Shown here: piece after piece, positions 1-64,000 of the stretch
Layout: each line of letters begins with the position of its first letter
How positions within the stretch are numbered: position 1 is the first letter of the stretch
Assembly: GCF_964355755.1 (NCBI RefSeq)
Contig: NC_092670.1
Coordinates: 7,527,001 to 7,591,000, forward strand
Reading direction: 5' to 3'
DNA: 64,000 nt
From: Antedon mediterranea
Taxonomy: Eukaryota > Echinodermata > Crinoidea > Comatulida > Antedonidae
Position numbers and translations under genes: made by a program
Notes under the pieces: model-generated
The model's input: the letters and a program-made list of their open reading frames with translations, nothing else
Told to the model about the DNA's origin: nothing
Database searches by the model: none

Positions 1-308
1 TGTTTTATTTCCCCTTGTTTAAAAAAAAAATTAATCTGCACAAATTGAATAGTTCTTCCATACCCATTGGTTAACATTCTGGTTTGATGCTAAATTGAGA
101 AAAATTTGGTTCCCGATGTATGTAACTAAGGTTTTTGTTTTCAAAATGGACGTATCATATGCATTGTTGTGTTGGGATGCAATGTTAAGTCTACAATTAG
201 CGTCTATGTGTTCCGTCAAATGTTCCATTATCAATATGGTTGCAATACTTATTTTATAATTAAACCAGAGAAATTTCTAACTCAGGAGTTATCCTTTAAA
301 AAACTTAC
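1..308. other. VPS41 intron sequence at window edge
   Basis: This is intron downstream (in gene sense) of the last visible VPS41 exon. A 67-codon open frame at 31-234 on the minus strand has no resemblance to the VPS41 continuation expected next (a GVKI-type propeller strand) and lacks a convincing acceptor. I see no other feature here. Confidence 0.6.
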
Positions 309-3300
309 CAATTCATTGCTCCAGGCAATGAAGCATGACCTCCACTGAATATTTCTAATTTGACCTTCACCTTCATGGATTACTGTTGATTTATTTCGAT
401 TAAATAATCCCTTCTCATGTAGTAGCAACTGAAAGACAAGTTTTAATTAAAGTACAAATTAATTCATACTTAAATAAATGAAATGCAAATTAAAAAAAAT
501 ATTTCAATTTCCATTTTTCAACGAAAGAAATAATGCTCTAATCACGCCTAATCTTATAAATGATCTGATGCCTATAACCAGTTGACACACAACATAGTAC
601 AACCGCTATTAAGGGACACCTTCACAGGACCAGACAAAGTGTTTCCTCAATTGGGTACCTCTGAATAGGGGTTGGCCATAGTTTTTAAATAAAATTTCTC
701 CTTGTTAGCTTCTCGGAAGGTGTCCACTTAAAATGAGTGTTCCAAAGGATAGGTTTTTAACTGTTCTGTTTTTTGTTCTTATGACCCTCTACATGGATCA
801 AGTATTAACTGGTAGCCGTCAAAATATCAACTGTAATATTCCATCCACTGCAAGTACTCAGTAGAATATACATCAGTGTTTTCTCAATTCAACTACAGTA
901 CAATTTATTCTAACTAGAACCATAAATCATTTTTACTCTCCCATGGCATACATTCTAGTGATATATTTTTTCTTTCTAAAACTCAAACCTCATTATTTTA
1001 AATAGTCACTTACTGTAAATTAAATAAAATGCAGTAAATCAAAGCAGGATTATTCAAATTAATTCAATTATTAATGGCATCATAAATATTAATATCTTAA
1101 AATACAAAATAAGAGAAGTGTAGGTGTGTGTTTAGTTGTTGAGGGAAAAATGTGTTTCAGATATTCATAGGCTTATTGGATTTAAATGAGGACAGGTGGA
1201 AAAAGGCCTTTATTTAGAAATTAAATATTTTCTTATTTTGGGATAGTTTAATTTTTAATGTCCTAATTGCAGCCGATTCTTGTTCGGTATCATGACTAGT
1301 AACATTAACAACGAACATTGTGCAGTATCGTGTCTGATGACAGCAATAGGCTTATCATAGCACAAAACTTCTAAATACCAACTTAACCTAATCCTTTCAA
1401 TAATCTCTCACAACTATAGTATCACATGGGATGACAGTTAATGTCTAAAGACATGACACTACAGGATGTTTATTGTCACATGCCGATCATGTATTAAGTA
1501 GACAGTTGCTTTTGATATTCTTGAGAAAAAAATTACATGGATTGTTTATACTTCAGACCAATCTAGAAACTACAGTAGCACTCAGTTGTTGATCTTTAAG
1601 AGGAATAAAGAAAGTATTTTCTTTAATACAGTACAACTGTATGTGTAGTTAAATTTAACACACAAAAAAAGAAAATCCATAACCTAATGTACTATACTAT
1701 AACAATATACCAAATGTACTATAATTTTGCTATAACAACATTTAATAATTTCAGTTGCTGTTGCAGTGTTAGTTATTTTATAGTGTTATTTTTTTAACAC
1801 AAATATGAAATCTTAGAAGGCATAACAACAATAATCAATACGTTATCAATGGTATCATATGTACACAGCTGTTGTAAACAGATAGGTAAATCTATAGGAT
1901 AGCATTATATGGTGAACACTATTATCTAAAGTTACTACGTATTACTATTGAGAGGCCTATTACTGAAACATTCAATAATGTCAACATTTTTCTGTTTTTG
2001 TAATTTAGTTTTGATTCAATGAAACAAAAATCCTATTCATTACAGTACAACAGTATAACAGAACCATACAGTATGTCAGAATCTTAGTAGAAAATTTGGC
2101 AAATACTATGGGTCTGATTTTACTCAACATTAACATTGGAATTATTCAAAGTATTGTGTCCATATTTAGTCTAAGTTAGATAGTGATATAATACTTGAAC
2201 ATGGGAATATATTTGGCCATAAACGATAAACAGCTTGGCCTGGCCAGTATCGTTAATGGTGGCCTTGTATTGGGGACATCTGCTTCAATAACTTTAGTGG
2301 CACAAATTATATACAGTATTGCTTCATTCACAAAATAAGCAATTTTAATGCAATATCATTTTCCCATGCATTATACAGTGTTATAGTTTATCCTTGGCAG
2401 TAGTTGACGTTACTGTCAATGAATTTGATGATAAATGATAGCGCCCTCATAGGTTTAAAATGGCAATACTATTCAATAGTCAAAATAGTCATAATACACA
2501 GGCATCCCAATTAAAGACCAACTTAAAAAAAAAAGAATTCATCTAAGAACTAATATCATTTCATTAATTTTGGCAAAACATGAACACCTTACTCATCTTT
2601 AAAGATGTACTAGGTTCTTTAAAGTGCACACAATCAATTTGTGTACACTGGATCTGCGGTTTTTAGTCCTTATCCAAGATTATATTGAACATTGAAATAC
2701 ATGTACAAATATTAAAAAGATCACGGTGACAAGAACAATAGGGAGTAGTAGCACACACAGTGTACTTACCTTGTCTCCCCCTGTTACATAACGTCTGCTA
2801 CTCCCCACTGAAAACTTGGGATCTAGGGCTACAGCCTAGAATGAGAAACAAAGATATTAGATAACTTTTAGATTATAAAATGAAATATGATACAAACAAT
2901 ATGATTAATGAAAGCAAAACAGTGAAAAGCCCACAAATCATTCAACATCCATCAAACTTCATTATCATAAATTATGACTAATATTTATTACTTCATCATA
3001 AATTATAATAATGTACTGTAACTTATACTTTCAAATAAGGCAAAAGTAGTACAGTAAAATGATAATTAGATTGTGTCAATATACAGTGACATATCAGTAT
3101 TCTTTATTTACAATAATACTTACAATGAGAAAAATATCAAAGAAACAAACTTAAGTAAACAACTTAATATGGTATTGTAAATAATTTTATTTAATATAGA
3201 TTATTGTTTAATACAAGGTTTTAGATATTTTAAATTTGGTTCAATATATTATTTATTTCAAAAGGTGATAATTACTGTAAATGTTTCAGATATACAGTAA

Positions 3301-6300
3301 GCCCAGATTGGGATACAATCTAATTTTGGTCAAATACTATATATTGTATAGGGAATATAAATCATTTAGTTTCTTACAATTATATATTTCTTACCTTTAT
3401 AGGACAATCAAACACCTGTACAACATTGTGTTCAGATTCGTATAGACCTGTTACAGCTACCTATAAGATACAATGCATAAAAACACACTATTATTGATTA
3501 ACAATTATACATTTTAAAGAATAAAAAGAAGAGATGTACTCAGTACAGTATGGATGGATGAAAAGATGTATGGAGGCATAAAGATGTATGGAGGCATAAA
3601 GAGATGGATGGATGAAAATATGAGTGAATGAAATGATGGATGGATGAAAAGATGTATGGAGGCATAAAGAGATGGATGGATGAAAATATGAGTGAATGAA
3701 ATGATAGATGGATGAAAAGATGTATGGAGGCATAAAGAGATGGATGGATGAAAATATGAGTGAATGAAATGATGGATGGATGAAAAGATGTATGGAGGCA
3801 TAAAGAGATGGATGGATGAAAATATGAGTGAATGAAATGATAGATGGATGAAAAGATGGATGGAGACATGAAGAGATGGATGGATGAAAAGATAGATGAA
3901 TGAATAAAAAGATGGATGGAGACATGAAGAGATGGATGGATGAATAAAAAGATGGATGGAGACATGAAAAGATGGATGGATGAAAAGATGGATGGAGACA
4001 TGAAGAAATGGATGGAGAAATGAAGAAATGAATATAAAAAATAAAAAAATTGATATATCAATGAAAAGATGGATAAAGTGATGAATAACTGAAAAGAGGA
4101 AAGAAGAGATGGATTAATGAAAAAAATAGATGAGTGACGAAATAGATGGAGAAATAAAGAGATAGATGAATGAAGAGATTAATCGTTATAGGGATAGATG
4201 AATACAAATACAAAGAGAAAGGTTGAAAAAAATGTATGGATTGAATTTATTGATGAATGAATGAATAAAGAAATAGATGGACTAATGAAAGATGGATATG
4301 AAACATATGTACAGGACATAAGAAACATGATAAAACAACTGTTATTGTTACAGTCATATCAAAATGGAGTATGTCGGTGAGTGACATATGTCTGTGTGTA
4401 TAGAATATCTGACACAGGAGTTTGGCATCTGTCAATCAGCATCTGACTTGGACATATATCGTTCTTACCCGTCCATCATCTGAACAACTTGCTATGTAGT
4501 CACCATTCTGATCCAAACTAATCTGATTAACCGTCGTCGTATGCTGAGGATAAAACAAACACAAAGTTATTCAACATTAACCATTCACCAATATCATTAT
4601 TAATTCATTATAAATTATTTCACTGTCACATACAGTAAAGCCCCTTTTACACACAATTTATAGCAATAAGTCTGCCAGGAGGTTAGTGTTCATTTACAAC
4701 CCATAAAAAAAAGGCTTTCATTGAAGCAAACTTAATTCCCCTTTCACACAAGATTTACAGAGATATTAGTGTTAGCCTTTATGATTCTTTCAAGAAAAGG
4801 CTTTATCATCACAGATATGAAGTTGAAGTTTAGCTTTAGTTTAAGTTGTTTTAAAATATGTTTAAATGTGCCGTAGGGCCCCTTGGAAGAGCAGTTTTAT
4901 TTTATTACTGAGAGGGCTACCTACTGAAAGAAAACGAAATAAAAATATAATACAAATCACATTCACTCATCAGTGGAAATACAATATTCATTTATTGTGT
5001 CATTTGCATATAACTGAAATGCTACAAGCGCACGATCCAAGTATAACATAGTTTTTAGTGTAGGAGAAATACATGGCCCTCATCTGCACCTCTCAACATT
5101 GTGTTTCTGGATTTTGGTACACTTTTTAACAACTGATTTTTTCATAGCATGCGTAAATATGTTGCATCAACTCTAGATAGACAGGGTCTGTAGCTAGTCT
5201 TGGATAATTTTAAGCCTAAACTTTTACATTAACATTACGGAAAGCTTTGGTTTTGTGAAATATGTATAACGATAATATTACCATGTACGCCTTTTTTTAT
5301 GCATGGCAAAATTGTGCACATAGATAGCTGACAAGAACCATACTAAAGACTATTTCACATGGTCTTATCTGGAGAACACTATTTATAAATTTAAAGTGTG
5401 CAAACAGCAGCATTAATATACTTACAACAGCTTCTTCTTTCTCATTAATGTTGTTGCCTTGGTGATCCAACACATGAACTGTTCCCCAATGTGTCCCCAT
5501 TGCTAGAAACTAAATAAAAATGTATGAATTCAAACATTGTACAGCAATAGTACACTGAATTAGAAACCAGATGTATAAGAGAAATTATTCAAATCTAAAG
5601 AAAGTGGTCATTTCAAGCGGACAAGAATTTAAAATAAAAATAAAGGAATCAATGAAACCAAACAAGTGTTGGTAATGGAGTCTGCTTTCATATTTGGAAA
5701 TAGCATGTCAAATTTTGTTTAAGCCTTTAAATTTAGAAATAAACAGGTCATCATCAGTAATTTCATTATAATGTATAGTAATATGGTCTCTTATTTTGAT
5801 CTTTTATATTTTTGTAATGCCTTACTATGTAAATATTGTGGTTTTAGGCTTCAGGATGTTACATTATATAATGATTATTGCAATAAAGACCAATTATATA
5901 TTTAAGTGACGAGTCAATCTTGACAAACCTTTGAATGTACAGCCATACAGCTTGCCGCATGTTTTTCTAAAATCTTCTCCAGATCATTTCTGATTCGCTC
6001 ATACTTTAGTTTTGGTTCCTCAGCTTCCTCTTCTTCTTCATCCTCATTGTCGTCATCATCATCTTCTTCTGAATCCTCCTCTTCAGAATCTTCCTCTTCT
6101 GATGAAAGGTATTGTTCCTAAAGTGTACAACAAAATGGTTGTTAGTTAATAAAAGCTTCCCTGGTGAACATTCACTGCTAGAAAAAGCAAGACTTGAGTG
6201 CCATTCTAAAATTGAATTGAATTCCAGGATTTCCATGATAGGACCAGTGTCAGAAACCACATGTCCTAAACATCTCGGCCGCCGACAATCTCGGCCGCCG

Positions 6301-8085
6301 ACAATCTCGGCCGCCGGATTAAAAAGCCGAATTGTATGGCACACCACCGATGCTTGTATTGTGAGTAATTAAAATGTAATGCAGCGCATACGCACGTATT
6401 CTACATGTATACAATACTAATTAATAAATTCATTAATTAACTTTTAATTATTGTTTTAATAAATGCTTTTTTTCTAAATTTTTCAGATTAATAAATTAGT
6501 AGTAGTGATATCAATCAATATAAATATATTTTACTATTCGATTTATTTTATATCTAAAGCTGGCTAACTTGAAAAAAATATTATTTGTGATACCCCTAAA
6601 GGTGTCAGATGAAATCGGTCGCGTTTGAAATCGGTCGCGATAAAATCAACATCCGGTATTTTGTATGGAGCACCGCTAGATACGCTTTTTATTATATTAG
6701 TTACGTTTGATATCGGTCGCGTTTTATTTTGGTCGCGCTAATTTGTATATGGCGCATTAGATAAATTTTTAATGAAAACGCTCATTATGTTTTCAGTTAA
6801 TTTTGAATATTATAATTTCTAATAATAGGCCTAATAGTACTATTTGACATTATTTTTAACCTCGATCGTTATTTTTTAAGCACAGTAAATATAAATATTA
6901 TCTCATTATTTATAAATAATTTGTGTTTTCATTTTATCTTACAGGTTTTAATGAAGTGTAATGTGTTCTTTTAGAAAATCGTTTTAAAAATGTTTTGTTT
7001 TTGTTTTATTGAATATTGTGCAAGTTTTTGAAAAGATTGGCATGCCACTGTTTAAAGTTTTGAAAATAATAAATAATAATGTAATAGTTAAACAAGTAGT
7101 ACGGTATTGCCGAATCTTTATATCTCATTTACATACTATCGAATCTTTCTACAGTATTGCATTATATATCTAAGATTACAAAACAACGACAATCAAAGCG
7201 CACACGGCGTTCCATACAGATTACCGTTATTGAACTAGCGGCCGCTTTGGTTGGCGGCCCCTTCGACTGTAATTCCACGTCATCACTATTACACTATCAT
7301 AACAGGCACTTTTGGCGCTCCATACAATATTGCGTTCTGTAACCGGCCGCTGAGGTTGTCGGCGGCCGAGATGGACCCCAAGCCCTGTACTACAGACATC
7401 CTGCTGGATTGGATACCAATACCATCCATCATGCTTCTGCACTAGGCTACTACTACTAGTAACTAGCCTAGGCCTATTCAATATCATGCTCAAAGCTGCT
7501 TGATTGATAATCCTTCCATTCAGATCTCCTAAACCAGGTAGACCTAGCAAACTTCAACTACTATACTATATTCTGGGCCTAGCCTACAGTAACTCTCTAC
7601 TCTACTAGGCCTCTCTCTAGCCTAGAAGCTGAGTAATGTGTAGTAAGACAAAATGAGCAGTCAGTCAGCCTGGAAAAGTGTGTAATAAACTTTAAAAAAT
7701 GCATTTTCGTCGATAACCAGGCCTATGCCATACTATGCAGTTCGATTTTTACTAGCCTACTAGGCCAAACACAGTCTCGTGACACCAGCTAAAAAGTACA
7801 ACATTTTTCTAGGCCCAACATGTCTCGTGACACCAATTTAACGGAGGGCAGAGGCGCCTGCTCCACCCGCCAAACTCACGAGTGATATTCCATGCAAGTT
7901 AGGCCTAACTTTAATGGCCTTTGTGTAAACAATGATAACATTATCACCATAAAAAATATTCCTATTACATAAGTAATTAAGATAGCATAATGGTAATATA
8001 ATTATCAAAATGCATATGCTTTTAATTTTGCACCAAATTACAATCAATATCTACCGACCTCTTTGGCTTCCGTGTTTTCTGCCAT
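309..8085 (-). CDS. VPS41: VPS41, HOPS complex / AP-3 vacuolar sorting subunit (5' part, 7 exons)
   Basis: VPS41 is a cytosolic membrane-tethering subunit of HOPS. It acts in late endosome-lysosome fusion and AP-3/regulated secretory trafficking. Coding exons in gene order are 8059-8085, 5929-6117, 5426-5509, 4469-4543, 3395-3460, 2770-2835 and 309-428. All have AG/GT borders and all junctions are phase 0, giving 209 residues from MAENTEAKE. Residues 10-45 form a long acidic tract, followed by EEPKLKYERIRNDLEKIL and CMAVHSKFLAMGTHWGTVHV, the opening of the WD40/beta-propeller. Later strands include ISLDQNGDYIASCSDDGR and VIHEGEGQIRNIQWRS. These match the order and spacing of the animal VPS41 N-terminus. 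The start is the only ATG giving the family's short MAE leader before the acidic stretch. The rest of the propeller, the clathrin-repeat solenoid and the RING end lie beyond the left edge. No frame break is seen. Confidence 0.94.
429..2769. other. VPS41 intron 6 contents
   Basis: This 2.3-kb intron is AT-rich with many short words of the TACAGTA type. At about 598-735 are phrases typical of an old Tc1/mariner-like MITE (ctattaagggacacc near 605, tgtccacttaaaatgag near 720), facing each other as an imperfect inverted pair. A SINE core fragment is entered separately. No exon-like open frame was found. Confidence 0.4.
2600..2690 (-). repeat. SINE central-domain fragment
   Basis: About 90 bp closely match the middle of the full SINE at 23315-23652, with the same order of phrases (aagatgtac, aggttctttaaagtgcac, gtgtacactgga, tagtccttatccaaga). 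The tRNA-like head and the tail are missing, so this is a decayed or truncated copy. It lies in VPS41 intron 6, in the same orientation as the gene. Confidence 0.75.
3550..4290. repeat. GATGGATGAAAA minisatellite with 68-bp higher-order unit
   Basis: This is a degenerate GATG/GATGAAA array in VPS41 intron 4 (3461-4468). In 3600-3850 it is organised into about four nearly identical 68-bp units; the phrase gagatggatgg recurs at 3601, 3669, 3737 and 3805. Beyond 3850 it becomes shorter and irregular and fades by about 4290. Long minus-strand open frames here (Ser/His/Ile/Phe-rich) are artefacts of the repeat. Confidence 0.92.
4544..5425. other. VPS41 intron 3 contents
   Basis: This is intron between the HTTTVNQ and FLAMGTH exons. 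Around 4634-4770 two half-matching phrases (ccccttttacacacaattta and ccctttcacacaagatttac) look like a decayed MITE or a short local duplication. The open frame at 4866-5051 is unremarkable and not exon-like. Confidence 0.35.
6271..7373. mobile_element. Non-autonomous DNA element with CATCTCGGCCGCCGACAA termini
   Basis: This 1.1-kb element in VPS41 intron 1 is bounded by GC-rich inverted termini. The left end reads catctcggccgccgacaa, and the reverse complement of 7347-7373 begins with the same 18 bases. The left end repeats the caatctcggccgccg block three times. A subterminal word of the form TGTATGG(A/C)GC(A/G)CC occurs near 6332 and 6662, and inverted near 7211 and 7314; ggtcgcg words cluster at 6617-6737. 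No target duplication is obvious and no transposase frame is present. The superfamily is not assignable from this copy. Confidence 0.65.
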
Positions 8086-8170
8086 GGCTGGTCACTCGCG
8101 CTTTCCTCGCATCGTTCGTCACACACAAAAACAGAGCTGAGTGCAGAGCAGCTATCGTCTGCTAAGCACA
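8086..8170 (-). promoter_or_regulatory. Probable VPS41 5' UTR/promoter region
   Basis: This is the sequence just upstream of the VPS41 start codon, locally richer in CpG than its surroundings (cactcgcgctttcctcgcatcg). No TATA box is seen, as is usual for a housekeeping gene. The transcription start cannot be placed from sequence alone. Confidence 0.3.
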
Positions 8171-11100
8171 TAAACTTATGTTAATGTATACTAATATATT
8201 ACAAAATGCTAATGTTCTTCCGCTCAAATTATCTTATGATATTTCATTATCATATCAAAATCGGTATCAAGAAAAATATACATAATAGATGTTTTTTCAT
8301 TCTAACTCTCATATAAAATAAATAAATCTTAATATTACGTGGGATATGTTTAATTTTGATTGACCTATTTTATCTTGGCCCCAGGAGAAATACTATGGAA
8401 CATCAACAGAGTTATCAGCCCCTGGTAATTTAATCTAATTTGAATAAAGAGATCTGGTAGAGATTGGGTTTTTGTTAGAATATCACGAAATATTCGCAAA
8501 GGTTTATTTATTGTGTAAGTAGAAATGTATTATCTTTTTCATATTTTGGCCACATTTACCAGTATTTTTAGATATCGTAAGAGAAATCTTACATTTGTAT
8601 TGGTAGGTTTTGTAATTATCATAATTTATTGAAAGTGGCACGTGCGGTCTATTGTGGTCGTATTTATGAAAAGCAGTAGGCCTGGCTAAGGCTTTGTGCG
8701 ATCGCCTTTCTTCAACCAAGAAGAATTCTGACTTATTATCGAAATCGCCATCTCACAAGTAAATTTCCACGGTGTCTTGGTTACTGTCTTTCTTTTACAT
8801 TTGATCAGATGTTGATAACGTTGTTCTTCATTTTCCTGACGAATTAGTAAGTACGTATACAATTAATTGTTTACTCTCTCTGTTTATTATTATCATAATT
8901 TATAAACACATGTGTATTTATTTTTAATTCCGCATTTGTAATACTATCGCCGTTCGCTTGGTAGCACACTGCGCGGCATCTGTTGTGGCTTCTTCTGACA
9001 GATCCCTATTTAGCTACAGGGGCCTTCCCATCTCATAGACACATCGTTTTGGATTTTAAATTGTTATTTTCATTTATTTATTTATTAGAAAATTTAATAT
9101 AATATTAAAGTAGATGCTTAAATTTATGGATGCTTACAATATGATAAAATTGAGTAGGATTTTTGAATGTGATTTTTGTTCTTTAAGTAGACAAATGTTG
9201 GCTTGTATTGTAAGCTCTCTCTGTGGGGTTTGGCTGTCAAAGCCTCTTTGTTGATAATTGATAGGCCATTTCCTATCCAACTCATTAACATCTGCCGGAC
9301 CTTATTAATTTACTATGTTAATTGGCTGAAATACATTAATAAATGATTTAATCAAATGATTTAATATTAATGTTAACATTTTATATTTTCATTTATGTTA
9401 AAAAATGTCTTATCTCTATAATCATACAAAACTGCAAATTTTATTACATATTATAAATTGTATTGACCTTTATAATATAAATAGCACATTTTTTAGTATT
9501 TTTTTCTCACAAGAAATCACAATTTTTTCAATGATTCAATATTTGTGTGAACTGAGTGGAATATTATATTTCATTTTATTTAATTCATAATTGAATTTAC
9601 TATAAAAAGGAGTAAAGGACAGTGACCAAATATAATTGATTACTATTAATATGATTTAAACTTATACTATACTTCCATATATACAATTACACTTACATTA
9701 GGTAATCAATATAATTTTTTTATTTAAAATTTAATATAAAAAATTAAAAATAATAGATTTTCATAGTTTTATTTATAATTAAGTGTTTGAAGATCTACTG
9801 TATATTCAACAAAGATATACATTTTAACAGGAATTTCCAATATATTTGTGTATAAAAGTTTCATTTTTTTTTCTTTTGGAAAAAATAATGAACAAAGATA
9901 AATTGCACTAAAGAAATGCTTTCTTTTGTATGAACATAACATTTCTCATTTTCAATCTTAATTTTCTGTCCTTGGAAATGTTGCTGTAATTTCAGAAATA
10001 CAAAAAAATACATTTACAGCATTTTGTATTTCAGAATTAATTGGCTTACTTTAAAGCTTAGTATCCAATGTAGATGAAATTATTGGACTTAGTTAAAAAG
10101 AAGCTTACATTTTAGATTAGTTTGAGATTGTAAAGTATTTAGCGAATCCATTTGTTGAACTGTGAGTGTAGTTTGTATAATACAATTTAAAACCTTTGCT
10201 ATTAATCTTTCTTCAGGTTGCTATGTTCAGCTTTTTCTACTTTGCATCTTAAAGAAAACTAATGAATCTGATTTTTGACTCTGATTTTATTTCATGAATA
10301 CAATAATTGAGCAAAAAATAAATCATGATTTCACCAGAACTTGTCTAGCAATGTAATTTGTAAAACAGATTATATATTTTAATTATTTTGTTGATTCTAA
10401 TTTAAATGGCTGATTGTCAATAAATTGATATAATTAGATAAAAAATATATTACCTGTTTAAAAAAAAAATTATAAATATTTTTTTTTAAATACTTCCCCC
10501 TCCCCTAAAATTGATTGCGATGTTGACGCCGAACAAGTACAGTATATTTTTTTGATTTGGCCTTAATTAAGTTTTTATACTTAAAAATACACACTGTTTC
10601 GTCTACCATCCCGAGTTTAAGGGTAATTGAAACGAAAGCATTCGATGATGCGTACAGTAGTGAAAAATAAAGCGAGTGGAGAACTTTGTGATGTCATTAA
10701 GCAACAAAATAGCTATATTGTTTTATTAAGTTAAAACTTGATACTGATGGTTTGAGAAAGATGACTAGAAATGTTCCCCAAAATAAAAATGTACTCGACA
10801 GGTATGGTATTTAAATATGAACCGGAGTACTGTAGATCCAGAATTGTTTTTAATGTGGAAGTTCTGTATAACATTAATATTCTATAACAAAAATTAGTAA
10901 TTTCATTTTAGCTGTCATAAGGGGGAGTGTATACATCTTCTGATTTGCCTCTGATGACATTTTTTTTAAAAATATTCATTGATACTGAATAAAGAAACAC
11001 AAACTCAGTAATTTTACCAATCATGAGTATCAGTTCCTGCAAATGTTTGTGTCATTTGTCAAATTACGTTGTGTCTAACTGTACATTATGTCCTTGTGTT

Positions 11101-13458
11101 ACACACTAGGGGGAACTAAGCTCTAGGCTACAGTAATGGTAAAAACAAAATGATTAGCATTGGTCGTGATATTGAATAAGATGAGAAAAAAACGGATGTT
11201 TTCAGACAAATCAAACATCTTTCTACTGAATAATCTGTCTACTGCATTAAAGGAAGCTTTCTTTTGTTTACATGACAAATAAACAGTTAGTAAAGTTTAG
11301 GTTTGTGGTATAGTACTGTACAACATGAATGAACAGTATTCCTACAGTAGTAAACTATTTCTGACCAAATTGAACAAGATAATCATAATTGCTGGATATT
11401 AGTGATTTTAAACTGTTGATATATATCAAACTTACAGTATGATGAAAATATATGAAAAATTATATATTTAATAAATTTATTTTTTGAAATTTCAAAATCT
11501 GACTTTAGATCTTCAAAATATAGAATTAAATCTTTAATTAAACACCAAAATTTTCAAGATAGACTTTGTTGGTGTCATGTCCAGTCTGCATAGAATTGCC
11601 TTTCTCCATAACCTAATCAAAACTTCAAGACATTCTAAATCATACTTTATTTCCTTTTGGGAAAACATGGTCATACTGTACCACAAACCTAACATTACTA
11701 CATATTATTTTATTTTATTACAGTAGTTGATAACTGCATATTGTACTGTGATTCAAATTTTTTTGGGGGATTTATTACTCTACGGTATATACAGTAAGAA
11801 AGAATCTTCAGTAAAATAAATGAATTAGAATGCAACACATACATCTGTACCTTATCCAATATCTTACTATGTTAACTAGAGGCGACATACTGTTTAGCTT
11901 AAATTACTATGAACTTTATCCTAACATGTACATAATGCATTAACAATTTTAGAAATCAAATATACAGTAAATAAAGAATCAGTCATGAAAATGATATTGT
12001 GATTCTTATCAACTACAGTATAAAGGATTTTTGGTTGAGTAAAAAATGGAAACAGAAAGAAACATGCAGTAAAATGATATACATTTGTAGTAATTGAGAG
12101 GCAGACGTATTGCTAAACTGAACAAATCGCCCAAACCTCCTAAAAACTTTGCTAAAACCTCTTAAAACTTTGCACAAACCTCCTCCAAACCACTTACTGA
12201 TAAGACTAGACTAATGTACAGTACAGTGAAACAATATGAACAACATTTTGAAATTGTTTTTGTGTAAAAATTCATTTTTTTTAGTGCAAAAATTCATCCA
12301 AACCTCCAAAAACCTTAAACAAACCAAAATCCAAGCCACTTAATATCGATTATATGCAGTACTTGACTACTGTAAAGTAGTACTGTACCCATTTCACAAC
12401 AGTATGTAAAAAGTTGTAAAAAGTCTACCAAAGCTACTGTAATATATCTCAGAGTTATTTACAGTACATACAATACTATCTGTCCTCAAACATGCTTTGT
12501 CAACTAAAAAAAAACGGCTAAAATGATGAGTTAGAGAAATCAATCTGTTTATATAAATTGGTCTGTTTCAATTAAAACCACTCTAAAATGTGGGAGTGTC
12601 TTGCTTGATGCGAGACGGTTAGTAACTACTGTATGCAGAAGCAAAGTTTACTTGTTAGACAAATTTATATAATATAAAAATTTGTACAGTATAAGGAACT
12701 GGTTTTTTAGATACATATCACCATATTTTAAATAACTGTTGAAAATTCAATATCAGGAGATTAAAACTGTACGTAAGAAATGGATATTTAGCTAAAAAGC
12801 AAATTGATGATGATTAAAATATGTCCTGTATGCGTAATTTATTAGAAATCTAAAAATGTCTTTTTTTTAAATCAATATTCCCTCTTTGTACAAAACATCG
12901 TTTCAAATACATAAGAATTTAATTCTAAAATAAATAAAAAATCCAACTATCTATTTATTGAACTTTGACAAGTACGTTGATTTATTCAGTGATACATCCT
13001 GTGTACTGCAGTTAGTACATAAAAAATTGACTTTGATTTGACAGTAATTTGTCTGTCGATTGAACTTTGACCTACCCACAGTACTCTTTAGGCAACATGA
13101 AGAAAACTCAGATACAATCATCTAGAATACAAAAATAAAGTCGAATGGGTGAATATAGAATTTACTGTAAACACTACTATATACTGTAGGCCAAAAAATG
13201 TGAAAGTATTGTAAATTTCAGAGGAGGGAGTTTTTTTTTTCTTAACGTCCTATACAGTATTTTAATACAGGTAGGCCATCGACTTGATTTAAATTCTACT
13301 TTTTTACTGTAAACATAAACACATTTTCAACTTTAAGAAAACCATTTATAATGCAATAGTAATACAATTGTTCCTCCACACAACATATTTAACAGAATGA
13401 ATTTCCAACATTAAAAAATGGATATAATGTTTTAAATAATTAGCAATAAAGTTAGTTT
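8171..13458. other. Gene-poor intergenic DNA between VPS41 and POU6F
   Basis: This 5.3-kb AT-rich stretch contains no exon-like frame, no complete repeat and no recognised RNA gene. The tracts at 12125-12190 and 12295-12330 repeat the word caaacctcc. TACAGTA/TACTGTA words are scattered densely from 11100 to 13300. The open frame at 9405-9590 is compositional noise. Confidence 0.5.
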
Positions 13459-13470
13459 AAATCGAGTCAA

Positions 13471-13840
13471 AAATTGATAACAACACAAAGAGCGATGGAA
13501 AGAAAAATGGTAAATCTATCAACACGAGACAGAGTAAAGCATAGTGAGATACGGAAAAGAACAAAAGTCAAAGACATCATGGTAAAGATCAAAGAAATGA
13601 AATGGAGATGGGCAGGACACATAGCCAGAAGAGACGACAACAGATTGACGAAGAGATTGAATGAATGGCAGCCGAGGACAGGGAGAAGAAGAAGAGGACG
13701 GCAAAAAAGAAGATGGCGTGACGACATAACAGCATACATGGAAACAGCAACATGGGAAAGATCGGCAAGGAACAGAACTAAATGGAAACAGTTGGAGGAG
13801 GCCTTCACACAGCAGTGGGTGAAATAGGCTATGAGATGAG
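13471..13840 (+). mobile_element. 5'-truncated RTE-like non-LTR retrotransposon (RT C-terminus)
   Basis: A frame ending in a stop at 13827 encodes the C-terminal tail of an endonuclease-reverse transcriptase of the RTE-like type common in invertebrates. Recognisable features are an RDRVKHSEIRKRTKVKDIM segment, then MKWRWAGHIARR, a basic GRRRRGRQKRRWRDDI block and a Trp-rich end. The insertion is only 370 bp and ends in a short atgag-type tail after the stop. It is flanked by the perfect 12-bp direct repeat aaatcgagtcaa (13459-13470 and 13841-13852), a target-site duplication. This is a dead-on-arrival copy; the frame appears intact from truncation point to stop, which suggests a fairly recent insertion. 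Confidence 0.9.
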
Positions 13841-13852
13841 AAATCGAGTCAA

Positions 13853-14484
13853 GACTGTACCCAATCTTTGGCTACCGATTCTATTTCCATTTACAATATA
13901 CAGTACCTTGTTATATTAAAGATGGTGATAGACTTTCGGTTGTAGGATTTACTCAACAGTTTTAAAGATAATCAATGCCAATTCTGATTTACATTTTATA
14001 AAGTATAGATTGTTCAGTATAGTTCCTTGGGCAAGTTTGACTTCTAATGTCTGTACAGTTGTAAGGTTTGAATTTAAATTTTATTGCTGATATCAAATCA
14101 ATAATATTTGTTGGTACTTCTGTATGCATACTGTATTTCATCTCCTAAGACAGGCTACTGAAAGAGAAAAAAACTGAAAAAAAAACTGGATCTTTAACGG
14201 ATGTTTACATTGTTCATGCTCTTCTCTTTTCCAAAGTTTAGCTTGTGACTGCGTTAAAATAAAGAAAAAAACATCTGAAATATCCCCAACAGAGCCATAC
14301 TGTAGCCATCAGTACGGTTGGTACTGTACCATGGTTTCAACCTGACCACATTTTTCCCTCTTTTTTTGGCGAAAAACTGCACCAATTTCATTCTTGTGGC
14401 TATACGGCACTGCCCAATGGGGATCTCTTGACGGAATGTTACATTATGAAAACCTATACAGTACGAGTTAAAATTAACTTGTGT
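13853..14484. other. Intergenic spacer between two insertions
   Basis: Unique-looking AT-rich DNA lies between the RTE fragment and the hAT element. No gene, RNA or repeat could be supported. Confidence 0.4.
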
Positions 14485-14784
14485 CTCTGTAGCAGGGGTG
14501 GCGCCAGAATCTTCCCGACGCGGGGGCTACATTCCCCGACGAGGGGGCTATCACTAGGCTGGGGGCCGCCAAGGGCCCCCGGTGGGGGTCCAGGGGGCGA
14601 AGCCCCCGGAAGCAACGCGTTCTAGCGTCATTTGAGGTCATTTTAATCAGATTTAGGGTAGCCATTTTTTCCATTTTTTATAATGCATAAATAAAATACT
14701 GCGTGCAAAAAAACGATGCGCGATGACTGTTTCAATCCATATTTTTCAATTTAAAAAATAAAAGTTCAAAGAAAATTTAGAGAA

Positions 14785-15030
14785 ATATAGTTGGAGGTCC
14801 CGGAAGTTGGACTTATTATACTTCAAAACATGAAACAAAATATATAAGTCCCTATCTAGGTTGTGACTGAGCTAAGAAATGTTTGAAAAATAGAGATGTT
14901 AGGTCCCGGAAAATGGACTTCTTGTACTTCGAAATATGACCAGCTTTATTGTTGGGGCTGAGCTAAAAAACTGTTTAAAACTAGAGCTGCAGGTCTTCAA
15001 AAAATTGCATTTTATACTTCGGAAACATCA
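14785..15030. repeat. Internal ~110-bp degenerate tandem repeat of the hAT element
   Basis: Three diverged units follow one another. Each begins with an aggtcccggaa- or aggtcttcaa-like phrase followed by a tact-tcgaaa/caaaac phrase, and the first two end in gagctaaraaa-tgttt. Their degree of decay suggests they are older than the 328-bp duplication further right. Confidence 0.6.
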
Positions 15031-15370
15031 GGCCTAGAGGCTTAAAAAACGCAAGCGTAGACCTTTTTCAGTCGGTGAAATAAGTTTATTCCTCCCAAGT
15101 GTATGCGTGCGTACCATCTGGACTTCCGAGTGGTGAGAAATTCATGACATACAGGACATTGAAAATTTAATAACTTAGCTATAATAAGATGTTGGCTAAG
15201 CGAAAATGGCATGTTTTTTTGTTTAGTAATGGATGAAAAATTTATTTTAGGTGCCCCACGGTACAGAAGGTTAGGCCTACTTGTAAATTAAAAAAATTGG
15301 TGAACATACGAACAATTAACGTAATTCGTTTTTGCTGTAGTGTAGCGTACGTCGACGCAGTACACGACGT

Positions 15371-16016
15371 AACCGTCCGTAAACTTCGCCTGGAAAATAA
15401 CTACAGTACACATTTTGGTCCCTGGATGGAACATGATATCGCGCGTCTCGACCCAACGTTGAACGATTCGTACAAAGGGATACCACCAGACAAGTGCGAA
15501 CCTAGCTATTGTTTAGTAGTAAGTTAGATCGCTGGCAATAATGAATGCATATAAAGTGCATAATATCACTCTGACGTACTCTCACGGTCAATGAAACGTC
15601 GCGGTTTTCTAGGCGCTGAATCTAGCTACGGAGTGAACGCGAACGCTTTTTACTGTATATTATATTCCCCGACAAAAAGTACCCTTGTTCCCTTCGGTAA
15701 CCGTCGGTAAACTTCGCCTGGAAAATAACTACATTACACATTTTGGTCCCTGGATGGAACTTGATATCACGCGTCTCGACCCTACGTTGATCGATTCGTA
15801 CAAAGGGATACCGCCAGACAAGTGCGTACCTAGCTAATGTTTAGTAAGTTAGATCGCTGGCAATAAATGAATGCATAAAAGTGCATAATAGCTCTCTGAC
15901 GTACTCTCACGGTTAATGGAACGTCGTGGTTTTCTAGGCGCTGAAGCTATATGAAGTGAACGCGAACGTTTTTTACTGTATATTATATTCCCCGACAAAA
16001 TGTACCCGTGTTCCCC
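15371..16016. repeat. 328-bp tandem duplication inside the hAT element
   Basis: Copy 1 runs from about 15371 to 15698 and copy 2 from 15699 to about 16016, roughly 90% alike by eye. Each begins aaccgtc(c/g)gtaaacttcgcc and includes attttggtccctggatgg, cgattcgtacaaagggatac, gttagatcgctggcaataa and tactgtatattatattcccc. A third, strongly diverged copy occurs at about 60050-60240. Confidence 0.85.
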
Positions 16017-16093
16017 GACAGGGGGGCTAGGCTCCCCGACGAGGGGGCTAGAGCCCCCGTAGCCCCCCCGCTGGCGCCACCACTGCTCTGTAG

Positions 16094-17829
16094 TGTAAGG
16101 GTTATATCAGCAACACATCAGAGTTAGGGGATCACATAAGAGGAGATGTAAACTCGGAAATTATTTGGTTCAGCTTCAAGCGTGCACAGAATGGTTGTAC
16201 TTCTAGTGTGTGCAAACACAGCTTAAAGAAAAGAAGATGTAGCATGAAATTCAAAACTCTGTTGATTACTTTAGTAATTATAACCCATAATGTGTTTCTT
16301 GGCAAAACAAGAGCTTCTGCTGTTTAAATAACATAGCATTTCTTGTTTGAATTGGTTAGTGTAATTATTGTTGAACATGTAATATTAGTAGCAGTGATTT
16401 AGTACCGTCAGGCTCGCTGTTTTGCAGATTCAAGGGTGAACATTATTCTCCCTTTTTCCCAAGTTTTTAAAAATAAAAAAATACTGTTTTTGGAGGTTTA
16501 TTTATACAAAAATTTCATATGCTGTTCCATATTTAATCACAGTCCTAAAATACTGTACACGAATATATTATAGGCAAAAAACTCTGTATAATGAATGTTG
16601 TTTTTTATTGATAATAAGTTGTGAAATAGGAAGTTGTAGATTTCGTTATGAAATTTCATCAACAGTACAGTAGTGACAGGTGCTTAATCTTCAGTATAGA
16701 CAATTACATGAGTAGCAAGTGTAGTGAAGTGTAGCCAATGAATGAGCCTCTTGTTTGTTGTCAATTTTACCCATTCAACATGCACTGATGAGTGGTGGGA
16801 GTTGATAGTAATTTGCACTGTATGGCAAGAACTTTAGGCCATATTAAACTGAAGCAACAATATTGTATTTTCTTTCACCTAGATTGTATTATTTCCACCA
16901 TCAGCAGTTTTGTTTTCTTTGGCTGTTTAATCCTGCATATTTTCGTATTTTTAAATATTCTTGAATTCCGGATTTGTTTTTTATGGCAAATTATCTTAAA
17001 TAATTTAAAGCATTTTCCAGAAAAATAAATAGACCTTAGAATGAAATAACAACAAAATATGAGTTACAGTAAAGTGAATTTAATAAAATAGACAGAAATA
17101 AATTTAATTTATATTATATTACATTATTTTGTATATATTTACTGTACAAACTTTAGATAATATATAATATTATAGACAGAAATAATAATAATAATTATTA
17201 TTTTATTTATTTTTTATTCATTTTATTTTATATTATTATTATTATTATTATTTTGTATTATATATTTACTGTAGGTGTACTATAGGCCTACTGTGTACTA
17301 TACTGTGTACTATAGGCTTGTGTGTAAAATGATATTGTGTTTTGTGATTATTACTACACTAGCGAATTCAGTCAAGTTTAATTTATAGTACCTCAACAAG
17401 CCTAATCTAAGTTCCAGATGTTCCAGTAAGTTTATTAAAACAAAAACACTGTAGAGACAAAAGATTGTGATCAGTTTAAAACAAAAATAATTAATTTTAC
17501 TTACTGATGAAATATTCGTTTGAATTTATAAGGACAGCAAAATTCAAACGACCCATCAATAATGGGGGAAAAATATGTTTACAGTAGTTACCATTTACAC
17601 TCTAGGCCCTTTCTGTATACAGTACAACTACAGTATAAGGTAAAAATATGTTGGCGACACATTTTCCACAATGCACATCAGGATGCCATGTTTGGACAGC
17701 TCATAGTCTGTCCATCTGAAGTGTAAAGCTAGAAATGTACTTTAATCGAACCCTCTAAATGTATTTCACAAAAGTGATAGCATTTTGGGGTTTAAAATGT
17801 TCTAAATGTTATTTTATTCAAGTTTGAAA
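16094..17829. other. Intergenic DNA with TTA microsatellite
   Basis: This AT-rich spacer holds an AAT/ATT-rich simple-sequence tract at about 17175-17262 with a run of ATT units. The open frame at 16792-17028 looks like random low-complexity coding. No gene could be supported. Confidence 0.5.
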
Positions 17830-17832
17830 TAC

Positions 17833-18318
17833 CAGTAGAACCTCCATTTTACGTACGGTACGAGACCGAAAGGCGTACGTAAAACAAAGGATTCGTAAAA
17901 TCAAGGTTGACCTTAAATTGACCCCAAATACGTAGAGATCGTAGCTGGCCGTGTTTGCCTTCTGTACATTACGCAGGTGGTCACTAGCTAGGCCTTGCCT
18001 AGACTATTCAGGCCAGGCTAGCAGGCCTAGCAAGATGTGAGGCCTAACTAGAAAAGTACAGTATATACAGGCTGTGCGATGTTTAAATAAAGTGTAAAAT
18101 ATAATTGTTTTCTATAAAAAAAAAACAGTCGCTGCTTTATGGGGAAAGCACGTGCGTAGAATTCCTCACACAGCCATGCTGCGCTTGTGGCTTTGTGTGC
18201 TTTGTTGTTGTTAAATTGCGCCCTCAATGTAAGAAAATGATGACGTCATCGGTTATTTTTAGCGTACGTAAAATCGAGGGAACGTAAAATCAGGGTACGT
18301 AAAACACAGGTTCTACTG
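17833..18318. mobile_element. Tc1/mariner (pogo/Tigger-like) MITE
   Basis: This 486-bp element has inverted ends CAGTAGAACCTCCATTTTAC (left) and CAGTAGAACCTGTGTTTTAC (reverse complement of the right end). TA dinucleotides flank it: 18319-18320 directly, and 17830-17831 with one extra base on the left. CAGTAGAACC ends with TA duplications are typical of pogo/Tigger-type elements. The right end carries three spaced copies of acgtaaaa(t/c) words. There is no transposase frame; the short frame at 18105-18287 is incidental. Confidence 0.75.
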
Positions 18319-18320
18319 TA

Positions 18321-21300
18321 ACTACCTTAATAGATACTAATCAAAGTCATAAAAAAAAAACAAATTGGCACTAATTGTCATTTTAATTTAACCTTGTTTA
18401 ATCTAAAACAACTCATTTGTTCTCCTCTACCAATTTCAAATCAAAAGTGATTTATGAAAATAAAGTAGCTTACAACATTTCTATTCAGTTTTCAAATTGG
18501 AAAAAGGCATGCTTTTTTGTGTGTGAATTAACTGTGCACTACTGCATCTGTACATCAAATGTGTGTTCACATTGACTTTTTTCACTAATATTCAATGTTG
18601 TACATAAATTGCTGTTTTGTACAGTACATTGTATACAATACAATATTTTACTACTGTTATACTATAATATCAAACTGCACTATATCATTTTTTTTTTCAA
18701 AAACAATGAAATACAATGAAGCTTTCATTTTGTTTTAATACTAATGATAGACTGCTATTGTTTTCAATTAAAACTGTTTATTCAAACAATAAAATGAATA
18801 TAGGCCTACAAACATAGGTTTTTTTTACAGTATAGAAAATGTGTTTGTACTGATGGTACACGTTGTTTTAATGTACAGTTTTATACTTACATAATAATAG
18901 TGTACTTTACAATTTTTATTTAAAGTATATGTTGGTTTTTATTTTCTGGATTTTACATTTGTTAGTCACTGAATCTCATTGCTACTAAACTACCGTACAA
19001 TATTAACTACAGTACTAGTCTACTCTACTATCAACATGGGTATACTGTCAAAAGTTAATACCAAATGTCATTTTAGTAATACTGTAAGAGCTGAAATTGT
19101 CAAATAAAAGATGACAATAACTAAAAATGTTTCATACATTTTTATTTTATTTATTTAGAAAAATATTTCAACATTTATCTGTCACCAATAATGCTGTTTT
19201 CAATGAAATTTGATTTTAAAAGAGAAAAGTAGTTCCGGTAGTGTAGTACAGATGGACACTAGTGACTTGAACTGATGAAAAATCTATGTCAAAAGTCATA
19301 GTATCACTGAAATTACTTGATGTTTTGGTCTTGCATGCTTTTCATAATTTGAAATGCAATAAGCAGATGAATTATTCAGCATCTCATGTTCCTCTGATAA
19401 GTAATCAGAGAGTGAGCTAAGAAAGGTCATATCATTGGTAGTTACCAAAGGTAATAGCTATTGCACACACAGCCTACAAGCCTCACTAAATTAGTTTTTT
19501 GATGAGGAATCCTCCATTATCTATATGGGGAGAATATATAATATTTTTTTTATAAAACTCTCAAGTTGTTTCAAAATAAAACAAAAATTAATTATGGTGA
19601 ATAAATCAACTTGGTTTAAATGACCGTAATGCGTTTTAGTAATCATCATTATCACTTTTAATATTACAAAATAGATTATGGTAATATCTGTGCGTACAAA
19701 TTGAATAAATTTAAAGAGGAATTTCTACAAAACATGTTGGCAAAAGCCTGAAAAATTCATATTTATTATGATCAATACATAGATGAATATTAATTTTTTG
19801 ACAGCTGGTTTAAGATTGATATATTCATGTGATATTTTATAAATACTGAATCATGATAAATATTATAAACTGTGACAAATTATTAAAAATAATTTTTTTT
19901 ACAAAAATACCATCTACTGTAGGCCTACAGCATACATTATATCTGTAAAATATAAATCGTGTGGTACAGGTATGTGAATTTTTACAGGAATAAAAAGTGA
20001 GAGAAGTTTAGAGGTGAAAACAAACGGAGAAATGTGCCCAGCATTTCATTTTTCATAATTTTTTTTTTTTTGTGAGGGGTTTAATTCTAGGTATTAGATA
20101 TTTTTTTACAATATTTCATCATATTTTGCCTTCAGTTATAAGAACAGTTATTAGGCCTAACTTTGTTTTCTATGTTAAAGGGTATACAATATAAGATTTT
20201 CAAGTTTATATAAATTAATATTTTCCTGATGTAATTATTTTTTTATTTATACAGTACAGTATACTTATTTCTTAAGAAAATTGCCTCAAATTTACATAAA
20301 TGACATTAAATTTTGCTTAATGGTGCTCATTCTGCTTTATAAAAAATAAGTGGGGATTATCAATATATCGTATTGTATAGACAAGACATTTTTAAATCCG
20401 TTTTGCATTAATCCAGTCTTAATCATACAAAACCCATTGTGGGATTTATCAATATTCTTAATTTGTTTTTTTAATTCAGTGATTTCTGTTGTATAGGTTC
20501 TGTTTTACCCATACTAAATGGTCCATGCATTATATGAATGGCTACTTCACCTGAAGTATAATATAGTAGGCAATTATAGTAAATTGCTTGTATTGTCCCT
20601 GAGGGAGATAGGATTGATACTTGCATTAAATGATTCTAGCATTGGTGAGGTAGGGGTAATGGATACCAATATTAATATATTAATGTATTGTTCCTGAGGG
20701 ATTGAGACAGGAAACCACCATCTCTTATACAAACTAATGATACCTACAGTAGTATACATTAATGCAATCATTAGGTTTTTAAAATGGCCTACAGTACTAC
20801 ATATAATTGTATCTACACAAAAAGGTAAAGATGTATTTTTTTTTTAAATCATAAAAAAAAACTTATTATATTGATGAAACAAGAAATAAAGTGGTGGATG
20901 GTTGTCACAATAAAAGGGATAAAACTCTGTTCAAGCCACTGGGTTGTCAAAAGCCTGTGTGAAAGGATGATCAGGTTGAAACCTGTGATAGAGATGGCTC
21001 TTGACACCTGCATTGACTCCGCATAGAAAATTCTTTATCTTTGTGAGTTTTTTTTTAAAGTAATTGGGATCGACGGTGAAAAATGAAAAACTTGTGATAT
21101 TTTAATTCTCGGAGTATTATCTAATATATTTCACAAAAGATGACTTTCCATTTAATTTTATAATATATAGGCATAACAAGGTTTAGGCCGCCATGTACTC
21201 ATGACCTGTTGAACTTCAGTTGATGCAACATGTTTGTGAAAGCATTTAAAATCAGAGAAAGAAGGATGAAATTTTATCGAATCCTGTACCAATACGAAAT

Positions 21301-22479
21301 TTGTATACAAGTAAAAGGGGTAGTGTTTACTCGGGGTACACAAGTACAAGACTCTCTCATATTCTCCTTTTCCATCTGGATCTTGAAAAGAAGCATCAGG
21401 CAAAAGGAGGTTAATTCAAATCCACAAACCCAGTAGGCCCTAGCCCTAATATGGTTTTTATCATTTGTTAAACAAGTTGTGCCAAGAAAATTAGTGCTTA
21501 GACCTTTATTTAAAAGGAGTACAATTGTGCTGGCACTCCTCCGTGCACCTAAAAACGATTTGAGGAGAACAAAAAATACTGCTCCTAAATTTTTCCAGAT
21601 ATCGACTAATAGGACATTTAACCTTCATTACATTAATGTTTTGTTGTGATTAATGTATTAATCTGATGTTAGAATATAAATGAATAAATTCATTTAATAT
21701 TGAAGATAGAATGAAGATTGATTGAGGTAGTGAACTTTCATCTTCAAGATTTGTCTAGTAACTTCTTATGCAAATGTGCTTGAACTTTTCACCAACAGAC
21801 TTTAATACCTTTGCAATTTGTCATCCACACTAATTCTTTCGATTTGTAATTTAAATCCAATAGACTACCGGAAATGATAGAAACAAAAAAGCGCTGATTT
21901 ATTGAGATCTCTGTTGTGTGCTGATCCAGGGGTAGACATCAATTATTGCATTGGCGGTGAGGGGGGTGGGGGGATGTGGGGTGGTATAGGTACAGGTAAA
22001 TTAGGAGGGCTGCTTAAATTAGAATATAACTTAATACTGTATACTGTTAAAATGAAAAATTTAAATAAAAAAATAAATAAAACACAATTACTGTACAAAG
22101 ATACAGTTATAGAACTTTGTGATTGTTTTACTTTTTGACAAATATGATATACAGGTATGTGAACTGTACAGTACAAAATCAATTGTGTTAAAATGTTCAT
22201 TATAATACATTTGTATAGAATTGTGCAAACCCAGGAATATGAATTCAGTTTTTTAAATAGAAACTTTTTTTATAATTCTTGAAGGATCTCAGACCAGTTT
22301 TAAAAATTATGAAAAATTAGCTATGTGAGAAAAAAAATCAAATCAAATTCTTGAAAGTTAATATTTTCTGTTTTATAAACATCCACATTAACAGACTTAA
22401 ATCACTATAAGACTGCACAGCATATAATATCACTTTGAATTATAATTACTGTGAATGAATTTGATATGCTAAATGAAAT
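18321..22479. other. Gene-poor intergenic DNA
   Basis: This is AT-rich spacer with poly(T) tracts. It holds a weak local duplication at 20590-20720, where tcctgaggga phrases occur about 105 bp apart, and one member of a dispersed repeat (20937-20984, separate entry). Overlapping frames on both strands at 20574-22200 show no domain and I do not call them genes. Confidence 0.45.
20937..20984 (+). repeat. Dispersed repeat, copy 1
   Basis: A 48-bp phrase starting cactgggttgtcaaaagcc and ending tcaggttgaaacct recurs at 25486-25533 with few changes. The flanks differ beyond this core. It is probably the surviving core of a dispersed element whose family I do not recognise. Confidence 0.7.
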
Positions 22480-22880
22480 CTAGAATGCTTTTGCGCATGC
22501 AATTACATTAGAACAACCCCTTGTAGTAGAATGGAATAGTCTGGAGTGTATAAAGGGCAGAAAGTGATTTGAGTAGCTGGGCCTATCTTGTTTCATCATT
22601 TAGCAGTCAGGTTCACTAATGCAGACAGGTACATTGATGGGTTCTGCTGTCAATCAAGTAATTACTAAAGATGTATGTTCGACATGGTTACATTCTAAAA
22701 GAGGACTGATGCAGGAACAATATTCATGAATATGGCCTTTACAAAAGCACTAATGGGGGCTGAGGCTAATTACACCATGACTTCTTGATATCAAAGGAAG
22801 TTGTGCATTCTCTTAGATTTGAAAGCAGTTTACTTAATGCATGTTGATTTGCAACAGATTTCCTTTCAGAGTTTCGTGCA
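22480..22880 (+). promoter_or_regulatory. Candidate POU6F promoter/enhancer with TATA box and micro first exon
   Basis: A clean TATAAAG box at 22549-22555 sits 70 bp before ATGCAGACAG (22619-22628), which ends at a GT. Its reading phase (one base left over) fits exactly the phase needed to join the first confident POU6F exon at 26932, adding residues MQT and a split Glu. The segment is unusually dense in homeodomain/POU-like words: atatgctaaat (22460s), gcatgcaattaca, tcaagtaatta, the palindrome atattcatgaatat and gctaattac. What is seen is the box, the ATG, the phase match and the motif density. That this is the POU6F start is inference: the donor (GTACAT) is weak and the intron would be 4.3 kb. 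Confidence 0.35.
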
Positions 22881-23314
22881 TCAGTGAATACTTGAAATTT
22901 TAGAAAAATACAATAAAATGTTAATTACTTTGCAAAGTCTGTGTGGGTGGACAAAATACAGAATGTTATACAAATATTTAAAACATAAATCTGTAAAATT
23001 CTACAGACAGACAGTAACAATTATATATGAACATTTAAAGTTGATGAAGTGATTTAATTGGTTAGTGAAATATTTGTTTTCTATAGAGTAAATAGAGAAA
23101 ACATACTTATGACGTCTTTTTTATTTGTAACACATTGAATTGAATAATTGTTATGTGAATAATGAAACTGAATTGCTTCACAGAAACAATTGTCTTCTTC
23201 TATCGTGTTGTTGAAATTCTAAAGGACTCACAATTTCTGAGTCAACATGATGAAATCATCATAAAGAAACATAAAGATAATTGTATGAGCATGAACATAT
23301 TTGGAAGAACTATG

Positions 23315-23652
23315 TTTTGTTTTGTTTGTTTGTTTTATCTTTATACTGGGTGACCTCTTCAGTCAAAGACTGATCTCCCAGAGGGCCCAGTTGGTGATCA
23401 GTGGATGTGATGTACTAATACACCGGGGTAACCCCCTACTCGTCTCGAAAGATGTACTAGCTAGGTTCTTTAAAGTGCACACGAGCAAGTTGTGTACACT
23501 GGACCTACGGTTTATAGTCCTTATCCAAGAAGACTCGTTCTACCACCAGAACCATGGAGTGAGTGAGCCTCGAACCCCTGCCGATGTTATGGCTACGTGA
23601 TTATGGTTCCACTGTCTTAACTGCTCGGCCACTCACTCACTTCACTTATGAA
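23315..23652 (-). mobile_element. Full-length tRNA-derived SINE with conserved central domain
   Basis: Read on the minus strand, the element begins with a tRNA-like head: a box A match (TGGCCGAGCAG, 23621-23631) and a box B match (GGTTCGAGGCT, 23566-23576) at tRNA-like spacing. A central domain follows, containing ataaaccgtaggtccagtg, tgtgcactttaaagaacct and a gagtagggggtta segment. It ends in an AAAC-rich tail (plus-strand 23315-23340). Imperfect flanking repeats gaagaactatg/gaagaacatg may be the target duplication. The central domain resembles the superfamily-level SINE domains shared across animals (Deu- or Nin-type), but I cannot decide which. A core fragment recurs at 2600-2690. Confidence 0.85.
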
Positions 23653-25485
23653 GAAGAACATGGGTCACTAAACTGTTGTTCGGTGTTAAAATAATGGGTT
23701 TTTAAATTTTAGAATAGTCAAAACAAATTTATTTTGTGTTTTTATTTAATGTTTTTAAATTATCATATATTTGTGTATCCAGTACAGGGTGATTCTCCAT
23801 TAAATATACATTCCCAACAATTTTGTACTGTACTACAGTACTACTGTATAGCCTAGGTCTAGTACATACAGTACCATATTTGGTCAATGTGTTGGACTCC
23901 TTGTGTAGCCTAGCTACTGTATAGTACTGTATGTGGTGAATATTAAATAAAACACTGTCATGTTGCATAAATATCATCACCATTATACGACCTGATTTAT
24001 GCATTCATGGCCACTATACTGAATTACAAAATGTATCTGGTTGCGTTTTCGAATCAATCTATGTTGTGTTTGAAGCTGTTTCTACATTTTAATGCCCAAT
24101 AACTTTATTAAAATATATTTTAAAATATATAATTTTATACCATCTGCATTTTTGAAAAATATTTCGTCTCAAAAAGGCATTTAAACATAATTAGTGGTCC
24201 TCAACAAAAGATGCAACATTACCAAAAATGCAATGCACTCATGATAATCAAAGTCCTAGATGCTATGGTAGTTGACCCAACCAGCTCATGAACGATGGTT
24301 ATGAACTGCGTCCACATGCACCTAATCTAAAGGTTGATATTGCTTGATACAGTAATACACATTGTGTAAACTACTCCATTGAGAATTATGGGTCCTGTTT
24401 CCACTGCAAAAAAATAACTGTGTGAATAAGTTACCCCCAATTTTAAACAGGTTATTGTTCTTGTTGCAACGCAAAATCACAATCATTTCATTGACCGCCA
24501 TTGAACTTGAGTCAACTACTTAGGCGTTATGACCGCCTCAGTTCATTGCATTTTGAGTACTGTATGTTAACATTTTTCGTCAATTACCACCCACTGATTT
24601 AAACAGACCAATTCATACAGCATTACAAATAGATTGTAATTCCATCTTTTATTTCTTGATTTCATTTACCAAAAGTATTCTTTTAATAATAAAAATGATA
24701 GAAAAGTTGGTAGTTGAGTTTCACAATTGGAAAATGTATTCTGGCTGTTAACAATTTGTTGATTGATTTTCGCCATAGGTAGTTGCATGTTCTCGCTGTT
24801 CACTTCTGTAACTGCATTGACGTATAATTTGCTTAAACATTTGTGGTGATATAGTACTATCACATTTGATTTAAATGATAGTAAATTGTCAGTTGGTATT
24901 AATCAATCTTACTAACGGCAGACAGTAAATGTGCAATTTATTCAAAGAATCTGCATTTCGACAACATGGATTAAATTTAACATTAGGAATGTCTTGGTTG
25001 CCTGTCCTGCTATCGTCACTGCTTTTAATATTATATTGCTTTCGATATACTGTAATACATTTTGGCTACATGTAATATATGAATATTAAATTACCCCACC
25101 AGCGCCCAACTCAAATGTCAATTTAGGTAGTTTTAAATCTTCCCAGTAGTACAAATTCTTACAGGTTTTTACCATTCTGATTCTATCCTAATTGCGCATT
25201 GAAAGAGAAAATGTAGGAGGATTTTATATTCATAGTAAATATTTATATTCAAAGTAAAATATGATTACATTTCAATCACATGGCCTACATAACGCAGCAA
25301 TAGGCCCCTAGTCCTTGTCTATGTTATCATCCTAAAACAACTTATGTGTCTTGTATGTGAGAAGGACTTCTTTGTACATACGGTACTGTATGTTATAATG
25401 TATGATGCTAAATGCCAGGTGTCTTTAGTGATGTAGCCACATGATTGTGGTTGTCGAAAGAAAAGGGAACAATCTATGTCAGCGT

Positions 25486-25533
25486 CACTGGGTTGTCAAA
25501 GGCTCTGTGAAAAAGGTGGTCAGGTTGAAACCT
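25486..25533 (+). repeat. Dispersed repeat, copy 2
   Basis: Partner of 20937-20984: cactgggttgtcaaaggct through caggttgaaacct, with a handful of substitutions. It lies 4.5 kb downstream in the same orientation. Confidence 0.7.
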
Positions 25534-26394
25534 TACCAACCCTACTGCTGGCTACGGCCCTGGTAGTAGCATGAAATACTGTAGTAATAGTCTGATTAAC
25601 ATTCCACATCATACTGTACAACCTCCATCCATTCTCCCTCTTCCCCAAAGGCACACCTTGTTAAAAATATGGATTAATTATTATTATTATTATTATTATA
25701 GTGTATGTTGGCAAAACATTTTCAGAATGTTACCTTTTATGTTATGTTTATGTCATATTTTTAATTATGTCACCAAATTATTCATACAATACAATAATTC
25801 CAGATTTATAGTGTCACATTAATAATATTATATTATACTTTTTTTATCATAAACATTTTCTTTGCATATCCTACAGTTTATATAAGAACCTGGTTAAAAA
25901 TGCACCTCTTCAAATACGGTAAGTGGTATCCTACCTCAAAATTAAAAACAAACATTTACATGTGTTTTTTTCTCATTTTGAAAATATTTCTAGTATTTGA
26001 TTTTAATATTCATAGCTCAGATATGATACTAAATTGAACTATATATTAGGAGTATTGTTTGCATAGCACTTTTAATCAGCATTCTACTGTAGATAGGGTT
26101 TTAGTGTTAAGACATTTTTTTATGTGTTTGGTAGTACTACTACTACTACTATTACTATATAGCATTTAGTGCGCTCAAAATCTGAGGGTGTGCCCAAAAA
26201 GCTAAAATTAGCTTGGGTGACATTTATAATTTCATATTTAAAAAAAAACTATTACTATATTATACGTACTAGATTTTGCAATTTTTAGGTAATAAAAGTG
26301 TTACTGAGCTGTATAGTAAATAGAGAGTCTTTTCACAGAATCTGTGTTGTTTGCTGATGCAATTTCAGACTATAGTATATAATACAAATAAAGA

Positions 26395-26660
26395 ATGTTT
26401 TTATTGGATGGTACAAATAATTTCATGAGGTGAAAATATAATAAATTTTCATCTTTCACAGAATGAAATTAATTGTTCCATTGCACGAATAAATGACATT
26501 CGTTTTATGTTTTACTACACACAAACTTTTAGCGTGCGGCTAGACCAAGGCATAAACTATTCAAAAACTCCAATTTTGGACATAGAGTAGACCAATACAG
26601 ACATTAAAATACAGATTTAGCGAACATGATCAGTCAACAGCCTCTTGTTGCGCATGTGGT
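26395..26660. repeat. Dispersed ~270-bp repeat, copy 1
   Basis: This aligns by eye with 52605-52870 through ordered phrases: atttcatgaggtgaaaata, aaatgaaattar..gtt.cattgca, gcgyggctag-type, aattttgga..gagtaga, and gtcaacagcc/gtccacagcc. The copies are diverged. No coding capacity or terminal repeats are evident, so the class is unknown. Confidence 0.6.
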
Positions 26661-26931
26661 TTCTCACTGTGAAACAAAAATGAACACACAAAACAAAATT
26701 GAGTACTTGCGCACATAAAATAACATTTCAATCTCGATGACATTAATAAGAGTGCAGTAGAACATTTATTTAATATCATGTGACTCACAATGATGAATCT
26801 TCCACTCAAATGACAAGAATCTACTTAGGAGTGTTATAATACTTGTTATCAGATTTTCCACTGCTGTCCACCAACTAATCTATACATTGTACATTGTTTC
26901 TTAACAAAATAAAATTGTTTGTATTTTGCAG

Positions 26932-29900
26932 AGTGGAGCGGCAATACTAATGGACTAGATAACGACAAGGAAATGGACAGAAAGTCATCCAATCATCACC
27001 ATTCACCGCCGACAGAAATAGGTGCTGCTACTGCTACCACCCCATCAATCAATGTTCATCATGCTAATACTGGCACATCAGTAACTCCGGTTAGTTTCTT
27101 GTTGTTTATGCCACATCTCAGATTCACTCCTCACACCAAACCCTCCACTCCTAGTGGCAGATCCAAGATGCTGATGTAGTTGTGGCCGAAAGTGTAAAGA
27201 ATGTAAAATAAAGTTCGGATCTTATTTGATATGTCCTATGTGGTTGTTAAAACTTTGAATCGATTGCTGTTTTCCTACGTAATTGAAGATTTTGCGGAAA
27301 GGTTCCCAATCGCGAAAAATTAAACTACCTTGTAAATAATGGCATATACAGTATTACAATAATATACAATTTAAACGATTGTGTAATTACTCTATTTAAA
27401 CACCAATTGTTTTTGGTTTCATCCTATTGTCACCATCAAACACAAGGAGACAGATTTGTGGTTGTAAGCAGGAACACTAGTTGGCCAATACCTATCTACC
27501 ATTATCATTTTTTATCTTTCAAAAGATGTATATTTGTATTATTTAAGCCATTTCTGATCATCAGACATATAGAAAGATAACACGAGACGTGACCTATTTT
27601 CACAAGTTTATCATAGATGAATCAATTGATAAAATGGAATTACAAACTTGCAACTTCTAATTACAATACATTTACATCATTTCAAATTTATTCTATAACT
27701 CTATTCGGGTACTTAGACAAAATATCTGCCGCTAAAGAACTATACATGTATCAAGATCAAAGATAAGGTATCCGTCAATTACTTAATCGCATTATGTAAA
27801 TTAGCATGTTTCTGTAATACGTCCTGAAGCAGTTAAAAAATTTAGATGAGCGGAAGTAAAACACATTAAACAGTGTAAATTATTGAGCATATTTCTAACT
27901 TAAATTGTCAAGTAAAGAGAGGTTTTTATGCATTGAATGTGTGCTATGTCATAATTGAAATGTGCATAGTGAAAGGATACGTTGGTAGACGTGTGCGATG
28001 CATAATGGAACATGCTGAAATGACGATGCTGTTTCCTTTGACGTAACTAGGCTACAAATTTGATGAAATAAGTCAGCTCTAGCAATTACTGTCTCTTAAA
28101 TTGTAAAGAACAGTTTTTTAAGTTAAAATTGGCATGTATTCTGAGATTTAAAAACAACAAACTAGTTGATACCTTTCAAAAAAATTGTTATGTTGCCCTG
28201 GCTGAAATTTTTTTTCTAATGCAGAAATCATGAATAATGCATAAGATTAATTATTAATTAATAATAATTACAAGATAGGATGATACTTCCTAATAATTGA
28301 ACCAAATCTTCTAAATTATCTGTCTCAACTAAATAAAACAAAACATTGAAGATGATAGGTTTCGAACCTGCAAGTGCTTCAGATCCACAATCAATTAGTA
28401 TTCTATACCCTATGTACAGAATGCTAAACAAATGAACACACAGGATGCAAAATATGTAACAAAAATAACTTGTGTTATTTGTGGTATTGTGTAAAGCAAA
28501 GAATATTAGGTGTATACATTACAGCTGATAAAATCAAACTTAAGAAACCAATTGAATTGTAACAATAACTTAAAGCAACCAAAAAAAAAAAAACATTTAC
28601 TGAAAGTACTGTAAGAGTAAAAAAGATAAAAATCAATTATAAGCAATGCATCAAGTTTAATTTATTACACATATAAATTTTAATACATTTGTTTTTATGA
28701 GATAATACATTTAAATAGAATTTATTATCCGTGCAATAAAGCTTATCAATTAAATTATTCATTGTGTTCTTAAAAGAGAAAATTATTGCTCAATGGTACA
28801 GATGCTTTCTTTTATCAGTTTAAATGCCAACATAGTGTGTTACTGAATTGTCCAGATGACATATTAAAATGCGATAATTTAATTCAATAAAATGTCATGA
28901 TATCTACAGCACTGAATAAGAATATCTTGTTTATACATAACGCATGCATAATGGTCCTCAGTTTTTGACCCAACTTATTTAAGCTCTTTGAAGATCTATG
29001 GCAATATTGCTTTGATCAGCACACTGATAGATGATACCATATGTTTTCCAAAAGAGCACCATTGAGGATTTTCATTTAAACTTCCAACATCACAGACAAC
29101 AAACTTAAGCAGTTTGGTCTAGACTTCTATAAGTATAGGTACATAATAGCTTTATTCATTAAAGTTGGTACTTGACACAGTAGTCGCACTGTAACTTGTG
29201 CTACTATAATATATTTCAGCTTCCCGGCTCAGTACTTAAAGGTGACTGCCAATAGGATGCCTAATTGTCACATACAGTACTGTTTTATTTCTCATCAGTT
29301 TTGAATGTTTTTTTTTTTGATAATATAAGTACATTTATAAGTACAAATCAATGATTAAATAGCAAAACAATTTCCCATTGCATAATATATGAAAAAGTAA
29401 TTTTATAAAAATAATATAAACATTGTTGCCATCCTCTGAACATTCTATGAGTATTTATTTAGTTGATAAGATTAAGTTAAACTCTGTGTACACTATCAGA
29501 CTAGTTTGGTGTGCCCAAAAATGGTAGTGATATACCCAAATATGGTTGTGATATGACATCATCATTTCCATATATGGGCACATAAAGTTTGACACATAGT
29601 GTAGACAGAGCCTTAATGTGCAATTGTATGTAATGAATCAGGAAATATATTAAATGTTTGTTTATAACTTAAAGTTTATTATTATTTCTACTTGTAGGCA
29701 CTCTCTCCTAGACTTTCTCTCCCACTTAACATGGCCAATGCCAAATCACAGAGTGCGTCAGACCACATACTGATGGCTATGCAAAATCTGGCTCAAACTT
29801 CAACCACACACAGAAGCCCTACATCCACGCCCACCAAGTTTCCATTCCAAGGTAAGGCAGGCTAGCTTTTCATACCCTTTCTTTCTTATTGGATATATAA

Positions 29901-32900
29901 ATTATTAAAAAAATTATATTTTAACAATTGTTGTTTCAGTCAATCTATTTTTTAAACTAAAATGACCGTTTGATCATTGGTTGATTCAAAATCAATATTT
30001 ACATACCGCCCGCCCCATATAGCCAAATACGGTATGATAACCTACATAATTCTTATGTGATGTTTGCGGTCTGCAAATCCATTCTATACGCTCTTTACTA
30101 GTCTGTAGTATTCAGACAAAAATCGAAAGGTGGACTAACATGAAAAAGAAACAGACTTGGGATAAAAGTCTAGGGATGTCCCTGTATAGGCATAGTAGTG
30201 TAGTGTTGTATATATAGTCTCTAATTCATTGGGAAAGTGTCCCTTTAATAGGGCTATCCCCTAAAATGGAGGGTTCTAATCTACATAAACTGTTATATGT
30301 AGTTTCAATTGTATTTTCATTTTACCTCTTTTTAGTGTTTTTTTTTAAATTAGTTTTATTTACTGTATTTGTTATGTTATTTGTTGCTTTGTAAATGTGT
30401 TATAAATGTTAGTTTGCACTGGTGTCCAGAATGTATATTACTTTTTTATGTAGGCCTTTTGTTAATAAGTGAATGATGAACAAGATTGGCTCAGGAGTTT
30501 AAGTGCAGAAACTCATTTATACCTTGATTACAATCACTGTATATTCGTCAGCTTAATTAATTAATTGTAGTGAGCCCTATACTTAAAGAGAGTTGATCAA
30601 ATATGACACTCCATTATGTGTTCTATTGTAAGCATGTGTGCCACCTGCTTACAACTCAACCTTTGTCTATTGTCAACTTAATAGCTTCTTTCTTTATACT
30701 GTGCAGTGGTTTAATGATTTTTATTTTAATGCTATCTAGAAAGTGTTGCTAGCATGTTTCAAGAAATGTCTTTGTATTTTTGATGATTCACACTTTTTGA
30801 TTTATCCAAATTTAAAAAACCAAACAACAAAGTATACAATCTCTCGCCGTTAAAGGGAAATTTTCCATGAAATTAACAAGATGTAATATCTGCAGCCTTT
30901 GGGCCTTAAGGTGCATCACCGTTGAGAGCTAACAGAATCTACTATAATAACAATCACGCAGATTTCTGAAATGGTTAAAATAAAGCAAAAATAGAGGGAC
31001 AAGCCTTTGGGTCTTAAAGGTGTCCCATTCATAGAAGTTCTACCTTATTATGTGTTTAGGAGGGGGATTGCTATGTATTATATCTCTTTTCCAACAATAA
31101 CTTGAAGCCCTTGCCTTGCCCACTGACATATATATACCCAGTATAACTTTTACAATCTGAAAGTTTATTCATCATCTTTTAAATGAAGCCACAAATTATA
31201 TTATTTTCTTTGTATAATATTTGTATTTATGAATCATACAGCCCAAGATTGAATTGATATTCTTTATGCTCTATTTTATTATTTTTAAACAAAATTCACA
31301 TATATACTTGTATCTAACTGTATATATTTACAACAACATTGTTGTTGAACAAATATTCAAAAGTCAATCTATTGTCAAAATAAATTTGGTAAAACACTAG
31401 ACACAAAACGGTTAGATAGAAAAATTTAACAATGATTCAATAAACACATTTAATCAATATTTGTATTTTTTAAGTTCCAGGCACGCCGACCACACAGTTA
31501 GCGTCCGGCTTAGCCGGAATGACTTCTATTCCAGGCCAACAATTACTGATGAGTCCAACGTTACAAGGCCTTCCCTCAAACCAGGCCTTGATTAGCAATT
31601 CACAGGTTAGTTTGCAATCATTTAGGCCTACAAAAGAAAGTTTTATTTATACTATGTAATATTTTATGATACAAATATCCCATGTACAGTAATCTAAAAG
31701 GTTTTATAATTTACAATACTGTTTAATATTCTCAGAGTCAAAACACATTTTCTGGGCATAGATAAAATGAATCATTCTGTCGAGTTTGGCGCCTCTACAT
31801 CCGTTATCCGTCATCTCTGTTTTTATGTATATAGTTCAATCAGCACTAATGAATGCAAGTCAGGTTCTAGAGATGTATGCTAAAAATATTCTGATAAATG
31901 AGATTCTTATTGAGATTGAAACAATGAAATATAAATATTACAAGGAGAAATTCTGTAATGCTGAGATATGATTTGAATGAATGTGACCTGGTAAATTTAA
32001 ACATTCTGTAATGTTCCAAACAAAACAGAAAATTGGATTGTCCTGCTTTGTACGTACAGACCCTATCATGAAACCTGTTTTCCACTAGGCAAAATTAATT
32101 GTGCAAATTCCATGCTTTCGCAGAGAAAGCATGGCCCTACCATTTCTAATACAATAGATTATTTTCTCATAAACCTGACATTTCATGAGCTCTGATCGGT
32201 TGCATATTTAGTACTCTCAAAGTTGAGATTGTCAAAGTGCATACTTTTAATAATAATTTTAGTATCTCTATTTTTTTTATCTATAAGTAAACTTTGGAAG
32301 TTTATGTCAAGGAAAGTTTAAAATTGAGTTTAACACCTTATCTTTTCCTTACAGTTTGCTAGTGCTCAACAGCTCTTGACCATTCCGTCCAGTCCTGCTA
32401 CCGGTCAACAACAGATTCTTTTACCCATCACAAACTCTGCAGGTCAGCAGCAACTCATATCAATCCCAGTGACTCTAGCTCAAGGCCAAGGTGGTGTCCA
32501 GTTCCTCATTCCAACATCTGCTGGCCAGCTACTGACCAGCAACTTGGCTGGACTTCAGGCACTCACTGGACAAGCTAGTCAACTAGCAGCGACCAATCCT
32601 ATTACAGCAAGTCAGATTGCAGCAAATCAAATTCAAGCTGCAGCTCAACTAGCCAATCAAGTGATGGCAAATCAAGCGCTTGCATCGCATGCTACAACTA
32701 GCACGACTGGTTCACTTCACAGCAGGTCAACGTCTACAGCTAAATCACATACGTCGCTACCATCAATGGTAAACTTCACCTCGATGGGAACATTGCCTGC
32801 GAACACGCCATTACCTCCTATGTCTGTCTTGGCCAGTCAGACCGGTCTACCTATGCCAGCCCCGATGACTCAGATGCTGATGAATGCTAACGGTCAGGTC

Positions 32901-35900
32901 TTAACCATGTCCCCATCATTCAACTCAGTGGGCATGCAAGGGATCACAGGACCAGGTAAGGAAGAGTTAACAACCAAAACGTATGTGATGGTCACCAAGT
33001 CAAATGGTTCTCATTCAATTTCCCCAATCACACAGAATCCTTGACCAAATCCAACGTAACTCAAAATTTGTAAAACCTGTAAAAATCCAATGTTATTTAA
33101 GATTTGTTTCCATGTGGACACAATGCAATAGGTAGAACTAAAGTAATTTAACAAATAATTATGCTGGTTCATCCAAACCATTGCTTGTCATTGGTGAAAT
33201 TACTTGTGTTGGTTTTGCACTCTTGTACTGTGTCCCCGCTGTGTCCTAATGGGAACCAAGCTTTAGCATGTAGACCATATGCTGTCTGAACATGAAAATC
33301 CTATTGGATCAGGTTGATTGAAAGTGATTAGCAATATGAAAATGACAAAACATAGTATGTATGCTTAGTTGTTAGATATTTCATTCTTTCAAAATTATTA
33401 GAATACTAGTGAACACCTAAACATTTAAATTAGAACAGTATGTATATGTCATTATAATGAATATACTATTAACCAGTAAAAAACTCCAGAGGGAGCTAGA
33501 CTTGTAAAAGAGTATGATCAGGTATAATGTACATAGTGCCGAACACATTTTATAGCCTATGATAGTAAAGGTTCTTCTAGGTCATGAACTAAAATGCATT
33601 AGTAACCAATTAACACATTTACAGATAAATCTTTGAGATCAGTTTACTTAAACAACATATTAGTATTACAATTGGTTTTAGTAAAAATTCTTACACAGTA
33701 GTAGTTTGTTGAGTTAAAAAGTGGCTCACTAATCTGTTCATATCCCTAGGCCTATGAATGACTGATGATAGGTTTGTAAATTCTTCTAATATGCAAGCTG
33801 AACTTGTGACCCAATTTAATAGTAGTACTTAGAGTTTTTAATGGCGCAAACTGGATCATGAATGTTGTAAGAATTTAAGGTGCATCACCGTTGAGAGCTA
33901 ACAGAATCTACTATAATAACAATCATATATGAAGAACACTAACAACATTAGTAATATTTTGTAGCTATATCCTGTTTTAAAAACAACATTTGTGAGCATA
34001 AATCATAGGTAAACATATTAAATAGTTCAATTTTATATATTGAAGTAGTATGAAATCATAACATGTCCTGACAATGATAGAAATTCATTTTGAACAAAGA
34101 GAAAAAAGACATGTGACTTAACCTTCAACTCCTCCCATCACCACGTTTGTGCCTCTGAGAATTTATGGGGGAAAATAAGATAAATGAAAAAAACAAACTG
34201 CCTTTAATATAAATTCATTAGGGACTTTGCTTCATTTAATTTTCAGGAAACCTCATGCAGTTTTTTCATTTAAAAATTTGGGAAGATTGAAAAGACGGTG
34301 GGGGTCCTTTAATTAAAGATTTTAGGGAGGATCAGATATTGAAAACAGATGTTTAAGTAAATCATCACTTATATATATATCAAAATATCTGTTAACTGAT
34401 CTTTTGTGTAGGCAAAGATGTATTAGTAACAAATATATTTTTTTAGATGATTAGCACCCAAGGAAATATTATACATTATTTGTTCTTATTGATTCTACAG
34501 CTATGGCTGGATTAGCACGAATAGCCTCTCCTAAATCATCACAAGTTACCTCTGCACCAACGTCTCCTTTGAGTCTAACTTCTTACGCAGTTGCTACAAG
34601 AGGGCTCCCTTCACTACCAGTCTCTGTCAAGAACGAAATCCATACACAAATGCCGACAAAGACCAGCAACTTACCTAGCGTAACAACAGTTTTAAAGACC
34701 CAACCAACGACCACCATCACAACTACCTCGATCACAACCCCTACCATTACAACTAATGGTGTCAAAGGTCATGATTCTCCTGTACACGTCACATCAAATC
34801 ACACATTGACGAGTCAAGCTTTAGCGAACGCAGGACTTTCAACCCATATTTTACCAAGTTTAAACAGCCAAGTCGGTGTTAGCCAATCCCTACCATCAGG
34901 CCTAAATAATAGCCTATCCTCCGTTCATGGTCTACCTAGTCAAATTGGTGTTGGCAGTCAACTTATTGCTGGTCAAATGGTCGGAGGGCAATTAATTACG
35001 AGTCAAGGAACTGTAGTAAGTCAAGGGGTACTTGGCCAAACGTCTGTAGCATCTCCTTCATCAAACCCATTGGGAAATTTAGCAGGTCAGTAGTAAATAT
35101 GTAATTAATTATATAGTTATCATAAACATATAAATAATAATATATTATTATTAATCCAAAGGCAAATTACTGAACAAAAATTACAATGCTGTGGGTATCA
35201 GTTGCTGGATCTCAATAGAGATACAAAAAGAAAGTAAACAGCCAGAAAAGTTAGCAGAGCTTTCGGGCAACACTAGCCCTTCATCAGTGCAAATAATAAT
35301 ATATTATGATATAAAATATTGAAAGAATAATAAATGATGTGATAAATGATTTCAGGTCCACATGTTTAGAATTGTTTTATACTGTAATAACTAATTAATC
35401 TTATCAGCTTCCAATAGTTTATTATTCCTTTTTTTTTATTTTTATTTTTTATTTCATACTCATCCAACAGCGAGTAACCCGCCAATTACAGGATGGATAA
35501 ACTATTTAATAATTTCACAAGACAAACATATACACAAGATGCTCTACATAAACAAAGCCTTATTATTAAGTCTTTGGGAGTGGAGTTGTAATTTGTCATG
35601 AGAAAAAAACCCTGACATATGACAGGACTTGAACCCAGACCCTTAGATTGGTAGCCAAGCATCATAACCACCAAGCCACAGCTCCACTTTTATACAAATT
35701 ATAAACAGTTCCTTTAAAATGGTTAACAATTTAGATGACTTACTATACAAATGTCCTACTTGTCATATATAATACAATTTAGTAACAATTATGCTAATGA
35801 TTATCTTACAGTAAGTAGTCTTGGTAATACTACAGAAGTGGATGGAATTAACTTAGAGGACATCAAGGAATTCGCCAAGCAATTTAAGATAAGACGTCTT

Positions 35901-37876
35901 TCACTAGGCTTGACACAGACCCAAGTAGGACAAGCACTAAGTGCAACTGAAGGTCCTTCATACAGCCAAAGTGCAATTTGCAGGTATAATAATTATATCA
36001 GAAACCATAGTATACATTATTCGTTTTTTGAAAGAAAAATACAGCAGATCCCTCCCTTCAAGGCAACCCTATTAAAAGGGCACTTTTCTGTGAAGCTAAC
36101 AGAGGGGAATATGCTTTACCACTGCAGCCTGATGAATGTCCATATCAGGGGGTGTCACTATTCAGTTGACAGCCGTAATAAGAGAAAACATTGTTTGGTC
36201 CCATATTTCCTTTTAATAAATAGAGCATCTCTGTCCCACACTTCCTTGGTGACCATTTTCCAGTTTTGGTAGTTCTGATCAAACTAACAAATGTAATGGC
36301 GTAGCAGAGTAACTTTTCACATTCATCATGATAGTGATTTTTTTTCCCCATAAAATATTGTGAAATAATGTGGTTTTATTTTTTGTAGATTATTTTTATT
36401 TGTTAAAAATTGGTAATGAGAATGTAATGATAATGTAATGATAGTGATGATGACAATAATAAAATAATTTTGATGATACAAATTATGAAAAACACTTGCT
36501 ATTTACTGTATTTGGTCTGGTGATCCCTTTGCTGTTGTAGGTTAAACAAGCTTTACTTGGATTGAGTGCAGTTGAAGCATCATCATATCTAAAATGTGCA
36601 AAAAACATGTACATGTACAATTTAAAAGAGAACCACAGAAAACAAGGGTCCGCTAAAAATGTGTATTATTTTGCTTTGCTATCAAGTTCAAGTTCAAGTT
36701 AAAATTTATTGTCAAATACACAGTAAATGAAATTTGCCTTCCAAGGTTCAAATTACAATAAAAATAACAACAGTTAAAAACATACAATACTATACAATGG
36801 ATAAGATAATATATAAGAAAATATGCTATGTATAAAACATTATGAATATATAATGATATATTGACTGTCCGTCCCAACTCTCCCATCCCCACTAAACAAA
36901 TATGCTATGTATAAAACATTATGAACAGTATAAATATTAAAATACTATATAAAGAATAAAATATAAAACGTCTCAAGTTATCTTTTAAATTGCTTGTTGT
37001 ATTGCCTGATTGCACACGGAAGAAATGATTTATTATGACGCTCAGTCTTCTTAATTGAAGGAATCATCCTTCCGGATCTACTGAAATTTATAAAGTTAAA
37101 AAGAGGATGAGACTGGTCGTTAATTATACATTTTAGTTTTTTCTCCATAACCTTATCGCATATATCATGGATAGATGGGACGTTTGCACCTATTACCTTC
37201 TTAGCCATTTTTATTATTCTCTGTAATTTATTTGAGTTATACTTAGATAAACTATTTAGCCATACAATACAGCAAAATGTTAATATGGACTGTATCATAG
37301 CCTGATGGAATAGAGACAGCGCATCTCTGCCAATATTAAAGTTTCTTAATTTCCTTAAGAAGTACAATCTTTGGTTTGCCTTCGCATAGACTTTGGCAGT
37401 GTTGGCGTTCCATGACAGTTTTTCATCTATCCATACTCCTAAATATTTATGTTCACTAGTTGTGCGGACATCATTATCTAGCTATTGCCTGATTAATAAT
37501 TTATATTTTTATATTTGAAACAAGGTTTGAAAAATTGGACATTACACCGAAAAGTGCCCAGAAAATTAAACCAGTATTAGAGCGATGGATGGAAGAGGCA
37601 GAAGAAAGGCACAAGAATGGGGTGTCACAGTTGACCGATTTTATCGGGAGTGAATCGACCAAGAAACGTAAACGTCGAACATCATTCACACCGCAAGCCT
37701 TGGAGTACCTCAACTCTCACTTTGAGAAGAATACTCATCCGTCAGGACAGGACATGACGGAACTTTCTGGGAAACTTGGGTACGACCGGGAGGTAATTCG
37801 TGTGTGGTTTTGCAACAAACGTCAAGCCTTAAAAAACACTATAAAAAAGTTAAAATCTGAGCCATCAGGTATTTGA
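26932..37876 (+). CDS. POU6F2: POU6F, class VI POU homeobox transcription factor (POU6F2-like)
   Basis: This is a nuclear sequence-specific transcription factor; vertebrate POU6F2 is expressed in retina and brain. Exons are 26932-27089, 29698-29851, 31481-31605, 32355-32955, 34501-35085, 35812-35983 and 37525-37876. All have AG/GT borders and every phase joins, giving 715 residues before the stop at 37874. Residues about 1-540 are Gln/Ser/Thr/Ala-rich activation sequence (QQQLISIPV, ASQIAANQ, GTPTTQLASG). The POU-specific domain begins at DGINLEDIKEF (about 552), includes RRLSLGLTQTQVGQALSATE and SAICR, and crosses the last intron to FEKLDITPKSAQKIKPVLE. A basic KKRKRRTSFTPQALE opens the homeodomain (about 647-706); the recognition helix is REVIRVWFCNKRQ. 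NKRQALKNTIKKLK after the helix favours POU6F2 over POU6F1. The true start is unresolved: a micro-exon at 22619-22628 fits the phase, otherwise the in-frame ATG at 26973 could serve. An AG|GT inside the last exon (37869) could permit an alternative C-terminus. Confidence 0.95.
28320..28440 (-). repeat. Possible tRNA-like SINE remnant
   Basis: The minus strand has a good RNA polymerase III box B (GGTTCGAAACC, 28358-28368) preceded by a ctgaagcacttgca phrase resembling a variable region/T-stem. No acceptable box A was found, so this is not a functional tRNA gene and may be a SINE head remnant. Confidence 0.25.
29481..29612. mobile_element. 132-bp hairpin MITE with TTAA target duplication
   Basis: The ends are ctctgtgtacactatcaga (left) and, reverse-complemented, ggctctgtctacactatgtg (right), and the match continues imperfectly for about 38 bp to gtgcccA. 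TTAA occurs directly outside both ends (29477-29480, 29613-29616). A TTAA duplication points to a piggyBac- or Kolobok-type parent. Confidence 0.8.
30906..30956 (+). repeat. 51-bp exact repeat, copy 1
   Basis: Fifty-one bases starting ttaaggtgcatcaccgttg and ending ctataataacaatca are identical to 33875-33925, in another intron of the same gene 3 kb away. The flanks are unrelated apart from the word gggcc/gggtcttaa nearby (31010). Confidence 0.85.
31606..32354. other. POU6F intron with short perfect hairpin
   Basis: This intron contains a perfect 10-bp-stem hairpin at 32110-32134 (ccatgctttc, loop gcaga, gaaagcatgg). It lies just after gttttccactagg, a phrase shared with the GGTTTCCACTAG MITE family seen at 48981. 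It may be a remnant of that family. Open frames at 31786-32085 look non-coding. Confidence 0.4.
33101..33261. mobile_element. 161-bp MITE with GTTTCC...GGGAACC ends
   Basis: The left end gatttgtttccatgtggaca pairs with the reverse complement of the right end, gcttggttcccattaggaca. The flanks are TTAA (33097-33100) and TTTA (33262-33265), consistent with a TTAA duplication carrying one change. It lies in the POU6F intron after exon 32355-32955. Confidence 0.65.
33875..33925 (+). repeat. 51-bp exact repeat, copy 2
   Basis: Identical partner of 30906-30956, lying in the 32956-34500 intron of POU6F. No duplicated target site or inverted ends are visible around it. Confidence 0.85.
35254..35290 (-). 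ncRNA. Hammerhead-ribozyme-like motif (type I, minimal stem III)
   Basis: The minus strand reads GCA - CUGAUGA - A - GGGC(UAGUGUU)GCCC - GAA - AGCU - C - UGC. All conserved core residues are present (CUGAUGA, GAA, and a C cleavage-site nucleotide). Stem II is a 4-bp GGGC/GCCC hairpin, stem III is the self-complementary AGCU, and stem I starts with three pairs (GCA/UGC). This layout matches small hammerheads of Penelope-like retroelements, which are known to act as dimers because stem III has no loop. Function here is inference. It lies in the POU6F intron before the POU-specific exon. Confidence 0.75.
35430..35686 (-). mobile_element. Full-length tRNA-derived SINE
   Basis: On the minus strand a tRNA-like head has box A TGGCTTGGTGG (35668-35678) and box B GGTTCAAGTCC (35625-35635). 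An unrelated body of about 150 bp follows, ending gagtatgaaataaaa, with an A-rich tail (plus-strand 35430-35452 poly(T)). The tRNA-like part has no intact anticodon arm, so it is a SINE rather than a tRNA gene. It is inserted in the intron just upstream of the POU-specific-domain exon. It differs from the SINE at 23315. Confidence 0.8.
36650..37488 (-). mobile_element. 3' fragment of a non-LTR retrotransposon (RT C-terminus plus 3' UTR)
   Basis: The minus-strand frame from about 37488 to 36978 encodes the end of a reverse transcriptase. It contains TSEHKYLGVWIDEKLSWNA, then LYFLRKLRNFNIG, a QSILTFCCIVW segment and RIIKMAKKVIG, ending before a stop. This LG(V/I)..D..L.W to SIL...W arrangement is typical of CR1/jockey-group elements. 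The 3' UTR (36650-36977) contains aaatttattgtcaaatacac, a tail phrase common in such elements. The insert lies antisense in the intron that splits the POU domain. The visible frame is open but strongly 5'-truncated. Confidence 0.85.
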
Positions 37877-40340
37877 TTCTAACTTTACTTGTTAATAGGG
37901 CTGTAAGTATATAATAGTAATGGTCACAGTTTGTAAATTAAGTCGTTTTATGGTTAAGTCTGGTGCTCAAGTTGTGTAGAGAGCAATCGGTCTGCTTTGT
38001 ACAAAATGAATGCTTGTCTCTCATCTGTAGTTGTTCGAAGACATATCAATTCATGCTATCTGAAATAGTCAACAAAAGTGTGACAGTATTTTAAATGTTA
38101 ACCTGATTAATTCCCACGGTAAAAATGACAGAAATTGCAATAAGTTCATTGAACTTTGAAAATGCTGAGGCATAAATACTGTAGTTCTACCAATGGGCTA
38201 TAATCACTATAATCCTGTATTCCTTTTCATGAATTCATTCACTGCAAATTGTAAACATGATTTATACACACATTCACATTTCCATCAACCAAACCAAAAT
38301 GTCTGCAAGAAATCCATATTTCTGCAACAAGTTTTTCACTTCAGTGAAACAAGTGGTTGTGATGAATTCATGATCACTCATGCAAATCATGACATGAATG
38401 AAAACAAAATTACAACTCTTCACTCTGAAGTAGTTGAAAATAATAAAAGCATGGCAAAAATTTCTTCTGCCAAAATGTTTGATTCACACAAAAATAAATG
38501 TGTGTAATGGAAACAGGCTTAAAGTTGAAATATTTAGTACTTAAAGAAACTATTTTATTTCATAATAAATTCAATAGATCATGTGAATAATAGTTGTAAA
38601 ACATACCGACCAACTCAGTTGATATCCTTGTGCTTTGTGGCACATTTGGGATTTTATTTCAATCTGGTAAGTTCTTTTTCCTTCCTTCTTCCTTAATACC
38701 ATGTAAGCAGAATCGGTGTTGGAAGGTCTAATAGAACTTTACATGTCACATACAATACAGGGTCATAACCTCCAGTAGCCTACTGTTGGCCAGGTTTTTG
38801 AAAGGACCACCTATTGATTAATTTATAGATCCTTTCATTTCCTATCTTAGAATATTATTAAATGTATTGAACGAATGGAATTTGTTAGATTCTAGGTGCC
38901 TGTGGACAACACGTCTTCAACCCCACCTTGATAGAACTCCTTGACCCCTCCTTTTCACTGTGTCTGCATTATCTTAAGTAAAAAAGTTTCAACACTCTCT
39001 GATGACAACATGACGAATGCTGAATTGCTTCTTAGCATCTGAGGAATAACTCTAACCAATTAGGCACCCCATTTGTTTGCTTGATGCCTCCGCTTTTGGT
39101 CTAAAAATTAAAAGAATAGGCCTACTTTACTTAACATGATTTGGAATGATATTCTGTTTAAGGTAACACGTTATTGTGTTTAATTTATTTATATACAAAA
39201 CAAATATTACAAAATTGTGAATGAAACAATTTGCTGTCATGATGATGTAAACACTAAATTAGTACTTACCTTTATATTCTTAAACTTTCCGAGTCATTGT
39301 TTCAGAAGGAATATATCACCTTGATTTTGTAGAATTTCAAAACAAGTTTCTATTTAATATTTATTTATCGTTATTTAAATCCACCTTGTTCGATGACAAA
39401 TTTTGGCAAATATTTATGGAACTTAATATTATGACCAAACTAAAAGAACTTAATTTTAGAATGTGTGTAAATGCATTGAAATACTTGTTTAAAACAAATG
39501 TGTGAATTTGAAATTAGTTATAATAAGCTAATATTTTTAGGTTGGACTTTCACAAACCAGAAATGCTTCATAGCTATTTTTAAATTGATAATTTATACAA
39601 AAAATCTATATTACAATTAATTTTTTTTTTTCAAAATGTTATGATGTAATACAGCATCAATCACATAATGTGATTCTTAACTATAAATTAAATAAATAAT
39701 AATAATAATAAACCAGAAAATTTAGATATTAACTTAAAAAGGTATATTTGGAGAAATACCTACAATTTTTTTACTGTGGCCAAATGGTTTTATATTTTTT
39801 AGGTAAGTGAGAATATGAGGAGGTATAATAGTATTTTGTACATACAACCTTGCTATTTTTAATTAAGAGAAAGTCGCTTTTAATGCAATTAGAATTCCCC
39901 TATATATCAAGATTTGTAAAATTTAAGATTTTTTGGATATCATAATGAAATTTAAACTAAAGAATTTGTACAATTGGATTTTAAAAAGACCGTTGAATAG
40001 AGATTAGTTTAGTCAAAACTCTCAAAGTTTAGCATGAATCTGTTCCTACTTTTATATTTTAACTACTAGATTTTAAAAGAGTAGATAGTTACCTTTGTAA
40101 ATAATTATAAATAAATAATTTGCAATTTTAATCAATGGCATTTTATCTGCCAAATCACAATTTATGTCCTGCATTTTAATCAAATTAATTTTATACCAAA
40201 TTTGTATGTAATTTCATTTTTTTTAAATCAGTATTCGTACAGCTTGTATTACAACTTCTTTGATAAGTTAAAAAAAATTGCAATTGAGTTGGTTTTTCAT
40301 AAAAATAAGCAATATACCTTATATTTTATTCAGTATTCAG
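37877..40340. other. POU6F 3' flank
   Basis: This is probably 3' UTR and intergenic DNA. Around 38240-38515 an imperfect fold-back is seen: acacacattcacatttcc... faces the reverse complement of ...aatgtgtgtaatggaaacaggc, followed by TTAA. It is likely a MITE. The frame at 38193-38507 falls within it and is not a gene. No polyadenylation site can be singled out. Confidence 0.4.
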
Positions 40341-40745
40341 ATGTTACATGTACACGAGACATAATACATGTACACGAGACATGTTACATGTACACGAGAC
40401 ATGTTACATGTACACGAGACATGTTACATGTACACGAGACATGTTACATGTACACCAGACATGTTACATGTGTATGAGACATGTTACATGTACATGAGTC
40501 ATGTTACATGTATATGAGACATGTTACATGTACACGAGACATGTTACATGTACACCAGACATGTTACATGAGACATGTTATATGTATATGAGATTTGTTT
40601 ATTTAATGAGACATGTACATGAGGCATGTTACATGTATATGAGACATGTATCTGAGACATGTCACATGTACAATGAGACATCATATCATCATATGAGACA
40701 GGTTTATCAAACACATGTTACCTGTATTATGAGACATGTACAAGA
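40341..40745. repeat. 20-bp minisatellite (ATGTTACATGTACACGAGAC)
   Basis: About thirteen head-to-tail 20-bp units lie between 40341 and 40600, many identical. They become irregular to about 40745. Each unit holds the palindrome ACATGT twice. Open frames across it are repeat artefacts. Units are contiguous without unique spacers, so this is not a CRISPR-like array. Confidence 0.95.
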
Positions 40746-43700
40746 CACCGATATGCTTAACCATATAAAAGTATTTTAATCATTGTATAATGTTATAAAA
40801 GTGTTGTGGTAACAACCGCTATAACACATTTGTAAATTGTAAAATACAGTCATTTATAATCAATCAAGACAATTAGATTGTATTCGAAAAAATTGTTCAA
40901 AATACATTTTTTGAAACAAATATTTGTCTTTATTCCAAATGAGGAATTACTTAGTGATTATAAAGCAAATAGTTTTCAAAACAATTTATTCATTAATTTA
41001 TTATTTATTGTAATATAACACTTTCTTTAGTGTAAATTATGTAATTAACTTTTTCAATGTGTTTTTTTTTTGTGTGTGTGTTTGTGATTTTTTAATGTTT
41101 CATTATGTACAAAGCTTCTTCTATCCTCAACATTTTTAATGTGTGCTATTTTGCAATTTATATTTATTTTATTTATACCAATTTAGATTAAATTATGCTT
41201 AGATATTTATGTTTACTTAATTTTTAGAATGGTGCAGCTCCAAGATACTCATTTGTAGCTCTATAAGTAGAAAGTCTATATGAACGAATGATTTGTTTAA
41301 TGTACTAAGCTGACTTGCTGTATAACCATCACATTCTGGGGTATAGCCTACTATATACAATACAGTTAAGGGCATCAAACGCCTTAACTCCTTGCTAATA
41401 CTACTGTAATAATGTTGATATTAGCACAAACTCTAAATACTGTAAGTTTTCATGAATAGTTTCCAAGCAAAATGTAACGATGAATGATAAACACAAATCA
41501 ATGAGAGAATGGTGCTTGTATTAATATTTAGAAACAAATAAAACATGATTTAGACTGAGAGCCCTGCAGCATTTGTGATCCCACCTTCCCCCCCCCCCCA
41601 ACCTTTATTTCAAAATCCTGGATCTGCCATTGTGTATAGTACAGTAAATAGAGTTATCGTATCTAAGATGATAGGTTGTACAATTATTAGATTTATGCTA
41701 ATTCCCACCACCTTCCTCTTTTTGTAGGTAAGATTTCACCAATGCTATGCATAGTTTGTTGTACAGGTATTTTGATATTATTTTCAGAATGGACCAAAAT
41801 TGTGTAAAAGATGGACCATTTTAAACAACTTTAAAAGAATAATAAGAATAAGCCATATTTATTAATTTTCTGTTACTATGTTACAGTATTTTACCATAAC
41901 ATTACATGTAAGAAAATGTTTTAATTATTTTTCTCCTATCTAGTTAAGGCAGAAATTTATTTAGCCGATTACTACGTTTGGTCTAGTGGTATAACTGGAA
42001 CGAGATCCACTGGAACTAGAGCCCTGGTTCCGATGCTTTAGATGCTTACAGTCCACAATTATTTTGATTTAATTCCAAGGTATAATGAACATTTGTTTTA
42101 AATGCTTAATCACATGTTTGCACATAGGATTATAATAAACAATTCGTTGTTTATAGAAGGTGGATACATTATTATAGACATGGCAGGTGGGATAATCACA
42201 GACAAAAATCTCTTATAAATAAAATATATGTGTAGAAAACACATACTACACACATGTACAGTTGCAGCTAAAATATGGTAGCATTTATTATATATTGGTA
42301 TGTGTACACAGAAGGAATACAAAAGTGCTAAAAACTCTATACATATGTATATTGCAGCTAAAAAAATGGTAGCATTTGTATTATATAATGGTATGTGTGC
42401 ACAAAAGGAATACAAACGTGTGCTAAAAACTGTATGTGCTATTTTTGCAAGAAACACATATGTTGCAGCTTTAGATTAAACATCTCACAATTAAGTGCAA
42501 AGATCAATGTTTATTATTAGTTCATTTAAGTTTTAGTATTTTGCAATTATTTTTTTTATCAAATTTACTAATTTATATTATAATCTTTTTCAGTTTTACA
42601 TATGAATCAATATTATATATTTATCTGATGTGTTTTTATCATTTTGTTTTATTTAGTTTAACATTATTATTTTTAAATGGTGCTGTCATGATAAGTGTAA
42701 ACTGTGTGTGCTTACATTTATGCTCATTTTGTACTTCGTGTGTATTTAGTTTTAAGTTTGAACATAATGTGGACATTGATCTCAATTTGCTACAATATAT
42801 TATCCCCCACCACACAATTAATAGAAAACTCTAGGTGCTCTAAATCAGGACCATCATCAATATGTGTATTATGCTATATCATTTTGAATCTGTTTGAATT
42901 CTATTCTTATTTGTTTTTTTATCCAAACATTGTACGTATAAACCCACCTTATAGTGGAACTCCTACCCAATCTATCTCCAATTTTGGAATAAATATTATC
43001 GCCTTCACAGAGATGATTTCTCTCCTTGGTAGGGAAGCCAAATGTACACCAGTACAATACTACCATACATTAATAGTCAGGGATAAGCCCATCCCTACTT
43101 TACAATTTAATAATCAATGTTGGGTTTATACTTAAGTTTGTTTAATTCATAAGTTTACTTGTTCAACTCGATCGCTTTTAGTATTAAGTTAATTTTATAG
43201 TTTTTATTTTGCATCCCGCATTTTTTTGTTTACTTTCATAGCATGTGTAATTTAGTGAGGTGCATGGCGTGGCCTCAGCTCATCATTAGTGCAATCTTCA
43301 AAGAGTGTCTGTGTTTTTAAGTCTAATCTCATTGTAAATATAAAAAGGACAAATTGAAACCGTGAAATTAATATAAGTCTAAATTCATGATTGAAGAACT
43401 ATAATATGTTTACAGTAAAAGTTGGTGTAACTTTGAAAATTGGACATCAGAAGAATCATACAATTTACAAAGTTCTTCATTTTCTGTAAAAATCAGAAAT
43501 AATGTATTCACTGTGCTTTACCCTCCGATAATGAGTAGTAACTAAATTGGTCTTTCATTTCAATATTACTATGGGATTAGTTACATTATCTGGATATCCA
43601 TTAGAAGATCAGCTTATGTTGTCTGGATATTGTGATTTAGTTAAATTTCTTGAATCTCTTTGATAAGCTTAGTTAATTTAACAAAATATTGGGATCATAC

Positions 43701-44400
43701 TGGCAATAGGGCATCATCGCATGTTGTGGTAACAGAACCGCTCTATAATGGTTATTGGATAAACTTGAATTAGTATACTTGTTTTATGAAATGTAAACAT
43801 TCTATTTTAAAATTGGTTTTGCCACAACATGCCTTATTTGACAATTCCCATGTACAATATACATCTTCAAATGTTATCAAATCTGTCCTATTACAGAGCA
43901 TCATTATTATTTACGTGACCCATAGGTCAGTCTGTAGGGTTTGCTACTTAACTCTAAGCCGTAGTAAACATTGAAAGAATTAAACATGTATATATCTATT
44001 GTTAACTATCTATTTGAATGTAATACGTATCTCTTGGATGTAGCATAGAGCTGTATGCTTGTATAATCTACTGTAATGTAGAGTGTTTGTCTCCAATATT
44101 TAAACATTGTGTGAATGATTAAAGTAATGTTGTGTGGAAAGTTCTGTGTTTTGAATACATATTAGGTGACATCACCTTAAAAGAAGTATTGTAGTTTTGA
44201 GTCTCATTCTTTGTGATTGTGCTGTGATTAACAATACCTAACAACATGCCATTCTATTTTATTATGGAGAAATAGACACGGTACAATTTCCCTATACTAT
44301 TTGCGTTATGCCGTGCTGATCTATTTAAGAATGATACGGTACGTCATATGGTATCGATAAACGCTAAATATCAAGGTACTATAAAAAGCGGACCATTTAA
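40746..44400. other. Intergenic DNA
   Basis: This AT-rich stretch contains a poly(C) run at 41590-41600 and a tRNA-like fragment at 41970-42040. At 42240-42430 a local duplication is visible (gcagctaaaa.atggtagcattt twice, about 90 bp apart). Paired frames at 42541-43135 carry no recognised domain. No gene could be supported. Confidence 0.45.
41970..42040 (+). repeat. tRNA-like fragment (SINE head or tRNA pseudogene)
   Basis: A perfect box A (TGGTCTAGTGG, 41979-41989) is followed after about 37 bp by ggttccgatgc (42026-42036), a box B with an insertion/substitution. The arms between do not fold as an intact tRNA, so I call it a degraded tRNA-derived fragment. Confidence 0.35.
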
Positions 44401-45194
44401 ATAATATATAAATAAACAATTTTATTTTACAATACTTTATTTAGCTATTAGGCCTATAGTGTTAGTTTCCATGTTTAACAATACATCCTGCACACAAAAC
44501 GTATCAAATAGAAATTCAGCAAAAGACTATACTACTACCTCGCCTGATGTAATGGCACTGTTTAAGATGACAAGGTGTGCCAAAACAGGTGACCTGACTT
44601 CTATCTCCAATATGAAATGGTTTATTGCGTCACAAACAACCCATTCATACACATATTCAGTTATTTGACAAGAATAACTGGGGCCCGCACTAGAAGCAAG
44701 CCTGTCTTGCTTAATACTTTCAGAATCGACGACGAAGAGCCATTTTAATATTTTAAATTTTCCAATTCAGTTGTAGAAACGTCTGAAAAATACACATAAT
44801 GGTGGGGATATCGTTGACCAAACTGCTGTGTATATAGGAATAGAGAAGGAATATGTTGTACGCTGGATTAAAACTTGAATAGAAATTACCAGAGGTGAAC
44901 ATATATTGGCATTAGACGATAAAACATAGCGTTAGTGAAGATCGTTTATTTATTCGTGAAATAAAAAAAGCACAGAAAAGTGACGAAAGAACGTTATTCT
45001 CTCTTAGAGTTCACGAATAACATCTCCGATATTAATGTTTTCTTAGCTATGATAAAACGCTGCTGCACCAAATTCACCGGGACAAAATTACATACAAAGA
45101 TACTATGTTTTGTTATTGATTGATTGATTATGAAAATGAATACATACTGATGCAAAGTTTATGTTTGAGTTCGATTATAAAACAAGTTTAGTGT

Positions 45195-45345
45195 TTCTTG
45201 AGGGGCTTAATCGTTGGCTTTGCAACAAACTGGGATAACAAAAGAGACAACGATACTGTAATCATTGTAGTAAATAATAAATGCAAATATAACAAAAATA
45301 ATGTTTTGATAACCTCATTGTTTACCTACGATTAAATTATTCCGT
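45195..45345 (+). repeat. Diverged repeat pair, copy 1
   Basis: The phrases ctttgcaacaaactgg, aacaaaagaraga, atcattgtagtaa.taataaatg and caaaaataatgttttgat recur in order at 51340-51470. Two copies flank the AAA_28 gene in the same orientation, about 6 kb apart. Confidence 0.65.
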
Positions 45346-45427
45346 ACATACAACCATTTGGGTGTAGGCCTATTTTAAATAATAGTTTATGAACCGTAGC
45401 CTACTGGAGGTGTTGTTTCAGGTATAA

Positions 45428-45649
45428 TTTGGAACAATTCATCAATTGGTTTATTATTAATGTAGATAATATATATCATTAAAACACTGGTGGTAATTGA
45501 ATACAATTCATCAATTGGTTGATGATTAATGTAGATACATATTATATCAATAAAACACTGGTGGTAATTGAATACAATTCATCAATTTGGTTGATGATTA
45601 ATGTACTGTAGATACATAATATATCACTAAAACACTGGTGGTAATTGTA
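45428..45649. repeat. ~80-bp tandem repeat, three copies
   Basis: Three consecutive units share acaattcatcaattggtt, gattaatgtagata and aaaacactggtggtaattg. Small indels (for example tactg inserted in unit 3) vary the unit length between about 75 and 82 bp. Confidence 0.9.
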
Positions 45650-46694
45650 TAGTGGTCAGATATTCTTTTGAATCTTATACTTCTAATTTCTTATTTATTT
45701 TGTTGGCATACTTTTGCTTTGTTTTTATTTATTATACTGTATATACTTTTTGAATTATTTTTTTCTGGTGGAACTAACCTTAAAGCCATTTGGGCTTATA
45801 TGTTTCTCCAGCATAATTGAAGTGCATTCTACTTTTTAAAAAACTGTCATGTTATTTCACAATGATGTATCTTATGAAAATAAAATTGAATTTACATGAT
45901 TCATTTATTTTTGTTTACAGTTTATTTGATTTGTTTTTTCTACCATGGGTTTAGTTCTACGCTCATCATTTATTATCTGTGTTTTGTTATGTTTTGCTTT
46001 CATTATTTTCCTCATTTGTTTAATTTCGGTACCATCACAGACGAGAGTTTGGCCCACTACAAAATAAACATCCCATATTATAATAGGATTCGCTCATAGG
46101 CATACATTATTTTAATCATTTCTTTCTTTCTGTTAAACATTTTTTTTATCTAATTTAGGAATTTCTAAACAGCATATATGATGTTGGAAATAGTTTCAGA
46201 GTTTGGACCACATTGTACTTTTTCTGGATCATACGTTCTTTTAACGTGTCATGTTAAAGGAATAGAGAAGTAGTCGGCTGGATTAAAGGTGGAACAACCG
46301 AGATTACCAGGTGAAGAGATGTTGACATCAGACGTACCGGTACATTAATAAACGTTTACTACCTGAAGTTGGTAAAGATTGCCAGTGCTTTATTCTTGTG
46401 ATTAAAGAACCAAATCAAGTTGATGGAATGTATTATAGAGTTTACAAAAAAGACTGTGATGAAACTGTAGGCATACATCAAATTACATAATCTATGTGCA
46501 CTACTAGATTACAATCTGATAATGGATTACACCTAATGACGAAGCAAACCGTGCTTATCTGTCTCGCTATAGTAAAATGTACATGGACACCCAATTGTTT
46601 TTGCATTGAAACAGCATGTTTACTTTAATTATATAAAACAAAATTAGACTATTTAGTTTCCTCAATATTTTGAAATGATATGTGATTTGAAATA

Positions 46695-46830
46695 TATATT
46701 TAGAAATGATATAAATCAAAGAGCTGCATAGACAGGGCACAGAAAACAATTAAGATACAAATAAGTTAAAACTGCCTGAGCAACATCATTACGACATGTT
46801 TCGGGCATAGCCCATTATCAGGTGATTATA
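46695..46830 (-). repeat. Hammerhead-bearing repeat, degenerate copy
   Basis: The phrase order ataaatcaaagagctgcata.., aataagttaaaactgcct.., cgacatgtttcgggcatagc matches the copy starting at 48236. This defines a repeat family with a hammerhead-like 5' end on the minus strand. It is probably the terminal region of a Penelope-like element; no RT or GIY-YIG coding is present. Confidence 0.75.
46791..46823 (-). ncRNA. Hammerhead-like motif with broken core
   Basis: Same fold as 48320-48352, but the core reads CUGAUAA instead of CUGAUGA: the invariant G8 is changed to A. Stem II GGGC(UAU)GCCC, GAA and ACAUGU-C are intact. Loss of G8, a catalytic residue, should abolish cleavage, so I read this as a dead copy. 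Confidence 0.65.
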
Positions 46831-47660
46831 TTAGATGTGATATAAAGTTGTATCGCCAATCTGCAATCTGGTTGACCTTCAAGTCGCTCGACGGACACGC
46901 AATATAATTTTCCTATCCTTTTTATAGGCTTCTAAAATCCATTAAATCATACAAAAAAAAGTTTCTGACGTCATTTCTCAATCAATAATTGTGAAATTTT
47001 GTAATTGTATATTCCGAATTTATTATTGTAGTTTTTATAGATTTCATTTTAATATTTTTTATTGTAATACAAACATTATTAGCTATGTGCTATTGTTTTT
47101 GTAATTTTATATATACCGTAATAAATAAAATAAAATAAATAAAATAAAATAGAAATAAGTTTTATATCATTTTCATGAATATTCATTTATAAATCTAAAT
47201 CTATTTCAACTTATGAAATCACATTGGCAGTTTTTAATCTATATGTTGGCACACCATGAGTCGCACTGTAAAACAAAAATTAAAAACTTGATTTCCAACG
47301 AGATAACACACATTTATGTGATGTGATTTATGAAATAATATGAAGCTTCCATTTCTACACATTTTACTGTTTCAAGCAGGTAAATCCGACGATTATTAGC
47401 GGAAAAACTTTAAAAAACCTGCTAAAAATCGTGATTTCTGCACAATTTAACCTCGTTTCAAGATGTATAAATAAATAAATTTAATATGCGTCATCGCCAC
47501 AAATGTAAACATTTATTTCTATCAGATGACCATTTGATCCCTGCATTATATAACTCTGTATCGAACCTGTAATCTGTCCAGTCATTATTAGAACTCACTT
47601 GGCTCTGTGCTCTGCTCTGCATATAACCATAAAGATTCGTAGAGACAAGTGACGATCCAA

Positions 47661-49486
47661 ATGGAAAGAAGACTAGTGCGTGTGTATTTGTGTGGAGCGC
47701 ACAGTACCGGGAAAACAACGCTTCTTGGTGACGTTTGCAAAGAATTACCGGAGATCAAAAAGGAAGCCGAAATTGCAAGACAGGTACTGGAGGGGATGAG
47801 TCTAGAGGATAGACGCACCGCTATTGACTTCCGCAACCAACCCGAAAAGTGTGAAAAATTCCTGGTAAAAATATACAATATTTTATTTAAATACAGCGTG
47901 TATTATTCATTGTAATCCTCCTGTCATTTATGTTATTAAACGTATATTAAACGTAATATCCGATCATAAAGCTATTTGAAAAAATTCACAAAACAGTGGG
48001 TGGGGCAGTGTGATTGTATTAAACAGGGCCTAAATCATATCATTAAGTATAAGATATATATATATATACGTCCCTGAGCCTAACGTTTTATATTTCCTTT
48101 TTAGAAACATATAGGCCTACACTGAGAGTGTACCGCAACTAATTTGTAGTGTAGTATCCCCGGTAGTATCAGTAAGATTTACATAGCAGCTTATTTCATA
48201 ACTGCAAACATTATTTCCTATATATATATATATATATAAATCAAAGAGCTGCATAGGCAGGATATAGAAAAAAATCAAGATCAAATAAGTTAAAACTGCC
48301 TCAATATAGATTTATTTTAACGACATGTTTCGGGCATAGCCCATCATCAGGTGAAAAGAATTGTAACAAAGGATAACATATGACTTATATATGTTATCCT
48401 TTGTTACAATTCTTTTCACCTGATGATGGGCTATGCCCGAAACATGTCGTTAAAATAAATCTATATATATATATATATATATATATTTAAATCGTTCATT
48501 GTAAAACGAGTAGAACTGAAATTGGGACTATTAAGTGGAAATTCTATGGTACGGTCTCCTTAAGTTTCGACACTGCACAATTTCAATTCGCCCTCCCTCC
48601 AACCCTAAAACTTATACTCGACATTCCCCAATTCTGAATGGGTCGTTTATAACCGTATAGGGTCATAATTTTGTTTGTATCCATTATTATTCATAATAGT
48701 GACTTATTTTTTTGTAGCGATTGGTATTGGAATCTCAATGCGAGGTCGACCGTAAAAACGCATTGAATGAAGATTTAATAGAGGGATATATCGCAGACAG
48801 AGCTGGAATTGATCCTTTAGTGTACGCTGCATCATACCTTGGTGACAAGGTGAAAGACTCCCTGCTGTCACTACCAGTTACTCAAGAATGTATCAAAAGG
48901 TACGTGTGAACGCAAATGATTACATTCAACAACCGCGTAGATATCTATGTGATCGTGTGAACGTGCATCAATCGACTTAAAACCTGGTTTCCACTAGAAC
49001 GCAAATAAGCGCAACGCAAGTGAGTTGACCAATCACAAGCGACACGTTCAGAATGATGATCCATCAACTTGTGATTTGATCAACTCATGACTTACGTTGC
49101 ATTTACGTTATTTTAGTGGGAACCAAACCTAAGGGCGTAGGCTTACTGATGCCTCCATGAGGCAAATAAGAGAGGACCATTGGCGACTTACTCGAAATAT
49201 ACCTAATAACGTTTTTAATTGTTCTCTCTTTAAATGGTTTGTTTTCCTCTTTTTTAGGTATAAAAATGATAAAAACGCCTTAATATTTGTCGTGCATCCT
49301 CATAAAGAATGTATGAAGGAAGACGGTATCAGACCTACACCTGTATGGAACGAACTAACGCGATATACAGAAATATTAACTCAGCTTCTCGACCATCTAC
49401 AAATTAATTACATCCCAATAACCGTCCTGGACCGCACTGAACGATGTCAAATTGTTGTGAACCAAATACAAGAGAAACTGTCTTAA
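47661..49486 (+). CDS. P-loop NTPase, AAA_28 (NadR/Ttd14-like) family, 204 aa
   Basis: This is a complete three-exon gene: 47661-47864, 48718-48899 and 49258-49486 (stop 49484-49486). All introns are GT/AG and the phases fit (0, then 2). The protein starts MERRLVRVYLCGAHSTGKTT; the Walker A motif GAHSTGKT is at residues 12-19 in an N-terminal beta-strand/P-loop. Residues 75-105 carry QCEVDRKNAL and an IADRAGIDPLVYAASY segment, the conserved DR..(I)D..VYA region of AAA_28/NadR-type kinases, where the Asp/Arg sit at the nucleotide/substrate pocket. A HPHKE segment follows and the end is QIQEKLS. About 200 residues is normal for the small single-domain members. Substrate is unknown; relatives are nucleotide-binding or nicotinamide-riboside-kinase-like. 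A leftward extension to a non-ATG start is unnecessary. Intron 1 carries the hammerhead palindrome and intron 2 a hairpin MITE. Confidence 0.78.
48320..48352 (-). ncRNA. Hammerhead-ribozyme-like motif, minus-strand copy
   Basis: The minus strand reads AC - CUGAUGA - U - GGGC(UAU)GCCC - GAA - ACAUGU - C - GU. All core residues are present. Stem III is the loopless self-complementary ACAUGU, as in small dimerising hammerheads of Penelope-like elements. Stem I begins with two pairs and extends past one U-C mismatch by four A-U pairs. Confidence 0.78.
48418..48450 (+). ncRNA. Hammerhead-ribozyme-like motif, plus-strand copy
   Basis: Exact mirror of 48320-48352 on the other arm of the palindrome, with the same intact core. 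It is on the sense strand of the AAA_28 gene intron, so it would be present in that pre-mRNA. There it could instead base-pair with the opposite arm in a 78-bp hairpin and be silenced. Confidence 0.78.
48981..49129. mobile_element. 149-bp hairpin MITE in AAA_28 intron 2
   Basis: The left end aacctggtttccactagaac pairs with the reverse complement of the right end, ggtttggttcccactaaaat. TAA lies directly outside both ends (48978-48980, 49130-49132), consistent with a 3-bp (or TTAA-derived) duplication. Inner phrases caatcacaag and cttgtgatt also pair. A related core (ggtttccagtagaaaacg ... agtgggaacc) is nested at about 49900-49980. Confidence 0.75.
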
Positions 49487-49746
49487 GAAGATTATTAAAA
49501 CCATAATAATATATTTCAATTACATATTCAATACAAAATATTATATTTTTAAACAAAAATTATATGAATTAAGCTTTTACACGCAAGGTTGAGTCAAGAG
49601 TTAGGCATTATTTTTAAATTAATAATAATCAATTAAGCAATTATTATTAGCTAGAATATGAACGTATACGGGTAGCTTTTTACGCAAGGTAATGGGCCAA
49701 AATGTACAAATAATTATAATAAATTATTATATTTTAATTATAACTA

Positions 49747-50070
49747 GAGTAGAACCCCTTAGACTGGTACACACACTCATTCGAGACACCCATTAAATTA
49801 AGGGGACACTCAGTGACTTGAACAAAGCCCAATACTGTATACTGTATATTAACATAAAGGGAACAAGGAGGCTTTCGCGATGGTGTCCCCCTTTAAGCGT
49901 GGTTTCCAGTAGAAAACGCAAATGCAGCGACGTATTATGGGCGCAAAGTACTGTATTGCATAATCACAAGTGGGAACCGACGACGCAACAGTATACCGTA
50001 CCGTACTGTATTAACATAAATTAAGGGAACATGGAGGCTTTAGCGATGGTGTTCCTTTAGGGCTTCTCTG
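49747..50070. mobile_element. Tc1/mariner-like MITE with nested hairpin MITE
   Basis: The left end gagtagaaccccttagactg and the reverse complement of the right end cagagaagccctaaagga are diverged inverted repeats flanked by TA (49745-49746, 50071-50072). Internal phrases gggaacaaggaggctttcgcgatggtg and gggaacatggaggctttagcgatggtg are direct copies either side of an 85-bp insert (about 49900-49985). That insert has ggtttcc...gggaacc ends and resembles the MITE at 48981. Confidence 0.65.
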
Positions 50071-51339
50071 TATAATTAAATATAGTTAATTACACTACTA
50101 CAGTACTAGTAATAGGCCTAAGTTATTACTATAGCTTTTAACAAAGATACAAATTGCAATACTTATTTTCTCATTATATAATTACTTAAAATGTTATTAT
50201 AAATGTATAATCAATCTTTCAACAAATTAATGTATATTATTTTATAATTAAAAAATGTTTATTCTTATAATAATTATTCTGAGCTCTGATTGGTTGTATT
50301 TTTTGCGTCGCAAAAAAGAGGCATGATTAAAAAAAAAGTAAGGTATACTACGACTCTTATACCACGGTATCGGTAATAAAAATATAGAATCTATGTTATT
50401 CATGACCATTTCCACATAACGACGCGGTCTTGAGTGCATGGGCGGTTTCCGTCAGGATAGATAAATACTAGGTAGGCTATTATGTTATCAATTATTTTCT
50501 GTAAATCATTTGCATGGTGCGAGGTCAGCAGGTAGGGTTTTCTGTACTTTGAGACAATGTTATCGCCAGAGTTTATTCACGGTGTTTAATGTGTGACTTG
50601 CACATAATTATAAACCAACCTTAACCAAAGCTGCTGATTAACGTTGTAAAAACAACATTACTAAAAATAACACATACAACCATTGAACTATAATATAAAA
50701 CATTGCCACCCACCAGCACATACTATATAAATAAATTTAAATAAATAATAAATAAATTCCTGCCGTTTGATTGGACGATTGTGGGTCACATGGCGTTTGG
50801 AAAATGAAATACAACAGCACCACCTATTTTGTACTTTCGCCGCGAAGATTGAATGTTTATGAATAGTCTGGGTTCCAGACGGAGTTTTGTCTTAATATTA
50901 GTAAAATGATAAATATTTTGGCACATATGGCGTTTCATACGTATACTACTTGATTTTGGATTTTCAGACAAAAATCGCGGTCGAAATAAAAACAAATAAA
51001 TAAAAAAAGATAATACAGACTTGGGGTAAGTCTAGTTTATGAATTGAATTTTCCACGATGGAAGTAAACTTTTTGAGCGATAAATATGTACTAATTAAGA
51101 TCAAAAAGGCATTTGAATTAGTTTAGATCGTTTTTAGGCTAGGATGTTGATTAATTAATGGAAACATTTCTACAATTCAAGACGAGGAATAGTTGGAAAA
51201 AATATAATTAGTATGATGAAGGAACGTATTCATTTATATAGGAAAGGCATCTGAGATATTGATGCAGTGTGTGTTTGTCGAGTTTGAGTAGGCCTATTTA
51301 AATCACATTTAGTTCCTTGCATGAAGGGTTCATTGGGCG

Positions 51340-51480
51340 CACTTTGCAACAAACTGGATTTTTAACAAAAGAAAGAACTATAAATCATTGTAGTAATAAT
51401 AAATGTAATTCAACAAAAATAATGTTTTAACAATCTCAATCTTCACCAGATAATATTCCGTGCGCGTTATTTCAACAATA
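51340..51480 (+). repeat. Diverged repeat pair, copy 2
   Basis: Partner of 45195-45345: ctttgcaacaaactggat, aacaaaagaaagaa, atcattgtagtaataataa and caaaaataatgttttaacaa, followed by a shared tattccgt word. Confidence 0.65.
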
Positions 51481-52164
51481 TTTTACGATGGTGGTCCATC
51501 CAGCCGAAGCTGATAATTAGGGACCCTCACAAAAATACAACATGACATTAGACATTAAACTCATGCAACAATTAAAATTAAATTAAAATAAATAGAATTT
51601 ATAAAGATAAAACACAATAAAATAAAGCACAAAATAATTAGAATAATTAGATAAATATAATAATAAGAAATTACGATCCAGCTTTACCAGATAAACTTAT
51701 CTGTTTACTAAATAGTATGTGCCTGGTCTGCTGATGTGGTAAGGTATGAACAGGATAATTGTTGTATCGTATCGTAAGAAGGAACTTGAACAACTTGGTT
51801 GTAATTTTTGTTTACAGAGCGTCCTCTATTTACTTATACTGGTTAAGTTAGTTTAGCCGTGATTATTGAAGCATAACAGAAGTTACACACTCTCACAGTA
51901 TGCACACACAGTACGCTTCTTCACCGTACCACAAAAGAATAATTTTGAGGCCTACATAAACAAAGAATTATTCTTTGCTATACATTATTCTGATGTATTC
52001 TTTTTGACATCACCACCACTGCTGTCCAGACGATAACTTTTTTGTGTGTGCAATTTACTTCGGTGTTATCGAAATTTAAGTACACTGTATGTCAAGGTTA
52101 CAAGGTAAGTTTACTTTCTTTAAGACTTATTCCAAGCCTCCTTCACTTCCCTGCTCTTCATGAG

Positions 52165-52262
52165 TGAGGAGGATATGGTCTGGGAGGAGAGGAGGATACT
52201 GTATGGTCTGGGAGGAGAGGAGGATATGGCCTGGGAAGAGAAAAGGATATGGCCTGAGGGTG
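52165..52262. repeat. G-rich ~22-bp minisatellite
   Basis: About four units of the form ggaggatatgg(t/c)ctgggaggaga, with an insertion of ctgt in the second. Short frames on both strands across it are repeat artefacts. Confidence 0.85.
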
Positions 52263-52604
52263 AAGAGAGGAGGTGTGTGCATTATAATGCCATATGGATT
52301 CGCTTTTCCGGGAGCAGTGGTGTACATGTTTGTTGACCGTAAAGGCTGGTAAACAAACTTTTTAGACGATTTATTCATACTCATCATAGTGATTGTATAT
52401 GTTTTGTGCCCTAATTCTAAAGGCTAGGCCCTATATAAAAAAGTACTTAACTTGTCACGCTTCATAAAATTACTTAACCTGTTCAGCCAAAGTGGACAGT
52501 CTTTCAGAACCATGTATGGTGTATGCTTACATTGTCATTGGGACTATACGGTTTATTAAAAGAATAGGCCTAGGCTAACTTTTAATTATTAGATTAGAAT
52601 AGGA

Positions 52605-52870
52605 CTTCTCTGATTGTAATAATTATTTCATGAGGTGAAAATACAACATTTCATATCTTTCTTTACCAAATGAAATTAGTTTGTTTCATTGCACAGATAT
52701 AAAAATAATCATTTTTTATAATACACTATTTTTATTCAATTAATTGGCTCCTAAGACAGGTGCGACTAGCCCTAACCCATTCTAAAAAGAAGCACTTCAA
52801 TTTTGGATGGAGTAGAACACCTAGACGATGTATACTACAGATTGATTTCAAATGTTGACAGTCCACAGCC
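52605..52870. repeat. Dispersed ~270-bp repeat, copy 2
   Basis: Partner of 26395-26660, with shared ordered phrases from atttcatgaggtgaaaata to the gtccacagcct end. Same orientation, unknown class. Confidence 0.6.
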
Positions 52871-55230
52871 TTTTTTGTAAAAAAATAGTATATATTATTA
52901 GAAAATAATTACTATCAATATAAAAGTATCTAAATGTAGTAAAGATAGACATATATTTATTTACACCAGTAAACTTAATATTAGTTCTATATTTTATAAA
53001 ATCTATACGGTAATAGTTTGTATACAAAAATTGCCATAATGTTTTTGTACAAAACCCACACACAGATGTTTTTATCCACTTTTCATTTCTGCCTTCTAAG
53101 TACTGTTAATTGTGGTACTGTTAGCAAGTCTCCACATCCTGTTCTACTGGTCATTGAGAATGTCCTGTATGTCAATGTCAGTAAAATAAATTAGACAAAC
53201 ATCTTTATTTTACAAAAATAGTTTAAAGAAGCATTGGAAAGTAAAATGTATACACAGTGACTATAAAGAAGGTAGTTGTGTAAACACTTGTTGTTGATAT
53301 AAAGTTAGCGGTACACCACGTATGTTAGTTCTGAAAAGAACTGTTGAGTTTCTCGAGTTTCACTCAATATGCTTTGATGCATGCATATTGATGGAAAATT
53401 TCATTCTTCACTCAGTAATCATATACCAACATTTATTTATCATGATATTAATAATGAAGTAATTTAGAAATTTATTCTTAGAATATATTTTGAAATGTCT
53501 TCATGAAAACGCATTCCAAACTCTCAAATAAGATCTAAGTACTTTGTGGTTAAAAATATACTCCAGTATGAGTAATAATTGGTTTTTGGCATTTACTATG
53601 CTAGGCCTATTGGTATTTTTATTCAATCATTTTTCTAATAATTGTGTAAATTTATTTAAAAATGGTATACTCGTTTATTTAATTACAGATTCTCCACATA
53701 TAAAAAACATTACAATAAATAATGATATATAATGAGTAAAAACAAAGTATGGTGGAAAGAAAGCCTAAATAAGTTTTAAGAAAACTTTACACCTATAGGC
53801 TCCAAGAAATAAGCAAAGTACAGCAACAAGTAGTTGGGAAGTAACAGAAACTGTATGATGAAAGTGAACATTCCCAAATACCGACTTGCATCTTGTTGCA
53901 TAAAACAACTTTTGTATAAAATATGTAAACTATTCAAGTACAGTCAGTACTCTTGACAATTGGTTGATCTTTTGCCTATTTTTTAGTAAAAATATCTACT
54001 TCAAATCTCAATAGGATTTATAGTTCATTGAACCTATTGTTCTGATTTTCCCAGGGCTTTTCATAATAGGAGAGTGTAACTGTCACTACTTCAATTCTAC
54101 AGTTACTTTGTATGCCTATCCCTTGCAGAGGTTACTATATTGGAGCTCAGGTATGTACTTTATAGCATTAGATCATAAGACTGGTGGTGTGTAAAAGACC
54201 ACATCTATAAGTTATGGTTAATTCTGACATAGGCGAGCACAATGGATAAACTTCGGGACAAATCTCTGCCTTGGATACCTACAGTACCTGATCTATCTCA
54301 GATATACCAAGAAATGTAAATTTGATAACATTAGTTTCACTATTACAATTTTGTTCCATATTTCTGTCTTAGGAAGATTATATAGAGTTTTAAAACAAAA
54401 TTTCTGATTTCATCGGTAAATTTTCAACTAAATTTCAATTGTACGCGATCAAAATAATTTCCAGGTTCATGATGAGTTCACGGGTTCACCTTGCAACTAC
54501 CTTGTTTCAACTAAGTTGGCCGTTTTTGTTTATTTTCGTTTTTGTTTAATTTAATACAAGTTTCTGCAATTAAAAAATTCATCAAGTACTTTATTAAATA
54601 AATTTTGTATGACTAGATGGTTCTCGAATACACATTCATTTCAATATAAAAAATGTACGTACCGCAGGACTATAGTACATTGTCGTTTACAGAAACGAAT
54701 AATTAGACATGATGATTTATGTAAAATTAGCACCCTAGGAATTAGGCCTTGTCTTAAAAATGAGTCCAATTGTTTTATTTGAACTCATTTAAACAAACCC
54801 AATTTGTGTTTTGTATATACCCTGTAGCAGTAGAGTTGAGGGATAGGGAAGAAGATGGGAAGAACAATTTTTAAATATATTCTCTAGCCACTCAGTAACG
54901 AAATATTGTTTTAAATGTTTTATAGGCCTATCAATATACCACTAAACACAGTAAAACATTTACGATTTGTAATATTTTTTAAAACTGTCCTTGTTTTATA
55001 GTCGATTGAAATAGTAAAGTACATGTAACGATACACCACTACAACGTTTATATTTTTGATAATTATTAATTAATACAAACGTTGAGAAGCAGCTGTCAGT
55101 AATCTACCCACAGTTACAGTAATAAATGTTCTTTTGTTTATATATCAAACAGTAACAATTTTGATTCAAATGGCGACCAAAAATGGTTAATACATACAGT
55201 TACAATATTGTCAAAGTATTACAACACTAT

Positions 55231-56052
55231 GGCCCTGTTTCTGCTGCCAACTAAATACCGTATATTATACGGTATTTTTTGAATACCGTATATATACGGT
55301 ATATTTTTGGCAGCAGAAACTGCGCTCATAAAAAATATACCGTATTTTGTATACCGTATTTTCCCCACAAAATTTGTGGATAAAATACGGTATTTACAAA
55401 TTTATACCGTATTTTTTGTACCCGTTTCTGCTGCCAATAAAAAATACCGTATTTTTTTTTTACATGACAAAAGGTCAACATTCGTGTTTTTATTTTCTGT
55501 CGCTGTCAGCTGTTTTACACACGTGTATATATATATTCGGCGAAAATGTGGAGCGAAGACGTCACAGTTTTACTAAATAAATTTGTGTGGGGAAGCTAAA
55601 ATGTCTGGCCAACTAAAAGGTAATAAAAGAGACAACCACATTTATAAAGACATTTCTAAAATAAAAAAGCAGGAGTATGGAATAGACTTGTCTCCAAAGC
55701 AAGTAAACTCAAAGCTGAAGAGCCTGCGAAAGCAGTACAACATTGCAAAATACAATAACTCGGGGAGGGAACGAATTAATTGTCCCCATTACGATGTTTC
55801 TGTGCTTTCACAACATCTCTATCACTAGGGCTAGGCTGTTGAAAGTGAGACGTAAAACTTCCTTTATTGCGACTTTTAATTATCGATCAAATAAATGAAT
55901 GGCAATTTGGGTAAAAAAGATGAAATTTAACACGACCACCCAAGAAGTATTGTTAGCAGAAACGGGGTACTAAAAAATACGGTATAAAAAATACCGTATT
56001 TTATACCGTATTTTTATACCGTATTTTGAGCAGTTGCAGCAGAAACAGGCCC
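55231..56052. mobile_element. PIF/Harbinger-like non-autonomous element
   Basis: The inverted ends are ggccctgtttctgctgcc (55231-55248) and, reverse-complemented, gggcctgtttctgctgca (right end at 56052). A possible 3-bp CTA duplication is offset by one base. The end word gtttctgctgccaa also occurs internally (55306 inverted, 55423 direct), so the left 200 bp is itself folded. About fifteen ataccgtat/atacggtat words fill both flanks. A relic Myb/SANT-like DNA-binding protein lies in the middle, as expected for the second gene of Harbinger-type transposons. No DDE transposase is present. Confidence 0.7.
55546..55828 (+). pseudogene. Myb/SANT-like (Harbinger-associated) DNA-binding protein relic
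   Basis: The frame opens MWSEDVTVLLNKFVW and then hits a stop. The continuation GEAKMSGQLKGNKRDNHIYK is one frame away, followed by EYGIDLSPKQVNSKLKSLRK and QYNIAKYNNSG, ending at 55828. The order (W..E...LL, then KRN..IY..IS, then G...S..QV..KLKSLRKQYN) is the trihelix/Myb-like domain common in Harbinger accessory proteins. A frameshift near 55575-55590 and early termination make it a broken copy. Confidence 0.65.
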
Positions 56053-56656
56053 TAAATATAAGTTTTATTCTCAAAGGGCCCATAAATTTACCTACTTCTG
56101 TTAAACCAAGGGCTCATAAATTTACCTACAAACTGGGAGTCTGAAAGATTGGAATGTTCCATTCATCGCAAATCAATACATTTGTATAAACGTAATCTAT
56201 CAAAATAGTATTTTTTAAAGAAAATCGGCCTGTCTTCAACATTATGATACTGTACTCGGGCTGTTCAACCGGTTTTCAGCTATTAAAAACAATTATCCTA
56301 GGAGGAGATAGGAAAATGCGAAGTATCCTCGTACTATTGTGTGCAGGTATTTTTCATGAGGACATCCATTAGACAGTGTATACCACGATCGGAAAACACC
56401 CCTATTTGGGGCAAATCGTTGAACCTAAATTCGTTTTAATTGTCAATAAGTAATTATCTAACTAAATTTAATTAGTACACAGGGTTACATCAGGTGGTTA
56501 AAATCAGTACCGAGATTCTAACCAACTTTATATACCATCGAGTAAACATTCTAGAAATAATGCGCGATTTACCGAATTTTGCCCTTACGTAAATTTATAT
56601 ATAGATGTTTTTCCTTCTAATGTACATTAAAATTGTTTTTTGAATACTGTGCCATG
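56053..56656. other. Spacer between two elements
   Basis: A short direct repeat (gggcccataaatttaccta and gggctcataaatttaccta, near 56077 and 56110) is the only feature seen. Confidence 0.5.
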
Positions 56657-56660
56657 TTAA

Positions 56661-58304
56661 AGGGGGATTCTGGGTTTAAAATTGCTTTTAAATATCGTTT
56701 ATTTATTAAATAAAAAATATTATAACAATATAGACATGTCAGAATGAAGAAGTAATAACGAGAAATTAAAAAAATTAAATTTCATATACATTTTAAGGTA
56801 AATTCATGGAAAGTCTGTTTTTCAGCAGCTTAGGGAAGCTCATTAATATTCATGAGATATTCACAAAATCACGTCATCAGTGGATTCCAAACTCGCGACG
56901 TCAAGCTTGTACGTTATGTTCTCTCTCCTCTGTCAAACGATGACCACCCGATCATTGTGAAATACATTTTTTTTGTAGATTTGCTAAGCTAGGCCTAAAG
57001 TGTAATAATAACAGTAGTAGCATATATTTATTTGACATTTAATGAAATACAAAATTTAGTACAGATTACGGAGTCATAAATTATACTATTTTTATACCTC
57101 GAATTAATAGTACAGATCGTATATATCGGCTTCACGTACTAGTTAGTAGGCTAGGCCTAGCCTAAATCATTTTATTCATGCCGGGGTGAGAGCCATTTCT
57201 GACTAGGGATTCCATGCCACGATGGCTACGTTAAAACATTGCATTGGGGCCATCATTCATGGGCCTAGCTAGCCTATTACTAAACGATTGGCCCATAAAT
57301 AACAAAACTCAGTGGATTCCAAACCCATCCTATCAACCAAACTCCTAAACAATCTAGGCCTAAACCTAAAACGTTCTACAAAAATCGGCTGTAAATATTG
57401 AGGCAAAACAAGGTCCGATCGCCGTCCGCACGTCTAATAAGTAGGCCTAGTTAGTTTACTCTCCAAAAAAGCGGATACTGCATCAAGCAAGTAGACCGGT
57501 AGTAAGATAGGAAGGAGACCTAGCTAGCCTAGCCTAGTCGATCCGGCCCAGTTAAAAATTGAGCTAGCTAATGTAGTAGACCCTATGCGAATTGATACTA
57601 CCAGGCCTTTTACTATAGGCTACACTCTTGTTAAAATTAGCAATACTGTACTTATGTTTACAAATATTCCAACTCTCTCATTCGAGCTATATTATCTATA
57701 CCATTCCGGTAGGTTGAGTAGACCTTCAATCAAATACTGTACATCGTTCATGTTGTGATATAGACGGGGTATACTCGACCCGACCAGTTTGGTATTGTAT
57801 ACTGTATCTGCTTATCACGTGACGATGCCAGGCATGGGCAGAGAGAGCATGTGTATCGTCGTCTCGCTCTCCTCGCTCAGCAGGTGGTGCAGGATTGTGT
57901 ACGTTACGCTTCATTGATTTTGAAGGCTTTCCCTAAGTCAGTGCGAAAATCGGCAAACGTAAAGTGCAAACTTATCTAATTTTTCACTGTTTTGATGGAT
58001 TTTCATAGAAAATTGATTTTATAAATGGGAAGACCGACTAAAATTACATAAGATAAGTATAATTTTACAAAAGTAATTGATATGGTTAATGATAACGAGT
58101 CGTCGGAAGATTGACCATTTCACGAATTTCGTATTCTGTAACCACAGTGTGATTTTGCCGTAGCTGCACTTGTAATCTGGCCTCATTTCACAGCCTTCGT
58201 TCTGCTTCACTGGGCGCTTATATAAATTGAAACTTTTACCGTTCAAGAGACAAACAAATATATTTTACATTTTTTACTATTCATTTTAAACCCGGAACCC
58301 CCCT
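56661..58304. mobile_element. 1.64-kb TTAA-flanked non-autonomous DNA element
   Basis: The termini agggggattctgggtttaaa (left) and, reverse-complemented, aggggggttccgggtttaaa (right) match over about 22 bp. TTAA flanks both ends (56657-56660, 58305-58308), as in piggyBac and Kolobok elements. The interior (56990-57660) is unusually rich in ctaggcctag words and CpG. No transposase is present; frames at 57726-57914 and 58019-58246 show no domain. Confidence 0.82.
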
Positions 58305-58599
58305 TTAAAGTCATTGTAATGTCACTTAATTATTCACTTTGACCAAAATTGAATCTAAAAAAAATTATTTAATAAAGCAAAACATAGTGAAATTGGTTGA
58401 ATTTAACCAATTATTTTTTCATTTTATTAGTGAAAACATTAACATTAATGTTTTTTTTTTGTTTTTTTTCTCCTACAGAAGTGATTAACTTGATTAAAAC
58501 TACAAAATAACCTATTCAAAGTCTTTTGGGGGACAATACATCTTTAAAGATATTACGAGAAATAAAACAAAACCAGAAGGGATTTATCGGTAAGTGTTC

Positions 58600-59320
58600 T
58601 AAATGTAGCGCTGTGTAGTTGGTAGCTTGTCAGGACATTGACTGAAAATTAAAATTATACCTTTGCTATAGATTTATACAAATTTGCTTTTTCCAAGTAA
58701 CGCACTAAAATAAATAAAACAGAATTGGATTTAACTGAGGTAAGACTGTATTATATGCAATTGGAATAATAAAGTTGTCAGGGCATTTACTGAAAATTTA
58801 AATGATTATTTATTAATAATAAATTTTACAAATATTTTATTGTTTTTCCAAGTACTGTAAAAGTATGTAATGAAATTGTAGGGATTTAACTGGGTCAGTG
58901 TTGTGTATTAAATAAAGTTGATATTTGTAAAAAGCCTGTCAGGGCAATGACTGAAAATTAAAAAGAAATCTTGGTTAATAAGTATACAAATGTTGTTTTT
59001 CCAAGTAAAAGTACTTATTAAGACATAAAAATGAAAAGGGATTTAACTTGGTCAGTGTTACTAAAGTTCATATTTTTTAGAATATTAAATAAAGTTGATA
59101 GTTGTCAGAAGCCTTTCAGGGCAATGACTGAAAATTAAAATTATACCTTTGTTAATAAGTGTATACACATTTTATTTTCCAAGTAAACATATTACATAAT
59201 ACATAAAACAGAATGGATCTGTAGGTCAGTGTTAATGTGACTATACTAAAGTTCATAGTTTTTAGAATAACAAAGTTGTACTAGTAGTTGTCAGAAATCA
59301 GGACATTGACTGAAAATTAA
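58600..59320. repeat. Degenerate ~150-180-bp tandem repeat, five units
   Basis: The phrase gtcaggrcattgactgaaaattaa recurs near 58628, 58778, 58937, 59117 and 59295. Each is followed about 60-80 bp later by a tttttccaagta phrase and then a ggatttaac/ggatctg phrase. Unit lengths vary from about 150 to 180 bp. No coding is seen. Confidence 0.85.
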
Positions 59321-59837
59321 TGATATATCTGTTAACTACATAACAAGGTGTATAATTAAAGCATTTTCTACTAATCTATCCAGTACATTCTTCAGACAGT
59401 TAATATTAGATAAAATACAATATTCTTGCTGCATACAAACAAACAACATTGACTTTGCATCATTGAACATTGTGACAATAGATTTGCATAGCAATTTTTA
59501 AAAAGTAGTTCAATTGCAAGCCACAATAGGTTCATTTTGAAAGATCACTTGTGTGTGAACATGGGTTTTCTTGTTAGAATTTAAATCTTTAACCTTCTTT
59601 TGTGTATGATCAATTACAAATACCTTTTAAAGAGACCATGCTGCAATTACAAAGAACTCCCTTTTATCTGTGGGATTAAAAGCCACATTGAATGTCACTC
59701 TTTATGCCTGCAGAATAGCAAAAAAGTGGATGGGTTTGTTTGATTCTATCAAATTGTATGTTGAATTAAGATTATTTTAGTGCTTAGAAGTCCAGATTTA
59801 AATGTACACATCACATCAACAGACTTTATTCCGCACA

Positions 59838-60240
59838 TACAGTGGGGGCGCACCCTCCGCACGCCCCCCCCCCCTCCCTATGAATCTTAAGAAAAAAATT
59901 ATCCTACCATAGTACTTTCACTTTTGATTACACATTGTTTCAGCGCCGTGCTAATTTACTTTTTATTAGAGGTCCCCATTGCCGTTGCTGTCTGTAAATA
60001 TCTAAGAGTTCAAAAATGAGTAGCCTATTTTCACCTGAAGAAAATAAACGCATTTTGGTCCCTGAATGTAACATGATATTGACACGTGTATAGTACCCAT
60101 ACTTGGGACACGAATGATTCGTACAAAGGACACCGCCATACAACCGAGTAGGCCTACCTATTGCTTAGATTGCTGGCAGTCAGAAAGCATAAATAAAAGT
60201 GTATTATACGTAAAAAATGGAACGCCATGGTTACCTACAG
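59838..60240. repeat. Diverged relative of the hAT element at 14.5-16.1 kb
   Basis: From about 60052, attttggtccctgaatg, acatgatatt, gattcgtacaaagga, tagattgctggca and gcataaataaaagtg follow the order of the 328-bp unit at 15371-16016. About 200 bp upstream is cagtgggggcgcaccctc (59841), a hAT-like terminus. No matching right end was found, so this is a truncated older copy. Confidence 0.7.
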
Positions 60241-61979
60241 ATCATCATCATTATGTTGATAATAATATAGTACACTAACTGTGGTAACTGTGTACTGTAG
60301 TATACATTATAGCAACCAATTTTTTTTTCTAGGCCATCCACCCAACTGTATCAATACCTATTTATATTTATATATTTAATTTCTTCAACAAGTTGATTTA
60401 AATAAATATTGAGCTATAATATATAAGCATTACATTTTGCGCTTTTTTCAGGGCTTCCCCTAGATCTGCTGTATGTTCGCATTGAACTTGAACGCAACGC
60501 AATCAAATCTAAATACTGAGTGAATGAAATCGGCAACAAAATGTTATCGTCCTTTAATTAGTCACGTGTGTTTATTGATCGTTTTGCTCATTGGTAGCAT
60601 GCTACATATGAGAGTGTCGTTTCCTGCAAATTAGAGGTGCTATTTATCATGAATTTTATATGCGAGAGTACCATTTCCGGCCATCTGGTTCACTTCGCCA
60701 CAGGTCCTGCCGACGGACCTGGACAAGAACCTTTTTCCGCCATGTGCAAAATCGAACGTCTTGCGCGAAGCGCCCTGTTGTGACGCTTTTACTCAAAATA
60801 GGCCTATGGAGAAAATGTCACCCTTTAATAGGCTAGTACCTCAGTTTTCATATTTAAAATATCAATTGTTAATACATTTATAATTAGGCCATAAGCAGTA
60901 AATTCTAACGTTTCATCTCGTTCCGATGTCATGGATCTACAATTTCTTTACATATTTAGAATAATAATTTTATAAATAACAACATATCAAAAGTTCTCCA
61001 TAATCGTGTTAGACAATTTTGAGAAATTACTGTTTTATTTTGGTACTTTATTTTAATATACACCGCGTGAGTGATTTGGTCGGGCCGAACGTTACACGTT
61101 CAAATTATCAGCAACGTCTTAAAAACTGTACCACGTGATCGTATTTCACCAATCATGCTCTGTTTACAGATGAGGGGAATCCCCAAAACTCACACACGGC
61201 AACGTCACACGTGGACAAAAATATTCAATCATGATGAATGGAGCTGGACGTGGAGGAAAATTTGTTTGATTCCCCACCAAACAAATGCTACTGTAAACGA
61301 AGAAATGATGCATCTTATGATCATCCTATTGTATTGAAATAGTCTCCTGCTCATATAAGAAATGGGATTTTTAGAATGTTACCACTTAAACCAGTGTGCT
61401 ATATTAATAATATTCGTACAGAAAGGCTAGGCTAGCTAGCTACGTCTTTAGGCTCTAGCCTAAAGGCTTAAGGTAGCACACTGGCCTAGGTCTGGAGGTG
61501 TATACTAGGCTACTCTCAAGATGGCATAGGCTAGGTAGGCCCAGCAGCAGCACAGTACAGTTAGGCCTGCTACTAAACTATAACTTAATGGGCTATTATT
61601 AAGTTAAAACAGCGACAAACGGAATACAAAGACACAGGTGAGGATAGCATAATTTTAGTACATTTTGAGCAAACATAATAAATACACATTAAAATTAATA
61701 TATTATTATTTATTATTATTAATAATTACAATTGTTTGAAATAATTAATTTGGTCTGGCCTAGAGTAAGCAGGCTTTCCCAAAACTGTACCTAGGCTATC
61801 CTATTTAGTATTATGCATTCATTTTGATGGCCTGGTCCGAAGACTAGGCCTAGGCCTAGTATTCATACATCAGCCCGGTATTATTTTTATTTATAAATGC
61901 TTAATTTTAATTAAAAATAATTTATTTCATTTCAACTGTATCATTTCAATTCAATTTATATTCAATTATTTATGTCTAG
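60241..61979. other. Intergenic DNA with ctaggcct-rich zone
   Basis: The section 61420-61870 is dense in ctagg/taggcct words and somewhat less AT-rich than its surroundings. It sits directly upstream of the candidate exon at 61980. The frame at 61071-61337 is unrecognised and I do not call it a gene. Confidence 0.35.
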
Positions 61980-62031
61980 GTTGTCTAGTGGAAAGGAGGC
62001 ACAAAAATGCTGAACACGTTCACTGATTCTG
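61980..62031 (+). CDS. Candidate first coding exon of a rightward gene
   Basis: An AG acceptor-like site (61978-61979) precedes a short segment with ATG at 62007 in a good context (acaaaaATG). It encodes MLNTFTDS plus one base, then a consensus donor G|GTAAGT at 62032. A ctaggcct-rich zone lies just upstream, as at other gene starts here (VPS41). Only eight residues are visible and no downstream exon was recognised before the edge, so this may be chance. Confidence 0.3.
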
Positions 62032-63000
62032 GTAAGTTTTGGATCCTTTTTTAATGTAGAGATGAGAAATGCCAAATGATTTATGTTTTGTTATAATTAT
62101 ATACAATAGTATTAAAATTAGTAATGAAAGTTAAAAATAGTAATGAATGCAAGAAATAGCTGAAAAACATCCATTACTTTAAAAATGTTTTATATACCAG
62201 GTTGCATTGTCAATAAACACTATATAGTAATGGAAAGTGTGTGGTAGAGTAAGTAAAGTTGAAAATGTTTCAACATTTCTGTGTATGGTTTACCACAAAT
62301 CTGAACTAATTTTTAAATATAAAACCAAAAAGATTCATTGTAATTTAATAATATTCAGTTTAACTAAAATATTAAGTAATCGATATAAATTAGATAATCT
62401 ATTCTTGATTATTTGTTACAGAAATGATACCAACTTCAAAACAATTGTCATCATCTTGAATTTTTCATAAACTTCAAAACCGTCAACTGGCTGAATGTAA
62501 AATACTTACTGCAAATGTTGCTGAATCTATGTTTAATTGTACCTACCTACCACGTAGTATGTACATACTGTATATGAAGGATATTCCACATAGTAATTAT
62601 TAATTATTAATTAGTTCAAGTATATTTGCTATTTCCATTGTACACTGGCCATGCCGCACCTGAAATTGACAACTTTTCTACTTGACTACTAGTTATGCTG
62701 GTACAACGTATCTAGAGAAGAGTAGGATTATATACATTGTATATTGGGCAACATGTAGGGTTGTAAAAAAACACAAATCCAAAAGAAACAACAACAAAAT
62801 AAATGAAAATACATTACAAGGTATTTGTTGTATATTGTGTGTATATATGTCCATCTCATATCATTATCAATAATAATAGTTCTCTCCACAAGACTTACAT
62901 TCATGTTATCAATATAAAAACAGTAAAAATGGGCTGGCAGGCCTACTTATCTGGTGTTTCACAGAAAAAAATGGGTTGTTTTTATGGAAGCTCCTGGCCT
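62032..63000. other. AT-rich sequence without recognised gene
   Basis: If the exon ending at 62031 is real this would be its first intron. The overlapping frames at 62237-63039 are AT-driven and show no domain. Confidence 0.4.
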
Positions 63001-63720
63001 AAATTGGCACTAAAAACTCCTAAAAAATGCAATATTTAAGTTACAATAAATAAGTTATTGCATAATCATTTATTGTTTGTGTTGAAAATTTACTCAGATG
63101 TCACTAACATACTAGCATACCCATTGCATGAATATAAATATTATTATGGCAAGTCATTTTCTAAGAAATCATGTAGGCTTACGTACTCCTCAAAAACAAA
63201 TAAAACATCAAAATTATCTATAAAATTAGCAAATTCTCAGCTGGTGCAGTGCATCTTCCTATATAAAAAAAAATCATCCTATATAAAAAAAATCATCAAG
63301 CTGGTTTGAAAAGGTTGTTTATCAACCCTCTCGGGTAGTTGTACAGAAAAGGCATAGTATTTATTCAGGCGCCTTTTACGGTTTGAGTCGAGTTCACACA
63401 AAATTGGCACTAAAAACAAAAAAAATGCAATGTAAGTTACTATCATATTATTGCATAATAATTTATTTTGCGTTGAAACTTCACTTGTGTGTCACTAACT
63501 CACTAGGATACCCATTGCATGAATATAAATACATAGTGAGAGTTGATTATTAAAATATAACTGCTCAAAAAACGACTAAAAGATATTAAAATTATCTATA
63601 AAATTGGCCAAATCTCAGTTTTTGCATCTTCATAAATAAAACCTCCCTGAAGCTGACAAGCTGAAACTTTGAATCTTGTTTAACAACCCTCTCAAATAGT
63701 TGGGAAAAAAATATAAATAT
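63001..63720. repeat. Tandem duplication, ~400-bp period
   Basis: 63001-63400 and 63401-63720 share, in order, aattggcactaaaaac, ttattgcataat, gtcactaac..actag, tacccattgcatgaatataa, aaaattatctataaaatt and caaccctctc.. phrases. Divergence is substantial. The last 280 bp of the window (63721-64000) is not clearly part of it. Confidence 0.85.
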
Positions 63721-64000
63721 GGTATGTCAATTAGTTACGAAGATATTGTGTCTTAAACATCTTGAAAAGTGCAATTACAACTAAATAATTGTAATTTTTC
63801 AGTTTTCCTCACATACAAAATACTTATTTTTTAAATTTTAAATTTTGGATAAGTGTTCACAATATACTGGACTACTCACAGAGAAAAGACAATTGCATTT
63901 GGACAAAGACTTTTAAAGATATTGGCCCATAAAAGTACCTCCAGACCTCAAAAAGTGCCTTTTTTGCAGTAGTGGGGTACCTTTGAGAGGCCATTGCTCA

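What the first reader, a model, noticed from the sequence alone, without database searches (positions are those of the whole stretch)
48304..48466. Perfect 78-bp-arm palindrome built from two opposed hammerhead ribozymes
Two identical hammerhead-like motifs face each other around a 7-nt loop inside an intron of a real gene. Perfect identity implies recent origin or ongoing gene conversion. In the pre-mRNA the hairpin could compete with ribozyme folding. Inverted dimers of this family could reveal how the element inserts.
Basis: partly seen in the sequence, partly recalled or inferred. Interest (0 to 1): 0.8.

Follow-up and report, generated by a model that had tools for sequence, protein, structure and literature searches.

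The report
Head-to-head insert of a Penelope retrotransposon
The perfect hairpin is a recent jumping-gene insertion in which two cut-short copies of a Penelope-type element landed nose to nose, and eighteen such pairs in this genome suggest that both strands of the cut chromosome were copied from the same RNA or sister RNAs.

Summary
The palindrome is real: arms 48304-48381 and 48389-48466, 78 of 78 complementary, 7-nt spacer, in an intron of an AAA_28-domain gene. Each arm is the 3' end of a Penelope-like element (PLE; RT plus GIY-YIG) with a hammerhead-like motif that Rfam does not call. At least 44 exact copies of the arm exist, so arm identity needs no gene conversion. The insert is larger (48238-48466) and asymmetric: the left copy has a 66-nt tail ending at start site A; the right copy stops earlier, at B. 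Among 100 listed of 215 motif sites, 17 close pairs are 14 tail-out, 1 tail-in, 2 tandem. All 18 head-to-head pairs found whose arms both end at A or B are one A, one B; 5 further inversions start elsewhere and one pair is separate. In 7 of 18 each arm holds sequence the other lacks (7 nt in the window), so neither was simply copied from the other; yet arms share alleles (15 pairs: 1 difference, 16.4 expected). I infer target-primed reverse transcription from both cut strands, on one RNA or sister RNAs, joined by microhomology. Head-to-head PLE copies are known; a 2013 paper favoured self-priming. Ordinary object, useful mechanism evidence.

The parts
48219..48237 (.). (TA)n tract, left side of the target
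   Evidence: (TA)n directly outside the left copy
48238..48381 (-). copy A: 5'-truncated PLE 3' end, element positions -28 to +115 counted from the start of the 33-nt core pattern, ends at start site A (...CTTTGATTT)
   Evidence: 144 nt read on the minus strand; contains the long tail that copy B lacks
48238..48303 (-). 66-nt tail carried by copy A only
   Evidence: the same tail end in the other A arms
48304..48381 (-). left arm of the palindrome
   Evidence: 78 nt, 100% complementary to the right arm; at least 44 exact copies in the genome
48322..48350 (-). hammerhead-like core of copy A
   Evidence: mirror of 48420-48448
48382..48388 (+). 7-nt spacer GACTTAT: continuous element sequence of copy B that copy A lacks
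   Evidence: the element reads TGACTTATATATGTTATCC
48382..48466 (+). copy B: 5'-truncated PLE 3' end, element positions about -35 to +49, ends early and passes into (TA)n
48389..48466 (+). right arm of the palindrome
48420..48448 (+). hammerhead-like core of copy B: CTGATGA, extra T, stem II GGGC/GCCC, GAAA, palindromic ACATGT, C17
   Evidence: no Rfam hit
48467..48486 (.). (TA)n tract, right side of the target
47661..47864 (+). host gene exon (P-loop part of an AAA_28 domain)
   Evidence: PF13521 E=4.1e-8 for the two exons joined
48718..48899 (+). next host gene exon, so the insert lies in the intron 47865-48717
   Evidence: AG acceptor, open frame, same AAA_28 hit

Best explanation
The palindrome is one insertion of a PLE into a (TA)n tract. 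Shown: both halves are 5'-truncated 3' ends of the same PLE family; their 3' tails point outward into (TA)n; one half ends at site A (+115), the other in the upstream B zone (+49 to +91 over all pairs, +49 here); the 5' ends abut. Inferred: the element's endonuclease cut both target strands, each free 3' end primed reverse transcription of the sense RNA, one at A and one at B, on the same RNA or on sister RNAs from one source locus; the two cDNAs broke off early and their 3' ends were joined by microhomology, often at a local palindrome. The hammerhead-like motif is carried along as part of the 3' region and, in this arrangement, would be locked in a stable hairpin in the host pre-mRNA.
For: Orientation: among the 100 listed of 215 core sites, 17 neighbouring pairs lie within 3 kb: 14 tail-out, 1 tail-in, 2 tandem; P = 1.1e-6 if tail-out were 1 in 4. 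A+B rule: 18 of 18 head-to-head pairs whose arms both end at A or B have one of each (13; L040, L063; L101, L103, L106, a second set whose prediction was written first, note); solo copies are 47 A, 17 B, so mixed pairs should be 39%. B-arm ends (+49 to +91) fall in the zone of solo B ends (+56 to +91). Reciprocal sequence: in 7 of 18 (L009 the window, L012, L015, L016, L018, L022, L040) the B arm reaches further 5' than the A arm while A alone has the tail. Same template: 15 pairs, 1 difference at shared-polymorphic sites against 16.4 for random partners, none of 100,000 draws as low (2 against 19.8 and 1 against 16.1 at the other two thresholds). One event: pair L011 has a clear 16-nt target duplication and L010 a probable one of 15 nt, of 12 pairs examined. 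A purified anole PLE cuts and extends both strands and starts at two adjacent internal sites, the commonest 111-118 nt into the ORF (PMC11167929); site A here lies about 110 nt after the ATG at the start of stem II (my count).
Against: In that paper start sites did not differ between strands, which does not predict a strict A+B rule. L022 differs between its arms at -3 and -26, and L012 at -26, with alleles seen in other copies (C at -3 in 12 others; G at -26 only in these two), which hints at two RNAs or later mutation. 11 of 18 pairs (4 equal 5' ends, 7 with A longer) would also fit copying of one cDNA from itself. Five further head-to-head inversions (L057, L060, L065, L090, L119/L120) have an arm that starts at neither site or could not be classed, and L020 is B+B with (TA)n and other DNA between the arms. 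In the window the reciprocal evidence is only 7 nt and the (TA)n hides any target duplication. The frame from the stem II ATG stops after 11 codons (read by eye), so the match with the anole start distance is positional only.
Confidence: 0.75

Rival explanations
1. Self-priming (snap-back): one cDNA, or an antisense RNA, folds back on its own end at a local palindrome and is copied, giving a head-to-head hairpin. This is the reading favoured in PMC3846280.
For: Palindromic junctions with equal 5' ends in L011, L013, L014, L017; arms share alleles; the loop belongs to the long-tail arm in L010, L019, L021, L063, L101, L103, L106.
Against: In 7 of 18 pairs, the window included, each arm holds element sequence that the other lacks, so neither is a simple copy of the other. 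The short arm ends in the same zone as solo B insertions, which copying would not predict. The four palindromic junctions leave 0-1 nt for a loop, too tight for a foldback primer.
Confidence: 0.15
2. Two independent PLE insertions into the same (TA)n tract in opposite directions.
For: The family often uses (TA)n; L020 and the tail-in pair L023 look like this.
Against: In the other 13 tail-out pairs no (TA)n lies between the arms (L018 holds a later insert); orientation is biased 14 to 1; a target duplication flanks the whole pair in L011 and probably L010; arms share alleles.
Confidence: 0.05
3. Assembly or library artefact (false palindrome).
For: Perfect palindromes are a known artefact type (recalled); no reads were available.
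Against: The outer ends differ (long tail against none), whereas a mirrored read would mirror the flanks; 17 other pairs show the same build with different lengths.
Confidence: 0.01
4. A selected regulatory hairpin or functional opposed-ribozyme device in the host intron.
For: Very stable hairpin; hammerhead-like letters intact.
Against: It is one of many copies of a young dispersed repeat; each transcript carries only one sense motif; no Rfam call. Conservation in relatives was not tested.
Confidence: 0.03

Closest known systems
Penelope-like elements of the Penelope/Poseidon type (PAc of Anolis; Penelope of Drosophila virilis)
   Same: RT plus GIY-YIG endonuclease, hammerhead-like motif, optional 30-40 nt tail between two RT start sites, AT-rich targets (PMC11167929)
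   Different: Here targets are often (TA)n (27 of 61 solo copies have a TA-rich 5' flank) and the tail is on exactly one arm of each A/B pair; the 5' half of the ORF was not read, and the clade was not tested
Inverted pLTR structures of Adineta vaga Penelope elements (PMC3846280)
   Same: Head-to-head most frequent, palindromes at the junction, tail optionally on one of the inverted pLTRs, duplications of 8-10 bp (passages and Discussion)
   Different: That paper reads them as self-priming on an antisense template; the reciprocal sequence and B ends here speak for two starts
Twin priming of LINE-1 (recalled; no paper read)
   Same: Second target strand primes on the RNA and gives an inverted piece; L119/L120 looks like this
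   Different: In the 18 pairs the two cDNAs mostly cover the same stretch of RNA instead of adjoining stretches
Animal retrozymes (PMC7229834)
   Same: Type I hammerheads; some amphibian ones have a one-pair stem III with palindromic loop and work better as dimers (passages)
   Different: Those are expressed as RNAs of about 170-400 nt from short tandem repeats; these copies run into RT/EN coding sequence

Membership tests
Penelope-like element (EN+) | Reverse transcriptase domain | tested here: met
   Own protein (L059, 490 aa): RVT_1 E=5.5e-6, 26.7 bits, below the cut-off 29.6; a shorter piece (L066, 289 aa) gave no family. A paralogous family, 33-38% identical, passes: 32.2-36.6 bits in 4 of 4 members scanned, of 7 aligned; its members are near-identical, so this counts as one family. 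No PDB sequence match.
Penelope-like element (EN+) | C-terminal GIY-YIG endonuclease | tested here: met
   Own protein 17.3 bits, below the cut-off 22.6; the paralogous family 23.2-23.6, above it, 4 of 4 members scanned.
Penelope-like element (EN+) | RT closest to telomerase RT in a tree | not tested
   No tree was built.
Penelope-like element (EN+) | Head-to-head inverted copies, tail on one arm | tested here: met
   18 of 18 pairs with both ends at A or B; 5 other inversions and L020 do not fit this form.
Penelope-like element (EN+) | Full-length pLTR-ORF-pLTR tandem unit | tested here: inconclusive
   2 tandem neighbours within 3 kb among 100 listed sites; no full unit was read.
Penelope-like element (EN+) | Target-site duplication | tested here: met
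   e.g. L030 9 nt, L088 10, L115 12, L117 12, and L116 15 set back 4 nt, among 61 solo copies with a readable 5' flank (many of the shorter shared strings listed there may be chance); hidden where the site is (TA)n.
Hammerhead ribozyme (type I) | Core CUGANGA ... GAAA ... UH | tested here: met
   Letters at 48420-48448, with an extra U after A9.
Hammerhead ribozyme (type I) | Stems I and II | tested here: inconclusive
   Stem II 4 of 4 pairs and stem I 8 of 11, shuffle P 0.037. Of 19 sites with other letters after the core, 3 (L071, L072, L083) re-pair stem II fully as GAGAA/TTCTC, 13 related ones are shortened or mispaired, L077 differs, L086 has no such stem, L073 is the window family. The drawn fold is not the best fold of one arm.
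Hammerhead ribozyme (type I) | Stem III | tested here: inconclusive
   One A-U pair with palindromic CAUG, or a six-pair dimer helix.
Hammerhead ribozyme (type I) | Rfam covariance model match | tested here: not met
   No hit at gathering score and no hammerhead at E<=10.
Hammerhead ribozyme (type I) | Self-cleavage | not testable with these tools
   Needs a bench test.
DNA transposon / MITE with terminal inverted repeats | Both termini identical and fixed | tested here: not met
   Outer ends differ in each of the 18 A/B pairs and the inner ends vary from pair to pair.
Retrozyme | Short non-coding tandem repeat | tested here: not met
   Long copies extend at least 1.7 kb upstream into RT/EN sequence.

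The most novel reading that the evidence does not exclude
A PLE complex reads one RNA twice: the two cut target strands prime at two adjacent start sites, A and B, of the same molecule, giving two overlapping cDNAs of one template that join head to head. Head-to-head PLE copies would then be the regular product of coupled two-strand priming rather than of self-priming, and the tail would mark which strand primed at A.
Probability: 0.4. Interest if true: 0.7.

Novelty: new member of a known kind. Interest (0 to 1): 0.52.

Why it matters
How PLEs finish an insertion is open: the 2013 rotifer paper inferred self-priming and asked for experiments, and the 2024 in-vitro paper left later steps to be validated. 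A genome with many young head-to-head pairs lets several models be told apart from sequence alone, and it gives clear predictions for a purified enzyme.

Tried and rejected
Rfam on the window and on the region gave no hammerhead; the hits listed below gathering score (microRNA and sRNA models) are what a perfect hairpin would attract. Gene conversion as the cause of arm identity: not needed, though not excluded. A first allele comparison (75 copies, 14 pairs, L020 left out; 1 difference at shared sites, in L022) and a second (18 pairs, positions up to +84, 12 differences against 22.5, P 0.019) were replaced, which stops at +44 because positions 82-84 are the B junction itself, and drops L040, L101 and L103, whose overlap is short or lies mostly beyond +44. 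A tendency for the B arm to be the longer one, seen in the first set (6 B-longer, 3 A-longer, 4 equal of 13), vanished over all 18 (7, 7, 4). A blast run with a wrongly built reference was repeated properly. The second host exon, the 49133-49483 frame and a short RT piece alone gave no Pfam family. A PDB sequence search found nothing. The solo counts still hold one insertion twice (L027 and L028 share ends and flanks).

Full report
1. The observation. The window holds a perfect inverted repeat, 48304-48381 and 48389-48466, 78 of 78 nt complementary with 7 nt between. Its RNA folds at -131 kcal/mol against -27.2 for shuffles. The genome, G000, is unnamed; it has 354 Mb in 18 contigs and the window is C1:7527001-7591000. 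The insert sits in intron 47865-48717 of a plus-strand gene; its two flanking exons, joined by me, match AAA_28 (PF13521) at 4.1e-8.

2. What the arms are. The arm occurs in at least 44 exact copies, and its 33-nt core in 215 sites with up to 3 mismatches, 107 forward and 108 reverse, with none for the reversed control pattern. Long copies run upstream into an ORF with an RT motif (..KRYIDDCVGV..) and an endonuclease motif (..LYIGETKRRLGDRFVEHL..). The 490-aa piece scores just below the Pfam cut-offs for RVT_1 and GIY-YIG, but a paralogous family, 33-38% identical, passes both in 4 of 4 members scanned, of 7 aligned. This is the build of an endonuclease-bearing Penelope-like element. No tree was built.

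3. The hammerhead-like motif. The core letters are present at 48420-48448 and, mirrored, at 48322-48350. There is one extra T after A9; an extra base there is tolerated in some viroid hammerheads (recalled). Stem II has 4 of 4 pairs; stem I has 8 of 11 (shuffle P 0.037). A search for the core with other letters after it gave 19 sites. 3 of them (L071, L072, L083) re-pair stem II fully as GAGAA/TTCTC; 13 related sites are shortened or mispaired, L077 differs, L073 is the window family, and L086 has no such stem. The core letters were demanded by the pattern. Against the motif: Rfam finds no hammerhead, and the drawn fold (-2.6) is weaker than the best fold of one arm (-8.9). Stem III is a single A-U pair with a palindromic CAUG, a form described for axolotl motifs that cleave better as dimers (PMC7229834, passages). 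The anole PLE ribozyme cleaves only with its protein present and is not needed for insertion in vitro (PMC11167929, parts 1-2 of 4 and passages).

4. Anatomy of the window insert. Numbering is from the start of the 33-nt core pattern. Copy A, minus strand, runs from -28 to +115 and ends in CTTTGATTT, then (TA)n (48238-48381). Copy B, plus strand, runs from about -35 to +49, then (TA)n (48382-48466). The 7-nt spacer GACTTAT is continuous element sequence of B and absent from A; the 66-nt tail is present in A and absent from B.

5. Genome-wide orientation. Only 100 of the 215 core sites were listed (all exact, contigs C1 to the start of C8). Within 3 kb they form 14 tail-out, 1 tail-in and 2 tandem pairs; P = 1.1e-6 for tail-out at 1 in 4, and 0.001 for 14 against 1. 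I fetched all 17 pairs and 40 of the 61 singles. Of the 40, L040 and L063 have an inverted 5' partner ending at A or B; L057, L060 and L065 have one with another or unread start; L061 has an inverted copy on its 3' side.

6. The A+B rule. Of the 14 tail-out pairs, 13 have one arm ending at +115 (A) and one at +49 to +91 (B); L020 is B+B with (TA)n and unrelated DNA between the arms. I wrote the prediction down, then fetched 39 sites of my choice and one pair out of 87 sites found with a different pattern 240 nt upstream. L101, L103 and L106 were new head-to-head pairs, all A+B; L103's A end stops 6 nt short. L090 and L119/L120 have other starts; L119 and L120 look like one insertion later duplicated. 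In total 18 of 18 pairs with both ends at A or B are mixed. Solo copies are 47 A, 17 B and 2 other (L120 and L122-L124 left out as duplicates, L106 as a pair, L027/L028 still counted twice), so independent choice would give 39% mixed: P = 4e-8, or 4e-6 at one half.

7. Two starts, not one copy of the other. The B arm reaches further 5' in L009, L012, L015, L016, L018, L022 and L040; the A arm in L010, L019, L021, L063, L101, L103 and L106; the ends are equal in L011, L013, L014 and L017 (L012 and L018 were read past a small gap and an insert). In the first seven each arm has sequence the other lacks, so neither self-priming of a cDNA nor of an antisense RNA gives the pair without a further one-sided deletion. 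B-arm ends (+49 to +91) lie in the same zone as the 3' ends of solo B copies (+56 to +91), one of which, L115, has a 12-nt target duplication. So both outer ends look like starts of reverse transcription.

8. Same template. At 17 sites where a minor allele occurs in at least 4 copies (119 copy records, counted by the same steps), 15 pairs show 1 difference between arms, against 16.4 for random partners; none of 100,000 draws was as low. With minor alleles in at least 3 copies it is 2 against 19.8, with at least 6 it is 1 against 16.1 (P 1e-5). Arms differ at 21 of 3,444 positions, against a median 1.5% between random copies. Against a single template: L022 differs at -3 and -26 and L012 at -26. 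The result fits one RNA read twice or sister RNAs of one locus; it does not decide between them, and later gene conversion would push the same way.

9. One event per pair. Of 12 pairs whose flanks I compared, L011 has a clear 16-nt duplication (ATATATATATATAGTT) and L010 a probable one of 15 nt; L016 shares 18 nt, but of (TA)-like letters with one phase shift; the rest lie in (TA)n and say nothing. Ten junctions where the ends meet directly overlap by 0-9 nt, at least 2 nt in 8 of 10.

10. Literature. PMC3846280 (passages and Discussion) reports head-to-head as most frequent, palindromes at the junction, and a tail on one inverted pLTR, and infers self-priming on an antisense template while leaving the question open. 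PMC11167929 shows cutting and extension of both strands and two adjacent starts, the commonest 111-118 nt into the ORF; its main text has one 'inverted', a blocking dT, and no 'palindrom'. Site A here is about 110 nt after the ATG at the start of stem II (my count), but the frame from that ATG stops after 11 codons, so the match is one of position. Searches listed no paper that, by title and start of abstract, joins the two observations; the library holds only open-licence papers and I read passages or sections of three.

11. Verdict. The thing itself is a young head-to-head PLE insertion, a known kind. The added value is the A+B rule, the reciprocal sequence and the shared alleles, which together favour coupled two-strand priming over self-priming.

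Noticed in passing
L021 (G000:C7:11944812-11947363): The flanks of this pair are themselves an inverted repeat of 83 bp, 98.8% alike, with (TA)n in the middle: the element landed in the centre of another palindromic repeat.
   Followed up: partly
L010 and L013 outer flanks; L020 spacer and L102 5' flank: Different insertions share flanking sequence next to (TA)n, so some targets seem to be (TA)n tracts inside other dispersed repeats.
   Followed up: no
L119, L120 (G000:C10:6014123-6016176 and 6022388-6024441): A twin-priming-like copy: an inverted upstream piece (to -944) abutting a direct copy that starts near there; present twice 8 kb apart, apparently by later duplication.
   Followed up: partly
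L117, L122, L123, L124; also L027 and L028: Copies with the same ends and the same flank: single insertions later duplicated.
   Followed up: no
L068-L072, L074-L076, L078-L085: A second hammerhead-like family, 16 of the 19 sites, with the same GAAACATGTC end; 3 have a full GAGAA/TTCTC stem. L077 is a further variant.
   Followed up: partly
L018 (G000:C6:24247573-24250489): About 1.2 kb of unrelated sequence, LINE-like by eye, sits inside the B arm of this pair, a later insertion.
   Followed up: no
window 35739-37873: POU-homeobox gene exons (Pou 5.8e-17, Homeodomain 1.2e-17).
   Followed up: no
window 36981-37481, minus strand: Open frame with an ALKBH8_N hit (6.7e-12), lying between the POU exons; the sequence looks like the C-terminal part of a LINE reverse transcriptase (recalled).
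   Followed up: no
window 55254-56027: Repeated short palindromic units of the type ATACCGTATTTT.
   Followed up: no
window 40341-40698: Tandem array of a 20-nt unit ATGTTACATGTACACGAGAC.
   Followed up: no
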